Shown here piece by piece: positions 1-64,000 of a stretch of DNA of 64,000 bases. Each line of letters opens with the position of its first letter. Within the stretch, counting starts at the first letter, position 1. A model generated the notes under the pieces. It made no database searches and was not told where the DNA came from. It was given only the letters and a program-made list of their open reading frames with translations. The stretch comes from Sulfurihydrogenibium subterraneum DSM 15120 (lineage in GTDB: Bacteria > Aquificota > Aquificia > Aquificales > Hydrogenothermaceae). The DNA lies in assembly GCF_000619805.1 (NCBI RefSeq), contig NZ_JHUV01000012.1:1-64000 (forward strand), written 5' to 3'. Both the position numbers and the translations under genes were made by a program.

Positions 1-356
1 ATTATTTTAACTTTGATATAAAGAGAGTACAGACAGACAATGGGAGCGAGTTTTTAGGGGAGTTTGACAAATATTTAAATGAGATAGGGATAGAGCATTA
101 CTTTAGCTATCCAAGAAGTCCAAAGACAAATGGAGCTGTAGAAAGATTAATAAGGACAATAGAAGAGGAATTATGGTTTATAGAGAAAATGGAATATACG
201 ATAGATGAGATAAATAGAAGATTAAGTAGTTATGTGGAAAAATACAATTTTATAAGACCGCACTACTCTTTAGGATATAAAACTCCTGCAGACATAGTTA
301 ATAAAAAGTGATAAAATTTTTTAGGTGTGGGTGTTCATGATGTATAGAACTTATAC
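1..356 (+). mobile_element. Right end of an IS481/IS3-like insertion sequence (partial)
   Basis: The window opens inside the 3' part of an rve-type transposase gene. The following 45 or so bases run into the truncated kdpD reading frame, so the element end lies somewhere near 340-356. The exact border cannot be set because the other end of the element is outside the window and no terminal repeat can be compared. The element bounds the kdp island on the left and is the likely cause of the loss of most of kdpD. Confidence 0.55.
3..311 (+). CDS. Transposase, rve integrase-core C-terminal part (partial)
   Basis: The reading frame is open from the first full codon at 3 to TGA at 309-311; the start lies outside the window. 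About 102 residues are visible. They contain TDNGSEF (second catalytic Asp of the DDE triad) and SPKTNGAVERLIRT (third catalytic residue, Glu), followed by the usual YNFIRPHYSLGYKTP tail. This is the hallmark of IS481- or IS3-family DDE transposases, which cut and join DNA during transposition. Which of the two families it belongs to cannot be decided without the N-terminal part. The base composition is AT-rich like the main chromosome and unlike the adjoining kdp genes. Confidence 0.85.
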   Translation, partial: YFNFDIKRVQTDNGSEFLGEFDKYLNEIGIEHYFSYPRSPKTNGAVERLIRTIEEELWFIEKMEYTIDEINRRLSSYVEKYNFIRPHYSLGYKTPADIVNKK

Positions 357-640
357 AGTCCCTTGTAATCGTAAATGACAGGCTCTATAATCTCTAAATC
401 TTTCAGAAGAGCCTCGGTTTCCGCTCTGCCGTGAGTTTCCACATAACCCACCACTATGTCAATGCCTTTCTCAAGCAGAAGGTGTGCATCGTAGAGCATT
501 GAATAGGTTTTGCCCACTCCCGGTGCGTATCTAAAGTAAACGGTAAGGTATCCCTTACCCACATCAAATTCCACATTTTCAACGGACTCTACCAGCTCAA
601 GGAGCTCTTCGGGACTTGGTCTTTCTTCAAGGTCTTCCAT
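335..640 (-). pseudogene. kdpD: kdpD N-terminal fragment, truncated by an IS
   Basis: The fragment encodes about 101 residues with the KdpD N-terminal domain: a P-loop (APGVGKTYSMLYDA) and the strongly conserved VETHGRAETEALL segment. KdpD is normally the sensor of potassium limitation (a histidine kinase of about 900 residues, or a shorter KdpD-Usp form in some bacteria). Here the homology stops after the sequence YDYKGL, and the last residues YKFYTS come from the IS end. The DNA is GC-richer than the flanking transposase. The start ATG at 640 overlaps the end of kdpC by 14 bases, as in an intact kdpCD operon. The product cannot be a working sensor. Confidence 0.85.
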
Positions 641-1184
641 GAGTGCTAATCTCCATGAGTTTTAAAAGTTCCATGTTTAGCTTCAGTATGTTTACCCTTT
701 CCTGTCCCATTAAGCCAAGGGTCCTACCCTCGGTGTGCTTCTCTATAAGCTTTTTCAGCTCTTCTTCTGGCAGTCCCGTCTCTTTTGAAACCCTCTTTAT
801 CTGAAAGTATACAGCGGAAGGTGGGAGGTGTGGGTTAAAACCGCTTCCTGAGGCAAAAACCAGGTAAGAAGACACGGGCTTTCCTTTGAAAAGCTTTACT
901 CTTTGGCTTACCTGTTTGTAAAGTTTAGGGCTGGTAGGTGCCAAGTTGGAACCCCCACTGCTGAGGGGGTTATAGTCCACTGCGGATGGTCTACTCCAGA
1001 AGAGTCCTCTGCTGACAAAGGGCTGGGCTATAAGCTCAGAACCTGCGGGTTTGCCATCTTTATAAATTATGCTTCCCTTTGCCTTTTCCTTAAAAAGGAG
1101 ATGGGCAAGACCAGTAATCACGAGAGGGTATATCAACCCAGTTATGACGAATAAGAAGATATAAATTCTAAAGGTTTTCCACAT
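627..1184 (-). CDS. kdpC: Potassium-transporting ATPase KdpC subunit
   Basis: The 185-residue protein matches the usual KdpC length of about 190. KdpC is the single-span subunit that stabilises nucleotide binding in the KdpFABC high-affinity K+ pump. An N-terminal membrane helix (residues 5-30, ending PLVITGLAHLLF) is followed by typical KdpC blocks: GSELIAQPF, FWSRPSAVDYNP, SGGSNLAPTSP, SGSGFNPHLPPSAVYFQ and a final KHTEGRTLG. The ATG at 1184 lies 3 bases beyond the kdpB stop and has GAGGT upstream. The gene is intact, but kdpA and kdpD beside it are broken, so it is probably a passenger in a dying operon. Confidence 0.93.
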   Translation of the reverse strand: MWKTFRIYIFLFVITGLIYPLVITGLAHLLFKEKAKGSIIYKDGKPAGSELIAQPFVSRGLFWSRPSAVDYNPLSSGGSNLAPTSPKLYKQVSQRVKLFKGKPVSSYLVFASGSGFNPHLPPSAVYFQIKRVSKETGLPEEELKKLIEKHTEGRTLGLMGQERVNILKLNMELLKLMEISTHGRP

Positions 1185-1187
1185 GGC

Positions 1188-3248
1188 TTACCTCACAAAG
1201 AGTTCTATAAGATGATATATGAGCTTTATAAACACGAAGGGAGCTATTATCCCACCAAGACCGTAGACCAGAAGGTTGTAGAGAAACAACCTGCTGGGAG
1301 GTATGGACTTGTAAAAGGCTCCTTTCAGTGCCAGAGGGGTTAAAGCTGGAATCACCAGAGCGTTGAAAATGACCGCAGACAGGATGGCTATGTATGGATT
1401 TTCAAGGTGCAGAATGTTTAATTTATTAAGGTCTGGATAGATGGGTGCAACTGATTCAGGAACTATTACAAAGTACTTGGCTATATCGTTATCTATGGAA
1501 AAGGTGGTGAGGGTACCTCTGGTGATAAGCATGTTTTTGCCTACTTCCACGATGTCAAGTAGTTTGGATGGGTCTGAGTCTAAGTCTATTATGTTGGCAG
1601 CTTCTCTTGCATCCTGAGTTCCTGCGTTCATGGCAACTGACACATCTGCCTGTGCAAGGGCTGGCGCATCGTTGGTCCCGTCCCCCGTCATGGCAACTAC
1701 ATAACCCTGAGCCTGGAGCTCTTTCACGAGTTTTAGCTTGTCCTCCGGCTTTGCCTCAGCCACAAAATCATCCACTCCTGCTTCCTTGGCTATGGCAGCG
1801 GCAGTAAGGGGATTGTCTCCCGTAATCATTATTGACTTTATGCCCATGCTTCTGAGTCTGGCAAGCCTTGCCTTTATGCCTTGTTTGAGAACATCTTTTA
1901 GAGCCACCACTCCAATTACTTCTTTGTCCTTTACCACCACCAGTGGGGTTCCTCCCGACATGGCTATCTTTGCCACCACAACTTCCACCTCGTGAGGCAC
2001 CTCTCCTCCAATTTTTTGGATGTAGTCTTTTACCGCGCTAAAGGCTCCCTTACGGTAGCTGTGTCCGTCTACCTCCACACCGCTCATCTTGGTTTCTGAT
2101 GAGAAGGGGATGACCTTAACATTTCTGGGAAGAGCGTCCGAGCGCACTCCGAGGGTTTTTTTGGCAAGTTCCATTATACTCTTACCTTCTGGAGTCTCGT
2201 CCGCTATGGAAGCTATCATAGCTGTCCAGATACAATCCTCAAAGCTGTGATTACCAACGGGTATAAACTCTGAAGCCATACGGTTGCCTAGTGTTATAGT
2301 TCCCGTCTTATCCAGAAGCAGAACGTTGGCATCTCCTGCTGCCTCTATGGCTCTTCCGGAGAGAGCTATCACATTTCTTCTAAACAGCCTATCCATACCC
2401 GCAATACCTATGGCTGGCAGGAGTGCCGCTATGGTGGTGGGTGCAAGACTCACAAAAATGGAAGCCAGCACAGCAAGAGACATAGGCTCTCCCCTATTGC
2501 TGACAGCAACAAGATACTCTGAAATAGCCCGAGCGTTGAAGGCCACCAGGAGAAATACAACGGTCAGAGATACCAAAAGTACCTCAAGAGCAATCTCATT
2601 AAGGGTTTTTCTGCGTTTCGCCCCCTCTATCATGCTTATCATCTTGTCCAGGAAGGTCTCTCCAGGGTTTGCGGTGATACGCACCACTATGTTTCCGGCC
2701 ACCACCTTGGTGCCTCCCAAAACTGCGCTCCTGTCAGAGCTTGCCTCTCTTAAAACCGGTGTAGACTCTCCTGTAACTGCAGCCTCGTTTACAAGGGCAG
2801 CACCCACCACTATCTCACCTTTGCCAGGGATTAGCTCTCCCTCCTGCACCAGCACAAAATCTCCCTTTTTCAGCTCTGTAGAGGGTACTTCTACAAAGGG
2901 AGCGTTTGGGTCTGGACTCTCCAGCTTTTTTGCCATGATGGTAGTTTTATAGCTTTTTAGAGATTCAGCCCTTGCCTTTCCTCTGATTTCCGAAAGACTT
3001 TCCGCAAAGTTAGAAAATATCACCGTAAGCCACAGCCAGAAAACGGTCCATCCGCTAAACCACGCAAGACCTCTTTTAACTTTGGAAAGCTCCAGGAAGA
3101 ACTCAATAGTTATTATCAGGCTTGCCACCTCAACGAGAAAGATTACAGGGTTGCGCCAGAGCTCTAAGGGATTTAGTTTCCTAAAGGAATCTATCAATGC
3201 TTCAAATAGAATATCCCTGCTAAATACAGATACATCCCGTTTTTTCAT
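1188..3248 (-). CDS. kdpB: Potassium-transporting P-type ATPase KdpB
   Basis: This 686-residue protein has the normal KdpB length. It is the ATP-hydrolysing subunit of the KdpFABC potassium pump in the cytoplasmic membrane. Visible motifs are the actuator loop VTGEST, the phosphorylation site DKTGTIT, and TGDGTNDAPAL of the P domain, with N-terminal and C-terminal membrane helices in the expected places. The frame is undamaged over 2 kb. Codon choice and GC are clearly different from the AT-rich genes after 5180, which suggests transfer from a GC-richer thermophile. It starts just after the kdpA end and runs straight into kdpC. Without an intact kdpA, which carries the K+ filter, the complex should not function. 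Confidence 0.95.
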   Translation of the reverse strand: MKKRDVSVFSRDILFEALIDSFRKLNPLELWRNPVIFLVEVASLIITIEFFLELSKVKRGLAWFSGWTVFWLWLTVIFSNFAESLSEIRGKARAESLKSYKTTIMAKKLESPDPNAPFVEVPSTELKKGDFVLVQEGELIPGKGEIVVGAALVNEAAVTGESTPVLREASSDRSAVLGGTKVVAGNIVVRITANPGETFLDKMISMIEGAKRRKTLNEIALEVLLVSLTVVFLLVAFNARAISEYLVAVSNRGEPMSLAVLASIFVSLAPTTIAALLPAIGIAGMDRLFRRNVIALSGRAIEAAGDANVLLLDKTGTITLGNRMASEFIPVGNHSFEDCIWTAMIASIADETPEGKSIMELAKKTLGVRSDALPRNVKVIPFSSETKMSGVEVDGHSYRKGAFSAVKDYIQKIGGEVPHEVEVVVAKIAMSGGTPLVVVKDKEVIGVVALKDVLKQGIKARLARLRSMGIKSIMITGDNPLTAAAIAKEAGVDDFVAEAKPEDKLKLVKELQAQGYVVAMTGDGTNDAPALAQADVSVAMNAGTQDAREAANIIDLDSDPSKLLDIVEVGKNMLITRGTLTTFSIDNDIAKYFVIVPESVAPIYPDLNKLNILHLENPYIAILSAVIFNALVIPALTPLALKGAFYKSIPPSRLFLYNLLVYGLGGIIAPFVFIKLIYHLIELFVR

Positions 3249-4948
3249 GGCTACCTACCCCCCCGTAAAGCAGAAAGTGCTCCAGCACAGGACCCATAGA
3301 GAGGGCTGGGAAGAATCCCAGCACATTGAGTAAGAGCACGGTAAAGACTAGCCACACCGCAAAGGTAAGGCTGTCTTCTCTTAGGCTTCCGGGAGCCACT
3401 CGAACCAACCTCTTCTGGGCAAAACTCCATGCCAGCATAAGCACCGCAAATATCACCACAAACCTGCCTGCAAACATGGCAAGAGCAATAGTTAGATTGT
3501 AAAATACGGTGTTGGCATTTAATCCTGCAAAGGCACTACCGTTGTTGTTGGCGGTGGAGGTATAAGCATACAGCACCTCGGAAACGCCGTGAGGACCGGG
3601 GTTAAGGATAGAACTTGTTCCAATTTTAGTTAAAAGAGCTATGGAGGTCAAAACCAGAACTAGGAGAGTAGGGGTAAGAGCAGTCACTACACTTGCCCAC
3701 ATGTCCTTCGGGTAAAGCTTTTTCTGGAGAAATTCAGGCACCCTTCCCACCATAAGCCCTGCTATAAAGGAGGCTATTATCATGTAGGCAAGCATGCCAT
3801 AAAGACCAGCTCCAACTCCTCCAAAGACCACACCCGCACCCATAAGCATGAGGAGAACCATATCCGCTAAAGGAAGGTAAGAGTCAAACATACCGTTTAC
3901 CGCACCCGTCTCTGCAGAGTCTGTGACCGCTCCAAAGAGAGCAGAGCCTCCGAGTCCGAACCTCGTTTCCTGACCTTCACATATGGACCGCTTATGCCAA
4001 GCTTTTCATAGCTGGGTGGAAGCTGGCTCATAGCCCAATACTCTGTAAGGTACGCACTTGTAAAGAAAAAGAGCATGACGCCAAATATCACCCAGCCGAG
4101 CCTTTGCCTACCTGTTAGCTTTCCGAAGGTGTAGGTAAGTGCGGTGGAAATCAAAGGCATAAGAAGACACTCAAAGAAGTTGGAAAGGGATGTAGGATTT
4201 TCAAAGGGATGAGCAGAGTTAGCCTTGAAAAATCCACCCCCGTTGGTTCCAAGGAGCTTTATAACTTCCTGAGAAGCTATCGGTCCCATAGGTATGTCCT
4301 GCTGCTTACCTTTAAGAGCAGGGTCTAAAAGCTCCACCTTCAAATAAGAATTAAGGTTCTGAATAACCCCTGATTTACCAGAAAGAGCGCGCCGGCTATA
4401 GATATGGGTAAAAGCACATAAAGGGTAGCTCTGACCATGTCCACCCAGAAGTTGCCTATGTATGGCGTCTCTGTCCTCTTTAACCCTCTTATGAGAGCCA
4501 CAGCTACCACTATGCCAGTAGAGGCAGAAAGGAAGTTCTGGACTGTAAGACCCAGCATCTGAGATGCATAGCTGGCTGCACTCTCTCCCGAGTAAGCCTG
4601 CCAGTTGGTATTAGTAGTAAAGCTAACCGCTGTGTTCAGTGCTAAATCCAAAGGAAAGCCATTAAACTCCTGTGGGTTGAGAGGTAGTAGGTTTTGAAAG
4701 AAAAGCACCAAAAACATATCTACTAAACCTAATACATTAAAACTAAAAAGATGTAGAAAGTACCCCTTCCAGTCCATCTCTTCCAATGGAACTAAACGGA
4801 GCATCCTGTAAATAAATCTTTCTCACGGAAGAGGTTCTGCACTAAATACCTCTGCCATGTATCTTCCTATCAATGGTGTGGTAATCAGGAGAATTATGAC
4901 AAACATAAGAAACTGCAGAAGATCTTTTATGCAGAATGCGTCACACAC
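3220..4948 (-). pseudogene. kdpA: kdpA, broken by one nonsense codon and two or more frameshifts
   Basis: KdpA is the channel-like K+-translocating subunit of the Kdp pump. I infer a GTG start at 4946-4948 with GGAGG seven bases upstream, reading into QFLMFVIILL and PLIGRYMAEVF, typical of the KdpA N-terminus. The frame meets TGA at 4823-4825 (PLP-stop-ERF), continues through LPLNPQ and TNTNWQAYSGE, then shifts at a CCCC run (4367-4370), continues through MGPIASQEVIKLLGTNGGG, and shifts again near 3978-3980 into VFGGVGAGLYGML and the NPGPHG filter region. Each shift is repaired by adding one G on the coding strand. A C7 run at 3258-3264 probably also explains why the last frame reads past its expected stop into kdpB. 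Sequencing error in homopolymers is the main alternative for the shifts. Confidence 0.88.
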
Positions 4949-5124
4949 AACTTTGCCTCCTTCGTAGTATCTAAAATTAATTTATGTTATATAAATGACT
5001 ATATTTTATCAAATATTTAATAAATTGATTAATAGTTAAATCTGATTTTATATATAAAAATTCAGAATGTGTTATGATTAAACGAAGGTCAGTTAATAGC
5101 TCATAAAAAAATAAATTTTCCCCT

Positions 5125-5141
5125 AATCTCTCACTCAACGT
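5125..5141. repeat. Solo IS-end-like sequence upstream of the pel operon
   Basis: These 17 bases match the right terminal repeat of the IS at 17972-18934 (its bases 18918-18934) in 16 of 17 positions, in the same orientation. The bases to its left do not match the interior of that IS, and no left end is visible nearby. It may be the scar of a related element, at the border between the GC-rich kdp island and the AT-rich pel locus. Confidence 0.5.
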
Positions 5142-5145
5142 ATAG

Positions 5146-5151
5146 TATAAT
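5146..5151 (+). promoter_or_regulatory. Possible -10 box of the pel operon promoter
   Basis: A perfect TATAAT lies 30 bases before the galE start codon, immediately outside the IS-end-like sequence at 5125-5141. No good -35 box is seen 17 bases upstream, so an IS-derived outward promoter or an activated promoter are both possible. The surrounding DNA is so AT-rich that chance occurrence is not excluded. Confidence 0.35.
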
Positions 5152-5181
5152 AATTTAAATAACATTTAAAATGGAGTTTTT

Positions 5182-6207
5182 ATGAATATTTTAATAACTG
5201 GAGGAGCTGGATACATAGGAAGTCATGTTGTTAAACAGTTATTAGAAGAAACAGATTATAAAATCACTATTATAGATAACTTATCCACTGGTTCAATAAA
5301 AACAATCAAAACTTTAAGAGATATAGCAAAATTAAGCAATAAAGATAATAATTTAGATTTTATAGAAGCTGATTTAAGTAATTTTTCTCTGATAGAAGGA
5401 ATAATCAAAGCAAAAAAGTTTGATGCTGTTATACATTTTGCAGCAAGTATAATTGTTCCAGAAAGTGTAAAAAATCCCATAAAGTATTATATGAATAACA
5501 CAGTAAACACAACAAATTTAATTAAGCTATGTATAGAAAATAATGTTAACAAATTTATTTTTTCTTCTACAGCTGCTGTTTATGGTCAGCCAGATGAAAT
5601 ACCAGTCAAAGAAACAACCCCAACAAAACCTATAAATCCTTATGGTATGAGTAAGCTTATGAGTGAAACTGTATTAAAAGACTGTGGTTTAGCCTATCCA
5701 GAATTTAAATATGTGATTCTTAGATACTTTAACGTAGCTGGTGCTGACATAAAAATTAGAATAGGTCAAAGATTTCCAAATGCAACTCATCTAATAAAAG
5801 TTGCAGCTGAAACAGCTGTTGGAAAAAGAGAAAAAATGTACATTTTTGGAACAGATTATCCAACCAAAGATGGAACTTGTATAAGAGATTACATACATGT
5901 AGATGACTTAGCAGAAGCTCACATTAAAGCTTTAGAGTATTTAAACGATAATAATAGTGATGTATTTAACTGTGGTTATGGCTATGGATACTCTGTTTTA
6001 GAGGTTATAAATACTATGAAAGAAGTTTCAGGTGTAGACTTTAAAGTGGAAATTACAGGTAGAAGAGAAGGAGACCCAGCTATTTTAATAGCTGATAATT
6101 CTAAAATAAAAGAAAAAATGAAATGGCAACCTAAATATAATGATTTGAAACTTATTTGTAAAACAGCTTTAGAGTGGGAAAAAAAGTTGTTAAAGGAGGA
6201 GGTTTAA
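5182..6207 (+). CDS. galE: UDP-glucose/UDP-GlcNAc 4-epimerase (GalE family), pel-associated
   Basis: This 341-residue short-chain dehydrogenase interconverts UDP-glucose/UDP-galactose or the N-acetylated forms. It has the NAD-binding GGAGYIGSH at the N-terminus, FSSTAAVYG with the catalytic Ser/Thr, PYGMSK with the catalytic Tyr and Lys, and the C-terminal RREGDPAILIADNSK block. The position equal to E. coli Tyr299, which limits the pocket to glucose/galactose, appears to be Leu here, so larger N-acetyl sugars may fit; this is an inference from hand alignment. The next gene, pelC, begins one base after its stop codon, so it is the first gene of the pel operon. A role like PelX, which makes UDP-GalNAc for Pel, is likely. 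Confidence 0.9.
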   Translation: MNILITGGAGYIGSHVVKQLLEETDYKITIIDNLSTGSIKTIKTLRDIAKLSNKDNNLDFIEADLSNFSLIEGIIKAKKFDAVIHFAASIIVPESVKNPIKYYMNNTVNTTNLIKLCIENNVNKFIFSSTAAVYGQPDEIPVKETTPTKPINPYGMSKLMSETVLKDCGLAYPEFKYVILRYFNVAGADIKIRIGQRFPNATHLIKVAAETAVGKREKMYIFGTDYPTKDGTCIRDYIHVDDLAEAHIKALEYLNDNNSDVFNCGYGYGYSVLEVINTMKEVSGVDFKVEITGRREGDPAILIADNSKIKEKMKWQPKYNDLKLICKTALEWEKKLLKEEV

Positions 6208-6208
6208 G

Positions 6209-6697
6209 ATGAAAAAGTTTTTTGCTCTTTTGCTATTTAGTATACTTTTGATAGGATGCTCCAGTGTAGTTAATACAGAGAAAGCTAACTTAGATTTAAA
6301 GAACAAAACTATAGTTATACTTCCGTTTGAAAACTATACAGAAACACCTTTAGCTGGATTAAGAATAACTTCTATTGCTTATGGTGTTTTAAACTCTAAG
6401 GGATACAATGCGAAAAATTTTGTTATTAATAATGAAAAAGATTATAAAGAAGAAGAAATAAAAGAAATTATCAGTAAACTTAAAGAAGAAAACTATGACT
6501 ATGCGATAACTGGAACTGTTAACGAGTTTAGATATAAAACAGGGATAGATGGTGAGCCTGCTGTGAGTATAACTTTAAAAATATACGATATTAAAAATGA
6601 TAGAGTTATTTATACGGCTGTTGGCTCAAAAACAGGATGGGCTCATGAATCTCTTACTACTGTGGCACAAAAAATATTGAATGGAATTGTTCCATAA
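6209..6697 (+). CDS. pelC: Pel export lipoprotein PelC
   Basis: The 162-residue protein has a lipoprotein signal ending LLIGC with the lipidated Cys at residue 17. The mature part carries the PelC signature: ILPFENYTETPLAG, then YAITGTVNEFRYKTGIDGEP, then VGSKTGWAHES. PelC forms a ring on the periplasmic face of the outer membrane that funnels cationic Pel polymer to the PelB porin. A strong GGAGGAGG precedes the ATG. In Pseudomonas pelC follows pelB; here it lies near the front of the operon, directly after galE and with pelD starting on the next base. Confidence 0.9.
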   Translation: MKKFFALLLFSILLIGCSSVVNTEKANLDLKNKTIVILPFENYTETPLAGLRITSIAYGVLNSKGYNAKNFVINNEKDYKEEEIKEIISKLKEENYDYAITGTVNEFRYKTGIDGEPAVSITLKIYDIKNDRVIYTAVGSKTGWAHESLTTVAQKILNGIVP

Positions 6698-7999
6698 ATG
6701 TTTTTAACTAAAATTTTCAGCGGCTTAAGTATAAAGATACTTTTAGCTGAAATAATACTATTTTTTATGGTTTTAGTTGGAATTGGAATATATACAAATC
6801 CAAGTGATCCCTTATTCATAAATGCTCAGTATGGTTATTTATTTTACTTATTGCCTCTACTTGTCTTGACACTTTACTACGGTTTAACTGCTGGAGTAAT
6901 TGTACTAATATTAATTTTTTTAGTTATGATGTTTTATTATAAGGAACTTTATTTATCTTATTTTCTATGGATGTTTTTATTTACGTTAGTTTCGTCAGAA
7001 TTTAACTATTATTGGTCTCAAAATCTAAAAAAATCTGAAGAAAAATTTAAATATACAGATGATAAACTCAGAGACTTAGCTAGGGAATTGATGCTTTTAA
7101 AAATATCTCATGATCAGCTTGAAAAACAGTACATTGTTAAACCTGTAAGTATAAGAAGTGTAATATTAAATATTAGAGAAAAGATGTTAGTCTCAAAAGA
7201 CGAAAAAGAACCTTTAGAATTTTTATTAAAATTTGTATCTACTACGCAAAATGTATATGATGCTGCTATTGTTACTTATTCTATTGAAAAAAATAGTTTT
7301 GAAAGTATTACTTCAATAAATGAAAATTTTAAAATAAATTTTGATGATGTTTTAATAAAAAAATCAATAGAAGATGATGCTATAACATATATTTCACAGG
7401 TAGAAGAATATTCAGAATATTTAGCCGTTATTCCTGTAAAAAAAGAAGATCTATACTATCTATTTGTTATAAAGGATATGAACTTTTTATTCTTAAACCT
7501 AGATACTCTTTTGATGATAAATCTATTTATGTTCTATATATTAAAAGAAAATGAGGTACTTAAAAATATAAAAGAAATTATCCTGTCCTACAAAGAATTT
7601 GATATAGATTTTATAAAAGAAGTCTATAGAATGTATCAAATTTATAAAAGCTTTAATATAGAGTCTACATTAGTGATTTTTTATGTTAAAACTGATGATC
7701 AAAATTTTCCATTATTTTTAAAAACAAAACTTAGAGGTCTTGATATTATGGATAGTTTGAAGGTAGATAAAGGATTCTTTATTTTACCTATTTTATTACC
7801 ATTTACACCATTTAGTGGTGCTCAAAGTTTTGTAAGAAGAATAACTCAACTAATAAGGGATTTTTATTCTGAAAAATTTTTAGAAGAAAATGTTAAGTAT
7901 ACAATAGAACTTATAGATAAAGATATTAAAGCTATAATAGATAAAATCTACACAAATTATTTTGATATAGCAAAAGATGATAAAGGTTTAAAAAAATGA
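6698..7999 (+). CDS. pelD: c-di-GMP receptor PelD
   Basis: This 433-residue inner-membrane protein has about four N-terminal helices (residues 10-110), a coiled coil (about 115-150), a GAF-like domain, and a C-terminal degenerate GGDEF domain. It shows the inhibitory-site motif RGLD at residues 346-349 and FVRR at 378-381. In Pseudomonas PelD the c-di-GMP ligands are an RxxD at 367-370 and an Arg 35 residues after its first Arg; Arg381 here has exactly that spacing, so c-di-GMP binding is probably kept. PelD activates the PelF synthase post-translationally. It starts immediately after pelC and its stop overlaps the pelE start in ATGA. Confidence 0.9.
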   Translation: MFLTKIFSGLSIKILLAEIILFFMVLVGIGIYTNPSDPLFINAQYGYLFYLLPLLVLTLYYGLTAGVIVLILIFLVMMFYYKELYLSYFLWMFLFTLVSSEFNYYWSQNLKKSEEKFKYTDDKLRDLARELMLLKISHDQLEKQYIVKPVSIRSVILNIREKMLVSKDEKEPLEFLLKFVSTTQNVYDAAIVTYSIEKNSFESITSINENFKINFDDVLIKKSIEDDAITYISQVEEYSEYLAVIPVKKEDLYYLFVIKDMNFLFLNLDTLLMINLFMFYILKENEVLKNIKEIILSYKEFDIDFIKEVYRMYQIYKSFNIESTLVIFYVKTDDQNFPLFLKTKLRGLDIMDSLKVDKGFFILPILLPFTPFSGAQSFVRRITQLIRDFYSEKFLEENVKYTIELIDKDIKAIIDKIYTNYFDIAKDDKGLKK

Positions 8000-8991
8000 A
8001 GAATATTCTCTATTCTGTTATAAGTGAAATATTTGGTATTCTTTTTCTTTTTAGTGAAAATATTTACATTAGTGTAGGAATCTATATCATATTTCATAGT
8101 ATTGCTATTTTTCTTCTTTCTAGTACTTTATTATTTTTAATACCGAAAAAATATAGAAATAAAAAGAAGGAAAGTTTTACTTTTTTATTTTTCTTTGGAT
8201 TTTTTACATTTATAGCAGGATTTATTTTTCTTTTTGTTTTGTCTTTATATCTTTTAAGAACGCAAAAGAATATTGAATATAAACCTGTTGAAGCTTTTTC
8301 TTTAGATGAAATCTATAATGAAGATATAGATTTTTATGGAAGGAGGTTTGGAGAAGGTGGGTTAGTTAGCTTAATAAAAGACAAAAATGTTCCTAAATAT
8401 TTAAAGGAAAAAGCTTTTTTGGCTTTGGCCGATTTAAAATCTCCTTTTGTTTTTAATTTAATAAAGGAAAATTTAAGTAATCCTATTGATGAAATTAGAT
8501 TACTTGCCTTTAGTTTGATTTCAAAAATGGAAAAAGAAATGACCGAAAAAGTGCATGATTTGGAAAATAAATTAAAAAAAGATGATATTACTGATGATGA
8601 AAAAGCAGAAATATATAAAGCTCTAGCTCAACTTTACTGGGATTTTGTTTTGTATAACATTGTTGATGAAGAGTTTAAAAGCTTTATGATAGAAGAATCA
8701 AAAAGTTATGCATTAAAATCTTTAGAGATAAAAAAAGACCCTTATGTTTATTTTCTTTTGGGAAGGATTTATTTAAAATTAAAAGATGTAGAAAAAGCAA
8801 TTAAATTTTTAGAAGAAGCAGTTAAAGATAAAAATATAAAATCAAAAGTAATTCCTTATCTTGCTGAATGTTATTTTTACATGAGAGATTACAAATCTGT
8901 AAAAAGTATTTTAAAAGAATTAGACTTAATCTTAGATGTTAGAGTTAAATTTGTAAAGGATTTTTGGGTGGGAGATGTCGGTTATAATTGA
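7996..8991 (+). CDS. pelE: Pel synthase membrane subunit PelE
   Basis: The 331-residue protein has N-terminal transmembrane helices in its first 90 residues, a conserved-looking YGRRFGEGGL segment (about residues 114-123), a helical stretch, and TPR-like repeats at about 230-310 (for example DPYVYFLLGRIYLKL). This architecture and its place between pelD and pelF identify PelE, which joins PelD, PelF and PelG in the inner-membrane synthase complex. Sequence similarity among PelE proteins is weak, so the call rests mainly on layout and context. Its end overlaps the pelF start by 17 bases, which implies translational coupling. Confidence 0.82.
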   Translation: MKNILYSVISEIFGILFLFSENIYISVGIYIIFHSIAIFLLSSTLLFLIPKKYRNKKKESFTFLFFFGFFTFIAGFIFLFVLSLYLLRTQKNIEYKPVEAFSLDEIYNEDIDFYGRRFGEGGLVSLIKDKNVPKYLKEKAFLALADLKSPFVFNLIKENLSNPIDEIRLLAFSLISKMEKEMTEKVHDLENKLKKDDITDDEKAEIYKALAQLYWDFVLYNIVDEEFKSFMIEESKSYALKSLEIKKDPYVYFLLGRIYLKLKDVEKAIKFLEEAVKDKNIKSKVIPYLAECYFYMRDYKSVKSILKELDLILDVRVKFVKDFWVGDVGYN

Positions 8992-10501
8992 TAAGGAGAA
9001 AAAAATAGATATATTATTGATAGCTGAAGGTACTTATCCTTATATTCGTGGTGGAGTATCTACGTGGATACACGATTTAATAAATGGCCTTTCAGATTTT
9101 AATTTTGGTGTAATATTTTTAGGTAGTAGACCAGAAGATTATGGAGATATAAAATACAAACTTCCAGATAATCTTGTATATTTGTCTGTAGATTATCTTT
9201 TTGAATTTAAAGAATCTGTTATTTCCGAAGGGATAAAAGCTAAAAAAGAAATTTTTTCATACATTGAATTTCTTCATAAATGGTTTAAAGAATTTCATAA
9301 CACAGAATTGGAATTTCCAGATAAATTAAAATCTTTGTCCTTTTATACAGAAGAGATAACGAAGGAAATATTTTTATATAGTAAGGAATCTTGGGATTTT
9401 ATTATAAATATGTATGCTAATTATGCAGTAGAAACCCCATTTGTAGATTATTTTTGGACTATAAGAAATATTCATGCACCTATTTTTGTTGTGTCTGGTC
9501 TAGCAAAAAAAATCCCTAATTTTGAGATAGTACATAGTCCATCAACCGGATATGCAGGATTTTTAGCATCTTTACTCTCTTACGATAGAAAAAAACCATT
9601 TATATTAACAGAGCATGGAATCTATACAAGAGAAAGAAAAATAGATTTGTTAAATACTGATTGGCTTGTAGACAAAAGATTATTTTTCCAGAAGGATATA
9701 GGAGAACTTGATCACATAAGGAATCTTTGGATAAGATTTTTTGAAAGTATTGGAAAATTTATCTACAAAGCAAGTAGTGTAATAATTTCTCTTTTTTCCA
9801 CAGCAAGAGAAATTCAAATATTATACGGAGCTGACCCTGATAAATGTATAGTTATCCCAAATGGAGTTGATGTAGAAGGATATTCAAAACCTTTACGACA
9901 AAGACCTGAATATATTCCAAAAGTAATTACTCTTTTAGGTAGGGTTGTTCCGATAAAGGATATTAAGACATTTATTAAAGCTATGAGAATTGTAAGTAAT
10001 AAGATTCCTGATGTAGAGGGGTGGATAGTAGGTCCTACTGATGAAGACCCTGACTATTACAATGAGTGTTTAAATCTTGTGGAAACTTTTAAGTTAAAAA
10101 ATAACGTAAAATTTCTTGGATTTCAAAATCCAAAAGATATATTTCCTAAAACAGGAATACTTACGCTTACATCTATAAGTGAAGGTATGCCTCTGGTTGT
10201 GTTAGAAGGTTTTGCAGCTGGAGTCCCGTGTGTCGCAACAGACGTTGGATCTTGCCGTCAACTTATATATGGTGGCTTAAATGAAGAAGATATAAAAATA
10301 GGAAAAGCTGGAAAGGTTGTTCCTATAGCTAATCCTGAAAAATTAGCAGAAGCTTACATAAAACTATTGGAAGATGAAAATCTATGGAAATCTTGTCAAG
10401 AAGCTGCAATAAAGCGTGTAAATACTTTTTATACTAAAAGCCAGTTTCTTAATAATTATAGAAAGATTTATACGGATATGAGGAGCAAATGGCAGGGATA
10501 A
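8975..10501 (+). CDS. pelF: Pel glycosyltransferase PelF
   Basis: This 508-residue cytosolic GT4-family enzyme polymerises the Pel chain from UDP-N-acetylhexosamines. The N-terminal motif LLIAEGTYPYIRGGVSTW is diagnostic of PelF. The C-terminal Rossmann domain has VIPNGVD, LGRVVPIKDI and the EX7E motif in SEGMPLVVLEGFAAG that binds the nucleotide sugar. The ATG at 8975 has GGTGGGAG upstream, inside the end of pelE. The stop overlaps pelG by 13 bases. Length matches the family (about 505). Confidence 0.95.
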   Translation: MSVIIDKEKKIDILLIAEGTYPYIRGGVSTWIHDLINGLSDFNFGVIFLGSRPEDYGDIKYKLPDNLVYLSVDYLFEFKESVISEGIKAKKEIFSYIEFLHKWFKEFHNTELEFPDKLKSLSFYTEEITKEIFLYSKESWDFIINMYANYAVETPFVDYFWTIRNIHAPIFVVSGLAKKIPNFEIVHSPSTGYAGFLASLLSYDRKKPFILTEHGIYTRERKIDLLNTDWLVDKRLFFQKDIGELDHIRNLWIRFFESIGKFIYKASSVIISLFSTAREIQILYGADPDKCIVIPNGVDVEGYSKPLRQRPEYIPKVITLLGRVVPIKDIKTFIKAMRIVSNKIPDVEGWIVGPTDEDPDYYNECLNLVETFKLKNNVKFLGFQNPKDIFPKTGILTLTSISEGMPLVVLEGFAAGVPCVATDVGSCRQLIYGGLNEEDIKIGKAGKVVPIANPEKLAEAYIKLLEDENLWKSCQEAAIKRVNTFYTKSQFLNNYRKIYTDMRSKWQG

Positions 10502-11859
10502 GCTTTGAATTAAGAAAGGTTTTAAGAGAAAGGACTTTAGGTTCTATAGCAAAGGCTTTTGGATATTCTACATTTTTAAGTGCTGGTCCATATTTAATAT
10601 CTATCACAACTTTAATTTTATCTTACTATTTACTTAGTCCTTTTGTTAGCGATAAGAGAGTAATTATACAGTTTCAAGTTATTATTACTTATCTTGTAGC
10701 TTTTAGTTTAATATTAACTGGCTTTTCCCAACTAATGATTACAAGATTTATAGCAGACAGAATTTTTGAAAAAAAATATAATTTAGTTCTTCCGAACCTA
10801 TTAGGTAATATGATTTTAAATATGGCAATAGGGTTTATTATCTCTCTTTTATTTGGGTTAATATTTTTTAAGGAACAGGGCTCTCTTTTTATAATTTTGT
10901 ATTCGTTTAATTATACAATATTTTGTGGTTTGTGGATTGTAAATGTTGTATTAAGTAGTTTAAAAAGTTATAAATTCATAGTTTTATCTTTTGCATTGGG
11001 ATATTTAACTTTTTTAGTACTTTCTCTACTTTTTGTAAAGTTTGGTTTAAATGGATTATTGCTTTCTTTCTTTTTAGGACAATCTTTACTTTTCTATATG
11101 TTGATAGGTTATATGATAAAAAATCATGATTCAGACAGTATACTTAGATTTGATTTTTTTGATAAAGATAAAATTTATATATCATTAATATTCTCAGGAT
11201 TTTTCTATAACATTGGTGTATGGGTTGATAAGTTTGTGTTCTGGTTTACACCTTTTACAAGTGTTGAAATTTTAGGGCCTATAAGATCTTCTTTAGTTTA
11301 TGATATTCCTATGTTTTTAGCTTATATATCCATAGCTCCCGGTATGGCAATATTTTTCTTAAAATTAGAAATGGAATTCGCCGAGTATTACGATAGATAT
11401 TATAAAGCTGTTAGAGAAGGAGCTACATTACCTAAAATATACGAATACGGAGATGAGATGATTCTCTCCGCCAGAAACGTCGTATTAGATACAATGAGGA
11501 TTCAGGGAATAGCCTTTGTAATATTTTTACTGTTTGATGAATTTTTGCTCAAATTATTTAACATTTCCCTGCTTTATATTCCCTTATTACACATACTTAT
11601 GCTTGGTACATATCTTCAACTTATATTTATGTCTATTTTAGCAATTTTAAACTATTTTGATAGGAGAATAGAAGCAATGGTTTCTTCACTTATATTTGCA
11701 ATTACAAACTTTATTTTTTCATTAATTACGATATATTTAGGACCTTATTACTACGGATACGGTTTTATTTTTTCCTTATTGGTTAGTAATGTTGTTGCTA
11801 TTATTTTGCTCAGGAGGTTCTTAGATGAGGTTCATTATAGGACTTTTATGTTTGTTTAA
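10489..11859 (+). CDS. pelG: Pel polysaccharide transporter PelG
   Basis: The 456-residue protein has about 12 hydrophobic helices and the PelG N-terminal signature MAGISFELRKVL. It is a Wzx/MATE-like membrane protein of the MOP superfamily thought to move Pel across the inner membrane and to form the synthase with PelD, PelE and PelF. Length is the same as in Pseudomonas. It overlaps pelF upstream and pelA downstream (35 bases). The ATG at 10489 is preceded by AGGAG within pelF. Confidence 0.94.
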   Translation: MAGISFELRKVLRERTLGSIAKAFGYSTFLSAGPYLISITTLILSYYLLSPFVSDKRVIIQFQVIITYLVAFSLILTGFSQLMITRFIADRIFEKKYNLVLPNLLGNMILNMAIGFIISLLFGLIFFKEQGSLFIILYSFNYTIFCGLWIVNVVLSSLKSYKFIVLSFALGYLTFLVLSLLFVKFGLNGLLLSFFLGQSLLFYMLIGYMIKNHDSDSILRFDFFDKDKIYISLIFSGFFYNIGVWVDKFVFWFTPFTSVEILGPIRSSLVYDIPMFLAYISIAPGMAIFFLKLEMEFAEYYDRYYKAVREGATLPKIYEYGDEMILSARNVVLDTMRIQGIAFVIFLLFDEFLLKLFNISLLYIPLLHILMLGTYLQLIFMSILAILNYFDRRIEAMVSSLIFAITNFIFSLITIYLGPYYYGYGFIFSLLVSNVVAIILLRRFLDEVHYRTFMFV

Positions 11860-14554
11860 TATATTTATGGGGATTTTTTCAAAATCTTTTGCTAAAGATA
11901 TTGCAATTGGTTTTATTTACAGACAACCACCAGAGGAAGCCTTTTACCTTTATGATTGGCTTGTTGTAGACCCAGATAATTTTTCTTGGGAGAAGTTTGA
12001 TGAAAAATTCTACATTAAAAATAAAAAAGCTAAACTAATAGCTTATATATCCCTTGGAGAGATAGAGCCTTATAGAAGTTATTACAAAGATATTAAAAAA
12101 GAGTGGATTTTAGGAGAAAATAAAGCTTGGAAAACTTACATTGCAGATATAAGGAATAAAGAATATCAAAGATTTTTATTGAGAAAAGTGATAAAAAATC
12201 TTGATAGGTTTGATGGAATATTTTTTGATACACTTGATAGCTATCAGCACGTTTTAAATCCACAGGAGTTTAAATCTTACGAAGATGCCATGGCAGATTT
12301 TCTAAAAGAAGTAAGAAAAAGATACCCAGACAAAATTATTTTAGTAAATAGAGGTTTTGAAATAGCTGATAAAGTTGTAGGAGTTGTAGATGGATATGTT
12401 ACAGAGAGCCTTTTCTATGGAATTGATGTAAAAAGTATGAAGTATAAAAAAATGAGTCAGGAAGATACTCAGTGGCTTTTAAACAAGTTGAATCAAATTA
12501 AAAATTTAGGTTTTAAAGTTATAGTCATCGATTATGTAGACCCTAAAAATAAAAAATTGGCAAAAGAAGTAGCAAAAGAAATATATCAGCTTGGATTTAT
12601 ACCTTATGTAGCAGACAAAAATTTACAAACATTAGGCACAAGTATTTATCAATTAATACCAAGAAAAGTTCTTATGTTCTATGATTCCAAAGAAAATGAT
12701 GTAGCATATTCAGCGATTCATAGATTATATCAGGTATATGTTGAGTATTTAGGATACGTTCCCGTGTTATACGACATTCAAAAAGGATTACCTGACAGAT
12801 TTTTAGTTGACGAGTATGCAGGGGTTTTAATAAGATTATCAAAAGTAGAAAACGAAAAACAGTTTATCGATTGGGTAAAAAAACAAATTGATGACGGATT
12901 AAAAGTTTTTTTTCTTGATTTTTTCCCTGTATCTGAAGACTTATTAAGCTCTTTAGGAATAAATTATTATGGAATGAAATCACCATTTAATAAAGCAGAA
13001 GTTTTAGAAAGAAAATACAATTACTTTGAAATTGAGCCTGAATTAGAAAGTATTCCCTTAGTCAGTATAGAAAACGCAAACCCAGTACTGACTATAAAAT
13101 ACAATAATAAAACTTTTATCCCTTTTGCAATTACAACTTGGGGAGGTTATGCTTTAGAAGGAAGTTTCTTAAGGCTTATTGGTGATGATGCTTTATTTAT
13201 TTTTGACCCTGTAAAAGTTTTTAGAGACATTTTTAATCCAGATTTTCCAGCTTTGGACATTACGACGGAAAATGGAAGAAGAATACTTACAGCCCACATT
13301 GATGGAGACGCTTTTTTTGGAGTGGCAGATTTTGACCCTTCCAAAACAACAGGAGAAATCATAAGAGATAAAATTATAAAAAAGTATAATATTCCACACA
13401 CTGTATCAATTATAGAAGGAGAAGTATCTCGAGAAGGCCTTTATCCTGAAAAGAGTAAGCATTTAGAAGAAGTAGCAAGGTCTATATTCCAGCTAGATAA
13501 TGTAGAAGTAGCAAGTCATTCTTTTTCCCACCCTTTTAAATGGATAAAAATAGAAAAGTTATCGCAAAACCATGAATATGTAGAAGTTTATAATTTACAA
13601 ATAAAAGGTTATACATTCTCATTAGAAAGAGAAATTATTGGTTCTGTTAAATATATTAACGAAAATTTAGCTCCGAAAGATAAAAAAGTAAAAGTTTTTT
13701 TATGGACAGGTGATTGCGTTCCAAGTGAAGAAGCTCTTAAAACAACATATAAACTAAAAATATACAACACTAACGGTGGTGATACTACTATAGATGCCAA
13801 AAATCCATTTTTTAGTTTTATAGGACCAATGGGATTAAACAGAGATGAATTTTTTCAAATCTATGCACCAATTCAAAATGAAAATATTTATACAAACTTA
13901 TGGAGAGACTACTTTGGTTATGTAAACGTTGTAAGCACATACAAACTTATAGATAAACCTTACAGATTTAAACCTATCGCCATATACTATCACTTTTACT
14001 CTGGGCAAAAACTTTTATCTTTGAAGGCTTTAGATGAAGTATACCAATATGCTTTATCTCAAGAAGTTAATCCTATGTTTTTATCCGAGTATGACCAAAG
14101 AGTTTTAGAATTTAGAAATACTGCTGTCTGTAAAGATGTTAGAGATGATTCTATTGTTATAAGGGGAGAAGGCAATCTTAAAACAGTTAGAATAGATAAA
14201 GATGTTAAAGTAGATGTATTTAATAGTAAAGGTGTAGTTGGTTTTAAAAATATCAACGCTAGTACTTACATTCATTTAGATAATTCAGCTGATTACAAAT
14301 TAAGTTTTAGCAATACACTACCAAATTTTTACTTGATAGATTCTAACGGTCAGATAGCAGAGTTTAAAGTAGAAGAAAATAAAATTAAAATTCATCTAAA
14401 AAGTTATATTCCTTTAGAATTTAAGATTTTTAACCGAAATTGTAAAGTAAGTATACAGCCAAAAGGTTATTCTCAAAAATTCGGAGATAAGCACATATAT
14501 GAATATAGATTTACAAAAGAAAAAGAAGCCTATGTGGAAGCCTACTGCAACTAA
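11825..14554 (+). CDS. pelA: Pel hydrolase/deacetylase PelA
   Basis: This 909-residue periplasmic protein has an N-terminal signal peptide (about 1-23, ending SKSFA). A GH114/TIM-barrel glycoside hydrolase domain follows, with DGIFFDTLDSYQ and the acidic YVTESLFYGID site. Further along is a polysaccharide deacetylase domain with HIDGDAF (catalytic and metal Asp) and ASHSFSHPF (two metal-binding His), then a beta-rich C-terminal region. It removes acetyl groups from Pel and can cleave it with endo-GalNAcase activity. Pseudomonas PelA is 948 residues. AGGAGG stands eight bases before the ATG, inside pelG. In Pseudomonas pelA is first in the operon; here it follows pelG. Confidence 0.94.
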   Translation: MRFIIGLLCLFNIFMGIFSKSFAKDIAIGFIYRQPPEEAFYLYDWLVVDPDNFSWEKFDEKFYIKNKKAKLIAYISLGEIEPYRSYYKDIKKEWILGENKAWKTYIADIRNKEYQRFLLRKVIKNLDRFDGIFFDTLDSYQHVLNPQEFKSYEDAMADFLKEVRKRYPDKIILVNRGFEIADKVVGVVDGYVTESLFYGIDVKSMKYKKMSQEDTQWLLNKLNQIKNLGFKVIVIDYVDPKNKKLAKEVAKEIYQLGFIPYVADKNLQTLGTSIYQLIPRKVLMFYDSKENDVAYSAIHRLYQVYVEYLGYVPVLYDIQKGLPDRFLVDEYAGVLIRLSKVENEKQFIDWVKKQIDDGLKVFFLDFFPVSEDLLSSLGINYYGMKSPFNKAEVLERKYNYFEIEPELESIPLVSIENANPVLTIKYNNKTFIPFAITTWGGYALEGSFLRLIGDDALFIFDPVKVFRDIFNPDFPALDITTENGRRILTAHIDGDAFFGVADFDPSKTTGEIIRDKIIKKYNIPHTVSIIEGEVSREGLYPEKSKHLEEVARSIFQLDNVEVASHSFSHPFKWIKIEKLSQNHEYVEVYNLQIKGYTFSLEREIIGSVKYINENLAPKDKKVKVFLWTGDCVPSEEALKTTYKLKIYNTNGGDTTIDAKNPFFSFIGPMGLNRDEFFQIYAPIQNENIYTNLWRDYFGYVNVVSTYKLIDKPYRFKPIAIYYHFYSGQKLLSLKALDEVYQYALSQEVNPMFLSEYDQRVLEFRNTAVCKDVRDDSIVIRGEGNLKTVRIDKDVKVDVFNSKGVVGFKNINASTYIHLDNSADYKLSFSNTLPNFYLIDSNGQIAEFKVEENKIKIHLKSYIPLEFKIFNRNCKVSIQPKGYSQKFGDKHIYEYRFTKEKEAYVEAYCN

Positions 14555-15692
14555 AGAGATTTTTTCCTATAAGGAAATTTTTGGATTTGTTTTAATAGTT
14601 GTAGTGCTTTCTGTGGCAATATTTCCAAAGGGAAAAATTGAAAAGTTAATCTTTCAAGAAGATACAAATATAGATTTATCTAACATTTATCTGGAAAATT
14701 TGATAAGAATAACTGATGACGATAATTTGAGATTATTGCTTGCCGAAAGATACATAAACCTTGGTTATAAGGAAAAGGCTCTTACTATACTGAAGAATTT
14801 AGAATCAGACAGTGATCCTGAAATAAGGTCTAAAGCAAAAATTTTAAGTTATAGGATATTAAAAGTAGAATACTTTTCTAAAAATACTTCGAATGAAAGA
14901 CAACAAGAGTTAATAAAACAAATGCGTAAGATTTTGTTAGACAGCTTAAATTCTACTACTAATTTAAATACTTTAAAAGATATATACAACGAATCACTTT
15001 CAATGGCATTTGTAGATATTGCTTATAAAACGGCAATGAAGGCTGTAAGTATAAAAAATGATGATTTATTCTGGTTAAAACAGGCATACGCTCAAGCGTT
15101 AGCTACACAGCATTATCAAGATGCACAAAAGTTATCATATAGATTATCAAAAATAGATAAAAACAATAGTCTAAAGTGGCTTAACGAGTATTACAACATA
15201 TCTGTAGCAATAAAAGATTATACTTCTGCATCAAAAGCTTTAAAAGAAATGGCTACTATAGATAGCCAACACTCATTTACTTACTATAAAAAGTTAGTAA
15301 ACCTTTATATGTATGTAAAAGATTATAACTCAGCTTTAAATCTTGTTCAGAATCTGTATAAAACAGATACTGTAAATAAAAGTAAATGGTTAGATTTGAT
15401 GGCAAATATTTATCTAAGTCAAAAAGATTATTCCAATGCTTTTAATGCTTATAAAGAAGCTTTTTTAGGTGAGAAAAACCTAAGTAAAAGAAAAGAATAT
15501 TTCAAAAAATCACTTGAAATTTTACTTTGGAGTAAAAAATACGATGATTTGAAAACCTTCCTTGATAGTTATTATAAAGAATTTTTAACAGACCCAGAGA
15601 TGGCGAAATTTATTTTAAAGACATCTCTGGCTACTGGAGACCCTAAATTTGCCTATAAAATTGCTTTAGAAATGAAGCAAAGAGGTTTTTAG
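14499..15692 (+). CDS. pelB: Inner-membrane TPR protein, separate N-terminal half of PelB
   Basis: The 397-residue protein has a short basic N-terminus, one membrane helix (about residues 30-48, ending AIFPKGK), and then TPR-like helices to the end. The order helix, FPxG, YLENLI, DNLRLLLAERY, GYKEKAL resembles the start of Pseudomonas PelB, a single protein of about 1190 residues with an N-terminal membrane helix, many TPRs and a C-terminal barrel. Here that N-terminal half is its own gene and the barrel half follows with its own signal peptide on the next base. The start at 14499 overlaps pelA by 56 bases; an in-frame ATG at 14532 is an alternative. The TPRs of PelB position PelA and PelC at the export channel. 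Confidence 0.75.
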   Translation: MNIDLQKKKKPMWKPTATKEIFSYKEIFGFVLIVVVLSVAIFPKGKIEKLIFQEDTNIDLSNIYLENLIRITDDDNLRLLLAERYINLGYKEKALTILKNLESDSDPEIRSKAKILSYRILKVEYFSKNTSNERQQELIKQMRKILLDSLNSTTNLNTLKDIYNESLSMAFVDIAYKTAMKAVSIKNDDLFWLKQAYAQALATQHYQDAQKLSYRLSKIDKNNSLKWLNEYYNISVAIKDYTSASKALKEMATIDSQHSFTYYKKLVNLYMYVKDYNSALNLVQNLYKTDTVNKSKWLDLMANIYLSQKDYSNAFNAYKEAFLGEKNLSKRKEYFKKSLEILLWSKKYDDLKTFLDSYYKEFLTDPEMAKFILKTSLATGDPKFAYKIALEMKQRGF

Positions 15693-17939
15693 ATGAAGAG
15701 GCTATTAATAAGCGTATTACTTACGACTCCTGTATTTGCTAACGAAGTTGAGGATATAGTCATAGAAGGTCAAGAAATAGAAAAAAAAGAAATAAAAGAA
15801 ATAAAAGAAGAAAAAACTATTAAAGAAAATACCAATTATGAAAAAAATGTAAAATCTGAAGAAATTAAAAAGACAACTGGGAAAAACATAGTTGTAAAAG
15901 ATAATGAACTTTTAAAACTTTTAGTTCAAACATTTTTAGGAAATCAAGATTTAGAGAATGCTTATGAGGTAGCTAAAAGGGCAAGTGAACTTTTTCCTAA
16001 TGACCCTTACTGGTTAAAAATGCTTGGACAGATAGCTATATGGAATAAAAAACCAGAAGAAGGTCTGCAGGCGTATTTAAAACTGTTTGAATTAACAAAA
16101 GATGAAAACCTAAAAAAAGACCTTATAAACTTGGCTGTTGCTGTAAACAGGTTTGACATAGCGAAACAAATTATTGAAGAAGATGTAAAATCGGGTAAAT
16201 ATAGAGACTTAAAAAATATATATTACATATACTACAACGCAGGAGATGTAAAAGAACTCATTTCAATCTTAGAAAACCTTTACAATAAAGAAAAGGATAA
16301 GGAAATACTTTATAACTTAGTATTTTTACTTTACAATTACGGAGATGTAAAAGAGGCTTTACGATACGGAAAAATACTTATAGAAAATCACAATCCAAAT
16401 TTACGAGATGTTTTACTGTATTCAAACGTTCTTTATTCAAATAGAAGATTTTATGAATCTTACAAAGTCTTGAAGAATTTTATAAGAAATATTAATGATG
16501 AAAAGGACGAAAATCTTAAAGTAGAATATCTTAAAACCTTGTCAGGATTAGCTTGGTCGTTAAAGGATTTTGATACTTCTGTTTATGCTTCAACTAAGCT
16601 TTATCAAATGAATAAAGCTGATTTACAAGATTTTATAAGGCTTTATACTTATTACTTTTATAAGCAAAATTATCAACAGTCCAGAAAATTCGCCTACGAA
16701 GGATATGAAAGATACAAAGCTCAAATTTTGTTAGAAGGTTATGTAGAAAGTTTATTTAGACTAAAAAACTATAAAGATATAGTTGATTTTGTAGAAAAGG
16801 AAAAAATTCAAATATCTCAATCTATATTAGTTTTTTCCAGATATATAAATAGCTTATTAAAAATTGGTGAGAAGGAAAAAGCATTATACTTAGTTTCAAA
16901 TGCTTTAGATAAAAACTTTAGTCCTACTATATTAGCTGAACTTATCTATACTGCCATAGATACATCAGACCAAAACTTAGCAAAGTATATTGTTAAAAAA
17001 TATTCTAAGTATGAAAATAATTTAAGAAAAGAATTTGGTTTCTTATATCTATTTTTACAAAACGGAAAGAAAGCTTTACATTTACTGTCTAATTTAAAAA
17101 GTAGTAAAAATCTCAGTGATATTGTTTTATATGCTGACGTATTAAATCTGTATGGAAAATTTGAAGAAAGCTTGTATTTGAAATACAAAATATACAAATA
17201 CTTACACAAAAAAATAGATAGTGGGAACTATACAGATGAAGATTTAGAAAACTATTTAAAAGTAGCAATGGAATTTGCAAGCTCAAGGAAGTTTAATGAG
17301 AGGTTAGAAATTGCAAAATCGAAACTCCATCCTGATGTATATCAAGATATATACTTGTCTTATCAATTTATGTTAGAAAATCAAAATAAAGTAGAGTTTT
17401 TAATGAAAAAACATAGATACTCTTTAAGACCTTGGATGAAGCTTAATTTAGCATTGTGGATGGATGACAGATACTGGCAACAAAAACTTTTAGAAGAATA
17501 TATTGATGTTTTACCAATAAGAGATAGAGTAGAAGCGTTGACAAGAACGGGAGAACTCAAAAAAGCCATGGAGTATGGCTATAAAGGATTAGAAGAAAAT
17601 CCGGATGATTATCTTTTATACAAACAACAACGAGATTTAATCGTTGAGAATATGTCTCAATTTGAGGGTAAATTTTCATATACGGAGAGAGGAGGCGTTA
17701 GTGAATTAGAAGAAAATGTATACCTAGATAAATACATAAAAGAAAATGTAAAAGTATTTTTGAAGTATAGTAAATCTGATATACAAAAATTGGGTTCAGG
17801 ACTAATAAATATAAATGGAAGGAAGAATTTTAGTGTGGGTTTGCAAAAAATATTCGATAATGGAAAGTTAAATGTTGGTTTTGGTGTTTTAGAGACAATT
17901 AACTCAAACTCATACATAGACATCGATTATACACGATAC

Positions 17940-17971
17940 ATATATAATAGAATAAGTTTTAATACAAAAAT
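17940..17971 (+). repeat. Left copy of a 32-bp direct repeat flanking the IS
   Basis: These 32 bases are identical to 18935-18966 and abut the left end of the IS. The bases just outside the match differ on both sides, so the repeat is exactly 32. It lies in pelB coding sequence and is read as IYNRISFNTKI in the intact frame. Confidence 0.95.
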
Positions 17972-18018
17972 ACCTTGAGTGAGAAATTCATTTTTTCAAT
18001 TTTATTTCTAATAAAAAG

Positions 18019-18064
18019 CCAAAAGTAGCTCGGGTTATAATATACCCAAACTACTTTTGGGAGG
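18019..18064 (+). promoter_or_regulatory. IS hairpin holding the transposase promoter and covering its RBS
   Basis: CCAAAAGTAG (18019-18028) pairs perfectly with CTACTTTTGG (18051-18060), with an inner GGGT/ACCC stem (18032-18035 with 18044-18047). The loop contains TATAAT (18036-18041). The right arm overlaps the ribosome-binding GGGAGG (18059-18064) of the transposase. RNA entering from pelB would fold and mask the site; RNA started from the internal -10 box would lack the left arm. This is inference from sequence, modelled on protection of other IS transposases from outside transcription. Confidence 0.65.
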
Positions 18065-18070
18065 TCAAAA

Positions 18071-18907
18071 ATGCAACTGGAAAAGTTTTATAACATACTT
18101 CTCAAAAATTTTCAATCATTTAAAGTTTCTTTTTATAAAAATACAGCTAAATCTAATGCTGGTAGAAAACCAAAAATTACCGATGAAGAAATAGCAGCAG
18201 CTTTCATCTTATCATACATGACTGGAATGCCTGTTTTGAAAATAGCAAGACAATTTATTGATGACTCTATAAAGTCTTATCACATATTTAGAAAGTCAAG
18301 AATTAAAAGAATATACGAACTGCTTAGAATATATCTACAAATGAGAATACTGTCTGTAATTATAGAAGTTTTGGTATCTAATAAAAAACCAAGACTTATA
18401 GTAGATGGTACAATACTTCCAGTAGCTAATTTAAACAGAGCAAGAACCCAGAGAATAAAGAGATTTAATGGAAAGATGTTTTGGGTAAGAAGAAAAAGAA
18501 ATCTATACAGTCAACACTACAAAAAAAGAGTAAAATTTGAAGAGATATACTATGGAGTGCTTGTTATGGTAATTTGTGATACAAAGGGAAGAGTTTATGA
18601 TATTTGGTTTCATCCAGCAAGTTATCATGAAGTTAAATCTTTTAGATTAAGAGCAAAAACCAGTATTTGGTTTAAAAGACTTATAAGCTTTTTTGAAGTA
18701 ATAGGGGACAAAGGGTATAGAGGATGTGAGAATGTTATCGTATGTGAGACAAAAGAGGATAAAGCTCAGAGGCAGATTATTGAAAGCATATTTTCAAGGT
18801 TAAAACAATTTAACGCTCTTAGTAGATGGAGAAAAGGTATAACGCTTCTTTCCTATTTGTATGCTTATGCAATAGGTTATAGCTTTTTCAGGTACTGTGA
18901 GGTTTAA
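18071..18907 (+). CDS. IS transposase, DDE type
   Basis: This 278-residue protein catalyses transposition of the surrounding IS. Probable catalytic residues are Asp112 (IVDGTILPVAN), Asp213 (GDKGYRG) and Glu238 (RQIIESIFSRLKQF); the last motif and the spacing recall IS982 and IS5-type enzymes. The N-terminal GRKPKITDEEIAAAF region is helical and probably binds the ends. The protein is very basic. The frame is intact, with the ATG seven bases after GGGAGG. I cannot assign the family with certainty, and the 32-bp duplication argues for an unusual one. Confidence 0.85.
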   Translation: MQLEKFYNILLKNFQSFKVSFYKNTAKSNAGRKPKITDEEIAAAFILSYMTGMPVLKIARQFIDDSIKSYHIFRKSRIKRIYELLRIYLQMRILSVIIEVLVSNKKPRLIVDGTILPVANLNRARTQRIKRFNGKMFWVRRKRNLYSQHYKKRVKFEEIYYGVLVMVICDTKGRVYDIWFHPASYHEVKSFRLRAKTSIWFKRLISFFEVIGDKGYRGCENVIVCETKEDKAQRQIIESIFSRLKQFNALSRWRKGITLLSYLYAYAIGYSFFRYCEV

Positions 18908-18934
18908 TTATGGCATTAATTTCTCACTCAACGT

Positions 18935-18966
18935 ATATATAATAGAATAAGTTTTAATACAAAAAT
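18935..18966 (+). repeat. Right copy of the 32-bp direct repeat flanking the IS
   Basis: Identical to 17940-17971 and directly adjacent to the right end of the IS. It restores the pelB frame when the IS plus one copy is removed. Confidence 0.95.
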
Positions 18967-19596
18967 TGATTTAAACATTCCTGCTGATGACACACTTTAC
19001 TTACTTTACGGTGGAATGAAAAACAGATTCGGACTAAGTTTAACTTATAACTTTAATAATAGAATGAGTTATTTTATAAATCCTTCATATAACCAGTATT
19101 ACTCTTCAGATAAAGTTAAATTAGGAACGTCTTTTAATCTTTATGAAGAGTTATCTTATAAACTAAGAGTAGGTTATCCCGATTATACGTTTAGATTATA
19201 CACTTCCCACGGTATTTATAATGAAAAAGATGGATACAAAGGAAGTATAGAAAAGATATCTCAATATCCAAACCCTAAAGTTTTACCAAATAGCTATAAT
19301 CAAATTGGTGTAGGGTTTTTATTTGGTTATGAAAATGATAATTCTTATGTAAGAGTTTTTAGGCCATTTTTAAGTGTGGATTTAAGCTATAACGATGTTA
19401 CTGGTGTTGGATACGGATTTGGTGGAGGATTTGGTGGAGCTATTTTCAGACAGGATAATCTAAGTATAGGTTTTAACTATTTTAAAGGTTTTAGAGGAAC
19501 TGCTGATAGGTATTTTAACATTTATCTAAAATATCGCTTATACTACTGAAAGTATTATAATAAGTAATGCCAAATTAAAAAAGGTAGGTGAGAAAT

Positions 19597-19881
19597 ATGG
19601 AGTTTATAATTCAAAACATTCTTGCATTAGGATTAATATTTTTCTTAATAGTAGGGATTGCTCTTGCTTGGAATATGAAAGTGATGAGATACTCTTTAAT
19701 GGTAGCTTTAGCAGTAGTAGTATCTATAACTTTAATGGTTAAATACGGTGGATTAACAGTAGAAAAGCTTATTGCTAAATCTGGTTATATAGCTTTATTC
19801 TTAGTTTGGTTATCTGTATTGGTAATATTTATTGTTGGAATGTATAGAATGTGGAATAACATCTCTAAAGGGCAAGAATGA
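19597..19881 (+). CDS. Small membrane protein of unknown function
   Basis: The product is 94 residues with three predicted membrane helices (about 5-25, 30-50 and 60-85) and a short polar C-terminus. I choose the ATG at 19597, preceded by AGGTAGGTGA, over the in-frame GTG at 19588. I do not recognise a family. Its stop overlaps the exonuclease start (ATGA), so the two are co-translated. It begins about 50 bases after pelB and could be at the tail of the pel transcript or the head of the next unit. Confidence 0.7.
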   Translation: MEFIIQNILALGLIFFLIVGIALAWNMKVMRYSLMVALAVVVSITLMVKYGGLTVEKLIAKSGYIALFLVWLSVLVIFIVGMYRMWNNISKGQE

Positions 19882-20672
19882 AAATTTGCACTTTTAACAT
19901 AAACTCGATTAAAGCCAGAAAGGATTTGATTTTACAGTGGTTAGAACATAGAAATTATGATATAGATATTCTCTGTTTTCAAGAGATAAAAGTAGAAGAA
20001 AAAAACTTTCCGATTGATGAGTTTAAAAGCATTGGCTTTCTTTATCAGGAAGTTTTAGGGCAAAAAGCGTATAACGGAGTTGCCACTTTATCAAAATTCC
20101 CTATGGATAAGGTCTTAGATGGACTAAACCATAACTATTTTGATAATCAAAAAAGAGTACTGATAACCAAGATAAACGATGTATACATAATAAACACTTA
20201 TGCGCCTCATGGAGATTTAAGAGGTGGAGAGAAGTATTACTACAAGTTAGACTGGTATAAACATTTTATTTCTTTCCTTAAAGAAAACTTTGACATTAAT
20301 AATCAAAAAATAATTCTACTTGGAGACCTAAATATAGCTTTAGAAGATAAAGATGTCTACGACCCAATTTTATTAGAAGATTCAATAGGTACAATGCCAG
20401 AAGAAAGGGAGCTGCTGAGAAATCTTTTAGATTTAGGATTTATAGACTCATTTAGGTACCTTTATCCTGATAAAATTCAGTTTACTTGGTGGGATTATAT
20501 AGGTGGAGCTATATGGAAAAATGAAGGAATGAGAATTGACTACATATTACTATCTAAATCACTAATAAAGTATTTAAAAGATGTTGAAGTTGACTTCTGG
20601 CCAAGAAGAAGAAGACAGCCAAAACCGTCAGACCACGCTCCAGTTATAGCAACTTTTGAAAGTTTAATATGA
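19878..20672 (+). CDS. xth: Exodeoxyribonuclease III / AP endonuclease
   Basis: This 264-residue protein of the exonuclease-endonuclease-phosphatase superfamily repairs abasic sites. It has the family motifs in order: CTFNINSIKARKD, ILCFQEIK with the metal-binding Glu, YAPHGD, LLGDLNIA, and the C-terminal RIDYILLS and SDHAPVIATF with the catalytic Asp-His pair. Length is normal (about 260). Start and stop overlap its neighbours by four bases each, so it is translated together with the small membrane protein and apbE. Confidence 0.95.
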   Translation: MKICTFNINSIKARKDLILQWLEHRNYDIDILCFQEIKVEEKNFPIDEFKSIGFLYQEVLGQKAYNGVATLSKFPMDKVLDGLNHNYFDNQKRVLITKINDVYIINTYAPHGDLRGGEKYYYKLDWYKHFISFLKENFDINNQKIILLGDLNIALEDKDVYDPILLEDSIGTMPEERELLRNLLDLGFIDSFRYLYPDKIQFTWWDYIGGAIWKNEGMRIDYILLSKSLIKYLKDVEVDFWPRRRRQPKPSDHAPVIATFESLI

Positions 20673-21556
20673 AGAAGCTACTGATTTTTATCTTTTTACT
20701 TTTTAATACTACTTTCTCTAAATCTGAAGAAAAAGTTTTTAATTTGATGGGAACTTATGCCATAATAGATTTAGAAGATGAGCAAAAAATCTATGAAACT
20801 TATAGATATCTAAAACATATAGAAGAGTTGCTGTCAGATTACAAAGAAGATTCTGAAATAACCTTAATTAACAAAATGGCGGGTATAAAGCCAGTAAAAG
20901 TAAGTCCTATAACTTTTGAGATTATAAAAAAATCTCTTGAAATTTGTAAATTAACAAAAGGTGCTTTTGATATAACTGTTGGTTCTATAACTATAAACCA
21001 TCGTAGGCTAAAATTAATAGATGAAAATAAAGCTAAAAAGTTAGTAAACTGTAATGATGTAGTTTTAGACAATAAAGAAGAAACAGTTTTTTTAAAGAAA
21101 AAATACATGGTTATTGATTTAGGTGGTATAGGAAAAGGTTTTGCAATTCAAAAAGCGTATGAAAAAATAGGAGCTGATAAAGGATTTATAGCTATTGCGG
21201 GAGATTTGAAAGTATGGGGACAGAGAAGAAAAATAGGCATATACAACCCTGTCAATAAATCAATTATAGCCGTAGGAACAAATAATAAGGATTTGTGTCT
21301 TTCTACTTCAGGAAATTACTTTCAAAATCACATAATAGGGGAAAAAACTGATATACTTCAAGTTTCTGTTGTATATGATGAATGTAGTTTTACAGATGCT
21401 ATAGATACAGGAATATTTGCAATGGGTGAAAAAGATAGAAAAGTTTTTCTAAAAAATGCAGAATTTGGATACCTTATAATCTATCAAGACGGTAGAGTAG
21501 AGTTTAATAAAAAACTTCTTGAATATTTTGAAGACCTAACTTTTCAACCTTTCTAA
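20669..21556 (+). CDS. apbE: FAD:protein FMN transferase ApbE
   Basis: This exported 295-residue protein has an N-terminal hydrophobic signal (about 1-18). ApbE moves FMN from FAD onto a Thr of target proteins in the periplasm. Visible family motifs are MGTYAII, GAFDITVG, DLGGIGKGFA, STSGNY and the metal-binding FTDAIDTGIFAMG near the C-terminus. It is slightly shorter than typical ApbE (about 330). A probable substrate, the FMN-binding protein with a SGAT motif at 23097-23624, lies two genes downstream, which supports a dedicated modification role. Confidence 0.92.
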   Translation: MKKLLIFIFLLFNTTFSKSEEKVFNLMGTYAIIDLEDEQKIYETYRYLKHIEELLSDYKEDSEITLINKMAGIKPVKVSPITFEIIKKSLEICKLTKGAFDITVGSITINHRRLKLIDENKAKKLVNCNDVVLDNKEETVFLKKKYMVIDLGGIGKGFAIQKAYEKIGADKGFIAIAGDLKVWGQRRKIGIYNPVNKSIIAVGTNNKDLCLSTSGNYFQNHIIGEKTDILQVSVVYDECSFTDAIDTGIFAMGEKDRKVFLKNAEFGYLIIYQDGRVEFNKKLLEYFEDLTFQPF

Positions 21557-21608
21557 ATTATTATCTAAATCATACTTATTTTATGACCATTTTTCTTAAT
21601 CAATCATA

Positions 21609-21635
21609 TGAGATTTAGTCTCAATATAATATAAT
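21609..21635 (+). promoter_or_regulatory. Palindromic operator candidate and -10 boxes upstream of the porin
   Basis: TGAGA-TTTAG-TCTCA (21609-21623) is a perfect inverted repeat with 5-base arms. It is followed at once by two overlapping TATAAT hexamers (21625-21630 and 21630-21635). A protein bound to the repeat would sit in the -35/-10 spacer. The regulator is unknown; I do not recognise a Fur, Zur or FNR box. Confidence 0.4.
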
Positions 21636-21666
21636 TTTTCTACAAATAAATTTAGGAGGTTTAGAC

Positions 21667-23037
21667 ATGTATAAAAAACTTGCAGTTATGGGTTTAATAG
21701 CTGGTATATCTGTATCTTCTTATGCAAATAACGATGAAAAAATAAAGATGTTAGAAGAACAGATAAAACTACTTCAGCAACAGATACAAGAGTTAAAGGA
21801 AGCACAGAAAACAGCTTCTGAAGCAAAAGCAGATACAGAGGTTTTAAAGGAAGAGTTTAGAAAGTTAAAATTAGAGTTAAGTATGCCAGAATTTGAAAAT
21901 AAATCTTTCTACGGTCTTGGTCCTGCAGCTTCAAAAGCGATGTTTAATCCAAAAGGGGTTTCTATAGGTGGTTATGGAGAGCTTACATTTGTCCATAATG
22001 ATGTTGATGCTAGAGGAGGAGCAAAGAGTATTGCTGATATGCAAAGACTTATAATATACCTGGGATATGCTTTTAATGAAAAATTAAAGTTTAACTCTGA
22101 AATGGAATTAGAACATTCATCCACAAGTGGTAGTCATGGAACAGGGGGAGGATACTTTAAAACTGAGTTTGCTTTCTTAGACTATAACTTTAGACCAGAA
22201 TTTGGTATAAGAGGTGGTTTACTTCTCATGCCAGTTGGAATAATAAATGAATATCACGAACCTCCAACTTTCCCAACCGCTCAAAGACCGTTTCTAGAAA
22301 CAAGAATTCTACTTTCTACTTGGGAAGAGATGGGAGCTGGTGTTTACGGTAAGATTAATAAGTTGGAATATAAATTTTACTTAACTAACGGATTAATGTT
22401 GAAAGGTAATGGAAATTATGATGTTAAACAACCACTTAAAAATTTAATACAAAGAGGTGCAAGAGCTGTATCTGAAAAGCCAGGCTTCACAGGAAGATTA
22501 GATTACAATTTATTTAATAATCTTAAAATAGGCATGTCTTTCTGGGTTGGAGATGTACAGAGTAAAGGAGGAAGTGACAGTGCATTAGGTCTTAGAAGAG
22601 GAACAGACCTCGGAAATGTAAGTATAATATCTCCTCATATATGGTATCAGAATAAAGGATGGGATGTAAGGTTTGTAGGTGCATTAGTTAAGATAGACGA
22701 TGCTAAAAAAATAGGAGATGATTTAGGTATAAAAACTTTTCCTTCTAAACAGGAAGGTTTTTACTTTCAAGTTGCCTACGATATTTTAAGATTGTTTAAG
22801 ATAGATACAATGCAAGAATTTTATTTATTTGGAAACTATGAGTATTTAAACACTCACAAAAGTGTTCCAAATGGCTTTACAAAACCAGATGGACATAGGT
22901 TAAATGTTTATAACTTTGGGTTTTCTTACAAACCTCATCCTCTGGTTGCTTTAAAAGGTGATTATGTTAGATTAAACTACAGTCCAAACAAGAAAGATGA
23001 AAATGAATACAGATTTACTCTTGGATTTATGTTTTAA
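21667..23037 (+). CDS. Outer-membrane porin with N-terminal coiled coil
   Basis: The 456-residue protein has a signal peptide (about 1-20, ending SSYA) and a Gln/Glu/Lys-rich coiled coil (about 24-70, with LLQQQIQELKEAQK), followed by a beta-strand-rich barrel that ends in a terminal Phe (FTLGFMF), the usual barrel-assembly signal. This is the layout of many Aquificota and Campylobacterota porins. The substrate cannot be read from sequence. A GGAGG stands nine bases before the ATG. It sits between apbE and an FMN-binding protein, so a link to flavin-dependent redox or metal uptake is possible. Confidence 0.8.
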   Translation: MYKKLAVMGLIAGISVSSYANNDEKIKMLEEQIKLLQQQIQELKEAQKTASEAKADTEVLKEEFRKLKLELSMPEFENKSFYGLGPAASKAMFNPKGVSIGGYGELTFVHNDVDARGGAKSIADMQRLIIYLGYAFNEKLKFNSEMELEHSSTSGSHGTGGGYFKTEFAFLDYNFRPEFGIRGGLLLMPVGIINEYHEPPTFPTAQRPFLETRILLSTWEEMGAGVYGKINKLEYKFYLTNGLMLKGNGNYDVKQPLKNLIQRGARAVSEKPGFTGRLDYNLFNNLKIGMSFWVGDVQSKGGSDSALGLRRGTDLGNVSIISPHIWYQNKGWDVRFVGALVKIDDAKKIGDDLGIKTFPSKQEGFYFQVAYDILRLFKIDTMQEFYLFGNYEYLNTHKSVPNGFTKPDGHRLNVYNFGFSYKPHPLVALKGDYVRLNYSPNKKDENEYRFTLGFMF

Positions 23038-23096
23038 ATTATGTAAACTTTGGGAAGGAGGGGATATAATTTTTTAAAAAAATTTTAGAGGTTAGA

Positions 23097-23624
23097 ATGA
23101 TAAGAAGATTTTTAATCTTGATTTTGATTGTAGTGTCATTTAGTTATGCAAGTAGTAAAAAGCCTGAAGAGGTGTTAAAAAGAATATATCCAGATTCTAC
23201 TGTTGAAGTTAAAAACTTTACTTTATCAGTTCAGCAGGTAGAGAATATTAGACAGTTATCTAAGGTAAAATTTGACTCCAAAATAGTTTCTCTTTATATA
23301 GTTAAGAAAGATGGAAAAATAGTAGCCTATGGTTACGTGGATATACACACGGTTAGGACAAAACCGGAAGTTGTGCTTTATACCATAACTCCAGATGGAA
23401 AATTAGACGTTATAGAAGTTCTTCATTTTGGTGAACCTCTTGAATATCTTCCAGATGAAAATTGGTTAAAAAATTTTAAAGGAAAGTCAATATATAAAGA
23501 CAGTGTAAGAGTTAAAGTTGATATTCCTAACGTATCTGGTGCTACATTGACTTCAAAAGCTATAACTGATTATGCAAGGCTTGCTTTAGCAATCTGGAAA
23601 GTTTTAGTGGAGGATGCTAAATGA
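23097..23624 (+). CDS. Exported FMN-binding protein (flavinylation target)
   Basis: This 175-residue protein has a signal peptide (about 1-19, ending SYA). The C-terminal part is an FMN-binding domain like RnfG/NqrC, with IPNVSGATLTSKAI containing the flavinylation motif; Thr150 is the likely FMN-linked residue. Such domains are modified by ApbE, and apbE lies upstream. The gene ends four bases into the next one. I infer that it carries electrons in the periplasm between the membrane protein encoded downstream and an unknown acceptor. Confidence 0.85.
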   Translation: MIRRFLILILIVVSFSYASSKKPEEVLKRIYPDSTVEVKNFTLSVQQVENIRQLSKVKFDSKIVSLYIVKKDGKIVAYGYVDIHTVRTKPEVVLYTITPDGKLDVIEVLHFGEPLEYLPDENWLKNFKGKSIYKDSVRVKVDIPNVSGATLTSKAITDYARLALAIWKVLVEDAK

Positions 23625-24550
23625 AGTTTATAGCAACAGGAAATGTTAGAAAAAATAAAGGTGTTTACTTTGGTCTATGGGGATTTTTGGTATTTGCTCT
23701 TTTCTTTTGGCTAAGTGGATTTTTATACTACCATATAAACTTTGGTTTTAGTTATGAATCACTTTTTAAATATTACTTTTCTGACGTAGAGTTTCCAGAA
23801 AAAATTTCCATAAAACAAGTAATTGAAAATGTTCATATAAACTTGTTTATCAATAGTTTTCTTGTATTTATAACCTTGTCGATATTTAACATCTTTAACT
23901 ACAAACCATTTCTAAAACTATTTATTATTGTTGCTACTTCTGTTAGTGGGCTTCTATACAGTTTGAGTGATTTGATTGTGTATTACTTGGAAAATCTTTT
24001 AATTTTGAAACCTGTTTTATTTTTGGCATTTCAGTTTTTTATAGGTCTGTCTTTATTTATGTCTGTTTATGGTCTTATAAAGATAAGCTCTAACCCAAAT
24101 TTAAAACTACTAAAATTAAACATAGCTCTTTTTAGTTTTGCTATCATCATATTTTTTTTGTTAAATGGGGTTCTTTTTTTTGGTAAAATAGGGTTTTGTG
24201 TAGGATGTGTTAAAACTTACTATTTGGGTAGTCAAGAACTTTATACAAAACCTAAAACTTTAGAAGGCTTATTTAAAGTTTTTTATCCTCATTTAATTCC
24301 ATTGGCTATAATTTCATTTACTTTAATTCATCTCCTATTTTTTACTTCATTTAACAAAACTTTAAGTCTTATTTTAGGTGTTTCTGGATTTATAAGTAGT
24401 TTTATAGATAATTTGTCAGGTATCCTTATAAGATATATAAGTGATATTTTTTCTATTGTAAAACTTTTATCGTTTTTTCTACTAGAAATATCTTTTATAG
24501 CTGGATTTTTAATTGTGATGATATTTTCTTTTAAAAAAGAGCCCGTTTAA
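23621..24550 (+). CDS. Polytopic membrane protein coupled to the FMN-binding protein
   Basis: The 309-residue protein has about eight hydrophobic helices and no family I can name. Notable residues are His in helices or their edges (YYHINF, ENVHINLF, FYPHLIPL, FTLIHLLFF), which could bind b-type haem, and a CVGC pair in the loop around residue 190. It overlaps the FMN-binding gene by four bases (ATGA), so the two are translationally coupled and probably form a complex: the membrane protein would take electrons from quinol or an NAD(P)H carrier and pass them to the flavin. That role is inference. Confidence 0.65.
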   Translation: MKFIATGNVRKNKGVYFGLWGFLVFALFFWLSGFLYYHINFGFSYESLFKYYFSDVEFPEKISIKQVIENVHINLFINSFLVFITLSIFNIFNYKPFLKLFIIVATSVSGLLYSLSDLIVYYLENLLILKPVLFLAFQFFIGLSLFMSVYGLIKISSNPNLKLLKLNIALFSFAIIIFFLLNGVLFFGKIGFCVGCVKTYYLGSQELYTKPKTLEGLFKVFYPHLIPLAIISFTLIHLLFFTSFNKTLSLILGVSGFISSFIDNLSGILIRYISDIFSIVKLLSFFLLEISFIAGFLIVMIFSFKKEPV

Positions 24551-24558
24551 GGACTCTT
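24537..24558 (-). terminator. Terminator between the FMN module and clpB
   Basis: AAGAGCCC (24537-24544) pairs with GGACTCTT (24551-24558) with one mismatch. On the minus strand the stem is followed by a run of six T, so it should end the clpB transcript. On the plus strand the following bases are less T-rich, giving at most weak termination. Confidence 0.6.
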
Positions 24559-24565
24559 GTTATCT

Positions 24566-27541
24566 TTACTGTTTAACTGAAAATGTTAAATTGTCTCCTT
24601 CTGCGTCAATTATAACAGTATCTCCTTCTTTTATCTCCCTTCTTAGTATCTTTTCAGAAAGTGGAGTTTCTACATACTTTTGAATAGCTCTTCTCATAGG
24701 TCTTGCACCGTAGACTGGATCGTATCCAAGTTTTATTAAAACTTCTTTAGCTTTGTCTGTAAGCTCTACTCTTATGTTTCTGTCGTGTAATCTTTTGTTT
24801 AAAGCATTTATCATAAGGTCTATTATTTGTACAATGTCTTTCTTAAATAGAGGTTTAAATACGATTATCTCATCTATTCTGTTTAAAAACTCTGGTCTAA
24901 AGTAGAGCTTAACTTCTTCTAAAACTTTTTGTTTTGCTATTTCAAATTCTTTTTCTATAACATCTTCTGGAGCGTCAAATGGAATTAGTGTTAGATACTG
25001 GCTTCCTATGTTTGAGGTCATAATTATAACAGTGTTTCTAAAGTTTACAGTTCTACCTTGTGAGTCTGTAAGTCTTCCGTCATCTAACACTTGTAAGAAT
25101 AGGTCAAATACTCTTGGATGTGCCTTTTCTATCTCATCTAATAGTATTACAGAGTAAGGTCTTCTTCTTACAGCTTCTGTTAGTTTTCCGCCTTCCTCAT
25201 AACCTACGTATCCCGGAGGTGCTCCAATTAGTTTTGCAACAGAGTGTTCTTCTTTAAACTCTGACATATCTAATCTTATCATTGCATCTTCATCGTCAAA
25301 TAAAAGCTCTGCTAATGTTTTAGCAAGCTCTGTTTTACCTACTCCTGTAGGTCCAAGGAACATAAATGATGCAAGTGGTTTTCTTGGGTCTGACAATCCT
25401 GCTCTTGCCCTTCTTATTGCTTCAGCTACTAATTTAACTGCGTGCTCTTGGTCTATTAATCTTTTATGCATTTCTTCTTCAAGGTGTAAGAGTCTTTCCA
25501 TTTCTTCTTCTTTCATCTTAGATATTGGTATTCCAGTCCATTCTGCTACAACTTCCGCAACGTCATCTTCTGTTACTACTACTAACTCTGCTAATTTTTG
25601 TTGTAATGCTTTTATCTCTTTTTCAATTTGAGCTTTCTTGATTTTATACTCAGCTTCTTTTTCGTAGTCTCCTTTTTGGCTGTAAAGCTCAATTTGTTTC
25701 TCTACTTCTTGAAGCTGTCTTTCAAGCTCTTCTACCTTAGCTTTTTCGTTTGAAGATTTTGCTTTTAGGTCTTTAAGTTGTTTTTCAAGGTTTGCTTTTT
25801 CTATCTTAAGTTTTGCTTCTTTTTCATAATTACCGTCTAAAGATGCCTGAACTATCTGCTCATCTAACATTTTTATCTTCCTTTCAAGTTCTATAACCTC
25901 TGGTGATGCGTAGACAAGTTTTAACTTTTTCCTTGCACAAGCTTGGTCTAATGCATCTATTGCTTTATCTGGAAATTTTCTTGCGGGTATATATCTTCCT
26001 GTAAGTTTTGCAGCAGCTTCTATTGCTTTGTCGCTTATTTTTACGTTGTGGTGTTTTTCAAGTCTTGGTCTTAATGCTTTTAGTATCTCTATGGTCGTGT
26101 CTATGTCTGGTTCTTCTACATAAACAGGTTGGAATCTTCTTTCTAATGCAGGATCTTTTTCTATGTACTTTCTATACTCATCTAATGTAGTTGCACCTAT
26201 TACTCTTATCTCTCCTCTTGCTAAAGCTGGTTTTAGGAGCTGTCCTGCATCTGATGCACCTTCTCCTTTACCAGCTCCTACTATTGTGTGAAGCTCGTCT
26301 ATAAATAGTATTATGTTAGGGTCTTTCTTTAACTCATCTATAAGAGATTTCATTCTTTCTTCAAACTCACCTCTGTACTTCGTTCCTGCTACCAAAGCAC
26401 CTAAGTCTAAAGATAAGATTTTTTTGTTTTGTAAATCTTCTGGGACTTCTTTGTTTACTATTTTTTGGGCTAATCCTTCTACTATTGCAGTTTTACCTAC
26501 TCCAGCTTCTCCAATTAGTACTGGGTTGTTTTTTGTTCTTCTAAGGAGTATCTCTATAACCTGTTGTATTTCTCTTTCTCTTCCTATAACAGGGTCAAGT
26601 TTTCCTTCTCTTGCTGATTTTGTTAGATCAACTGTAAATTTTTCTAAAACAGACTTTTCTTCTTCTGCCATTTCTTGTTGAATATTTTTTCCTTCCATCT
26701 TTTCTTTTCCTCCTTCTTTTTTATCAAAATTTAGTATTTCATTTAAAACTTTTCCAGCTATTGTATCTTTTGCTTCTACTAAAGCTGTTGCAATATGTGA
26801 TGGACTTACGACGGTTGAACCGCTGTTAAACGCTATTTTTTCGGCATTTTCTAAAACTTTTATAAGTTTAGATGCATACTGTTTTTGTGTTTTTGAACCT
26901 ACTACTCTCTCTACTATTTTTTCTACAAATCTGTCTTTTGAAAATCCAAGGTCTTCTATCTGTTTTATAAGGGAGCTGTTTTCTATAACTTTGTAGATAA
27001 AAGATAGTAAGTTTAAATCTCCTGATAAAAATCTGTCAGCTGTGTTTGGGTCTGTAAGTTGAGTAAGCTGAGACTTTAAAGAGTTTAGGTTAGATTCCAG
27101 CTGTTTTTCGTATATAGATAGCCTTTCTAACTCTAACCTTGATCCTCTACTAAAGAAAAATCCTGTTTCATAAGATAGCTCTCTTTTTAATCTTTCTTTT
27201 TGAGCTTTTAACTCTTTTAATTCTTTGTAAATTTCCAAAGCTTGGGTTCTTACTTGAGATAGTTGAGAGTAAAGGTTTTTAATGTAATCTGTATACTCAG
27301 AAACTGCTTTGTTTATTTGTGAGTATAGGTCTTGAAGATAAGTTGTTATGTTTTCCTTTAAAGATTTTGTGTCTATCCCTCTTTTTTCTATTATTTTTAT
27401 AAGAGGGTTGTCTTCTTTTGAAATAAATGCCATTAATAGATGGTCTGTGTCAACCATTGAATCTTGATTTTTAGCAGCAATACTCTTAGCTGTCTCTAAA
27501 AGATCCCTTGATTTTCTGTCAAGTAGGTTTTCACTAAACAT
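24566..27541 (-). CDS. clpB: Disaggregase ATPase ClpB with enlarged N-terminal region
   Basis: ClpB is the hexameric AAA+ chaperone that, with DnaK, resolubilises aggregated proteins. The protein has two AAA modules with Walker A motifs GEAGVGKTAIVEG and GPTGVGKTELAK, Walker B LDEIEKAHP, and the coiled-coil middle domain between them. I choose the ATG at 27541, six bases after GGAGG; a longer TTG-start frame reads through that ribosome site. The result is 991 residues, over 100 more than usual. The excess lies in the N-domain, where the two Clp_N repeats (about 1-70 and 222-275) are separated by a helical, coiled-coil-like stretch of about 140 residues. Confidence 0.95.
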   Translation of the reverse strand: MFSENLLDRKSRDLLETAKSIAAKNQDSMVDTDHLLMAFISKEDNPLIKIIEKRGIDTKSLKENITTYLQDLYSQINKAVSEYTDYIKNLYSQLSQVRTQALEIYKELKELKAQKERLKRELSYETGFFFSRGSRLELERLSIYEKQLESNLNSLKSQLTQLTDPNTADRFLSGDLNLLSFIYKVIENSSLIKQIEDLGFSKDRFVEKIVERVVGSKTQKQYASKLIKVLENAEKIAFNSGSTVVSPSHIATALVEAKDTIAGKVLNEILNFDKKEGGKEKMEGKNIQQEMAEEEKSVLEKFTVDLTKSAREGKLDPVIGREREIQQVIEILLRRTKNNPVLIGEAGVGKTAIVEGLAQKIVNKEVPEDLQNKKILSLDLGALVAGTKYRGEFEERMKSLIDELKKDPNIILFIDELHTIVGAGKGEGASDAGQLLKPALARGEIRVIGATTLDEYRKYIEKDPALERRFQPVYVEEPDIDTTIEILKALRPRLEKHHNVKISDKAIEAAAKLTGRYIPARKFPDKAIDALDQACARKKLKLVYASPEVIELERKIKMLDEQIVQASLDGNYEKEAKLKIEKANLEKQLKDLKAKSSNEKAKVEELERQLQEVEKQIELYSQKGDYEKEAEYKIKKAQIEKEIKALQQKLAELVVVTEDDVAEVVAEWTGIPISKMKEEEMERLLHLEEEMHKRLIDQEHAVKLVAEAIRRARAGLSDPRKPLASFMFLGPTGVGKTELAKTLAELLFDDEDAMIRLDMSEFKEEHSVAKLIGAPPGYVGYEEGGKLTEAVRRRPYSVILLDEIEKAHPRVFDLFLQVLDDGRLTDSQGRTVNFRNTVIIMTSNIGSQYLTLIPFDAPEDVIEKEFEIAKQKVLEEVKLYFRPEFLNRIDEIIVFKPLFKKDIVQIIDLMINALNKRLHDRNIRVELTDKAKEVLIKLGYDPVYGARPMRRAIQKYVETPLSEKILRREIKEGDTVIIDAEGDNLTFSVKQ

Positions 27542-27577
27542 TTTTTCCTCCAAAATTTTAGTCTATCATTATAAGAT

Positions 27578-27606
27578 AATATAACATTACTTTTATAAAT
27601 ATGCAA
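27578..27606 (-). promoter_or_regulatory. Probable sigma-70-type promoter of clpB
   Basis: On the minus strand TTGCAT (27606-27601) and TATATT (27583-27578) are 17 bases apart, about 40 bases before the clpB ribosome-binding site. I see no CIRCE-type inverted repeat. Confidence 0.5.
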
Positions 27607-27678
27607 GCCTGAATTTAATCATATGAAAATCTATATAAATAAATATAAAATCTTTAAAACTTTTTCACAGGATAAAAA

Positions 27679-27951
27679 ATGAGTGAAGTAAAAGAGTTGA
27701 AAGTCGTTTTAGATGGTATAGACATCTCTGACAATAGTCAAGAGATGATTGCAAGTGAAAAGTTTGTTGAAGAAATGAAAAAAAATGATTACTTACCTAC
27801 AGATAATTATGTAGCTTTAAGAGATAAAAAAATGAGTAATATAAGAGGTAAAAAGATATCAACTCAAGAAGATGTTGAAATTTACGCATACTCTCAAGTG
27901 ATAAAAGATGATAAGGGAGTTAAAACAGTTGTAATAATGAAAATAGTTTAA
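27679..27951 (+). CDS. Small hypothetical protein
   Basis: The 90-residue soluble, charged protein has no signal or membrane segment. It alternates beta-like and helical stretches (ELKVVLDGIDISD, then SEKFVEEMKK, then EDVEIYAYSQVI). I do not recognise a family. The ATG is preceded by only a weak AGGAT. It is divergent from clpB and converges on the glycosyltransferase gene, overlapping its end by four bases. The tidy gap to clpB and the good coding character support a real gene. Confidence 0.6.
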   Translation: MSEVKELKVVLDGIDISDNSQEMIASEKFVEEMKKNDYLPTDNYVALRDKKMSNIRGKKISTQEDVEIYAYSQVIKDDKGVKTVVIMKIV

Positions 27952-28712
27952 AGCCAGAGTTTATCTTTATACTTTTCTTTAAGCTCAAGTTCGTATAGGA
28001 AAGTATATTTTAAAAAGACATACAAAAATCCAGAAAATGCTATTATAAGTCCTCTCGTTCCTTCTAAAAATCCAAGTTTAAAAAAGTAAAGTTTAAAGAA
28101 TATAACAAATGGATTTAGTATAAGTTTGTAAAGTTTAAACTTTTTACCTTGAGAGTGCATAATCTCTGCCATCTTTTTTGCGTAATCTACTGTCTTGATA
28201 AACTGATGGTAAAGGTTTTTATAAGAGTAGTGATATAAATCTCCTTCTAATTTTCCTACTTTTCCTTGACATACAACTTCTTCGTGTAATTTTCCTTCGT
28301 ATCTGACTTTATCTTTCTTAAAAAGTCTCTTTCTGTATTCGGGATACCATACGTAGTTTAAAAACCTACCAAGGTAGTAAGTTCTCCTTGGGACTTCATA
28401 ACAGTCATACTTTGGATTTTTTAGCTCTTTTTTTATATTTTCCTGTAATTTTTTAGATAGCTCTTCATCTGCATCTAAAACAAAGACCCATTCTCCATTA
28501 CATAGGGATAAGCCATAATTAACTTGAGATGGATAATCGTCAAACTCTCTAAAAAAAACTTCAGCTCCTAAGTTTTTTGCTATCTCAACGGTTTTATCTG
28601 TAGAGCCACTGTCTAACACAATAATTTCATCTGCAATATCTACTACGCTTTTTATTGTCCTTGCTATATTTTTTTCTTCGTTTTTTGTTAAAATCAAAAC
28701 AGATAGTTTCAT
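27948..28712 (-). CDS. Family 2 glycosyltransferase (WaaE/KdtX-like)
   Basis: This 254-residue enzyme transfers a sugar from a nucleotide donor, probably to lipopolysaccharide core or another envelope glycan. The GT-A fold is shown by LSVLILTKNEEKNIARTIKS, IIVLDSGSTDKTVEIA and the metal-binding DADEE (in FVLDADEELSKK). The pattern ending in YRKRLFKK and the C-terminal hydrophobic helices match WaaE-type core glycosyltransferases. It is the last gene of the minus-strand string and follows the ABC permease by 12 bases. Confidence 0.85.
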   Translation of the reverse strand: MKLSVLILTKNEEKNIARTIKSVVDIADEIIVLDSGSTDKTVEIAKNLGAEVFFREFDDYPSQVNYGLSLCNGEWVFVLDADEELSKKLQENIKKELKNPKYDCYEVPRRTYYLGRFLNYVWYPEYRKRLFKKDKVRYEGKLHEEVVCQGKVGKLEGDLYHYSYKNLYHQFIKTVDYAKKMAEIMHSQGKKFKLYKLILNPFVIFFKLYFFKLGFLEGTRGLIIAFSGFLYVFLKYTFLYELELKEKYKDKLWL

Positions 28713-28724
28713 ACGATAATTTTA

Positions 28725-29459
28725 TCATTTTTTAATTAAAATTGTCGTTAGAGCTGAAAGACTGTTGATAAACACTATGGTGTATCCTGTAGGCAGGTCA
28801 AAGTTGTAAGAAAGTGTTAATGATATTAGTATCAGTATAAACCCTGTTATAGTAGCATAAATTAGATGGTTTTTACTAAAGAGTTTTAAAGATATTAAAG
28901 ATGGTGCTATAAGTATTGAAAAGACAACCAACACTCCTGCCAGTTTTACAGAGCTTGTTAAAGTTATTGCAAAAGTAGTAAAAAAGAGTATATCTTTTAA
29001 AAATCCTTGGGTATTTCTTACAACAAAGTATAAAAACAGCCCTATAATCAGATAAAGAATAGAGACTTTGAATATCTCATTGTATGAAGTAAACAGAATG
29101 TCGTATGCAAGTAGGTTGTTTAACTCTTCTAATCCGTGGGGAGATTTTGACATTACTATAAAAACGCCTGACATTCCAAGAGCGTAAATCAAGCCTATAA
29201 AAGCTTCTTGAAGAGATTTTTCTTTATGGCTTATGTAAGCTATCAAAATAGCTGTTAAAACTGCCAGTAATAAAGATATAGGATATAAAAACTTTCCTTC
29301 AAAAAGGTAAAGAGAGACGGCAACTCCCAGAGCTGCCATCTGCCCAACTGCAAGGTCTGTAAATATTATGTTCCTTTTTATTATCTGTAGTCCGTAGTAA
29401 GAGTGTATAAGCAGTAAAACTATACTCAGTAAGAGAGGAGGTAGAATAAGGTCAATCAT
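28725..29459 (-). CDS. Metal ABC transporter permease (ZnuB/MntB family)
   Basis: The 244-residue protein has about eight membrane helices and the ABC-3 family pattern: LLIHSYYGLQIIKRN near the start, DLAVGQMAALG, and KLAGVLVVFSILIAPS, where the last is the coupling region. It forms the membrane channel for Zn2+ or Mn2+ import. The start overlaps the substrate-binding gene by eight bases. No ATPase subunit gene is present in this string, so a partner must be encoded elsewhere. Confidence 0.88.
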   Translation of the reverse strand: MIDLILPPLLLSIVLLLIHSYYGLQIIKRNIIFTDLAVGQMAALGVAVSLYLFEGKFLYPISLLLAVLTAILIAYISHKEKSLQEAFIGLIYALGMSGVFIVMSKSPHGLEELNNLLAYDILFTSYNEIFKVSILYLIIGLFLYFVVRNTQGFLKDILFFTTFAITLTSSVKLAGVLVVFSILIAPSLISLKLFSKNHLIYATITGFILILISLTLSYNFDLPTGYTIVFINSLSALTTILIKK

Positions 29460-30345
29460 TTGTTATTCTCCTTACTATCTCATCAAACAAGCTGAATATA
29501 TCATTAACCTGCTGAGTTGCGCCAACATCGTGGGGTATTATTACATACTTTACTCCTGATTTTTCACTCAAAAATTGGGCTGGTTTTAAAGGATGATATA
29601 CGTCTTGTAGTATAAGACTTACTTTTTCTGTTTTTATTGTTTGAAGGAGATTTCCAAGGTGTTTAGCTGTAGGAGGGATACCTGGAAGAGGCTCTATAGT
29701 GCCAACCGCAACTATCTGGTATCTGTTTAAAAAGTAGTCAAAAAGTTTGTGATACTCAATTACTTTCATACCTTTAACTTTTGCAAGTTTTCCATTCCAC
29801 TGCTGTAGCTTTTCGTTAAATCTTTGTTTAAAGATTTTGTTGTTGTTTTCGTAAGTTTGGCAGTTTTGTGCATCTAACTTACAGAGCTTGGCGGTTATAA
29901 CATCGGATATTACTGGAATGTTATAAGGGTCTAAGTGGAAGTGAGGGTTTCCTTCTGGATGAATATCGCCAAAAGCTCTTGAAATATTTTCAGGTTTTTC
30001 TATCAGCTTTATAAACTGAGATAAGTCTAAAAATCCAGAAGATGAAGGCTGTATTTTACTATTGTTAGCTTGATTTAAAAGGGGAGGAAGCCAGCCAACC
30101 TCTAAGGAAGCTCCGTTTATTATAAGTAAGTCTGCATCTCTAAGTTTTACACTTAAAGAAGGTTTTGGAACTACAAAGTGAGGGTCTAAATTACCAGAAG
30201 CAAGATAATCAACTTGAGCCTTATCTTGAACTATCTCTTTTGTGATACTTGCTATGTAAGGATAAGTAGCAACTATCTTCATTTTTGCACTTGCTATGTT
30301 TAGAGTTAGTAAAAGAGTTATAAAAAAGTATATAAATCTCTTCAT
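29452..30345 (-). CDS. Metal ABC transporter substrate-binding protein (ZnuA-like)
   Basis: This periplasmic 297-residue protein has a signal peptide (about 1-20, ending NIASA). It belongs to the cluster 9 metal-binding family: YIASITKEI, then DPHFVVPKPS, then GNPHFHLDPYN and VIEYHKLFDYF, giving the His ligands of a Zn2+ or Mn2+ site. There is no long His-rich loop like that of classical ZnuA, so the metal is not certain. It lies in an operon between a His-rich outer-membrane protein and the permease, which supports zinc as the cargo. Confidence 0.88.
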   Translation of the reverse strand: MKRFIYFFITLLLTLNIASAKMKIVATYPYIASITKEIVQDKAQVDYLASGNLDPHFVVPKPSLSVKLRDADLLIINGASLEVGWLPPLLNQANNSKIQPSSSGFLDLSQFIKLIEKPENISRAFGDIHPEGNPHFHLDPYNIPVISDVITAKLCKLDAQNCQTYENNNKIFKQRFNEKLQQWNGKLAKVKGMKVIEYHKLFDYFLNRYQIVAVGTIEPLPGIPPTAKHLGNLLQTIKTEKVSLILQDVYHPLKPAQFLSEKSGVKYVIIPHDVGATQQVNDIFSLFDEIVRRITND

Positions 30346-30369
30346 TGTCTTTGCCTCCTGTAAAGTGTT

Positions 30370-31788
30370 TTAAAATCCGTGAGCTCCATGAGATCCTATA
30401 GCAATGTTAAACTGGAGTATGACTTCTTGGTTAGTTTTTCTTTGGAAGTCCTGAGTAAATAGACTTTTATCGTAATTATACTGTAGTCTAATTCTTGAAA
30501 ACTCAGAAGGTAAAAAGTCTATCATAAATGAGTATCTGTAAAGGTTATCTGGAAGGTTTTTATTTACTCCGTTTACAATAACGTCATTTTTGTTTATAAG
30601 GTCATATCTTATACCTGCTCTCCATCTTTGGTCAAACTTGTAAACAACCTGAGAGTATAATCCCCCTTGTTTAGCCTCTCTTGACGGAGTAATTAAATTT
30701 CCTGCATCGTATTCATAAACCTTTCCGTCAAACTTTCTGTAAAGGTACTCTGACTGCCAAGTGATGTATCTGTAAGAGTCTATGTTGTATCTAACTGTAA
30801 GGTCAGCTCCGTAAATCTTGGTTGTACCAGATAGAGCGTGTGGGTCTTCATCTTCTAAGTGGTCTATCCTCGTGCCACCTTGTGCATAGGATAGCCCTGC
30901 TAATATAGAAGCATTACCTACATCAAAAGATGGTTTTATAAAGAGCGTATAAAGATTAGGTTTTTTAGTGTCTGATATTTTAATGTTGTCTCCAGTTCCA
31001 TCTTTCTTTGTGTTTATAGTAAAGCCGTTTCTGTTAAAGTTGTTTTCGTTGTCTCCTTGAAGGACTTCAAAGCCAATCTGTAGGTAAAAAGGTGTAGGTG
31101 CAAGCCAAGTAATCTGAGCTCCTTTTTCAAGAAGGTTGTGAGGACCAAAAATTGCGTAGTACACAAGAGGTGCATCTACAAAGTCCCAGTAGTGATGGTG
31201 TTGTTCGTTTAATCTTCCAAACTTACTGTAAAACTTACCAGCTTTTAATCCTAAGTTGTAAGGAAGCTGTCTTGTTTTTATGTAAGCTTCTTCTATCTCA
31301 AAAGCATTTTCTCTTAAGTGAAATATACCAACTAAATCAAAGTACGGGTCTACTGCTTGAGCAATGTAAAGATGAGCGTAATTTAAGTTAAAACCTCTTT
31401 CTGCATTGTAAGGACCTTCTCCTTCGTGTCCGTCGTGGGAGTGGAAAAGTCCGTGGTTAAATCCAGGCATCATTACAGATTTATAAATGTCATCTGTAAG
31501 ATTTCTGCTTACGTAAGAAAAGTCAAATAGTAAAGATATGTCTGGAACAAACTTTGCTTGTGAAAATGGGTTAGAGAGTATCTTTTCAATAGGGTCTCTA
31601 CCATCTACATTTTTTAGTTTTTCTCTTGTCTGATCTAAAACTTCTTGATTTTCTTGAAGTTGCTTGACCTTTTCTTGAAGCTGCTGAATTATCTGTTGTT
31701 GTTCTTGTAGCTGTTTTTTTAGTTCATCTAACTCTGAAGCTGTAGCTATAGTAAAAGGTATTAATGCGGTTAATAAATACTTTTTCAT
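30370..31788 (-). CDS. Outer-membrane protein with His-rich segments, zinc-operon linked
   Basis: The 472-residue protein has a signal peptide (about 1-17), a Gln-rich coiled coil (about 20-65, ELKKQLQEQQQIIQQLQEK), and a long beta-strand-rich region likely to be a barrel. Histidine clusters occur in GLFHSHDGHEGEGP, in NEQHHHYWDF, in EDPHAL and at the extreme C-terminus (GSHGAHGF), which suggests metal binding. It is encoded 24 bases upstream of the ZnuA-like gene, so it may be the outer-membrane entry pore for the metal. No TonB box or plug domain is visible. Confidence 0.78.
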   Translation of the reverse strand: MKKYLLTALIPFTIATASELDELKKQLQEQQQIIQQLQEKVKQLQENQEVLDQTREKLKNVDGRDPIEKILSNPFSQAKFVPDISLLFDFSYVSRNLTDDIYKSVMMPGFNHGLFHSHDGHEGEGPYNAERGFNLNYAHLYIAQAVDPYFDLVGIFHLRENAFEIEEAYIKTRQLPYNLGLKAGKFYSKFGRLNEQHHHYWDFVDAPLVYYAIFGPHNLLEKGAQITWLAPTPFYLQIGFEVLQGDNENNFNRNGFTINTKKDGTGDNIKISDTKKPNLYTLFIKPSFDVGNASILAGLSYAQGGTRIDHLEDEDPHALSGTTKIYGADLTVRYNIDSYRYITWQSEYLYRKFDGKVYEYDAGNLITPSREAKQGGLYSQVVYKFDQRWRAGIRYDLINKNDVIVNGVNKNLPDNLYRYSFMIDFLPSEFSRIRLQYNYDKSLFTQDFQRKTNQEVILQFNIAIGSHGAHGF

Positions 31789-31848
31789 AGATTACACCTC
31801 CTCTTTAAAATTTTTTAAAGTTTAAAAAAGACTGATGGATAAAGATTT

Positions 31849-32127
31849 TTAAAGGTAGAGAGGAGGCGACCTTGGAAGAGTATTTATCGGAATTATTTTT
31901 TGAATATAAATTTGATAAAATAAAACTTTATAACTTTCTTTATACTTTACTATCTCAAAATTTAAACCTAAACTACTTGGGTCTTGAGATTGTTGGTTTA
32001 TTTGTAATACACAGATTTGACAGTCAGGATGAGGCTGGTTATCTTCGTGGTGGTGGGTTAGCGTAATACTGTTTACAAATAACAGATAAAAACTTATAAA
32101 AAGACTGAGTAATTTTTTAAATCTCAT
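31849..32127 (-). CDS. Small exported His/Cys-rich protein
   Basis: The 92-residue product has an N-terminal signal or anchor helix (about 4-22). A short metal-ligand motif, LTHHHEDNQPHPDCQICVL, follows, with five His and a CQIC pair. The remainder has no recognisable domain. It begins four bases after fabZ and precedes the His-rich outer-membrane protein by about 60 bases, so a role in metal sensing or delivery is plausible. It somewhat resembles small DUF2946-type proteins, but I cannot confirm that. Confidence 0.65.
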   Translation of the reverse strand: MRFKKLLSLFISFYLLFVNSITLTHHHEDNQPHPDCQICVLQINQQSQDPSSLGLNFEIVKYKESYKVLFYQIYIQKIIPINTLPRSPPLYL

Positions 32128-32131
32128 TAAC

Positions 32132-32557
32132 CTACTTTACAGCTGCCATTAAGATTGCTTCACAAACAACCTGTCCGTCTACTTTCGCAACCGCTTTTAT
32201 TTTTCCCATAGACCTTTTTATGTTTATTCCTTCTACTTCAAATACAATCTGGTCTCCGGGGACTACTGGTTTTCTAAACTTTGCCTCTTCTATACTTGCA
32301 AACAAAACAGTTCCGTTTGTTATGTTTGCCTTTTTTAACATTAAGTAAGCTCCAACCTGAGCCATAGCTTCTATGATTAAAACTCCCGGCATTACAGGAT
32401 TATCAGGAAAGTGTCCTACAAAGAAAGGCTCATTATAAGTCACATTTTTTAATGCTTTTATTTTCATATTTTCAACATCTAACTCTAATATTCTATCAAC
32501 TAATAAAAAAGGGTATCTGTGAGGTAAAACTTTCATAATATCCATTACATTTTCCAT
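32132..32557 (-). CDS. fabZ: 3-hydroxyacyl-ACP dehydratase FabZ
   Basis: This 141-residue hot-dog fold enzyme dehydrates 3-hydroxyacyl-ACP in fatty acid synthesis. It shows LPHRYPFLLVDRI near the N-terminus and the active-site GHFPDNPVMPGVLIIEAMAQ with catalytic His and Glu. Length is standard. GGAGG precedes the ATG inside the end of the prenyltransferase gene, with 13 bases of overlap. Confidence 0.96.
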   Translation of the reverse strand: MENVMDIMKVLPHRYPFLLVDRILELDVENMKIKALKNVTYNEPFFVGHFPDNPVMPGVLIIEAMAQVGAYLMLKKANITNGTVLFASIEEAKFRKPVVPGDQIVFEVEGINIKRSMGKIKAVAKVDGQVVCEAILMAAVK

Positions 32558-33417
32558 AATAGTCCTCCAAGATGGGTGTCTAAAATTACAAATATCATAT
32601 ATATTATACTTACAAAACCGTTAACTGTAAAAAAAGCCTTATTTATTTTAGATAAATCATTTTCTTTTATCAACATATGCTCATACACTAAAAATCCTGT
32701 TAAAACAAACACTCCTATAAAGTATATTAAACCCATACCTGCAAGAAATCCTGTAAGTAAGATAAATAAAAACGTTAAAAAGTGGAAAAATCTTGCTATG
32801 TAAATAGATTTTTTTATACCATACTTAGCAGGAATTGAATAAATACCAAAAGTCTTATCAAACTCGTAATCTTGAAGAGCATATAGAATATCAAACCCTG
32901 CAACCCAGAAAGCCATTGCAATGCCTAATGTAATTGCCGATAACTCTACACTACCTTTAAGTGCTATACTTACAGCTACAGGAATTAAAAAGTAAACAGC
33001 TCCTAAAATAAGATGAACGTATTGAGTAAACCTTTTTCCAGCAGGATATATCAAAAGTAAAAGAATAACTACTGGTGAGAGCCAAAAAGCAACCATGTTT
33101 AGTTTATAGGCACTATACATAAACAAAATAGAAGCGGTTAAACCAAGAGCCATCATCTCCCAAGGTCTAACTTCTCCTTTAGCAGAAGGCCAGTTTTTTG
33201 TTCTTGGATTTAATCTATCTATAGGCGTATCTATATACCTGTTAAAAGCCATTCCTGCAGTTCTTGCAAAAACCATTGCAAGTATAATCCAAAAAATTTT
33301 ATTAACATCTGGTAAACCTTTTTCAATTATGAAAATAGATGATATACCAAAAGGTATTGCAAAAATCGTGTGAGAAAACTTTATAAGTTCAAGATACGTT
33401 TTAAGTTTATTTATCAC
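32545..33417 (-). CDS. UbiA-family prenyltransferase (quinone biosynthesis)
   Basis: The 290-residue protein has about nine membrane helices and the two Asp-rich motifs of UbiA enzymes: NRYIDTPIDRLNPRT and LQDYEFDKTFGIYSIP. It attaches a polyprenyl chain to an aromatic quinone precursor. Aquificota usually make menaquinone by the futalosine route, in which a UbiA homologue (MqnP) does this step, so MqnP-like function is likely; UbiA proper is the alternative. The start is GTG at 33417 with a weak ribosome site. The adjoining fabZ overlaps its end. Confidence 0.88.
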   Translation of the reverse strand: MINKLKTYLELIKFSHTIFAIPFGISSIFIIEKGLPDVNKIFWIILAMVFARTAGMAFNRYIDTPIDRLNPRTKNWPSAKGEVRPWEMMALGLTASILFMYSAYKLNMVAFWLSPVVILLLLIYPAGKRFTQYVHLILGAVYFLIPVAVSIALKGSVELSAITLGIAMAFWVAGFDILYALQDYEFDKTFGIYSIPAKYGIKKSIYIARFFHFLTFLFILLTGFLAGMGLIYFIGVFVLTGFLVYEHMLIKENDLSKINKAFFTVNGFVSIIYMIFVILDTHLGGLLWKM

Positions 33418-33509
33418 TTGTTAACACATCCTATAAAATTTAAAATTATAATAATTATATCAAGCTTTGGAGTTATAAGTTGATTAACAAAAAGGAGGTC
33501 GTAAAGATT

Positions 33510-34976
33510 ATGAAGAAGGTTGTATTACCTGTTGTAATAATACTGGCTTTGGCGTTTTTTGTAAAGGCACAGCTTGGAAAATATCAGGAAGGATACAAAC
33601 AAAATGTTGAAGGTAGGTCTTATAGCTTTTCTACTTTGGAAGCTATAGATAATGAAAGAACAAAACTTATTGAAAGCGTTTCTCCGGGGGTTGCTACCGT
33701 TTTTACAACACAGGAAATCACAGTTAACAACCCGTTCTTTGATATGCCTTTTGGAGATTTTTTTGGCGTTCCAAACACTCCTCAATTTAAACAAAAAAGA
33801 CAAGGACTTGGTTCTGCATTTATAGTCGATGTAGATTACAACAAAAAAGTTGTCTATCTTCTTACAAATAACCACGTAGTAGAAAATGCAAAAGATATTC
33901 AAGTTCAGTTTAAAAACAAAATGATTTTAAAAGCTAAAGTGGTAGGTGGAGATAAACTTAGTGATGTTGCAGTTTTAGAAGTGCCATTTAAAAAAGGTAT
34001 AGAGGACTTTGCTTCTAAAAATGTTTTAAAACTTGGCGATTCAGACCAGCTTAAAGCAGGTTCAACTGTCATTGCAATAGGTGCTCCACTGGGATTATCA
34101 GACACTGTAACCATAGGTATAGTATCAGCTAAAAACAGACAGATAGAAGACAGACCCGGTGAAGGATTTATACAAACAGATGCAGCCATCAACCCAGGAA
34201 ACTCAGGTGGACCACTTATAAACGTGAGAGGTGAGGTTGTAGGTATAAATTCTGCAATAATAGCAGGAGCTCAAGGTCTTGGGTTTGCCGTTCCTATTAA
34301 TCAAGCTAAATGGGTAATGGATCAGATACTAAAATACGGTAAAGTAAAGAGAAGTAAAATAGGCGTTATCATTCAACCACTAACGGCAGATTTATCAGAA
34401 CATTTTGGAGTTAACGAAGGTGCATTAGTATCAAGTGTTCAACCTGGTGGACCTGCAGATAGAGCTGGCATAAAAGCTGGAGATATCATAGTGGAAGTCA
34501 ATGGAAAGAAGATTTCTGACATATCAGACCTTCAAAATCAAGTTATGAAAAATCCTCCGGGTTCAAAATTAAAAATTAAAGTTATTAGAGATGGCAAAGA
34601 GCTTACTTTTGACGTTATTACAGTTCCTCTAGAATCAGATGAAACAGCTTCTACAGAAGAATCAGGTCAGGCAACAAACATAGAGAATACAATAGGTCTT
34701 ATAGTAAAAGATATCACTCCTGAGTTGATAAAAAGGTATGGTCTTCAAAAAGTAGATTATGGTGTTTTAGTGTATGCTGTCAAAGAAGGGTCTGTGGCTG
34801 AGGAAGCAGGATTGCTGGCAGGTGATATAATTTTATCAGTTAACAAAAAACCTGTAAAATCTTCAGCAGAGTTCTGGCAGATTATAAACAAAGCAAAAAG
34901 TGAAAAACAGGATAGCGTTTTACTCTACGTCCAGAGAGGAGATAACAGAATATACACAACACTATCTTTAAGATGA
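33510..34976 (+). CDS. Periplasmic serine protease HtrA/DegQ-type
   Basis: This envelope quality-control protease has a signal anchor (VVLPVVIILALAFFVKA), a trypsin-like domain with the triad His in LTNNHVVENA, Asp in LSDVAVLEV and Ser in NPGNSGGPL, and two PDZ domains (KIGVIIQPL onwards and GLIVKDITPEL onwards). I choose the ATG at 33510, after AAAGGAGG, giving 488 residues; a TTG at 33480 is in frame but lies upstream of the ribosome site. It is tightly coupled to nadD (ATGA). Confidence 0.95.
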   Translation: MKKVVLPVVIILALAFFVKAQLGKYQEGYKQNVEGRSYSFSTLEAIDNERTKLIESVSPGVATVFTTQEITVNNPFFDMPFGDFFGVPNTPQFKQKRQGLGSAFIVDVDYNKKVVYLLTNNHVVENAKDIQVQFKNKMILKAKVVGGDKLSDVAVLEVPFKKGIEDFASKNVLKLGDSDQLKAGSTVIAIGAPLGLSDTVTIGIVSAKNRQIEDRPGEGFIQTDAAINPGNSGGPLINVRGEVVGINSAIIAGAQGLGFAVPINQAKWVMDQILKYGKVKRSKIGVIIQPLTADLSEHFGVNEGALVSSVQPGGPADRAGIKAGDIIVEVNGKKISDISDLQNQVMKNPPGSKLKIKVIRDGKELTFDVITVPLESDETASTEESGQATNIENTIGLIVKDITPELIKRYGLQKVDYGVLVYAVKEGSVAEEAGLLAGDIILSVNKKPVKSSAEFWQIINKAKSEKQDSVLLYVQRGDNRIYTTLSLR

Positions 34977-35599
34977 TAGCGTTATTTGGTGGAAGTTTTG
35001 ACCCAGTTCATCTGGGTCATTTAAGAATTGCTGAAGATGTTAGAGAGTTTTTTAATTTAGAAAAAATTATATTTATACCGGCTTATCTATCTCCTTTAAA
35101 AGAATCTTCTAACGCCTCTGCTGAAGATAGGTTTAATATGCTAACTTTATCTAAAAAAAATAATCCGTACTTTGAAGTATCCGATTACGAGATAAAAAAA
35201 TGTGGAAAGTCTTATACGATAGAAACAGTTGAGTACTACGAAAGACTATTGACTCATAAGCCAATTTTAATACTTGGTTCTGACTCTTTCTTAACTTTAC
35301 ATAAATGGAAAAGACCAGAAGATTTGCTAAAAAAAGCTAATTTTATAGTTGTAGGAAGAGGTAAAGACAGTTATAAGATGGTTAAAAACTACTTAAAAAT
35401 GTTTTTTAGATTCCGTAATGTTTTTTACAATGAAAGTAGTATAAAGGAAGGGATATATTTTTTTGACAGTCGTAGAATTGATATATCTTCAACAGAAATA
35501 AGGGAAAAAGTAAAGTTGGGAAAGTCTATAAAGTATTTAGTGTTAGAAGAGGTTGAGAATTACATAAAAGAAAAAAATCTTTATAAAAACAGCCCATAA
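34973..35599 (+). CDS. nadD: Nicotinate-nucleotide adenylyltransferase
   Basis: The 208-residue enzyme adenylylates nicotinate mononucleotide in NAD synthesis. It carries the nucleotidyltransferase signature FGGSFDPVHLGHLRIAED at the N-terminus and the C-terminal RRIDISSTEIREKVKLGKS. Length is typical. It overlaps htrA by four bases, and its end lies in the terminator hairpin of the convergent sqr transcript. Confidence 0.95.
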   Translation: MIALFGGSFDPVHLGHLRIAEDVREFFNLEKIIFIPAYLSPLKESSNASAEDRFNMLTLSKKNNPYFEVSDYEIKKCGKSYTIETVEYYERLLTHKPILILGSDSFLTLHKWKRPEDLLKKANFIVVGRGKDSYKMVKNYLKMFFRFRNVFYNESSIKEGIYFFDSRRIDISSTEIREKVKLGKSIKYLVLEEVENYIKEKNLYKNSP

Positions 35600-35607
35600 A
35601 GGGCTGT
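35583..35607 (-). terminator. Rho-independent terminator of the sqr unit
   Basis: ACAGCCC (35589-35595) and GGGCTGT (35601-35607) form a perfect 7-bp stem with a 5-base loop. On the minus strand it is followed by TTTT, just after the 47-codon gene. It overlaps the last codons of nadD on the other strand. Confidence 0.75.
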
Positions 35608-35617
35608 CTGTTGCGTA

Positions 35618-35761
35618 TTAATGAGTTTTATAACCTTTTTCAGCTACTTTAACTAATCTTAAAAAGTGAAAAGCAAGACTTATAGCTCTGAAAAATTGAG
35701 ATATTAAAGAATGCATTTTTCTTCTATCAGCATCTGAAAATCTAAACTTTGCCTGTGCCAT
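35618..35761 (-). CDS. Small basic protein downstream of sqr
   Basis: The 47-codon frame begins at ATG 35759-35761, eight bases after AGGAGG, and ends with TAA at 35618-35620. The product is basic with an amphipathic helix-rich middle (MHSLISQFFRAISLAFHF). It lies between the sqr stop and a terminator, so it is transcribed with sqr. I do not recognise it. The ideal ribosome site and exact fit between sqr and the terminator support a real gene. Confidence 0.7.
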   Translation of the reverse strand: MAQAKFRFSDADRRKMHSLISQFFRAISLAFHFLRLVKVAEKGYKTH

Positions 35762-35777
35762 TTTTAAATCCTCCTAT

Positions 35778-37199
35778 TTAAGGTATTAATTTCCAGAAAG
35801 GTTTACCTTGTAACTTCCATAAGAACGCATAATGTAATCCTAATTTAAACCATGCTCCGGCTTTACCTGGTTCTGCAACGCAAATATCTAAGTCTCTTCC
35901 GTACTCTCCATATTTGGCTCTATTTCTTGCAACTGGGAATATAGCAATAGTTCCAGCCATACCGTCAAATATGCCGTTTTTCATAGAAGCAACACAAAGC
36001 CCTGGTGTTTCTGCCATAGATGCTGTATTTTGAGGCTCTCTTCCTTCTATCATATCTACTATGTTTAAGGCTGCAGCCTTACCAGAAAGCTCTGCTGTGT
36101 ATCCAGTTCTTGGAGGTGCAGGAGATATTATCGTTCCGTTTGGAGATTTACCTGGTTTAGATAAAGGTCCCGGTGGTGCAAATGCAATTCCTGCCGCAAA
36201 TATGTTTTTATATATAGGGTTTTGGTATGTTTTAGGCCAGTCTGGACCGTCTAACTCTTCATAAGGTTTTCCGTAAACAGCGTCAACTTTTACAAATCCT
36301 GCAGGATTGCACATTTTATCTTTAATATCGTTTCCATCTTTATCTATCCATTTAATAGGTTGTCCTGCAAAAGGTGGTAATAACATTGCAAAGTCATATT
36401 CTATCTCTTTAAACTCACCATCTAAGTTTTCGGTATATATCTTTTTGTCGTCAACTTTGTGAACATGGCTCCTTATTTCGTACTTTATATCGTAGTCATA
36501 GAATATTGCCTCTGCCATCATCTCTGATGTAAATATTAAGGAACCTCGTTTAGCTTCAAGTCCATCTATTCCAAAATCTCCCAATCTTGGCTCATTAGAA
36601 AGCCATATAAGTTCAACTCTATCTCTTAGACCTCTATCTACTAAATCGTTATGGACGTTTGTTATAAACTCAAAACCTGCACCTTGACATGTACATCCAC
36701 CATGCCCTGTACCTATGACTATTCTTGCTTTATCTCCTTTTTCTAACCTTTTTACAAGTTCAAGGTATGCTTTAGCTGTCTCCACTGCATGGGGTGGTGT
36801 ACATACTGAATATGTATAACCGTTGTCAGGTCCAAGTCCAGGTGTTGCCGCAAAGTTAAGTCTTGGACCAGTTGCAACCAAAAGATAATCATAATTGAGC
36901 CTTTTTGAGTCTTGAGTTCCGTGAGGCTGGATTATAACGTAATTTTCATCTGGGTGAACTTCTGTTAGAAATCCTCTTTCGTACTTAATACCAAACTTAT
37001 CGTAAACAGGTTTAAGTGGAAACTGGGTTTTTTCCACCGGCATCTGACCAACACCAACCCAAATAAGAGAAGGGATGTAATTAAACGTTTCGTTGGGAGT
37101 AACAACTGTGATTTCGTGCTGACCCTTTAACCTATCCGCTAAAATAAGGGCTGCATAGTGCCCTGCAAATCCACTTCCGGCAATAACAATTTTTGCCAT
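35778..37199 (-). CDS. sqr: Sulfide:quinone oxidoreductase-type flavoprotein
   Basis: The 473-residue FAD enzyme of the SQR/flavocytochrome c family oxidises sulfide to polysulfide/sulfur and reduces quinone at the membrane. It has the FAD-binding IVIAGSGFAGHYAALIL, YDYLLVATGPRLNF, a Cys-rich GTGHGGCTCQGAGFEF, MCNPAGFVKVD, and the FAD site NIFAAGIAFAPPG. The Cys in CTPPHAV, CTC and MCNP are candidates for the redox pair; the SQR subtype is not certain. I start it at ATG 37199 after GCAGGAGG, not at the upstream in-frame codon at 37274, which lies in the promoter. It is followed by a small gene and terminator. Confidence 0.9.
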   Translation of the reverse strand: MAKIVIAGSGFAGHYAALILADRLKGQHEITVVTPNETFNYIPSLIWVGVGQMPVEKTQFPLKPVYDKFGIKYERGFLTEVHPDENYVIIQPHGTQDSKRLNYDYLLVATGPRLNFAATPGLGPDNGYTYSVCTPPHAVETAKAYLELVKRLEKGDKARIVIGTGHGGCTCQGAGFEFITNVHNDLVDRGLRDRVELIWLSNEPRLGDFGIDGLEAKRGSLIFTSEMMAEAIFYDYDIKYEIRSHVHKVDDKKIYTENLDGEFKEIEYDFAMLLPPFAGQPIKWIDKDGNDIKDKMCNPAGFVKVDAVYGKPYEELDGPDWPKTYQNPIYKNIFAAGIAFAPPGPLSKPGKSPNGTIISPAPPRTGYTAELSGKAAALNIVDMIEGREPQNTASMAETPGLCVASMKNGIFDGMAGTIAIFPVARNRAKYGEYGRDLDICVAEPGKAGAWFKLGLHYAFLWKLQGKPFWKLIP

Positions 37200-37242
37200 G
37201 ACTTCCTCCTGCAAAAAATTTGAAAAATTTATTAATAACCAT

Positions 37243-37282
37243 ATCATAATACTAACAGTGTTAGTTAGCAACAACTAACTAA
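37243..37282 (-). promoter_or_regulatory. sqr promoter overlapped by a palindromic operator
   Basis: On the minus strand TTGCTA (37271-37266) and TATGAT (37248-37243) are spaced by 17 bases. A perfect inverted repeat TTAGTTAG-N6-CTAACTAA (37261-37282) covers the -35 box, and a second one, CTAAC-AGT-GTTAG (37252-37264), lies in the spacer. A repressor or a sulfide/redox sensor could act here. The regulator is not identified. Confidence 0.6.
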
Positions 37283-37339
37283 TAAAAATCATACAAAAAA
37301 TTTCAATTAAAATTAGATAATGAATTGATAGGTTATTCA

Positions 37340-37353
37340 TTGATTTATATCAA
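37340..37353. promoter_or_regulatory. FNR/CRP-type binding site
   Basis: TTGATTTATATCAA is a perfect match to the TTGAT-N4-ATCAA consensus of FNR-family regulators. It lies 15 bases before the ygfZ start codon, too close for class II activation of that gene, and about 110 bases upstream of the predicted sqr start on the other strand. It may repress ygfZ or act distally on sqr. Confidence 0.5.
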
Positions 37354-37367
37354 AAAAGGAGCATTTG

Positions 37368-38261
37368 ATGAACTGGATTTTAATAAACAGACACAAAATT
37401 TTTGTTAAAGGCAAAAAATCAAAGTTAAACTTAAAAGGTATAAATGAAGAACATAAAGCATTTTTACATAACATTTTAAGTAATGACATTGTAAATTTAG
37501 AAAGTGGTAAGTTTAATTACAATTTAATGTTAGATAGTAAAGGGTCTGTTTTATCGGATTTTTTCGTTTATAACGATGAGAATATTTATATTTTAGATAC
37601 GGAAGAAGACCCTTTTCAAACTATTGAAAAGTTAAATAAGTTAAAACTATCTCTTCAGATAACATTTGAAGTTTTAACTTGGAAGCATATATATATTTTT
37701 GGAGATGATACAGAAGAGTTTATAAAAAGTTTAGGATTAAATGTTGAAAAGTTTAGCTTTACAAAAAAAAATGGTTATTACATTGCAAAAAATCCTTTAA
37801 GATTAGGAATGACTGGATACGATATATTTGGAGATGTTGAAAGTGTATTAAATCTGTTAAATCCAAAAGATGAAATATCACCACAAGATTTTGAAGATTT
37901 AAGAATAAAAAACTGTATGCCAAAGGTAAAAAAAGAACTAAAAGAAAACATACTTCCTTTAGAAACTAACATATGGAAGTACGCCATTAGTTTAAATAAG
38001 GGCTGCTATGTAGGACAAGAGGCTATTGCAAGAGTTTACTACAGAGGCAAACCACCAAGAGTTATGGCTAAATTTTTAATAAACAAAAATATCAAAGAAG
38101 AAGATAAAATAGTTTTTGAAGGAAAAAACATAGGAATAATAACGTCAATTATAAGTGATGGAAAGAGTGGACTTGGGTTTATATTGAGAGCTAAAGCTCA
38201 GGAAGGTAAAGATTATGATGGTATAATACTTGAAAAAGTTTGTGAAGATTTGAATGTATGA
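37368..38261 (+). CDS. ygfZ: YgfZ/GcvT-like folate-binding Fe-S protein
   Basis: The 297-residue protein carries the hallmark motif KGCYVGQEAIARVYYRGK of YgfZ, a tetrahydrofolate-dependent factor for assembly or repair of Fe-S clusters, within the aminomethyltransferase-like fold. The N-terminal part has LDSKGSVLSDFFVY, also typical. I use the ATG at 37368; a TTG three bases earlier is in frame. GGAG is seven bases upstream. Its end overlaps the sensor kinase start by eight bases, linking it to the two-component genes. Confidence 0.88.
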   Translation: MNWILINRHKIFVKGKKSKLNLKGINEEHKAFLHNILSNDIVNLESGKFNYNLMLDSKGSVLSDFFVYNDENIYILDTEEDPFQTIEKLNKLKLSLQITFEVLTWKHIYIFGDDTEEFIKSLGLNVEKFSFTKKNGYYIAKNPLRLGMTGYDIFGDVESVLNLLNPKDEISPQDFEDLRIKNCMPKVKKELKENILPLETNIWKYAISLNKGCYVGQEAIARVYYRGKPPRVMAKFLINKNIKEEDKIVFEGKNIGIITSIISDGKSGLGFILRAKAQEGKDYDGIILEKVCEDLNV

Positions 38262-39240
38262 AAAGGAGATTTTAGATAACTTTCAAGAGCCAATTATTCT
38301 GATAAATAAAGAGGGAAACATACTTTACTCTAATCCAGCTTTCGACTCTTACATTTCTTCCTTCTCAAAAAACGATATAATAAATCTTTTAAAAGAAGTT
38401 TTATCTATAAGATATTTAGAAGAAGGTCTTTCTGTTAAAAATTATCTAATAAATATTGGAGATTCTTATCTTTCTGTAGATATTTATCCATTTAAAGATA
38501 TGTATATAGTTTTACTAAAAGATTTCACAAGACTTATAAAGTTAGAAGAGGAATTAAAGAAAGAAGGGACTTTATCCGCTGTATCAAAATTTTTAATACA
38601 GCTTTTCCACGACATAAAAGGACCAATAACAGGTATAAAAGCAGCTGCTGGGTTTTTAAAGGAAAATCCTGAAGATTTAGATTTATTAGATGACATTATC
38701 TATGAAGTAAACAGAATACAAGATTACATAAATCAGTTATCGTCTTTATCAAGGCCTTTAAAGTTAAATTTATCTTATCAAAACATTCATAAATTAATAG
38801 ATGAAGTAGTAAAAAAATACGAAAGTTTGTATATAAATGTAAAATTTGTTAAACTCTACGACCCAAGTCTTCCAGAGATTCTCATTGATAAAGAAAAAAT
38901 CATATCTGTTATTGAAAATTTAATAAAAAATGCAATTGATGCTGTAAATCAAAAAGGAGAAATAACACTACAAACAGGTATATCTTTTGACCCTGTTTTT
39001 TCTCCAAGAATGAATAAAGTATCAATAAAGATAAAAGACAGTGGAAAAGGTGTCCCACAAGACATTGTTGATAAAATATTTCTACCTCACTTTACAACAA
39101 AAGAAAGTGGGTCTGGTATTGGACTTGCAAATGCTTATAATGTTGTAAAAAGTCATAAAGGTGTATTAAGATATATAGGAGATGCTACATTTGAAATACT
39201 ATTACCTATTAGGATAGAGATTGAAAGCAATAATATTTGA
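38254..39240 (+). CDS. PAS-containing sensor histidine kinase (NtrB-like)
   Basis: The 328-residue protein has a PAS-like domain (ILDNFQEPIILINKEGNILYSN), a HisKA domain with the phospho-acceptor His in FHDIKGPITGI, and an HATPase domain with NLIKNAIDAV, DSGKGVP and GSGIGLANAY. No membrane helix is present, so it senses a cytoplasmic signal, as NtrB does. It overlaps the response regulator by 20 bases and is surely its partner. The signal is unknown. Confidence 0.92.
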   Translation: MYEKEILDNFQEPIILINKEGNILYSNPAFDSYISSFSKNDIINLLKEVLSIRYLEEGLSVKNYLINIGDSYLSVDIYPFKDMYIVLLKDFTRLIKLEEELKKEGTLSAVSKFLIQLFHDIKGPITGIKAAAGFLKENPEDLDLLDDIIYEVNRIQDYINQLSSLSRPLKLNLSYQNIHKLIDEVVKKYESLYINVKFVKLYDPSLPEILIDKEKIISVIENLIKNAIDAVNQKGEITLQTGISFDPVFSPRMNKVSIKIKDSGKGVPQDIVDKIFLPHFTTKESGSGIGLANAYNVVKSHKGVLRYIGDATFEILLPIRIEIESNNI

Positions 39241-40594
39241 AGATGAAAAAACAACCCGTAGTGTATTAAAAAGAGTTTTAAATAAAGAAAATATAGAAGT
39301 TTACGATTTTGAATCTGGAGAAGATGCTTTAGAAAAAGTCAAAAGTATTAATCCAGATTTTGTATTTTTAGACATAGGTCTTAAAAACTTCAATGGTTTA
39401 GAAATCTTAAAATCTATAACATCTTTAGAAAATTATCCTTATGTAGTGATAATCTCTGGACATTCAGAGTATAACTATCTAATCCAAGCTATGAAGTACG
39501 GAGCTTTTGATTACATAGTAAAACCTTTTGATATAGAGAGAATTAAGCAGGTAATAAATGAAATAAAAGAAAGTCTAAAAGCTAAGTTAATTTCACAAGT
39601 ACCTACTGAGGAAGTTATTGGGAAAAGCTCAGCGATGAAGGAAGTGTTTAAACTTGTAGGTAGAGCTGCCAACTCAAAAGACCCAGTGCTTATAACTGGT
39701 GAAAGTGGAACAGGTAAAGAGGTAATAGCAAATTTAATACATAAGTACTCAGACCGCTGTGAAAAACCCTTTATAGCCATAAATATGGCATCTATTCCCA
39801 TAGGACTTATAGAAAGCGAACTTTTTGGTTATGAAAAAGGTGCATTTACAGGAGCTTACAAATCAAAAGAAGGAAAGTTTATTCAAGCCGATGGAGGAAC
39901 CCTATTTTTAGACGAGATAGGAGAGATACCTTTAGAGTCTCAGGCTAAAATGTTACGAGCAGTTCAAGAAATGGAAATTCAACCTTTAGGCTCAAACAAA
40001 ACTAAAAAGGTAGACGTAAGAATAATAACAGCTACTAATAAAGATTTAATAAAATTAGTTGCAGAAGGAAAATTTAGAGAAGACCTATTTTATAGATTAT
40101 CAGTAATAGAGATAAGAATTCCGCCTTTAAGAGAAAGACGAGAGGATATTCCAGATTTAGTTGAACTTTTTACAAAACAAGCCTTAGAAAGATACAGGCT
40201 ATCTTCAGGAGGATTTACACAAGAATCTATTAAATTTTTAGTTAATTACAGCTGGCCTGGAAATGTTAGAGAGTTAAAAAACTTGGTTTTCAAATTAATA
40301 GCATTATACAGAGAAAGACCAATAACACCTGACTTACTTCCAGCAAACATTAAAGGAGAAGAAGAAAAAACTGCAGATTGGAAAAGTGGACTTTTAATAG
40401 AAGCAAGAAAAATGCTTACAAGAAAAAGAAAAAATATCTATATAAAACTTATAGAAGAAGCTGAGTACATACTTATAAAAGAAGCTCTAAAATTTACAAA
40501 CGGAAACATATCACAGGCAGCCGAATATTTAGGATTACACAGAAACACTATTGCTAAAAAAATTAAAGATTTAGACATATCTCTTGAAGATTAG
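39221..40594 (+). CDS. Sigma-54-dependent response regulator (NtrC family)
   Basis: The 457-residue protein has three domains in order: a receiver (FEDEKTT, phosphorylated Asp in VFLDIGL, Lys in YIVKPFD), an AAA+ domain (GESGTGKE, GAFTGAYKSKEGKF, which contacts sigma-54), and a Fis-type helix-turn-helix (GNISQAAEYLGLHRNTIAKK). It activates sigma-54 promoters when phosphorylated. The start is a TTG at 39221-39223 with a weak AGGA site; no in-frame ATG occurs before the receiver motifs, so the TTG is accepted. Confidence 0.92.
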   Translation: MKAIIFEDEKTTRSVLKRVLNKENIEVYDFESGEDALEKVKSINPDFVFLDIGLKNFNGLEILKSITSLENYPYVVIISGHSEYNYLIQAMKYGAFDYIVKPFDIERIKQVINEIKESLKAKLISQVPTEEVIGKSSAMKEVFKLVGRAANSKDPVLITGESGTGKEVIANLIHKYSDRCEKPFIAINMASIPIGLIESELFGYEKGAFTGAYKSKEGKFIQADGGTLFLDEIGEIPLESQAKMLRAVQEMEIQPLGSNKTKKVDVRIITATNKDLIKLVAEGKFREDLFYRLSVIEIRIPPLRERREDIPDLVELFTKQALERYRLSSGGFTQESIKFLVNYSWPGNVRELKNLVFKLIALYRERPITPDLLPANIKGEEEKTADWKSGLLIEARKMLTRKRKNIYIKLIEEAEYILIKEALKFTNGNISQAAEYLGLHRNTIAKKIKDLDISLED

Positions 40595-40614
40595 TTAATG
40601 GTATAATAATTCTT

Positions 40615-41490
40615 ATGAGAAAATTTTTAATATTAAAGCTTTTTTTAGTGAGTTTTATACTAAGTTCCTGTAGTCAACAAGGAATAAACAGTAGTGCGGA
40701 TTATACAAACTTAGATGATGGAAAATATCTTTACGACATGGGAGTTTCTTACCTAAGTAGTGGTAATAACGCTATGGCTATTTCTTACTTAGAAAAAGCA
40801 TTAGAAACAAATAAACAACCAGAAGTTTATAATTCCTTAGCCCTTGCTTATCAATTTGCAGGAGAATACCAAAAAGCAGAAAAAACCTTCAAAGAAGGAT
40901 TAGAAAGATATCCAAATTCTCCAGAACTTTTAACTAACTACGGAATTCTCCTTGCAGTTTTGAAAAAATACAACGAAGCTATTACCCATCTTGAAAAAGC
41001 TCTAAATCATCCAACTTACCAAAAGAAAGAGATAGCTTTCTACAACTTAGGTCTAATTTATAGAGACCTTGGAAAAGAAGATAAATTTATTGAATACTTA
41101 AACAAAGCAATTATGTATAACTCAAATTACCTCAATGCCTACATTACACTTGGTGATTATTACTATGAAAGGTACAAAAGATATAAAAATGTATCAGACT
41201 TAAGATTTTCAAGAGATTATTACGCTAAAGCTCTTCAGCTAAGTATTAACGACCCTATTATATTTTATAAGTTAGGTTTAGTTTATAAAGATTTAAATCA
41301 GATAGACTTAGCTAAATTTTACTTAGAAAAAGCTTTAAAAGCTTCTCAAGATAATAAAACTTTACAAGAAGAAATAAAAAAAGTTTTAATAAATTTAGTT
41401 GAAAATCCAAAAAGTGAAGAAAATTTAAAGCTTAATAATGAACTAAATATTGACAGTGATGATAAACAATTAGATATCATAATTAAATAA
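40615..41490 (+). CDS. TPR lipoprotein (PilF/PilW-like)
   Basis: The 291-residue protein has a lipoprotein signal ending in ILSSC (Cys at residue 19), and then six or so TPR repeats (for example EVYNSLALAYQFAGEYQKAEK and PELLTNYGILLAVLKKYNEA). The resemblance to PilF, the pilotin for type IV pilus secretins, is by architecture only. The ATG has no clear ribosome site, and a TATAAT ends seven bases before it, so the mRNA may be leaderless. It precedes a polyprenyl-phosphate glycosyltransferase. Confidence 0.75.
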   Translation: MRKFLILKLFLVSFILSSCSQQGINSSADYTNLDDGKYLYDMGVSYLSSGNNAMAISYLEKALETNKQPEVYNSLALAYQFAGEYQKAEKTFKEGLERYPNSPELLTNYGILLAVLKKYNEAITHLEKALNHPTYQKKEIAFYNLGLIYRDLGKEDKFIEYLNKAIMYNSNYLNAYITLGDYYYERYKRYKNVSDLRFSRDYYAKALQLSINDPIIFYKLGLVYKDLNQIDLAKFYLEKALKASQDNKTLQEEIKKVLINLVENPKSEENLKLNNELNIDSDDKQLDIIIK

Positions 41491-41499
41491 AGGAGAAAT

Positions 41500-42489
41500 A
41501 TGGATAAGAAAGTTTACTTATCTATCGTCGTTCCTATTTATAACGAAGAAGAAAATTTACCAATTCTTTACAAAAAAATAAATGAGGCGGTGGAAAATCT
41601 TTTTAATCAAGAGAAATATAAAGACAAGACATACGAAATGATTTTTGTAAATGATGGTAGTAAAGATAAATCTTGGCAGATAATAAAAGAATTAGCGGAA
41701 AAAGACCCTTACGTTATTGGAATAAACTTTAGAAGGAATTTCGGTCAGACAGCTGCAATGGCTGCAGGTTTTGATAAAGCTCAAGGAGAAATTATTATAA
41801 CAATGGACGGAGACCTTCAAAACGACCCAGAAGACATTCCAAAACTCCTTGAGAAGATTGATGAAGGTTATGATGTTGTAAGTGGATGGAGAAAGGACAG
41901 AAAAGATGCTTTTTTAAGCAGAACTTTACCATCAAGGATAGCAAACTGGCTGATATCAAAAACAACAGGAGTTAATTTACACGATTATGGATGCTCCTTA
42001 AAAGCTTACAGGTCAGAAGTGGCAAAAAGTTTAGACTCTTACGGAGAAATGCACAGATTCTTACCTGCTTTATCAAAGATAGTAGGAGCTAACATCACAG
42101 AAATTCCGGTAAAACACCATCCAAGAATATATGGAAAGTCTAAGTATGGTATATCAAGAACTTTTAAAGTTATAGTAGATTTACTTTGGGTAAAGTTTTT
42201 AATAGATTACAGAAATAAGCCTCTTAGAGTGTTTGGAGGTTTTGGATTTTTATTCTTGGTAATTGGCTTTCTAACTTTATTTTATCTTGCCTGTCAGAAG
42301 CTGTGTTTTGGACAACCTATAGGAAATAGACCACTGTTAATGTTTGGAATGTTATCGTTTTTAACAGGAATAAATCTAATATCTACAGGAATAATAGCTG
42401 AAATTATAATAAGGACTTATTATGAGTCTCAAGGTAAAAAGCCTTACGTTATAAAAGAAATTGTACAAAAAAGTAATGGACAAAATTAA
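41500..42489 (+). CDS. Polyprenyl-phosphate glycosyltransferase (GT2, DPM1/ArnC-like)
   Basis: The 329-residue protein has a GT2 catalytic domain with LSIVVPIYNEEENLPILYKK, IFVNDGSKDKSW, ITMDGDLQNDPEDIP and DYGCSLKAYR. Two C-terminal membrane helices follow (about 240-262 and 275-300). Such enzymes attach a sugar to undecaprenyl phosphate on the cytoplasmic side. GGAG precedes the ATG. The next gene encodes a membrane protein of the AglD/LPG-synthase type, so the pair may make and use the lipid-linked sugar. Confidence 0.9.
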   Translation: MDKKVYLSIVVPIYNEEENLPILYKKINEAVENLFNQEKYKDKTYEMIFVNDGSKDKSWQIIKELAEKDPYVIGINFRRNFGQTAAMAAGFDKAQGEIIITMDGDLQNDPEDIPKLLEKIDEGYDVVSGWRKDRKDAFLSRTLPSRIANWLISKTTGVNLHDYGCSLKAYRSEVAKSLDSYGEMHRFLPALSKIVGANITEIPVKHHPRIYGKSKYGISRTFKVIVDLLWVKFLIDYRNKPLRVFGGFGFLFLVIGFLTLFYLACQKLCFGQPIGNRPLLMFGMLSFLTGINLISTGIIAEIIIRTYYESQGKKPYVIKEIVQKSNGQN

Positions 42490-43342
42490 AACATTAAAAC
42501 TCTTAGTCTCTATCTTTATTACTTTTGCTTTTTTTTACTTTTTTCAAAAAATTGTAGGATTTGATAAACTTTTAGATTTTTTTAGATTTCTTACATTTAA
42601 GCAAATTTTTTTAGCATTTATTTTGTATATATTTAGCTACGTAGTAAGGACTGTTAGATGGAGTTATACACTTAGTATAAAAGATTTTTTTAAACTTTTT
42701 AAATTAACAGTTTATAACACTTTTTTTAATATAGTGCTACCTTTTAGAACTGGAGAAATATCTTTTTTTTATATGTTGAAAAAAGAAAACATACATATAG
42801 CAGAATCTACTATGAGTTTTATAATTACAAGGTTTTTTGATGGTATATCTTTACTATCTTTATTTTTTTTAGCCTATTTTACTTATACAAACCGTTTTAT
42901 TTTAGGAGTTATTTCTTTTATTCTTTTACCGTTTTCTTTTTTGATTTTATTATTTCTCTTTAAGTTTATTAAGCATGAGAAAATCAAAAACTACAATCAA
43001 AGTATGATAAATTTTAAAAATGTTTTTATGGTTTACTTTTTATCGGTTTTGACACTTATCTTTAAATTTTCTGCATTTTACATTGTATTGCCAAAAGAAG
43101 CCAATTTAGATTTTTTACAGTCTATACTGGCTTCCTCTTTAGCTGACTTAACTACTGTCCTTCCTGTTCACGGGATAGCAGGAATAGGTACATATGAAAC
43201 AGGATATGTAGGTATTCTTATCTATCTATCTGTACCGAAAGATACTGCTTTACTTTCAGCTTTTTTAGTCCATACTTTTATACTTATAAGCAGTAGTATC
43301 TTAGCTATCTTTGTTTATTTATCTAAAATGTTTAAACTTTAA
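42476..43342 (+). CDS. Flippase-like membrane protein (AglD/MprF N-terminal family)
   Basis: The 288-residue protein has about eight membrane helices and the family's features: YVVRTVRWSYTL, FNIVLPFRTGEISFFYML, RFFDGISLLSLF and the C-terminal LPVHGIAGIGTYETGYVG. The function of the family is glycolipid translocation or lysyl-lipid flipping. The ATG at 42476 overlaps the glycosyltransferase gene by 14 bases; an upstream TTG at 42461 is less likely. It converges on the next gene by 11 bases. Confidence 0.85.
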   Translation: MDKIKTLKLLVSIFITFAFFYFFQKIVGFDKLLDFFRFLTFKQIFLAFILYIFSYVVRTVRWSYTLSIKDFFKLFKLTVYNTFFNIVLPFRTGEISFFYMLKKENIHIAESTMSFIITRFFDGISLLSLFFLAYFTYTNRFILGVISFILLPFSFLILLFLFKFIKHEKIKNYNQSMINFKNVFMVYFLSVLTLIFKFSAFYIVLPKEANLDFLQSILASSLADLTTVLPVHGIAGIGTYETGYVGILIYLSVPKDTALLSAFLVHTFILISSSILAIFVYLSKMFKL

Positions 43343-44585
43343 ATGCTTGTTCTAACTTTTCTTTTACAATTTTTGCGGTTATTTCTGCTACAAAATCTTT
43401 CAACTCTTTCTTAATAATTTCTTCTATTTCTGCAGTTAAAACTTTTTCTGCCTCTTCCCTCACTTTGTTTTTAAGTTGATTTTTTACATCTTCCAATTCT
43501 CTTCTTGTTTCTTCTTGAAAATCTATCTGAAGGTGGTCTATTATTGTAGCCATTGCAGGGTCGTTTTTTAGGTATTCTTTTGCAATGTCCAGAGCTATAT
43601 TTTTTATATCCTCGGAAGAGATTTGGATATTAAAGTCAGCTATCATATTTTTCCCTCCTTCTGTTAATTTTTCAACATTGTGTTTATTTAAATCAATCAA
43701 TTCATCTAAACTTACTGTTTTTGCTTTTTGTTCATCTTTAACTTTATCGGTAATTGGGCTTGTCTCTAACATCTTTTCTGTTTGTTGTAATTCTGATTCA
43801 TATAAAGAAATTTTATTGATTTGTTTGTTTTCATCATTAAGTTCTAACTGTTTAGTTTCTAAAATCTCTTCTATTTGTGGTATTTCTATTGTTTCCAAAG
43901 AAAATTCGCTACTTTCTTTATTTTGGTCATTAAGATTAAACCCTGTAGTCTCAAAAGTGTTATACTCTATCTCAAAAGTTTTATCTTTTTCATTGACCTC
44001 TAATAAATCTTCAAAGTCCAATCTTTCTGATAATGTAGATTCTTCAAAACCTATTGGTTGAACTACTTTCGACTGAATATCCTGATTTGCTAAATTTATT
44101 TCGTTATATTCAACTTCTACTGAAGATGTTTCTACTACTTCAGTGTTTTTTAAATTGCTTTCTTGGAATAATTCCTCGAAAGCTTGATCTTGATATTCTG
44201 ATGATTCTATTATGTTTTCTTGATATTCTTTAATAGATTCTATGGGTTCAGTTTTTTTTGATACATTTTGGATTATTTCGTGAATATTATTATTTTTGTT
44301 TAGAATCTCAAAATTTCCTTCAAATATACTTTTATCAATTGGATTTTCTGGAACAGTAAGAACTATATACTTTAAGTTTTTATCTTTCATTTTATTAGTT
44401 AAATATCTTAAATCGTCTTCTGCAAAAACTCCGGATGATGCATCGTATATAACTGTATCAAAATCATCTCTAAAGTTTTTTATAAAGGAAAGACTATCTC
44501 CGAATATTTCATATTTCGTATTACCCATATTTTTAGTTAGTTCTTCTATGTACTTAACGTCATAAGATATAATAGCTACTGCCAT
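43332..44585 (-). CDS. Acidic multi-domain protein with receiver-like N-terminus, unknown function
   Basis: The 417-residue protein starts with a receiver-like alpha/beta segment (about 1-110) with an Asp at FDTVIYDASSG but without the usual acidic pair, so it may be a pseudo-receiver. A long, Glu/Asn/Ser-rich, low-complexity region (about 115-310) follows, then a helical C-terminal domain (about 314-417, Glu/Lys-rich coiled coil). I do not recognise the family. The ATG at 44585 follows a strong AAGGAGG. An internal start at 43646 could yield the C-terminal domain alone. It diverges from khtT. Confidence 0.75.
   Translation of the reverse strand: MAVAIISYDVKYIEELTKNMGNTKYEIFGDSLSFIKNFRDDFDTVIYDASSGVFAEDDLRYLTNKMKDKNLKYIVLTVPENPIDKSIFEGNFEILNKNNNIHEIIQNVSKKTEPIESIKEYQENIIESSEYQDQAFEELFQESNLKNTEVVETSSVEVEYNEINLANQDIQSKVVQPIGFEESTLSERLDFEDLLEVNEKDKTFEIEYNTFETTGFNLNDQNKESSEFSLETIEIPQIEEILETKQLELNDENKQINKISLYESELQQTEKMLETSPITDKVKDEQKAKTVSLDELIDLNKHNVEKLTEGGKNMIADFNIQISSEDIKNIALDIAKEYLKNDPAMATIIDHLQIDFQEETRRELEDVKNQLKNKVREEAEKVLTAEIEEIIKKELKDFVAEITAKIVKEKLEQAFKV
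43644..43658 (-). promoter_or_regulatory. Internal ribosome-binding site and ATG inside the acidic-protein gene
   Basis: GGAGGG (43658-43653) stands six bases before an in-frame ATG (43646-43644), as strong as the gene's own start site. Translation from here would give a 104-residue protein identical to the C-terminal helical domain. Confidence 0.55.
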
Positions 44586-44681
44586 AACAACCTCCTTGTT
44601 TAACTTTGTTTCTATCTTTTCGGTAAAATTTTTGTATAATTTAATTGTAAATAATTATCTCATAAAAATGAGGTGTTTGCT

Positions 44682-45179
44682 ATGCTTTTTAAAGAGACAG
44701 ACTTGCCTGGCATAGGTAAAAAATTTTCGGTAATTACAGCCAATAAAGAAAAAGTTGCTGTAATAATACACATTTCTGGGAAAAGAGAGATTTATTTCTT
44801 TAATAAAGATGATTATGATGAGCCAATGTGCTCTTTTAGTCTTAATGAGGAAGAAGCTACTCAGCTTGGTTCTATTCTTATGGGAACATACTTTAAACCA
44901 GAAGCCAGAGAAGAAAAAGAGATGTTTATGAAAAATTTGGTTATAGAATGGGTTAACGTAGAACCTTCTTCAGTTTTAGCTAATAAAAGTATAAAAGAGT
45001 TAGAAATAAGGAAAAAAACAGGAGCTTCTGTTATTGCTATTATAAGAAACAACGAGACAATTACAAACCCTTCTCCTGATGAAATAATAAAGCCTGGAGA
45101 TACTCTTATTGTTGTTGGGAATAAAGACCAGATTAAGAAATTTTTTGAAGTTTTTTATCCTGTTTGTGAAATCAAGTAA
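44682..45179 (+). CDS. KhtT-like TrkA-C regulatory subunit
   Basis: This 165-residue cytosolic protein has a C-terminal TrkA-C (RCK_C) domain (about 95-160: NKSIKELEIRKKTGASVIAI and KPGDTLIVVGNKDQIKKF). KhtT gates the KhtU cation/proton antiporter and binds nucleotides. I use the ATG at 44682 after GAGGTG; a GTG nine bases earlier is in frame. The antiporter gene begins at its stop codon (TAATGG), which supports the pairing. Confidence 0.85.
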   Translation: MLFKETDLPGIGKKFSVITANKEKVAVIIHISGKREIYFFNKDDYDEPMCSFSLNEEEATQLGSILMGTYFKPEAREEKEMFMKNLVIEWVNVEPSSVLANKSIKELEIRKKTGASVIAIIRNNETITNPSPDEIIKPGDTLIVVGNKDQIKKFFEVFYPVCEIK

Positions 45180-46327
45180 TGGAAAAGTTTTTAGTAGTCT
45201 TAGGTTTATCTACTTTAATTTTATTTATCTTTGGTATAGTCAGTAGATTTGTTAAAATACCACCTATACTGTCTTTCATACTTGCAGGGCTGGTTTTAGG
45301 TAGTTTTGTCCATGAAGATATAACTTTAGAAAGACTTAGTGAAATAGGTATTATACTTCTTTTCTTCTATCTTGGACTTGAGTTTAACATTGCAAGAGCT
45401 GTAGAAGTATCTAAGAGAATATGGATAGTAGGGGTTATAGATTTTATTTTAAACTTTGGTGGAGTGTTTTTATTACTGTTAATTTTAGGTTTTGATTTTG
45501 TTATAGCTGTTTTTGGGGGTGCTATAGCATACGCTTCTTCTTCTGCTATTACGTCAAAAATTATCGTAGATGAAAAAAGAATTGCAAATACTGAAACGGA
45601 AATGATTTTAGGTCTAATGGTTTTTGAAGATATCGTAGCTCCTATTTTACTTGCAGTTTTGGCAGGTATGATGGGGGGACAGGATTTAGAAGTTTTAACT
45701 TTTGGTATTATTATGCTTAAAGTTTTAGCTGTATTTTCTTTTATAATTTTAGTTGCTATGACGATAAAAGAAAAAATCTCTTCTTTTATTGAAAAGTTTT
45801 TAGAGGAAGATATTTTTATTTTATTTGCCTTTGGTGTTTTAATATCTTTTGCAGGCTTTACTTATTACATAGGATTGTCTGAAGCTTTAGGTGCTTTTTT
45901 AATTGGTATGCTTATATCAGAATCAGGCAAAGCTGAAGCGGTAGAAAGACATCTTGTGTCTATAAGAGAGTTAGCGGTTGCCATATTTTTCTTTGTTTTT
46001 GGGTCAAACGTTGTTTTTAATCCTGACTTTTTTACCATTAAAAATCTTTTAGTGCTTACTTTAATGGTTGTTGTTTCAATACTGGGAAAGATTTTAACAG
46101 GTTTTATCGGTGGGCAGATTTACGGTCTTTCTAAGAGAGCTTCTTTAGTTGCAGGGTTGTCTATAGTAAGTAGAGGTGAGTTTTCAATTGTTATATCAAG
46201 ACTATCTCCTTCTTCTTACTTATCTTTGTTTGGAATTTACACACTTTTGATGGCATTTATAGGGACTTTTACGATACAGTATGCTCCTAAGTTGGCAAAA
46301 CTTGTGTTTAAACCAAAAAAACAGTAG
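45179..46327 (+). CDS. KhtU-like K+/H+ antiporter (CPA2 family)
   Basis: The 382-residue membrane protein has about 12 helices and CPA2 features: PPILSFILAGLVLGSF, YLGLEFNI, YASSSAITSKI, LMVFEDIVAP and LSEALGAFLIGMLISES. It has no C-terminal NAD-binding domain, unlike KefB/KefC; the separate TrkA-C protein upstream replaces it, as in Bacillus KhtTU. The likely role is K+ (or Na+) efflux in exchange for protons. Confidence 0.9.
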   Translation: MEKFLVVLGLSTLILFIFGIVSRFVKIPPILSFILAGLVLGSFVHEDITLERLSEIGIILLFFYLGLEFNIARAVEVSKRIWIVGVIDFILNFGGVFLLLLILGFDFVIAVFGGAIAYASSSAITSKIIVDEKRIANTETEMILGLMVFEDIVAPILLAVLAGMMGGQDLEVLTFGIIMLKVLAVFSFIILVAMTIKEKISSFIEKFLEEDIFILFAFGVLISFAGFTYYIGLSEALGAFLIGMLISESGKAEAVERHLVSIRELAVAIFFFVFGSNVVFNPDFFTIKNLLVLTLMVVVSILGKILTGFIGGQIYGLSKRASLVAGLSIVSRGEFSIVISRLSPSSYLSLFGIYTLLMAFIGTFTIQYAPKLAKLVFKPKKQ

Positions 46328-46340
46328 GAGGTTTTAGATA

Positions 46341-47624
46341 ATGAACATTTCAAAATCTAAAGAGCTTTTTAAAGAAGCTCAAAATTACTTGGTAGGTGGT
46401 GTAAACTCTCCTGTTAGGGCGTTTAAGTCGGTAGGAGCTGACCCTATTTTTATCCAAAAAGGAAAAGGCAGTCGTATATGGGACGTTGATGGAAATGAGT
46501 ATATAGATTATGTTTTATCTTGGGGACCACTGATTCTGGGACACGCTCACGACCAAGTTATAAATGCTATAAAACAGATTGCAAACTACGGGACAAGTTT
46601 TGGAGCTCCTACTGAGCTTGAAATAGAGATGGCTAAAACAGTTGTTGATGCTGTTAAATCTGTTGAGATGGTAAGGTTTGTTAACTCTGGAACAGAAGCT
46701 ACTATGAGTGCTATAAGACTTGCAAGAGGATACACAAAAAGGAAAAAAATAGTAAAATTTGACGGTTGTTATCACGGACACGGAGACAGTCTTTTAGTAT
46801 CAGCTGGGTCTGGTGTTGCAACCTTAGGAATACCAGGAACTCCGGGAATTCCAGAAGAGCTTGCAAACCTAACTATAGTCCTACCTTACAACGATATAGA
46901 AGCTGTAGAGGAAGCTTTTAGAAAGTACGGCTATGATATTGCATGTGTAATCATAGAGCCTGTTGCGGGAAATATGGGAGTTGTAGCTCCTTCAAAAGAG
47001 TATCACCAAAAATTAAGGGAAATAACAAGAAAGTATGGGTCTTTACTTATCTTTGATGAAGTTATGACAGGTTTTAGACTTGCATATGGAGGAGCTCAAG
47101 AACTCTACGATATAGAGCCTGATTTAACTACATTTGGAAAGGTGATAGGTGGAGGACTTCCAGTAGGAGCTTACGGAGGAAAAAGAGAAATTATGGAGTA
47201 CGTTGCACCTGTAGGACCTGTTTATCAAGCTGGAACCCTATCAGGAAACCCATTGGCAATGGCTGCAGGATTAAGACAGCTACAGCTTCTTAAAGAGTTA
47301 AACCCATACAAAGAGTTAGATGAAAAAGGTAGATTTTTAGAAGAAGGCTTTAAACAGATTGCACAAGAGTTTTCAGTACCAGTCCAAGTAAACAGAGTAG
47401 GCTCAATGATAACGGTGTTCTTTACACAAACGCCAATAAAAGACTTTACAACTGCAAAAACTTCAGATACTCAAAGATTTGCAAAATTTTTCAGATGTAT
47501 GTTAGAAAAAGGTGTTTATCTACCAGCTTCCCAGTTTGAAGCGTTTTTCTTAAGCACAGCTCACAGTCAAAAAGATTTAGAAGAAACTTTAGAAAAAGCA
47601 AGAGATTGCTTTAAAAATCTGTAA
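46341..47624 (+). CDS. hemL: Glutamate-1-semialdehyde 2,1-aminomutase
   Basis: The 427-residue PLP enzyme makes 5-aminolevulinate for haem by the C5 pathway. Motifs are [34 protein letters not shown], and the PLP-Lys in [16 protein letters not shown]. Length is typical. GGAGG precedes the ATG. It follows the antiporter closely and is probably read in the same transcript. Confidence 0.97.
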
Positions 47625-47639
47625 AGTAAGGAAAAAACT

Positions 47640-48113
47640 ATGAGATGTCCTAAGTGTGGTTCATTAGAAGATAGAGTTTTAGAAACAAGACAGTCAAAGG
47701 AAGGAACTGTTATAAAAAGAAGAAGAGAATGTTTAAAATGTGGCTACAGGTTTACTACTTACGAAAGAATAGAAGAAGAGCTTATAACTGTAATTAAAAA
47801 AGATAACTCTACTCAACCTTTTGATAAAGAAAAAATAGTAAGGGGTATAAAGCTTGCTTCTAAAGGAAGACCTATAACAGAGCCTCAGATAAGACAGATA
47901 GCAGATGAGATAGAAAGATATTTAGTAGATGAAGGAAAGTTAAAAGTTACATCTGCGGAAATAGGAGATATGGTTAAAAGTAAATTAAGAGCAATAGACC
48001 CTGTAGCATTTTTAAGGTTTGCTTCTGTTTGTGATGAGTTTCAAGACATTAAAGATTTTGAAAGTATTATCAAAGAAATAGAAAAAGAAAAACAGGAGAA
48101 AAGTAATGAGTAA
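47640..48113 (+). CDS. nrdR: Transcriptional repressor NrdR
   Basis: The 157-residue protein has a zinc ribbon (MRCPKCGSLED with ECLKCGYRFTTYER) and an ATP-cone domain. NrdR represses ribonucleotide reductase genes when bound to dATP/ATP. Length is standard. It overlaps uppP by eight bases. Confidence 0.97.
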   Translation: MRCPKCGSLEDRVLETRQSKEGTVIKRRRECLKCGYRFTTYERIEEELITVIKKDNSTQPFDKEKIVRGIKLASKGRPITEPQIRQIADEIERYLVDEGKLKVTSAEIGDMVKSKLRAIDPVAFLRFASVCDEFQDIKDFESIIKEIEKEKQEKSNE

Positions 48114-48870
48114 TCTACAGGCGTTTATACTGGGAGTGGTAGAGGGTTTGACAGAATTTTTACCTGTATCTTCTACTGGTCATCTAATACTTGTATCTAC
48201 CTTAATGGGAGTTAGTCAAACTGATACTCAAAAAGCCTTTGAAGTCTCCATACAACTTGGTTCTATCCTTGCGGTTGTGTTTTTATACTTTGAAAAGTTT
48301 AGAGATATAAATTTACTTAAAAAGTTAATCGTTGCATTCATTCCAACTGGTATTTTAGGGTTTTTACTTTACAAAATTATTAAATCTTTTTTTAACCCTT
48401 TCATAGTTGTGTTTATGCTTGTTTTAGGTGGTGTTATTCTTATCCTGATTGAGTATTATCATAAAAATAAAGATTATCCTGTTAAAAGTTTTGAAGAGAT
48501 TAGTTATAAAAAGGCATTTTTTATAGGTTTGTTTCAATCTTTAGCTATGGTTCCTGGGACTTCAAGAAGCGGGGCTACTATAATAGGTGGTTTACTACTT
48601 GGGTTAAATAGAAAAACAGCTGCTGAGTTTTCTTTCCTTTTAGCTGTTCCAACGATGTTTATGGCAACATTTTACGACATATATAAAAACCATAATCAGT
48701 TTAACATTTCTGACTGGAGTAATCTTACAGTTGGATTTATCACTGCCTTTATCTTTGCTATTTTGGCTATAAAACTAATACTTAAGTTAATATCAAACCA
48801 TAACTTTATACCTTTTGGTGTATATAGAATTATCTTAGGTGTTGTTTACTACTTAGTAGTGTTGAGGTAA
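48106..48870 (+). CDS. uppP: Undecaprenyl-diphosphatase UppP
   Basis: The 254-residue membrane enzyme of the BacA family recycles undecaprenyl diphosphate for peptidoglycan and other envelope glycans. It has the two family motifs GLTEFLPVSSTGHLIL and VPGTSRSGATI, with about seven helices. GGAG precedes its ATG inside nrdR. Confidence 0.96.
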   Translation: MSNLQAFILGVVEGLTEFLPVSSTGHLILVSTLMGVSQTDTQKAFEVSIQLGSILAVVFLYFEKFRDINLLKKLIVAFIPTGILGFLLYKIIKSFFNPFIVVFMLVLGGVILILIEYYHKNKDYPVKSFEEISYKKAFFIGLFQSLAMVPGTSRSGATIIGGLLLGLNRKTAAEFSFLLAVPTMFMATFYDIYKNHNQFNISDWSNLTVGFITAFIFAILAIKLILKLISNHNFIPFGVYRIILGVVYYLVVLR

Positions 48871-48874
48871 AAGA

Positions 48875-49651
48875 ATGAACATTTTAGAAAAAATTATTCA
48901 AACAAAAAAACAGGAACTTGAAAATTACAACGATAAGTATGTAAAACACTTAGAAAATCTGTCTTTAGAAAGGGGGAAAAAAGTCCTTGACTTTAAAAAA
49001 TCATTAAAAGGTAAAGGTATTAACATAATTGCTGAAGTAAAAAAAGCATCACCTTCTAAAGGAGTGATAAGATACGATTTTGACCCTATAACCATAGCAA
49101 AGATATATGAGGAAAACGGCGCAAAAGCCATATCCGTTTTAACAGACAAAAAGTACTTTCAAGGAAGTATAGAGTACTTGTACAACATCTCAAAAGAAGT
49201 AAAACTTCCATTATTGAGAAAAGATTTTATAATAGACAAAAGACAGATATTGGAAGCTTACGCTTACGGAGCTGACAGTTACCTTTTAATAGCAAAAGTT
49301 TTAACTCTTCAAGAAATGATAGAACTTATAAATTTTGGAAAAGAGCTGGGAATGGATCCACTTGTTGAGATACATTCCTACGATGAAGGTGTAAAGTCTC
49401 TTTACGCAGGATCTACAATAATAGGAATCAACAACAGAAATTTAGAAACATTTGAAGTAGATATAAACCTTTCAAAACAACTCGCCCCTAAAATGAAAGA
49501 GCTTGGAGCTGAAGTCGTAGTTGCAGAAAGTGGTCTTAATACAAAACAAGAGCTTTTAGAGTTGAAAAATTATCAAGTAGATGCATTTTTAATAGGAGAG
49601 TCCCTTATGAGGGAAAAAGATATAGGGAAAAAATTAAGGGAGCTTCTTTAA
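48875..49651 (+). CDS. trpC: Indole-3-glycerol phosphate synthase
   Basis: This 258-residue TIM-barrel enzyme acts in tryptophan synthesis. Motifs are IAEVKKASPSKGVIRYDFDP, PLLRKDFIIDKRQI, GINNRNLETFEVD and VVAESGL. It is encoded alone, away from other trp genes in this window, between uppP and polX with almost no spacing. Confidence 0.96.
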   Translation: MNILEKIIQTKKQELENYNDKYVKHLENLSLERGKKVLDFKKSLKGKGINIIAEVKKASPSKGVIRYDFDPITIAKIYEENGAKAISVLTDKKYFQGSIEYLYNISKEVKLPLLRKDFIIDKRQILEAYAYGADSYLLIAKVLTLQEMIELINFGKELGMDPLVEIHSYDEGVKSLYAGSTIIGINNRNLETFEVDINLSKQLAPKMKELGAEVVVAESGLNTKQELLELKNYQVDAFLIGESLMREKDIGKKLRELL

Positions 49652-49652
49652 G

Positions 49653-51401
49653 ATGTATCAGAACATAAACAAAGAGATAGCAAAAATCTTTAAAGATATG
49701 GCACACATATACGAATTTTTAGATGATAAGTTTAGATCTCTGGCTTACCAGAGAGCTGCACAGGTTTTAGAGGACTTACCGGATGACATAAGAAACTACA
49801 TTGCTCTTGGAAAATTAAGTGAGATAAGAGGAATAGGTACACATACGCAAGAAAAGATTATTGAGTATGTAAAAACTGGAAAAATTCAAAAGTACGAAGA
49901 GTTAAAAAAGTTAGTTCCGCCTGATTTTCTAAAACTTATGGACGTTTCAGGGTTTGGTCCTAAAACATTAAAAAGAATTTATCAAGAGCTTGGGATATCA
50001 ACAAAAGAAGAGCTTATAAAAGCTTTAAAAGATGGAAGAATAGCAAAACTTAAAGGCTTTGGACTAAAAAAAGTTGAAAATATGTTAAAAGGTTTAGAGC
50101 TTTACGAAAAATCTCAAGAGAGAATACTACTTTGGGAGGCTCTAAACATTGCAAATCCTCTAGTAGAAAAACTGAAAACCTTAAAAGAGATAAAAAATAT
50201 AGAGTTAGCAGGAAGTTTAAGAAGAAAAAAAGAAACGATAGGAGATATAGATATCTTAGTATCCTGTGATGATAAAGATAGGGATAAAGTAATTAACTTT
50301 TTTGTAAATCTAGAAGAGGTAAAAGAAGTTTTAGCAAAAGGTGATACAAAAGCAAGTGTAATTATAAGAGAGAAAGATAGACAGGTAGATTTGAGGGTTT
50401 TAAAACCTGAGGAATGGGGTAGTGGTCTTCAGTACTTTACAGGTTCAAAAGAGCATAACGTGCATCTTAGAGACTATGCAAAATCAATCGGTTTAAAGAT
50501 AAGTGAGTACGGTGTTTTTGATGTAAAAACGGGGGAAAAGATTGCTGGCGAGACGGAAGAAAGTGTCTATAAAGCTGTAGGAATGGACTGGATACCACCA
50601 GAGTTAAGAGAAGATAGAGGGGAAATAGAGGCAGCCTTAAAGAAAAGCTTACCAAAATTAGTAGAACTTTCAGATATAAAAGGAGACTTTCACTGCCACT
50701 CAACTTGGACTGATGGGTATAACACTATTTTAGAGATTGCCAATTATGTAAAAGAGAATTTTAATTATGAATATCTTGTAATAACAGACCACTCAAAAGC
50801 TGTAAGAGTAGCCCACGGATTAACTGAAGAGGACGTTTTAAAACAGATAGAAGAAATAGATAAAGTAAATAAAATTATAGGCTATCCCTTCTTAAAAAAA
50901 GGAATTGAAGTTGATATTTTACTTGATGGGTCTTTAGACCTACCTGATGAGATTCTGTCAAAACTTGACTGGGTAGTAGCATCAATCCACACCCATTTTA
51001 ACAGAGACAATACAGACCGAATAATAAAAGCAATGGAAAACCCTTATGTAAACGCTATAGGTCATCCAACAGGAAGAATATTTGGGACAAGAGAAGGATA
51101 TCAGATGTCAGATGATATTTTCAAAGTAGCAAAAGAAACAGGAACAGCACTTGAGATAAACTCTCAACCACTGAGAATGGATTTACCTGACATAATGGTA
51201 AAAAAAGCTGTAGATATGGGCGTAAAACTTGTAATAAGTAGTGATAGCCACTCACTGTCAAACTTTCATTATATTGAACTTGGAGTTTACATAGCCCGTA
51301 GAGGTTGGGCAAAAAAAGAAGACATTATAAACACACTTTCTTGGAAAGATGTTGAAAATTTTGTAAAAAACAAAAGGAAAAGGTTTGGTGTTAAAGCGTG
51401 A
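49653..51401 (+). CDS. polX: DNA polymerase/3'-5' exonuclease PolX
   Basis: The 582-residue repair protein combines an X-family polymerase domain (about 1-320) and a PHP exonuclease domain (about 340-570). The polymerase part has two helix-hairpin-helix motifs (SEIRGIGTHTQEKI and VSGFGPKTLKRI) and the catalytic AGSLRRKKETIGDIDIL. The PHP part has FHCHSTWTDGYN, ITDHSKAVRVAHG, ASIHTHFNRDN, AIGHPTGR and SSDSHS, the metal-binding sites. Length is typical. The next gene begins at GTG overlapping its stop. Confidence 0.96.
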   Translation: MYQNINKEIAKIFKDMAHIYEFLDDKFRSLAYQRAAQVLEDLPDDIRNYIALGKLSEIRGIGTHTQEKIIEYVKTGKIQKYEELKKLVPPDFLKLMDVSGFGPKTLKRIYQELGISTKEELIKALKDGRIAKLKGFGLKKVENMLKGLELYEKSQERILLWEALNIANPLVEKLKTLKEIKNIELAGSLRRKKETIGDIDILVSCDDKDRDKVINFFVNLEEVKEVLAKGDTKASVIIREKDRQVDLRVLKPEEWGSGLQYFTGSKEHNVHLRDYAKSIGLKISEYGVFDVKTGEKIAGETEESVYKAVGMDWIPPELREDRGEIEAALKKSLPKLVELSDIKGDFHCHSTWTDGYNTILEIANYVKENFNYEYLVITDHSKAVRVAHGLTEEDVLKQIEEIDKVNKIIGYPFLKKGIEVDILLDGSLDLPDEILSKLDWVVASIHTHFNRDNTDRIIKAMENPYVNAIGHPTGRIFGTREGYQMSDDIFKVAKETGTALEINSQPLRMDLPDIMVKKAVDMGVKLVISSDSHSLSNFHYIELGVYIARRGWAKKEDIINTLSWKDVENFVKNKRKRFGVKA

Positions 51402-51796
51402 AGTTTGCCTTTTTTGACGAGAATTTAGACGACCTTCCTTACAAAATTTTAGAAGAATTATTAAAAGATACTTACAAAAACGAATTTTCACATTATGCAG
51501 AGTTTTACAATCTAACAGGAGAAATCGAAAAAAATATTTTCAAACTTTATTTACATCCCTTAAACTCAAAAGACAAGATACATATAGCCACTTACGATTT
51601 AGAGAAAAAATTAATCATAGAGAGTATAGATAAAGACAGTTTAAGAAACCTACTTTTAAAAGAAAATGAAAAATTGAAAGATTATCAAAAGAAAGAGATA
51701 GAAAGAAGTAGTAAAATAATTATATCCATAATAGGTTTAATACTTGGTTTAATTGTTGCATTCATAGTGATAAAAGTAATTAATGGAGGTTTTTAA
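51398..51796 (+). CDS. Hypothetical protein with C-terminal membrane helix
   Basis: The 132-residue protein has a soluble, charged N-terminal part (about 1-105) and one hydrophobic helix at the C-terminus (about 108-128, ISIIGLILGLIVAFIVIKV), so it may be tail-anchored. No family is recognised. The start is GTG (51398), overlapping the polX stop in GTGA. The stop overlaps the gltX start by one base. Its position suggests translational coupling. Confidence 0.65.
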   Translation: MKFAFFDENLDDLPYKILEELLKDTYKNEFSHYAEFYNLTGEIEKNIFKLYLHPLNSKDKIHIATYDLEKKLIIESIDKDSLRNLLLKENEKLKDYQKKEIERSSKIIISIIGLILGLIVAFIVIKVINGGF

Positions 51797-53232
51797 TGAA
51801 AAGAGTTAGATTTGCACCAAGCCCAACAGGATACTTACACTTAGGAAATGCAAGAACCGCACTATTTAACTATCTATTTGCAAAGCATGAAAACGGTAGC
51901 CTTATTTTAAGAATAGAAGATACAGACTTAGAAAGGTCAAAAAAAGAGTATGAAGAAATGCTTATTGAAGATTTAAAATGGCTTGGTATCCAGTGGGATG
52001 AAGGACCTGATGTAGGTGGAAATCACGGACCCTATAGACAATCTGAAAGATTAGAAATCTACTATAAATACGTAGATAAACTTTTAAAATCAGGAGATGC
52101 TTACTACTGCTACTGCAGTGAAGAAGAGTTAGAAAAGGAAAGGGAAAAAGCGATAGCAGAAGGAAGACCTTATCGCTACAGCGGAAAATGTAGAAATTTA
52201 ACACCAGAAGAAAGATCAGATTACGAAGCACAAGGAATAAAACCAGTTGTAAGATTTAAAGTCCCAGATAAAACAGTCGTTTTTGAAGATATTATAAGAG
52301 GACACGTAGAAATAGACACAAAAGAGTTTGGAGACTTTGTAATAGTAAGGCAAGATGGAATGCCTGTTTACAACTTTGTTGTTGTTATAGATGATGCACT
52401 TATGGGTATAACCCACGTTATAAGAGGAGAAGACCACCTTTCAAACACTCCAAAGCAGATAGTAATATACGAAGCACTTGGCTTTAACATTCCACAGTTT
52501 GCCCACCTTCCTATAATCTTAGGAGAAGACAGGACAAAACTATCAAAAAGACACGGAGCTGTATCAGTAAGAGCTTTAAAAGACGATGGATTTTTATCAG
52601 AAGCTGTATTTAACTACCTTTCTCTACTTGGATGGCACCCAAAAGATGAAAGAGAAATCTTATCCAAAGAAGAGATAATAAAACAGTTTAGAATAGAAGA
52701 CGTAAACAAATCTCCAGCTATATTTGACAGAACAAAACTAAGATGGATGAATGGAGTTTACATAAGAGAAATATTAGATTTAGAAGAACTTACAAAAAGA
52801 TCAGTAGAGTTTTTTGAAGGTTTTGGCTACAAAGCGGACTTTGAGTATTACAAAAAAGTTATGGAAGCTATAAGAGATAGTATAGAAACACTTATGGATA
52901 TAAAAGAAAGGGCTAAAGTTTTCTTTGTAGACGAGTTTCCTTTTACAGAAGAAGTAGTAGCAGAAGTTAAATCTGACCCTAACTTTTACAAAGTGGTAGA
53001 GACTTTTTACGAAAAAGTAAAGGATTTAGATAAAATTACAAAAGAAGACTTTAAGAACATAACAAAAGAGATTCAAAAAGAACACGGTTTTAAAGGAAAA
53101 GCTCTCTTTCACCCTATAAGAATAGCCTTAACAGGAGAGTCTTCAGGAGTAAGTTTAGACCTACTTGTAGAAGTAATTGGAGTAGAAAGAGTAAAGTTTA
53201 GATTAATAAGATTTTTAGAATACTTTGGATAA
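51796..53232 (+). CDS. gltX: Glutamyl-tRNA synthetase
   Basis: The 478-residue class I synthetase charges tRNA-Glu. It has the HIGH-like PSPTGYLHLGNARTALFN and the KMSKS-like KLSKRHGAVSV, with a Cys-rich insert (YYCYCSEEE and GKCRNL) of the zinc-binding type. Many Aquificota lack GlnRS and use a nondiscriminating GluRS plus GatCAB; that cannot be told here. GGAGG precedes the ATG. Confidence 0.96.
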   Translation: MKRVRFAPSPTGYLHLGNARTALFNYLFAKHENGSLILRIEDTDLERSKKEYEEMLIEDLKWLGIQWDEGPDVGGNHGPYRQSERLEIYYKYVDKLLKSGDAYYCYCSEEELEKEREKAIAEGRPYRYSGKCRNLTPEERSDYEAQGIKPVVRFKVPDKTVVFEDIIRGHVEIDTKEFGDFVIVRQDGMPVYNFVVVIDDALMGITHVIRGEDHLSNTPKQIVIYEALGFNIPQFAHLPIILGEDRTKLSKRHGAVSVRALKDDGFLSEAVFNYLSLLGWHPKDEREILSKEEIIKQFRIEDVNKSPAIFDRTKLRWMNGVYIREILDLEELTKRSVEFFEGFGYKADFEYYKKVMEAIRDSIETLMDIKERAKVFFVDEFPFTEEVVAEVKSDPNFYKVVETFYEKVKDLDKITKEDFKNITKEIQKEHGFKGKALFHPIRIALTGESSGVSLDLLVEVIGVERVKFRLIRFLEYFG

Positions 53233-53615
53233 TGAAGATAAAAGACTTTAAGAAGCTAAAGATAGGTTTTTTAAAAGAAGATGGCAGTCTATTAAAAGAA
53301 GATGAAGTAAACCAGTACTTAGAGACTACTCACGACATAAAAGAAAAGTGGTTTTTGAGAGGTATTATACACATTCTTGAAAACCATTTTTCTGAAGCTA
53401 TAAAAAGGTTTCAGCTTGTAGAGTGTGATGAATCTGTTTTACTTATTTTAGCTTGTAGTTATAAAACAAGAGATGAGTTTGTTTTTCAAGAGTATAAACA
53501 CAAACAGTTTAAAGAGTGTGGTTTTCTTAAAAAATACTCAATCAAACCAGTTTTCATTTATGAAAAAATATTAAAACCCATAGAAAGTATAGACTTTCAT
53601 ACGGAGGAGTTATGA
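53232..53615 (+). CDS. Hypothetical protein between gltX and thiE
   Basis: The 127-residue soluble protein has a TPR-like helical hairpin in its middle (KWFLRGIIHILENHFSEAI) and two conserved-looking Cys. I do not recognise it. It overlaps gltX by one base and thiE by four, so it is part of the same operon. Confidence 0.65.
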   Translation: MKIKDFKKLKIGFLKEDGSLLKEDEVNQYLETTHDIKEKWFLRGIIHILENHFSEAIKRFQLVECDESVLLILACSYKTRDEFVFQEYKHKQFKECGFLKKYSIKPVFIYEKILKPIESIDFHTEEL

Positions 53616-54226
53616 AGTTAAGAGGATTATACGTCATAACAGATGAAAAGTTAACACCTTACGATAAAATGTTAGATATGGTAGAAAAGGCTCTAAAGGG
53701 AGGAGCTTCTATCGTTCAGCTCAGGGATAAAAATAACTCTGATGAGTTTTTAATTCCTTACAGTAAGGAGCTTAAAGACCTGTGTCATAAGTATAACGCC
53801 ATTTTTATAGTAAACGATAGAGTTGACCTTGCTCTAAAGGTAGATGCGGATGGAGTACACATAGGAGAAGAAGACTCTGACGTTGCAGAAGTTAGAGAAA
53901 AGACTAAAGGAAAGATAATGGGTGTTTCTTGCTACGGAAGTGTTGAAAGAGCTCTACAGATGCAGGATTTAGGTGCAGATTACGTAGCTTTTGGGAGCTT
54001 CTACCCTTCTCCAACAAAACCAAAATCAAGGATTGTACCTAAATCTGTTATAAGTGATGCAAAAAAAGTTTTAAAAATACCAATCTGTGTAATAGGTGGT
54101 TTGACAGTAGAAAATTCAAAAGAGCTTATAGACCTTGGTGCTGACCTTGTGGCAGTTATAAGCGACGTATGGACAGCTCCTGATATAGAAGAAAGATGTA
54201 AACAGTATATTAAGCTGTTTAATTAA
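53612..54226 (+). CDS. thiE: Thiamine-phosphate synthase
   Basis: The 204-residue TIM-barrel enzyme joins the pyrimidine and thiazole halves of thiamine. Motifs are IVQLRDKNNSD, IFIVNDRVDLALKVDADGVH, FGSFYPSPTKP and CVIGGL. Length is typical. CGGAGG precedes the ATG in the end of the preceding gene. Confidence 0.96.
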   Translation: MKLRGLYVITDEKLTPYDKMLDMVEKALKGGASIVQLRDKNNSDEFLIPYSKELKDLCHKYNAIFIVNDRVDLALKVDADGVHIGEEDSDVAEVREKTKGKIMGVSCYGSVERALQMQDLGADYVAFGSFYPSPTKPKSRIVPKSVISDAKKVLKIPICVIGGLTVENSKELIDLGADLVAVISDVWTAPDIEERCKQYIKLFN

Positions 54227-54243
54227 ACATATTTTAACGTTTA

Positions 54244-54271
54244 ATACAAAATTTGCAAAATACAAAATTTG
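54244..54271 (+). repeat. Short tandem-like direct repeat upstream of kup
   Basis: ATACAAAATTTG occurs at 54244-54255 and 54260-54271, a period of 16 bases. It lies between thiE and kup and could be a pair of operator half-sites. In such AT-rich DNA chance cannot be excluded. Confidence 0.3.
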
Positions 54272-54322
54272 TGATTTAAATTTAAAATATGAATAACTAT
54301 CATTTATGGAAAGGTACAATTA

Positions 54323-56140
54323 ATGCATAGCAATAAGACAAGTTTTTCTGACGTTATAAGAGCTATAGGAACTGTATTTGGAGATATAGGAACGAGCCCT
54401 CTTTACACTTTTGCTGTAATTATCTTAATAACAAAACCAAATATTGAAGAGATCTATGGTATAGCTTCACTTATGATATGGACATTAATCTTAATTCCAA
54501 CTCTACAGTATGCGTGGTTAGCAATGAACCTAAGTTTAAGAGGAGAAGGAAGTATAATTGTCTTAGGAGAAATTGCCCAATCTATAACTAAATCTGAAAA
54601 GATAAAGAAAATACATAGAGCTTTAACAATATTAGGAATAGGCTTCCTTTTAGGAGATGGTATTATAACACCTGCAATTACGATTCTTAGTTCAACTGAA
54701 GGATTAAGATTAATTCATGGGTTTGAAAATTTAAGTCAGGAAACAATCTTAGCTGTGGCTATTTTTATAACTTTAATGTTATTTTTAGTTCAAAAATTTG
54801 GAACAGGAAAAATCGGAATAGCTTTTGGACCTTTTATGACTGTTTATTTCCTCTCAATAGCTTTAATAGGTATTTATTTTATATCTAAAAATCCATCTGT
54901 ATTAAAAGCCTTCAATCCTTTAGAAGCTATTAATTTTATTATTCACCATCCATTTGTAGCATTTCTTGCTCTCTCTGAAGTTATTCTTGTTGCAACAGGT
55001 GGTGAAGCAATGTATGCAGATATGGGACATATAGGAAAAAACGCAATAAGAATTGCATGGGTATTTGTTTTTTTTGCAGTAGTATCAAGTTATTTAGGTC
55101 AAGCGTCTTTTATTCTATCAAATTTGAAAGAACAAAATCCGTTTTTTGATAGTGCAAGTATTTTACTTGGTAATAATCTTTATATACTATTTTTAATGAT
55201 AGTAACAGGTGCAGGTATAATCGCATCTCAAGCTTTAATAAGTGGAGTTTTTTCTATCATATTCCAAGGAATAAACGCAAGATTGATTCCTTTGCTTCAA
55301 GTAAGACACACTTCTACACAGTTAAGTACCCAGATTTATATACCTGTAGTAAACTTTTTCTTACTGCTTGGAGTGTTAATAATGTTTTTACTGTTTAGAC
55401 AATCTGAAAAAATGGCCTCAGCTTACGGATTTGCAGTAAACATAGATATGGTTATTACAAGTATATTCTTAATGTATATATATTTTAATCTCAGAAAATA
55501 CTTTTTCTTTGTAGTAGCAATTTTCCTTTTTATGATTGATGCTACTTTCCTTGCTTCAAACAACCTTAAAATACCTCACGGAGCATTTTGGCCAATACTG
55601 TTTGCAACACCACCTATAACATTTATGGCTCTTTACGTTTTAGGTCAAGCAAGGATTTACAAAAAAGCAAAGTTTATGGATTTACAGACTTTTGTAAACA
55701 ACTTCCAAAAAATCTATCCTACCAAATGTAAGATAAAAGGATGTGCCGTATTTTTAATTAGAGAAAAAGAAAGAATAGCTCCATACTTAGTAGAAACGAT
55801 GATAAAACATGGAATAATCTATGAAGAAAATATATTTTTATCTCTGAAAAAGTTAGACCAACCTTTTGGTATAAAAAGTTATATAGCAGGGGAAATATGT
55901 CCAGGAATAAAACATGCCATCGTTGAGTATGGTTATCAAGAAATAGTAAACGTTGAGCAAGAACTAAGAAATTTAGATATTAACGAGAGAGTTGTTTTTT
56001 ACGGAGTTGATAACGTATACTCTGAAAACCTTATATGGAAGCTCTTTGGTCTTATTAAAAGGATATTCTCAAACTTCGCAGATTTTTACAAACTACCACC
56101 TCAAAAGGTCCACGGTGTTGTAGTTAGAATAGAAATTTAA
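54323..56140 (+). CDS. kup: Potassium uptake protein Kup
   Basis: The 605-residue protein has about 12 membrane helices and the diagnostic GDIGTSPLYTFAV motif near the N-terminus, followed by LLGDGIITPAITILSS. Kup is a low-energy proton-coupled K+ importer. The hydrophilic C-terminal domain is shorter than in plant homologues but normal for bacteria. With the kdp operon broken at 335-4948, it is the only apparently functional K+ uptake system in the window. Confidence 0.95.
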   Translation: MHSNKTSFSDVIRAIGTVFGDIGTSPLYTFAVIILITKPNIEEIYGIASLMIWTLILIPTLQYAWLAMNLSLRGEGSIIVLGEIAQSITKSEKIKKIHRALTILGIGFLLGDGIITPAITILSSTEGLRLIHGFENLSQETILAVAIFITLMLFLVQKFGTGKIGIAFGPFMTVYFLSIALIGIYFISKNPSVLKAFNPLEAINFIIHHPFVAFLALSEVILVATGGEAMYADMGHIGKNAIRIAWVFVFFAVVSSYLGQASFILSNLKEQNPFFDSASILLGNNLYILFLMIVTGAGIIASQALISGVFSIIFQGINARLIPLLQVRHTSTQLSTQIYIPVVNFFLLLGVLIMFLLFRQSEKMASAYGFAVNIDMVITSIFLMYIYFNLRKYFFFVVAIFLFMIDATFLASNNLKIPHGAFWPILFATPPITFMALYVLGQARIYKKAKFMDLQTFVNNFQKIYPTKCKIKGCAVFLIREKERIAPYLVETMIKHGIIYEENIFLSLKKLDQPFGIKSYIAGEICPGIKHAIVEYGYQEIVNVEQELRNLDINERVVFYGVDNVYSENLIWKLFGLIKRIFSNFADFYKLPPQKVHGVVVRIEI

Positions 56141-56154
56141 TTAGGAGGAATTTA

Positions 56155-56457
56155 TTGGTAGAGTTTCAATATTTTGAAGGATGTCCAAATGCTAAAGAAA
56201 CCTTAAATAACCTTTTATCTCTTGTAGAAGAAGGTTTTTTAAAAAAAGATGAGATTAAAATTACAAAAATAGAATCTCCCGACGATGCTCAAAAATTGAA
56301 CTTTCAAGGCTCTCCGTCTATTCTCTACAACGGTATTGATATATACACATTAGAAAAACCATCTTCATACGCTTATAACTGTAGGACTTACTTTATAGAT
56401 GGAAAACTAACTGGTGTACTTTCCAAAGAGTTTATAAAAGAAAGAATAGAAAGGTAA
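56155..56457 (+). CDS. Small thioredoxin-fold-like protein
   Basis: The 100-residue protein begins VEFQYFEGCPNAKETLNNL, a single-Cys thioredoxin-like opening, and has FQGSPSILYNGIDIY, the cis-Pro region, and a Cys in YNCRTY. It resembles small proteins annotated as thioredoxin-like or alkylmercury-lyase-related. The start is TTG at 56155 with AGGAGG upstream; no ATG is available. It precedes coaBC closely. Confidence 0.7.
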   Translation: MVEFQYFEGCPNAKETLNNLLSLVEEGFLKKDEIKITKIESPDDAQKLNFQGSPSILYNGIDIYTLEKPSSYAYNCRTYFIDGKLTGVLSKEFIKERIER

Positions 56458-56461
56458 AAAA

Positions 56462-57628
56462 ATGCTTGAGAATAAAAACGTTCTTGTCGGTGTTAGCGGT
56501 TCTATAGCATCTTACAAAGCATGTGAGATAGTTAGACTCCTTCAAAAAAAAGGAGCAAATGTTAGGGTTTGTATGACTCCATCTGCTTTAGAGTTTGTAG
56601 GTAGGCTTACTTTCCAAGCTCTTACAGGAGAGGATGTATATATCTCTTGGAAAGATGGAAAAACAGGCTTAGAACATATAACATTAGCAAGATGGGCAGA
56701 TGTATTTTTAATAGCTCCAGCTTCTGCAAACACTATTGCAAAACTTAGGTTTGGAATTGCTGATAACTTTTTAACATCTTTAGCCCTTGCTTACGATAAA
56801 CCAATCGTAATAGCTCCTGCTATGAATACTAAAATGTACGAAAATCCTGCAACACAAGAAAACCTAAAAGTATTAAAAGATAGAGGACATATAATAGTAA
56901 GTCCGTCAGAAGGAATTTTAGCCTGCGGAGAGGAGGGAGCTGGTAAGTTAGCAGATTTAGAAGATATAATGTTAGCTGTAAAGTATGCTATTACCCCTAA
57001 ACTTTTAAAAGGAAAAAAAGTGTTAATAACAGCAGGAGGAACAAGAGAGTACTTTGACCCTATAAGGTACATATCAAACGCATCGTCAGGGCAGATGGGA
57101 TACCTACTTGCTGAAAGTGCTTACTGTATGGGAGCAGATGTAGTAGTTATCTCAGCTCCTACCTGTTTAAAACTTCCATCTCAGATTAAAAAAATAGATG
57201 TAATATCAGCCCAAGATATGTTTGAAAAAGTAAAAGAACTTTACCAAGAGTTTGATATCATCATAATGAACGCAGCAGTTGCAGACTTTAGACCAAAGCA
57301 GTATAGCTCCCAGAAACTAAAAAAAGATAAAGAAAATTTAATTATACAGCTTGAGCCTAACCCTGACATACTAAAGTTTTTAGGTGAAAATAAAAAAGAA
57401 AATCAGATACTTATAGGTTTTGCAGCTGAAAGTGATAATCTATATCAAAACGCAGTAGATAAGCTTAATAGGAAAAACCTTGACTACATTATTGCCAATC
57501 CAGTTAAAGTTTTTAGTAAGGATTTTTACGAGGGAATACTGATTGATAAATCATTAAATACTTTAAATATATCAGCTAAAACTAAAGAAGATGCTTCCTT
57601 TGAAATACTGAAAAAGATATTTTCTTAA
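56462..57628 (+). CDS. coaBC: Bifunctional phosphopantothenoylcysteine decarboxylase/synthetase
   Basis: The 388-residue enzyme does two steps of coenzyme A synthesis. The N-terminal CoaC flavoprotein domain has GVSGSIASYKACEIVR, PAMNTKMYENPATQ and the active-site Cys in ILACGEEGAGKLAD. The C-terminal CoaB domain begins with VLITAGGTREYFDPIRYI. Length is typical. It converges on the acyltransferase gene with four bases of overlap. Confidence 0.96.
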   Translation: MLENKNVLVGVSGSIASYKACEIVRLLQKKGANVRVCMTPSALEFVGRLTFQALTGEDVYISWKDGKTGLEHITLARWADVFLIAPASANTIAKLRFGIADNFLTSLALAYDKPIVIAPAMNTKMYENPATQENLKVLKDRGHIIVSPSEGILACGEEGAGKLADLEDIMLAVKYAITPKLLKGKKVLITAGGTREYFDPIRYISNASSGQMGYLLAESAYCMGADVVVISAPTCLKLPSQIKKIDVISAQDMFEKVKELYQEFDIIIMNAAVADFRPKQYSSQKLKKDKENLIIQLEPNPDILKFLGENKKENQILIGFAAESDNLYQNAVDKLNRKNLDYIIANPVKVFSKDFYEGILIDKSLNTLNISAKTKEDASFEILKKIFS

Positions 57629-59508
57629 AAACTTTTTAACTCTTCTTTTTCTTCAGTTTTTTCTACTGGTTTTATATCTATGTTTTCTACTTCAGATTCA
57701 ATTTTTATATCTTTTTTGCTTTCAGTTGGAATGTCAAAAGGTTTACCAATAAGGTAGCTTTTTAAAATAGATGCGTAAACTTTAGAACCTTTTGGATTTA
57801 GATGAACTTTATCTTTTACAAAAAGGTCTTCTTTTTCTTTGCTAACAGAGTACCAATCTACCAGATGTACGTTAGTTCTCTCTAAAGCAACTTCTCTAAA
57901 TAATTTGTTTACTTCATTTTGCCAAGGTCTTGGGACTTTTACAGTAACTAAATAAACCTCTTTTCCTTTTAATTTATCCAAAATATACTCTAAATCAGAC
58001 TTTCTAATGTGTCCATTGTTTCCTAAAGCTATTATAATTTTGTTGTATTTATTTACTCTATCTTCTGACAAAATCTCCTTTAGCTCACTAAACTGTCTAC
58101 CTACTTTTGCATCTATTTCAGAATTTGGAATGTATTTTTTTACGTACTCAGCTGCACCAAGTAAAACAGAATCTCCAACTATAAACGTAGTTGCGTTAGG
58201 GTTTGAAGTAAATTGAGTGTTATCTTTTGAATCTTCACTTTTGACTTCAGTTTGAGAGTTATCTATATTTTGATTTTCTTTACTGTAAGCTTCTTCCCTT
58301 ATCGTTAGTTCGTAAGATACAGCGTTATCTTTATTTAATTCTACAGATAGAGCTTTTTCTTCGTTTATAGGTTGAAATATTGATAGATACATAACTGAAA
58401 CACCTATAAAAAGTAAAGATACGAGAAAATTAAAAGCATTTTTATAATTTAGTAAGCCACTAAAATTAATCTTTCTAAAAGGTTCTTCTATAAAGATATA
58501 ACTAATGTTAGAGATAAACAATGTTATAAGAACTCCTGCTATTATAGTATCCACATAACTGTTTGAGTATAACTGATATATTATCACAAATACAGGATAA
58601 TGCCACAGATAGATAGAATAACTTCTTTCACCTAACCATCTTAAAGGAAAAATAGACATTATGGTATTTATATAATTAGATTTTAGTATTGATAATATCA
58701 AAACAGTTGTTGTTAAAGAAGTAAATAAAAATCCAAGTGAGTACATATAGTCATTATAGTTAGACATGAAAAGGTAAAATGAAATTAATACAGCTAAACT
58801 TAAGAATCCTGTTATTGTAAACAATACTTTTTTACTTTCAAATCTGTCTATATGTAAAGCTAATAGAGAACCTATTATAAAAGAGAAGAATCTTGTATCT
58901 GTTCCAAAGTAAACTCTATCTACATTTCCGTATAAGTGATAGATAGCAGTCATTTCTAATACAGATAAAAATGCTGTTGTGATTATTAGCAATGTTAAGG
59001 CTTTTTTACCAAATCTTGAAGTCATTAAAAAAACAATTCCCCAAATGATGTAAAATTGCCATTCAATAGATAAAGACCATAGATGTAATGTAAATAATAC
59101 GTCATCAAATTTTTCAAAGTAAGGAACATTTCTAAAAATAAGCCACCAGTTATAAACATTTAAACTGCTTGCTATAAATTCTTGTATAAACTTTACAAAT
59201 AGATTAGGAAATAGAAAGTTGATTACTAAAAGAAGACTTAACTGTAAAAATACAAACCCAGGAAAAAGTCTTAAGTACCTTCCTTTTAAAAAGTCTATTA
59301 ATGCTGAAAAGTAATCTTTATCACTGGATTTTTTTATTAAAGATTGTGTTATTAAAAATCCAGATAAAACAAAGAAGGACTCTACAGCTAAAAATCCACC
59401 ACTAAAGTAATCTACTTTATCAGGGTAGAATACCAAAAACACATGGAAAATTAAAACTGAACTTACTAAAATTCCTCTAAGTCCATCAAGACCTTTTATT
59501 TTTTCCAT
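57625..59508 (-). CDS. Membrane O-acyltransferase with fused SGNH domain (OatA-like)
   Basis: The 627-residue protein has an acyltransferase-3 domain of about ten helices (about 1-370, starting KGLDGLRGILVSSVLIFH, with LWSLSIEWQFYI and SYSIYLWHYP), and an extracytoplasmic SGNH domain (about 440-590: FIVGDSVLLGAAEYV, ALGNNGH, KVHLNPKGSKVYA). A charged Glu/Lys tail follows. It acetylates an envelope glycan such as peptidoglycan or a polysaccharide, as OatA does. It follows, and overlaps by one base, a second gene encoding an SGNH protein. Confidence 0.88.
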   Translation of the reverse strand: MEKIKGLDGLRGILVSSVLIFHVFLVFYPDKVDYFSGGFLAVESFFVLSGFLITQSLIKKSSDKDYFSALIDFLKGRYLRLFPGFVFLQLSLLLVINFLFPNLFVKFIQEFIASSLNVYNWWLIFRNVPYFEKFDDVLFTLHLWSLSIEWQFYIIWGIVFLMTSRFGKKALTLLIITTAFLSVLEMTAIYHLYGNVDRVYFGTDTRFFSFIIGSLLALHIDRFESKKVLFTITGFLSLAVLISFYLFMSNYNDYMYSLGFLFTSLTTTVLILSILKSNYINTIMSIFPLRWLGERSYSIYLWHYPVFVIIYQLYSNSYVDTIIAGVLITLFISNISYIFIEEPFRKINFSGLLNYKNAFNFLVSLLFIGVSVMYLSIFQPINEEKALSVELNKDNAVSYELTIREEAYSKENQNIDNSQTEVKSEDSKDNTQFTSNPNATTFIVGDSVLLGAAEYVKKYIPNSEIDAKVGRQFSELKEILSEDRVNKYNKIIIALGNNGHIRKSDLEYILDKLKGKEVYLVTVKVPRPWQNEVNKLFREVALERTNVHLVDWYSVSKEKEDLFVKDKVHLNPKGSKVYASILKSYLIGKPFDIPTESKKDIKIESEVENIDIKPVEKTEEKEELKSF

Positions 59509-60050
59509 TAGTTTGTATTACTTATATATTTGTATATTATGTAGCTGTAAATATAACTTCCAATTTGAGTAAGATGATAACCATCCTGTCTAAAACAAGC
59601 CCCTATATCTGGACGAGAACACAAAACAGTGCTTAAATAATTCCAGTCTATCACTTCTATGTTAGGTCTAAGCTGTTTTAATATTTGATAGTTTTGATTA
59701 ACTTGACTTTCCCAATATCTTGGAACTTTTACGTTTACAAAGATAACTTTTCTTTGTCTGGTATTTAAATAATCTATAACTTCCAAAGCCTCTTCAACTG
59801 TAAATATTCCGTTTGTTCCAAGAGCTATTACAACTATTTTCCCAAGAAGACATTTTGATTCTAACTCTTTTATTACAGGCATGGCTTCTTGAAACTTTCT
59901 TCCTACTTTTGCATCTATCACAACATCTGGAATCTGTTGTCTAAGGTATTTTTCTGACCCTACCGTTAAACTATCTCCTATAATCGTTATCTCTTGGGCA
60001 AAAGAAAACTTAAAAATAATAAAAAATGTTAAAAATAAAAATCTTTTCAT
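59508..60050 (-). CDS. Secreted SGNH hydrolase-like protein
   Basis: The 180-residue protein has a signal peptide (about 1-18, ending FSFA). SGNH blocks are ITIIGDSLTVGS (Ser), ALGTNGIF (Asn) and the DGYHLTQIG (Asp-His) near the C-terminus. It shares IDAKVGRKF and a VKVPR block with the SGNH domain of the acyltransferase encoded next to it, so the two are probably duplicates. It may be an esterase or transferase on the same glycan. Confidence 0.85.
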   Translation of the reverse strand: MKRFLFLTFFIIFKFSFAQEITIIGDSLTVGSEKYLRQQIPDVVIDAKVGRKFQEAMPVIKELESKCLLGKIVVIALGTNGIFTVEEALEVIDYLNTRQRKVIFVNVKVPRYWESQVNQNYQILKQLRPNIEVIDWNYLSTVLCSRPDIGACFRQDGYHLTQIGSYIYSYIIYKYISNTN

Positions 60051-60120
60051 TTTTACCTTGATTTACTTTTTTTAAAGTATATTTTATAATAGATTTTGAA
60101 ATAAAAACAAGGATTAATCT

Positions 60121-60840
60121 ATGGAAAAAGAAGTTATAAAGTGTAATCTATGTAATGATACAGGATGGATATTTAAAGATGGAGGAGTCGCAAAGTGTGA
60201 ATGTCAGTATAGTCTTCGCAATTATCAAGTAAGTAGCTCATTAAATATTCCAAGAAAGTATTATCATGCAACTTTAGAAAACTTTATAGATGGTGGTATT
60301 TTTGAAAGAAAATTAGTTATAAAAAAAGTAAAGGAATATATATACTCTGATGAAATAAATGAAGGTAAAGGTTTTTTCTTCTACGGTAAAAATGGTGTAG
60401 GAAAAACTCATTTAGCAGTAGGAATACTTAAAGAGTTGTACAACTTAAAAGGAATTACAGGTATGTTCTACGATACAAGAATACTTTTATACGACCTAAA
60501 GGCAACCTTTGAAGGCAACTCTTCTACGAGGGAACTTTTAGATGCAGTTATAAAAGCTCCTATTTTAGTGTTAGATGACCTTGGTTCAGAAAGGTTGTCA
60601 GATTGGGCAAAAGACATTCTTCACTATATAATTATCAGTAGATATAACGATAAACTTCCTGTTATAATAACTTCTAACATTTCGCTGGAAAAAGAAGAGA
60701 ATAAGGATATAGACCAAGATGTAGAAAGTAAATTTGGAAAAGGAATAGCATCAAGACTTATGGAGATGTGCTATCCTATTTACGTAGTAGGAGAAGATTT
60801 TAGGAAAACATCTATACAAAAAGATTTGAGAAGGTTATAA
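60121..60840 (+). CDS. DnaC/IstB-type AAA+ helicase loader
   Basis: The 239-residue protein has an N-terminal Cys cluster ([10 protein letters not shown] and AKCECQ) likely to bind zinc, Walker [13 protein letters not shown] and Walker [11 protein letters not shown]. Proteins of this type load the replicative helicase or serve replication restart. Its position with hisB, not next to a transposase, favours the DnaC role over an IS21 IstB role. Confidence 0.85.
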
Positions 60841-60841
60841 A

Positions 60842-61429
60842 ATGGGAAGAAAAGCGTTTGTTAAAAGAGAGACAAAAGAAACACAGATAGAGCTTTCTAT
60901 AAACTTAGATGGTACTGGAAAATATAAGGTAGATACACAGATAGGTTTTTTATCTCACATACTTGAGAGTTTTTCTTTTCACTCTATGATAGACCTTGAA
61001 ATAATGGCTACGGGAGATGTACACGTTAGCCATCACCACTTGGTGGAAGACGTAGGAATAGTTTTAGGAATGGCTGTTAGAGAAGCTCTGGGAGATAAAA
61101 AAGGTATAAAAAGGTTTGGCTACAGCATAATCCCGATGGATGAAGCTTTGGCTCTATGTTCTATAGACCTATCTGGTAGACCACTACTTTTTTACGATGA
61201 TTTAGGATACAGAGGTAAAATAACTAACTTTGATTACGAGCTTATGGGAGAGTTTTTTAAAGGTTTTACTCTGTCTGCAGGGATAACTATGCATTTAAAG
61301 GCTCTGTCAGGACATAATCTACACCACATTGCAGAGTGTTTAACAAAAGCTTTTGCAATAGCTTTAAAAGAAGCAGTATCAATAGACCCAAGAAGAAATC
61401 AAGTCCCATCCACCAAAGGTGCAATTTAG
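60842..61429 (+). CDS. hisB: Imidazoleglycerol-phosphate dehydratase
   Basis: The 195-residue enzyme acts in histidine synthesis. It has [20 protein letters not shown], the metal-binding HHLVEDVGI and [15 protein letters not shown]. It contains only the dehydratase, without a fused phosphatase, as in most bacteria. It begins two bases after the upstream gene. Confidence 0.96.
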
Positions 61430-61438
61430 GAGGCAATC

Positions 61439-62068
61439 ATGGAAAATAATATAAATAGGAAAAAAGAAATCTTAAAAATACTCCAAGAAAGAGGAGAAGT
61501 AACAGTAAAAGAGCTTAGCCACATATTTGGCGTTTCAGAGATGACTATATACAGAGATGTAAGAGAGTTAGAAAAAGAAGGAGAAATAAAAAGAAAACAC
61601 GGCTCTATATTACTTAACACAGTTGAAAACAAAGAGCCAGTATCTTTAAAGTCCTGTCCTGTTTGTTCTAAACCTATAACAAGGTCTCATCCTTATAAAA
61701 TTATAGTAGAGAATGCAAAAGTGGTGGAAGCGTGCTGTGAACACTGTGGTTTAATGCTTCATCAAAGATATGCAGATAAAAGTGTATCTGCTTTAACGTT
61801 TGACTTCATCTCTGAAAAACCTATTAATGCCTTAGATGCATGGTATGTTGTGGGGAGCTCTGCTATTCCGTGCTGTAGTCCAAGTGTAATACCTTTCACT
61901 AACAAAGAAGATGCTGAGAAGTTTGCAAAAGGATTTGGAGGAAAAGTATTAAACTTTATAGACGCCTACAACGAAATAATAAATAGAATGAACATTAATA
62001 TAAAAAGTTGTTGTTCTACAGAAAGTCAACCTCTAACTTTTAAAATCTCAGACCTTAAAAAAAGTTAA
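61439..62068 (+). CDS. DeoR-type HTH regulator fused to a NosL-like metal domain
   Basis: The 209-residue protein has a DeoR-type winged helix (about 7-58, GEVTVKELSHIFGVSEMTIY) followed by a Cys-rich domain (about 70-185). The second part has SCPVC, ACCEHCG, DAWYVVGS, PCCSPSVIPF and EDAEKFAKGFGGKVLNF, the arrangement of NosL, a copper-binding lipoprotein domain. This suggests a copper or other thiophilic-metal sensor. GGAGG precedes the ATG. The gene ends four bases into the convergent TusA-DUF3343 gene. The NosL assignment is by motif only. Confidence 0.72.
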   Translation: MENNINRKKEILKILQERGEVTVKELSHIFGVSEMTIYRDVRELEKEGEIKRKHGSILLNTVENKEPVSLKSCPVCSKPITRSHPYKIIVENAKVVEACCEHCGLMLHQRYADKSVSALTFDFISEKPINALDAWYVVGSSAIPCCSPSVIPFTNKEDAEKFAKGFGGKVLNFIDAYNEIINRMNINIKSCCSTESQPLTFKISDLKKS

Positions 62069-62661
62069 GTAATTTTTGGATACTTTTTTTCTTTATCTAT
62101 AATGTGGACGTCTTCTACTGCAAACTTGTTTTCTTTTAGAAGGTTGTATACTTTCAAAGCATCTTCTTTATTTCTAAAACCAAATACTAAACCACAGTGT
62201 GGATATATCTCTTTTGGAACAGGAAGCATGATGTAATTATCAATATTCTTTTCCTTCAAAAAGTTATTTGCCCTTATACCTTCTGCAACAGATACAAATG
62301 TTAAAAGGTAATTAGGTTTATTAAAAGGAACTATATCTAAAAAGTGCTTAATAAAATGAAGTTTAATACCTAAGGATATAAATTTTATTTTATCAATTAT
62401 ACTTTCACCTTTAAAACCTTTTCCTCTTTCTATAACAGCTATATAGTAGCCATTTTCTTCTTTAAACTCTATAAGTTTGTTTCCAGTTTCATAAGCCCAG
62501 ACTTCTATATCTTTTTTAAAAGCTTTGTCATCTGCTAAAACTTTGAGTCTTTCTCCTACTGGTATTTCTTTTAACTTTTTTGATACTAACGTAAGAGGTA
62601 GAGGACAAAAAAGTCCTCGTGTATCAACAACTGGTATGTTATTTACAGATAAGTTTTCCAA
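62065..62661 (-). CDS. TusA-DUF3343 fusion, sulfur-carrier-like
   Basis: The 198-residue protein has an N-terminal TusA/SirA domain with VDTRGLFCPLPLTLVS (Cys19 as the sulfur-carrying residue) and a C-terminal DUF3343 domain (about 115-190, VSVAEGIRANNFLKEK, then PKEIYPHCGLVFGF). Cys in the second domain may accept persulfide from the first. Separately encoded TusA and DUF3343 proteins are often neighbours; a single polypeptide is less common. It overlaps hinT by 23 bases. Confidence 0.8.
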   Translation of the reverse strand: MENLSVNNIPVVDTRGLFCPLPLTLVSKKLKEIPVGERLKVLADDKAFKKDIEVWAYETGNKLIEFKEENGYYIAVIERGKGFKGESIIDKIKFISLGIKLHFIKHFLDIVPFNKPNYLLTFVSVAEGIRANNFLKEKNIDNYIMLPVPKEIYPHCGLVFGFRNKEDALKVYNLLKENKFAVEDVHIIDKEKKYPKIT

Positions 62662-62986
62662 GAGGCTCTCCTCCTAATAAATGCCAATGTACGTGAAATA
62701 CTTCCTGACCTGAGTCTTTACCTGTGTTTACTATAAGCCTAAATCCTGTTTCCGCAATACCAAGCATCTTTGCTATCTCGTTTGCTTTTAGTATTAAATG
62801 TCCTATCAATGCTTTATGTTTACCTTCAAAGTAAAGGTTGTTAGGAATGTGCTCTTTTGGTATTATTAATACGTGAACCTTTGCTTGTGGCCTAATATCG
62901 TGAAAAGCCATTATTAATTCATCTTCATAAACTATCTTAGCAGGAATCTCTTTGTTCACAATCTTACAAAATACGCAGTTTTCCAT
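62639..62986 (-). CDS. hinT: HIT-family nucleotide-binding protein
   Basis: The 115-residue protein has NCVFCKIVNKEIPAKIVYEDE, AKVHVLIIPKEHI and the histidine-triad motif FHVHWHLLGG. HinT proteins hydrolyse aminoacyl or other nucleoside phosphoramidates. Length is typical. GGAGAGGAG precedes the ATG, inside the end of hflX. Confidence 0.95.
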   Translation of the reverse strand: MENCVFCKIVNKEIPAKIVYEDELIMAFHDIRPQAKVHVLIIPKEHIPNNLYFEGKHKALIGHLILKANEIAKMLGIAETGFRLIVNTGKDSGQEVFHVHWHLLGGEPLGKLICK

Positions 62987-64000
62987 ACTCCTCTCCTTTT
63001 TTTATAGCATATTTTTTTAGTATATCAAATAATTTGTCAATATTCCACCCTTTTAATGCTGAAACAGTTATAGTATTTTCCGATTCATCTGGTTCTAAAT
63101 ACTCTGGAGATGGTATTACTTTATCTACTTTGTTCATTACATTTATAACTGGTTTTTCTTCAAGTTTAAGCTTTTTTAAAACTTCTTCTACAGTCTGTTT
63201 TTTTAGCATCCAATTTTCGTCAGAAATATCTATTACATGCAGGATTAAATCAGCTTCTTCAGTTTCTTTTAGCGTTGTCATAAAAGCATCCATTATCTCT
63301 TGTGGCATGTCTTCTACAAATCCTACTGTATCTGTTATTACAACTCTTTTGTTTACATTGGGAAAGTGTATGAAAGATGCTTTTGTGTCTAAAGTTGCAA
63401 ATAGTTGGTCTGATATGTAGGTATCCCTTTTTGTTAGACGGTTTAAAAGTGAGGATTTACCTGCATTTGTATAACCTACAAGTGCTACGTTAAGAATGTT
63501 AGGGTTATCTTCCCTTGTTTTTTTCTGCTGTTTCTTTTGTTTTTCTATTTCTTTTAATTGTTTTTTTATTTTATTTATCCTGTCTTTTATAGCTCTTGTT
63601 TTAATTTCTCCAAGCTTTTCTCCAGCTCCTTTTGTCTTCATTCCACCGCCAATTCTTGACAGTTCCTTACCTCTCTGATTGTATATCCTTGGAAGTTGAT
63701 GTTGTAGATAAGCAAGTTCTACTTGGAGTTTTGCTTGCTTTGTTTTTGCCCTTTTAAAGAAAATCTGTAGTATTAAATCTGTTCTGTCTAAAATTTGAGC
63801 GTTTATCTCTTGGGATAAATTAGATATCTGGACTGGAGATAGATTTACATTGAAAACAACAGTATCAGCTCCTATTCCCTCAACTAACTGTTTTATCTCG
63901 TTTACTTTCCCTTTCCCTATGTAATAAGCAGGGTCTGGGGATTCTCTTTTTTGGTACACTCTACCTAAAACAACTCCTTCTGCAGCTTCTACAAGCCCTT
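62964..64000 (-). CDS. hflX: GTPase HflX (5' end outside window)
   Basis: The visible part has the HflX N-terminal signature DPAYYIGKGKVNEI, a Lys-rich coiled coil (LGEIKTRAIKDRINKIKKQL), and the G domain with GYTNAGKSSLLNRL, DTVGFVEDMP and NKVDK. HflX is a ribosome-associated GTPase that splits stalled 70S ribosomes. The frame continues to the window edge through GLVEAAEGVVLGRV without a start, so the gene is partial. It overlaps hinT by 23 bases. Confidence 0.95.
   Translation of the reverse strand, partial: GLVEAAEGVVLGRVYQKRESPDPAYYIGKGKVNEIKQLVEGIGADTVVFNVNLSPVQISNLSQEINAQILDRTDLILQIFFKRAKTKQAKLQVELAYLQHQLPRIYNQRGKELSRIGGGMKTKGAGEKLGEIKTRAIKDRINKIKKQLKEIEKQKKQQKKTREDNPNILNVALVGYTNAGKSSLLNRLTKRDTYISDQLFATLDTKASFIHFPNVNKRVVITDTVGFVEDMPQEIMDAFMTTLKETEEADLILHVIDISDENWMLKKQTVEEVLKKLKLEEKPVINVMNKVDKVIPSPEYLEPDESENTITVSALKGWNIDKLFDILKKYAIKKGEEYGKLRIL

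Follow-up and report, generated by a model that had tools for sequence, protein, structure and literature searches.

Insertion sequences (IS) usually duplicate 2–14 bp of their target, and the locus described here raises the question of why one of them, in the genome of Sulfurihydrogenibium subterraneum DSM 15120, is bordered on both sides by the same 32 bases. The element lies within the window, that is, the whole stretch of 64,000 nucleotides that was analysed (contig NZ_JHUV01000012.1, positions 1 to 64,000), and it interrupts a gene in whose 5' part only TPR domains were found (Table 1). An earlier note on this DNA had described a 963-bp IS with 17-bp inverted repeats, directly abutted by identical 32-base flanks. 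The flanks are indeed an exact repeat that abuts both ends and the size is right, but the terminal repeats are imperfect, matching at 16 of 17 positions with the mismatch at position 3.

Table 1. Features of the IS and of the interrupted gene in the window (TSD, target site duplication; G098, genome of the sister species)
Feature	Position	Strand	Remark
IS, 963 bp	17972-18934		
TSD, left copy, 32 bp	17940-17971	.	starts with AT, ends with AT
TSD, right copy, 32 bp	18935-18966	.	exact match to the left copy
Left terminal inverted repeat, ACCTTGAGTGAGAAATT	17972-17988	+	same in every own-genome copy
Right terminal inverted repeat, reverse complement ACGTTGAGTGAGAAATT	18918-18934	+	
Hairpin just upstream of the transposase start	about 18019-18060	+	-19.4 kcal/mol, z -5.3
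Transposase, 278 aa, DDE (Asp112, Asp213, Glu238), IS982-related	18071-18907	+	single gene of the IS
TPR-repeat gene, 5' part, target of the insertion (pelB of the earlier note)	15693-17978	+	uninterrupted homologue in G098
Interrupted TPR-repeat gene, 3' part beyond the insertion	18967-19549	+	

Long repeats of this kind recur wherever the element was found with measurable flanks. The own genome (16 contigs) contains two more full copies and one copy whose two parts lie at the ends of contigs C9 and C15, and the exact flanking repeats of its copies, 32, 25 and 27 bp long, with a further 31 bp matching across the two contig ends, are mutually unrelated in sequence. When the whole phylum was searched, 26 of the 136 Aquificota genomes proved to contain relatives. 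In the sister species (G098), where the protein is 97% identical, the duplications are 24, 26 and 33 bp long, and a genome with a 49% identical protein (G039) has nine exact repeats of 23–38 bp and one near-exact repeat of 27 bp. Two other genomes (G028 and G100) contribute duplications of 27 and 29 bp, each with a single mismatch. Furthermore, two G039 copies (L061 and L070) have exchanged their flanks, the crossed flanks matching over 27 bp, and two copies in G046 with swapped flanks give crossed matches of 29 and 26 bp. In total, 22 duplications were recovered from six Aquificota genomes, ranging from 23 to 38 bp with a mean of 28.0, a median of 27 and an SD of 3.7, and 19 of them are exact. 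Since the chance of an exact abutting match of at least 23 bp is about 1e-10 per copy, even at the base composition of the TSDs, and since such matches recur with differing sequence at 19 exact sites, the long repeats are not due to chance. No copy with measurable flanks has a short duplication, and as far as sequence comparison can establish, true duplication within this length range is a family-wide property.

The homologue of the interrupted gene in G098 reads through and contains the 32-bp sequence once, in diverged form, rather than as a tandem pair, therefore the repeats are TSDs made on insertion and did not exist beforehand. Of the other own insertions, the copy on contig C10 faces an intergenic spacer in G098 that is diverged and aligns poorly, and for a third a clear orthologous site was not found in that genome. 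The same evidence bears on the proposal of a truly short stagger (2 bp, AT, for instance), in which the long repeats were either tandem repeats present before insertion or products of recombination or repair at a later time. The own copies do have an exact 2-bp match, AT, next to each end, which a naive search would return as a direct repeat (DR) of 2. However, the 22 long repeats are exact or nearly so, differ in sequence from one another and directly abut the element, the empty pelB-like site is single-copy, and where a TSD does not end in AT its non-AT letters are duplicated as well (e.g. L040, L059). This last point also indicates that AT is part of the target and not of the element, and a short stagger appears very improbable.

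Several copies have no matching flanks. These are four full-length G039 copies (L058, L060, L065 and L069) and one G098 copy (L038), for which an exchange partner was not identified, and the right-truncated copy L072. Inter-copy recombination is demonstrated for the two pairs with swapped flanks, and it is likely that it otherwise explains the copies in which the flanks do not match. In another G039 copy (L073), the left flank is the inverted complement of the flank plus TSD of L059, which suggests a rearrangement between copies, either an inversion or a duplication.

The nature of the enzyme was approached through profiles, phylogeny and structure prediction. Asp112, Asp213 and Glu238, the catalytic residues proposed for the window protein, are invariant among seven relatives. 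The protein falls just short of the Pfam DDE_Tnp_1 cut-off (21.5 bits, cut-off 23), and its best NCBIfam model is IS982 (NF033520; E 2.6e-12, 46.9 bits against a 130-bit cut-off), followed by IS5 (E 3.7e-5). For all seven relatives tested, IS982 is likewise the best NCBIfam model and likewise below its cut-off, and the IS1182 model is matched by one of the seven (E 0.087). Profile–profile comparison (hhalign) with 12 IS982 proteins gives a probability of 97.7 and an E of 1.5e-12 over 219 columns. In a maximum-likelihood tree, the proteins with long TSDs form one clade (support 100/100), whose stem measures 2.8 changes per site; they do not branch within the known IS982 clusters, and, as the tree has a long-branch IS5-like outgroup, a deep IS982 branch and a sister family both fit the position of the clade. 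IS982 enzymes are expected to lack a conserved K/R 6–7 residues after the catalytic Glu, and in this clade K245, seven residues past Glu238, is invariant; the criterion is weak, as K is found at this place in some IS982 proteins too. The AlphaFold model (mean pLDDT 80.3) is confident in most parts and its elements follow an RNase-H-like order; fold matches in the PDB are weak, the best being Mos1 (E 0.033). Set against the IS982 consensus 5'-AC(N)6T(N)5TT, the terminal repeats have the AC ends and the T at position 9, and AT rather than TT at positions 15–16. The element is best explained as an active-looking DDE IS that belongs to a distinct clade related to IS982.

Comparison with known families makes clear where the element is ordinary and where it is not. 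Like IS982, it is about 1 kb long, has one DDE transposase (280–300 aa in IS982), ends in 5'-AC with T at position 9 and shares homology over about 220 columns; unlike IS982, its clade has TSDs of 23–38 bp as opposed to the published 2–10 bp, and its transposases lie under the IS982 cut-off in a separate, long-stemmed clade. The earlier note had suggested that the duplication length may be unusual for the family of the enzyme, and for an IS982-related enzyme with 23–38 bp in 22 insertions this was well judged, as was its impression that the transposase is not of the IS1202 type. The IS1202 subgroup has long and variable TSDs of 16–28 bp and is defined by a transposase of 441–457 aa modelled on TnsB, an element of about 1.5 kb and 5'-TGT ends (PMC10132070). 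Here, in contrast, the protein has 278 aa, the element 963 bp and the ends 5'-AC, and kinship with IS1202 was rejected since size, ends and enzyme type differ; TSDs longer than 15 bp are a property that the two share and not evidence of kinship. In the IS4-related IS1634/IS1549 group, variable duplications of 8–514 bp were known without a mechanistic model as of a 2008 review (PMC2266710), but these IS of 1.5–2 kb have a transposase of another family, whereas the range is narrow here and the target is an A+T-rich block with AT borders. IS1182 elements have TSDs of 2–60 bp according to ISfinder, as cited in PMC7335449. IS5 shares the DDE_Tnp_1-type catalytic domain, but its match is far weaker than that of IS982. 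Long variable TSDs are thus not new as a phenomenon; long TSDs beside IS982 with a signature of AT borders and an A+T-rich block are not described in the papers that were searched.

Genuine IS982 elements provide a control for the measurement. Six Aquificota IS982 copies in G098 pass the NCBIfam IS982 model with about 162 bits, and the same procedure gives TSDs of 13, 10, 15, 9, 5 and 13 bp for genuine IS982 in G098, of the same genus (L131–L135), and in G068, of the same family (L142). IS982 copies on plasmids of other phyla have TSDs of 6, 6, 6 and 8 bp. Since the IS982 controls give short TSDs, the method does not inflate length. A 2020 review lists TSDs of 2–10 bp for 69 IS982 elements (PMC7335449), and the bona fide IS982 elements of Aquificota, with variable TSDs of 5–15 bp, exceed this published range. 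The wider group thus seems to share a variable stagger, which is extreme in the clade with long TSDs. In three of the plasmid copies (L145, L147 and L148), the 6-bp TSDs TACGTA, TAAATA and TACTTA each have TA at both ends, which raises the possibility that IS982-like enzymes in general use symmetric A+T steps at the borders.

The target sites themselves have a clear signature. Among 18 sites with joined flanks, AT forms the first two bases of the duplication at 13 and the last two at 15, which is far above the interior AT frequency of 0.18 (binomial P 6e-15), and the border signal is lost on a shift of one base. Given the polarity, AT at 28 of the 36 TSD ends places the cut on each strand 5' of AT. 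Between the borders, the A+T fraction is 0.81–0.87 in each quarter of the TSD, compared with 0.60–0.72 in ten-base steps outside, and the GC content is 15% in the TSD and 35% in the flanks. The aligned sites thus establish, again at the level of sequence, a symmetric AT cut preference and an A+T-rich block. An outer C/G (C|AT...AT|G) occurs at 17 of 20 borders in G039 and is not family-wide, as it is found at none of six borders in G098.

The reading that we favour, with a probability of roughly 0.85, is that these are genuine TSDs of 23–38 bp, which a DDE enzyme would produce with a flexible stagger of a length that differs from one insertion to the next. The transposase would attach one 3' end of the element to each target strand, in both cases 5' of an AT dinucleotide, and the two joining points would be the borders of one A+T-rich block, about 2.2–3.6 helical turns apart. 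Filling of the long single-stranded gaps would then copy the block. There would be no rigid ruler, and the two active sites would tolerate a range of spacings, which would arise most simply if the A+T-rich target were bent or locally melted. We infer, in other words, that a flexible transpososome carries out staggered strand transfer while the DNA is deformed. The different insertion chemistry that the earlier note had offered as an alternative is not needed, as the DDE residues are conserved and a symmetric, 5'-staggered strand transfer explains all sites, albeit with a stagger of abnormal length and variability.

The lengths are unimodal with a mode of 27 bp (6 of 22), and together with the SD of 3.7 this would also suit a rigid transpososome with a fixed stagger of about 27 bp, with slippage or resection at the gap-repair stage as the source of the spread up to 38 bp. 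Such events would blur one end of the duplication, but the AT cut preference is kept at both ends at any length, and in G039 the repeats of 23, 24, 34 and 38 bp are all exact, hence a fixed stagger is unlikely. The A+T-rich block could alternatively mark single-stranded or unwound DNA as the object of attack, for example, in promoter open complexes, so that the TSD would correspond to the transcription bubble and its surroundings. TATAAT is found in 9 of 18 TSDs, while 3.9 are expected from shuffles, and several G039 sites resemble a -10 box shortly before an ATG. The excess, however, may come from A+T richness alone and is gone once one mismatch is allowed, and at least 5 of the 18 targets lie inside longer ORFs (the pelB-like frame and frames of 435, 273, 266 and 234 aa), which renders attack on promoters improbable.

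A bolder form of the favoured flexible stagger, which is tentative and in our view rather doubtful, dispenses with a molecular ruler altogether: the enzyme would recognise an easily opened A+T-rich block and join the ends to the separated strands at AT steps near its borders, so that the TSD would be as long as the melted or bent stretch. If true, the element would be one whose DDE enzyme responds to the instability of the duplex and not to a fixed geometry. The choice of A+T-rich targets could be a plain sequence preference without melting.

TSD length usually counts as a fixed signature of transposase geometry, and IS families are classified with its help. In the present case, a class of enzymes related to IS982 (2–10 bp) has moved to a variable 23–38 bp, and genuine IS982 in a related genome spans 5–15 bp, which provides a graded and compact (278 aa) system for asking how the stagger is set. 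In addition, entries of 'DR = 0' or 'DR = 2' for IS982-like elements may conceal long TSDs, because a chance AT match adjoins both ends.

The element also has a notable arrangement upstream of its gene. In the window, the 3' arm of a hairpin runs into the ribosome-binding site GGGAGG and TATAAT lies in the loop. A strong hairpin at the ribosome-binding site of the transposase, either overlapping or adjoining it, is present in all Aquificota elements folded, both those with long TSDs and IS982 (the window, L037, L046, L049, L050, L052, L057, L131, L136, L139, L140 and L142; z -4.4 to -7.1); a search of Rfam gave no match. Owing to the position of TATAAT in the loop, a transcript begun inside the element would be without the 5' arm, and read-through transcripts would fold; the hairpin likely blocks the translation of the latter. 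IS10 and IS50 are protected against outside transcription, and the arrangement seen here would resemble that protection.

With regard to distribution, relatives were not found in plasmids, phages or viral contigs, and a single-protein scan of genome contigs gave no matches. An alignment-based contig scan found relatives only in Aquificota and on one identical contig that is binned both as Omnitrophota and as Aenigmatarchaeota. The two entries (L092 and L093) represent one contig region, which carries a single IS relative (53% identical), therefore at least one of the bins is contaminated. Finally, the end of contig C9 (L005) and the start of contig C15 (L004) both lie inside one IS copy with a common 31-bp TSD, and the two contigs are very probably adjacent.
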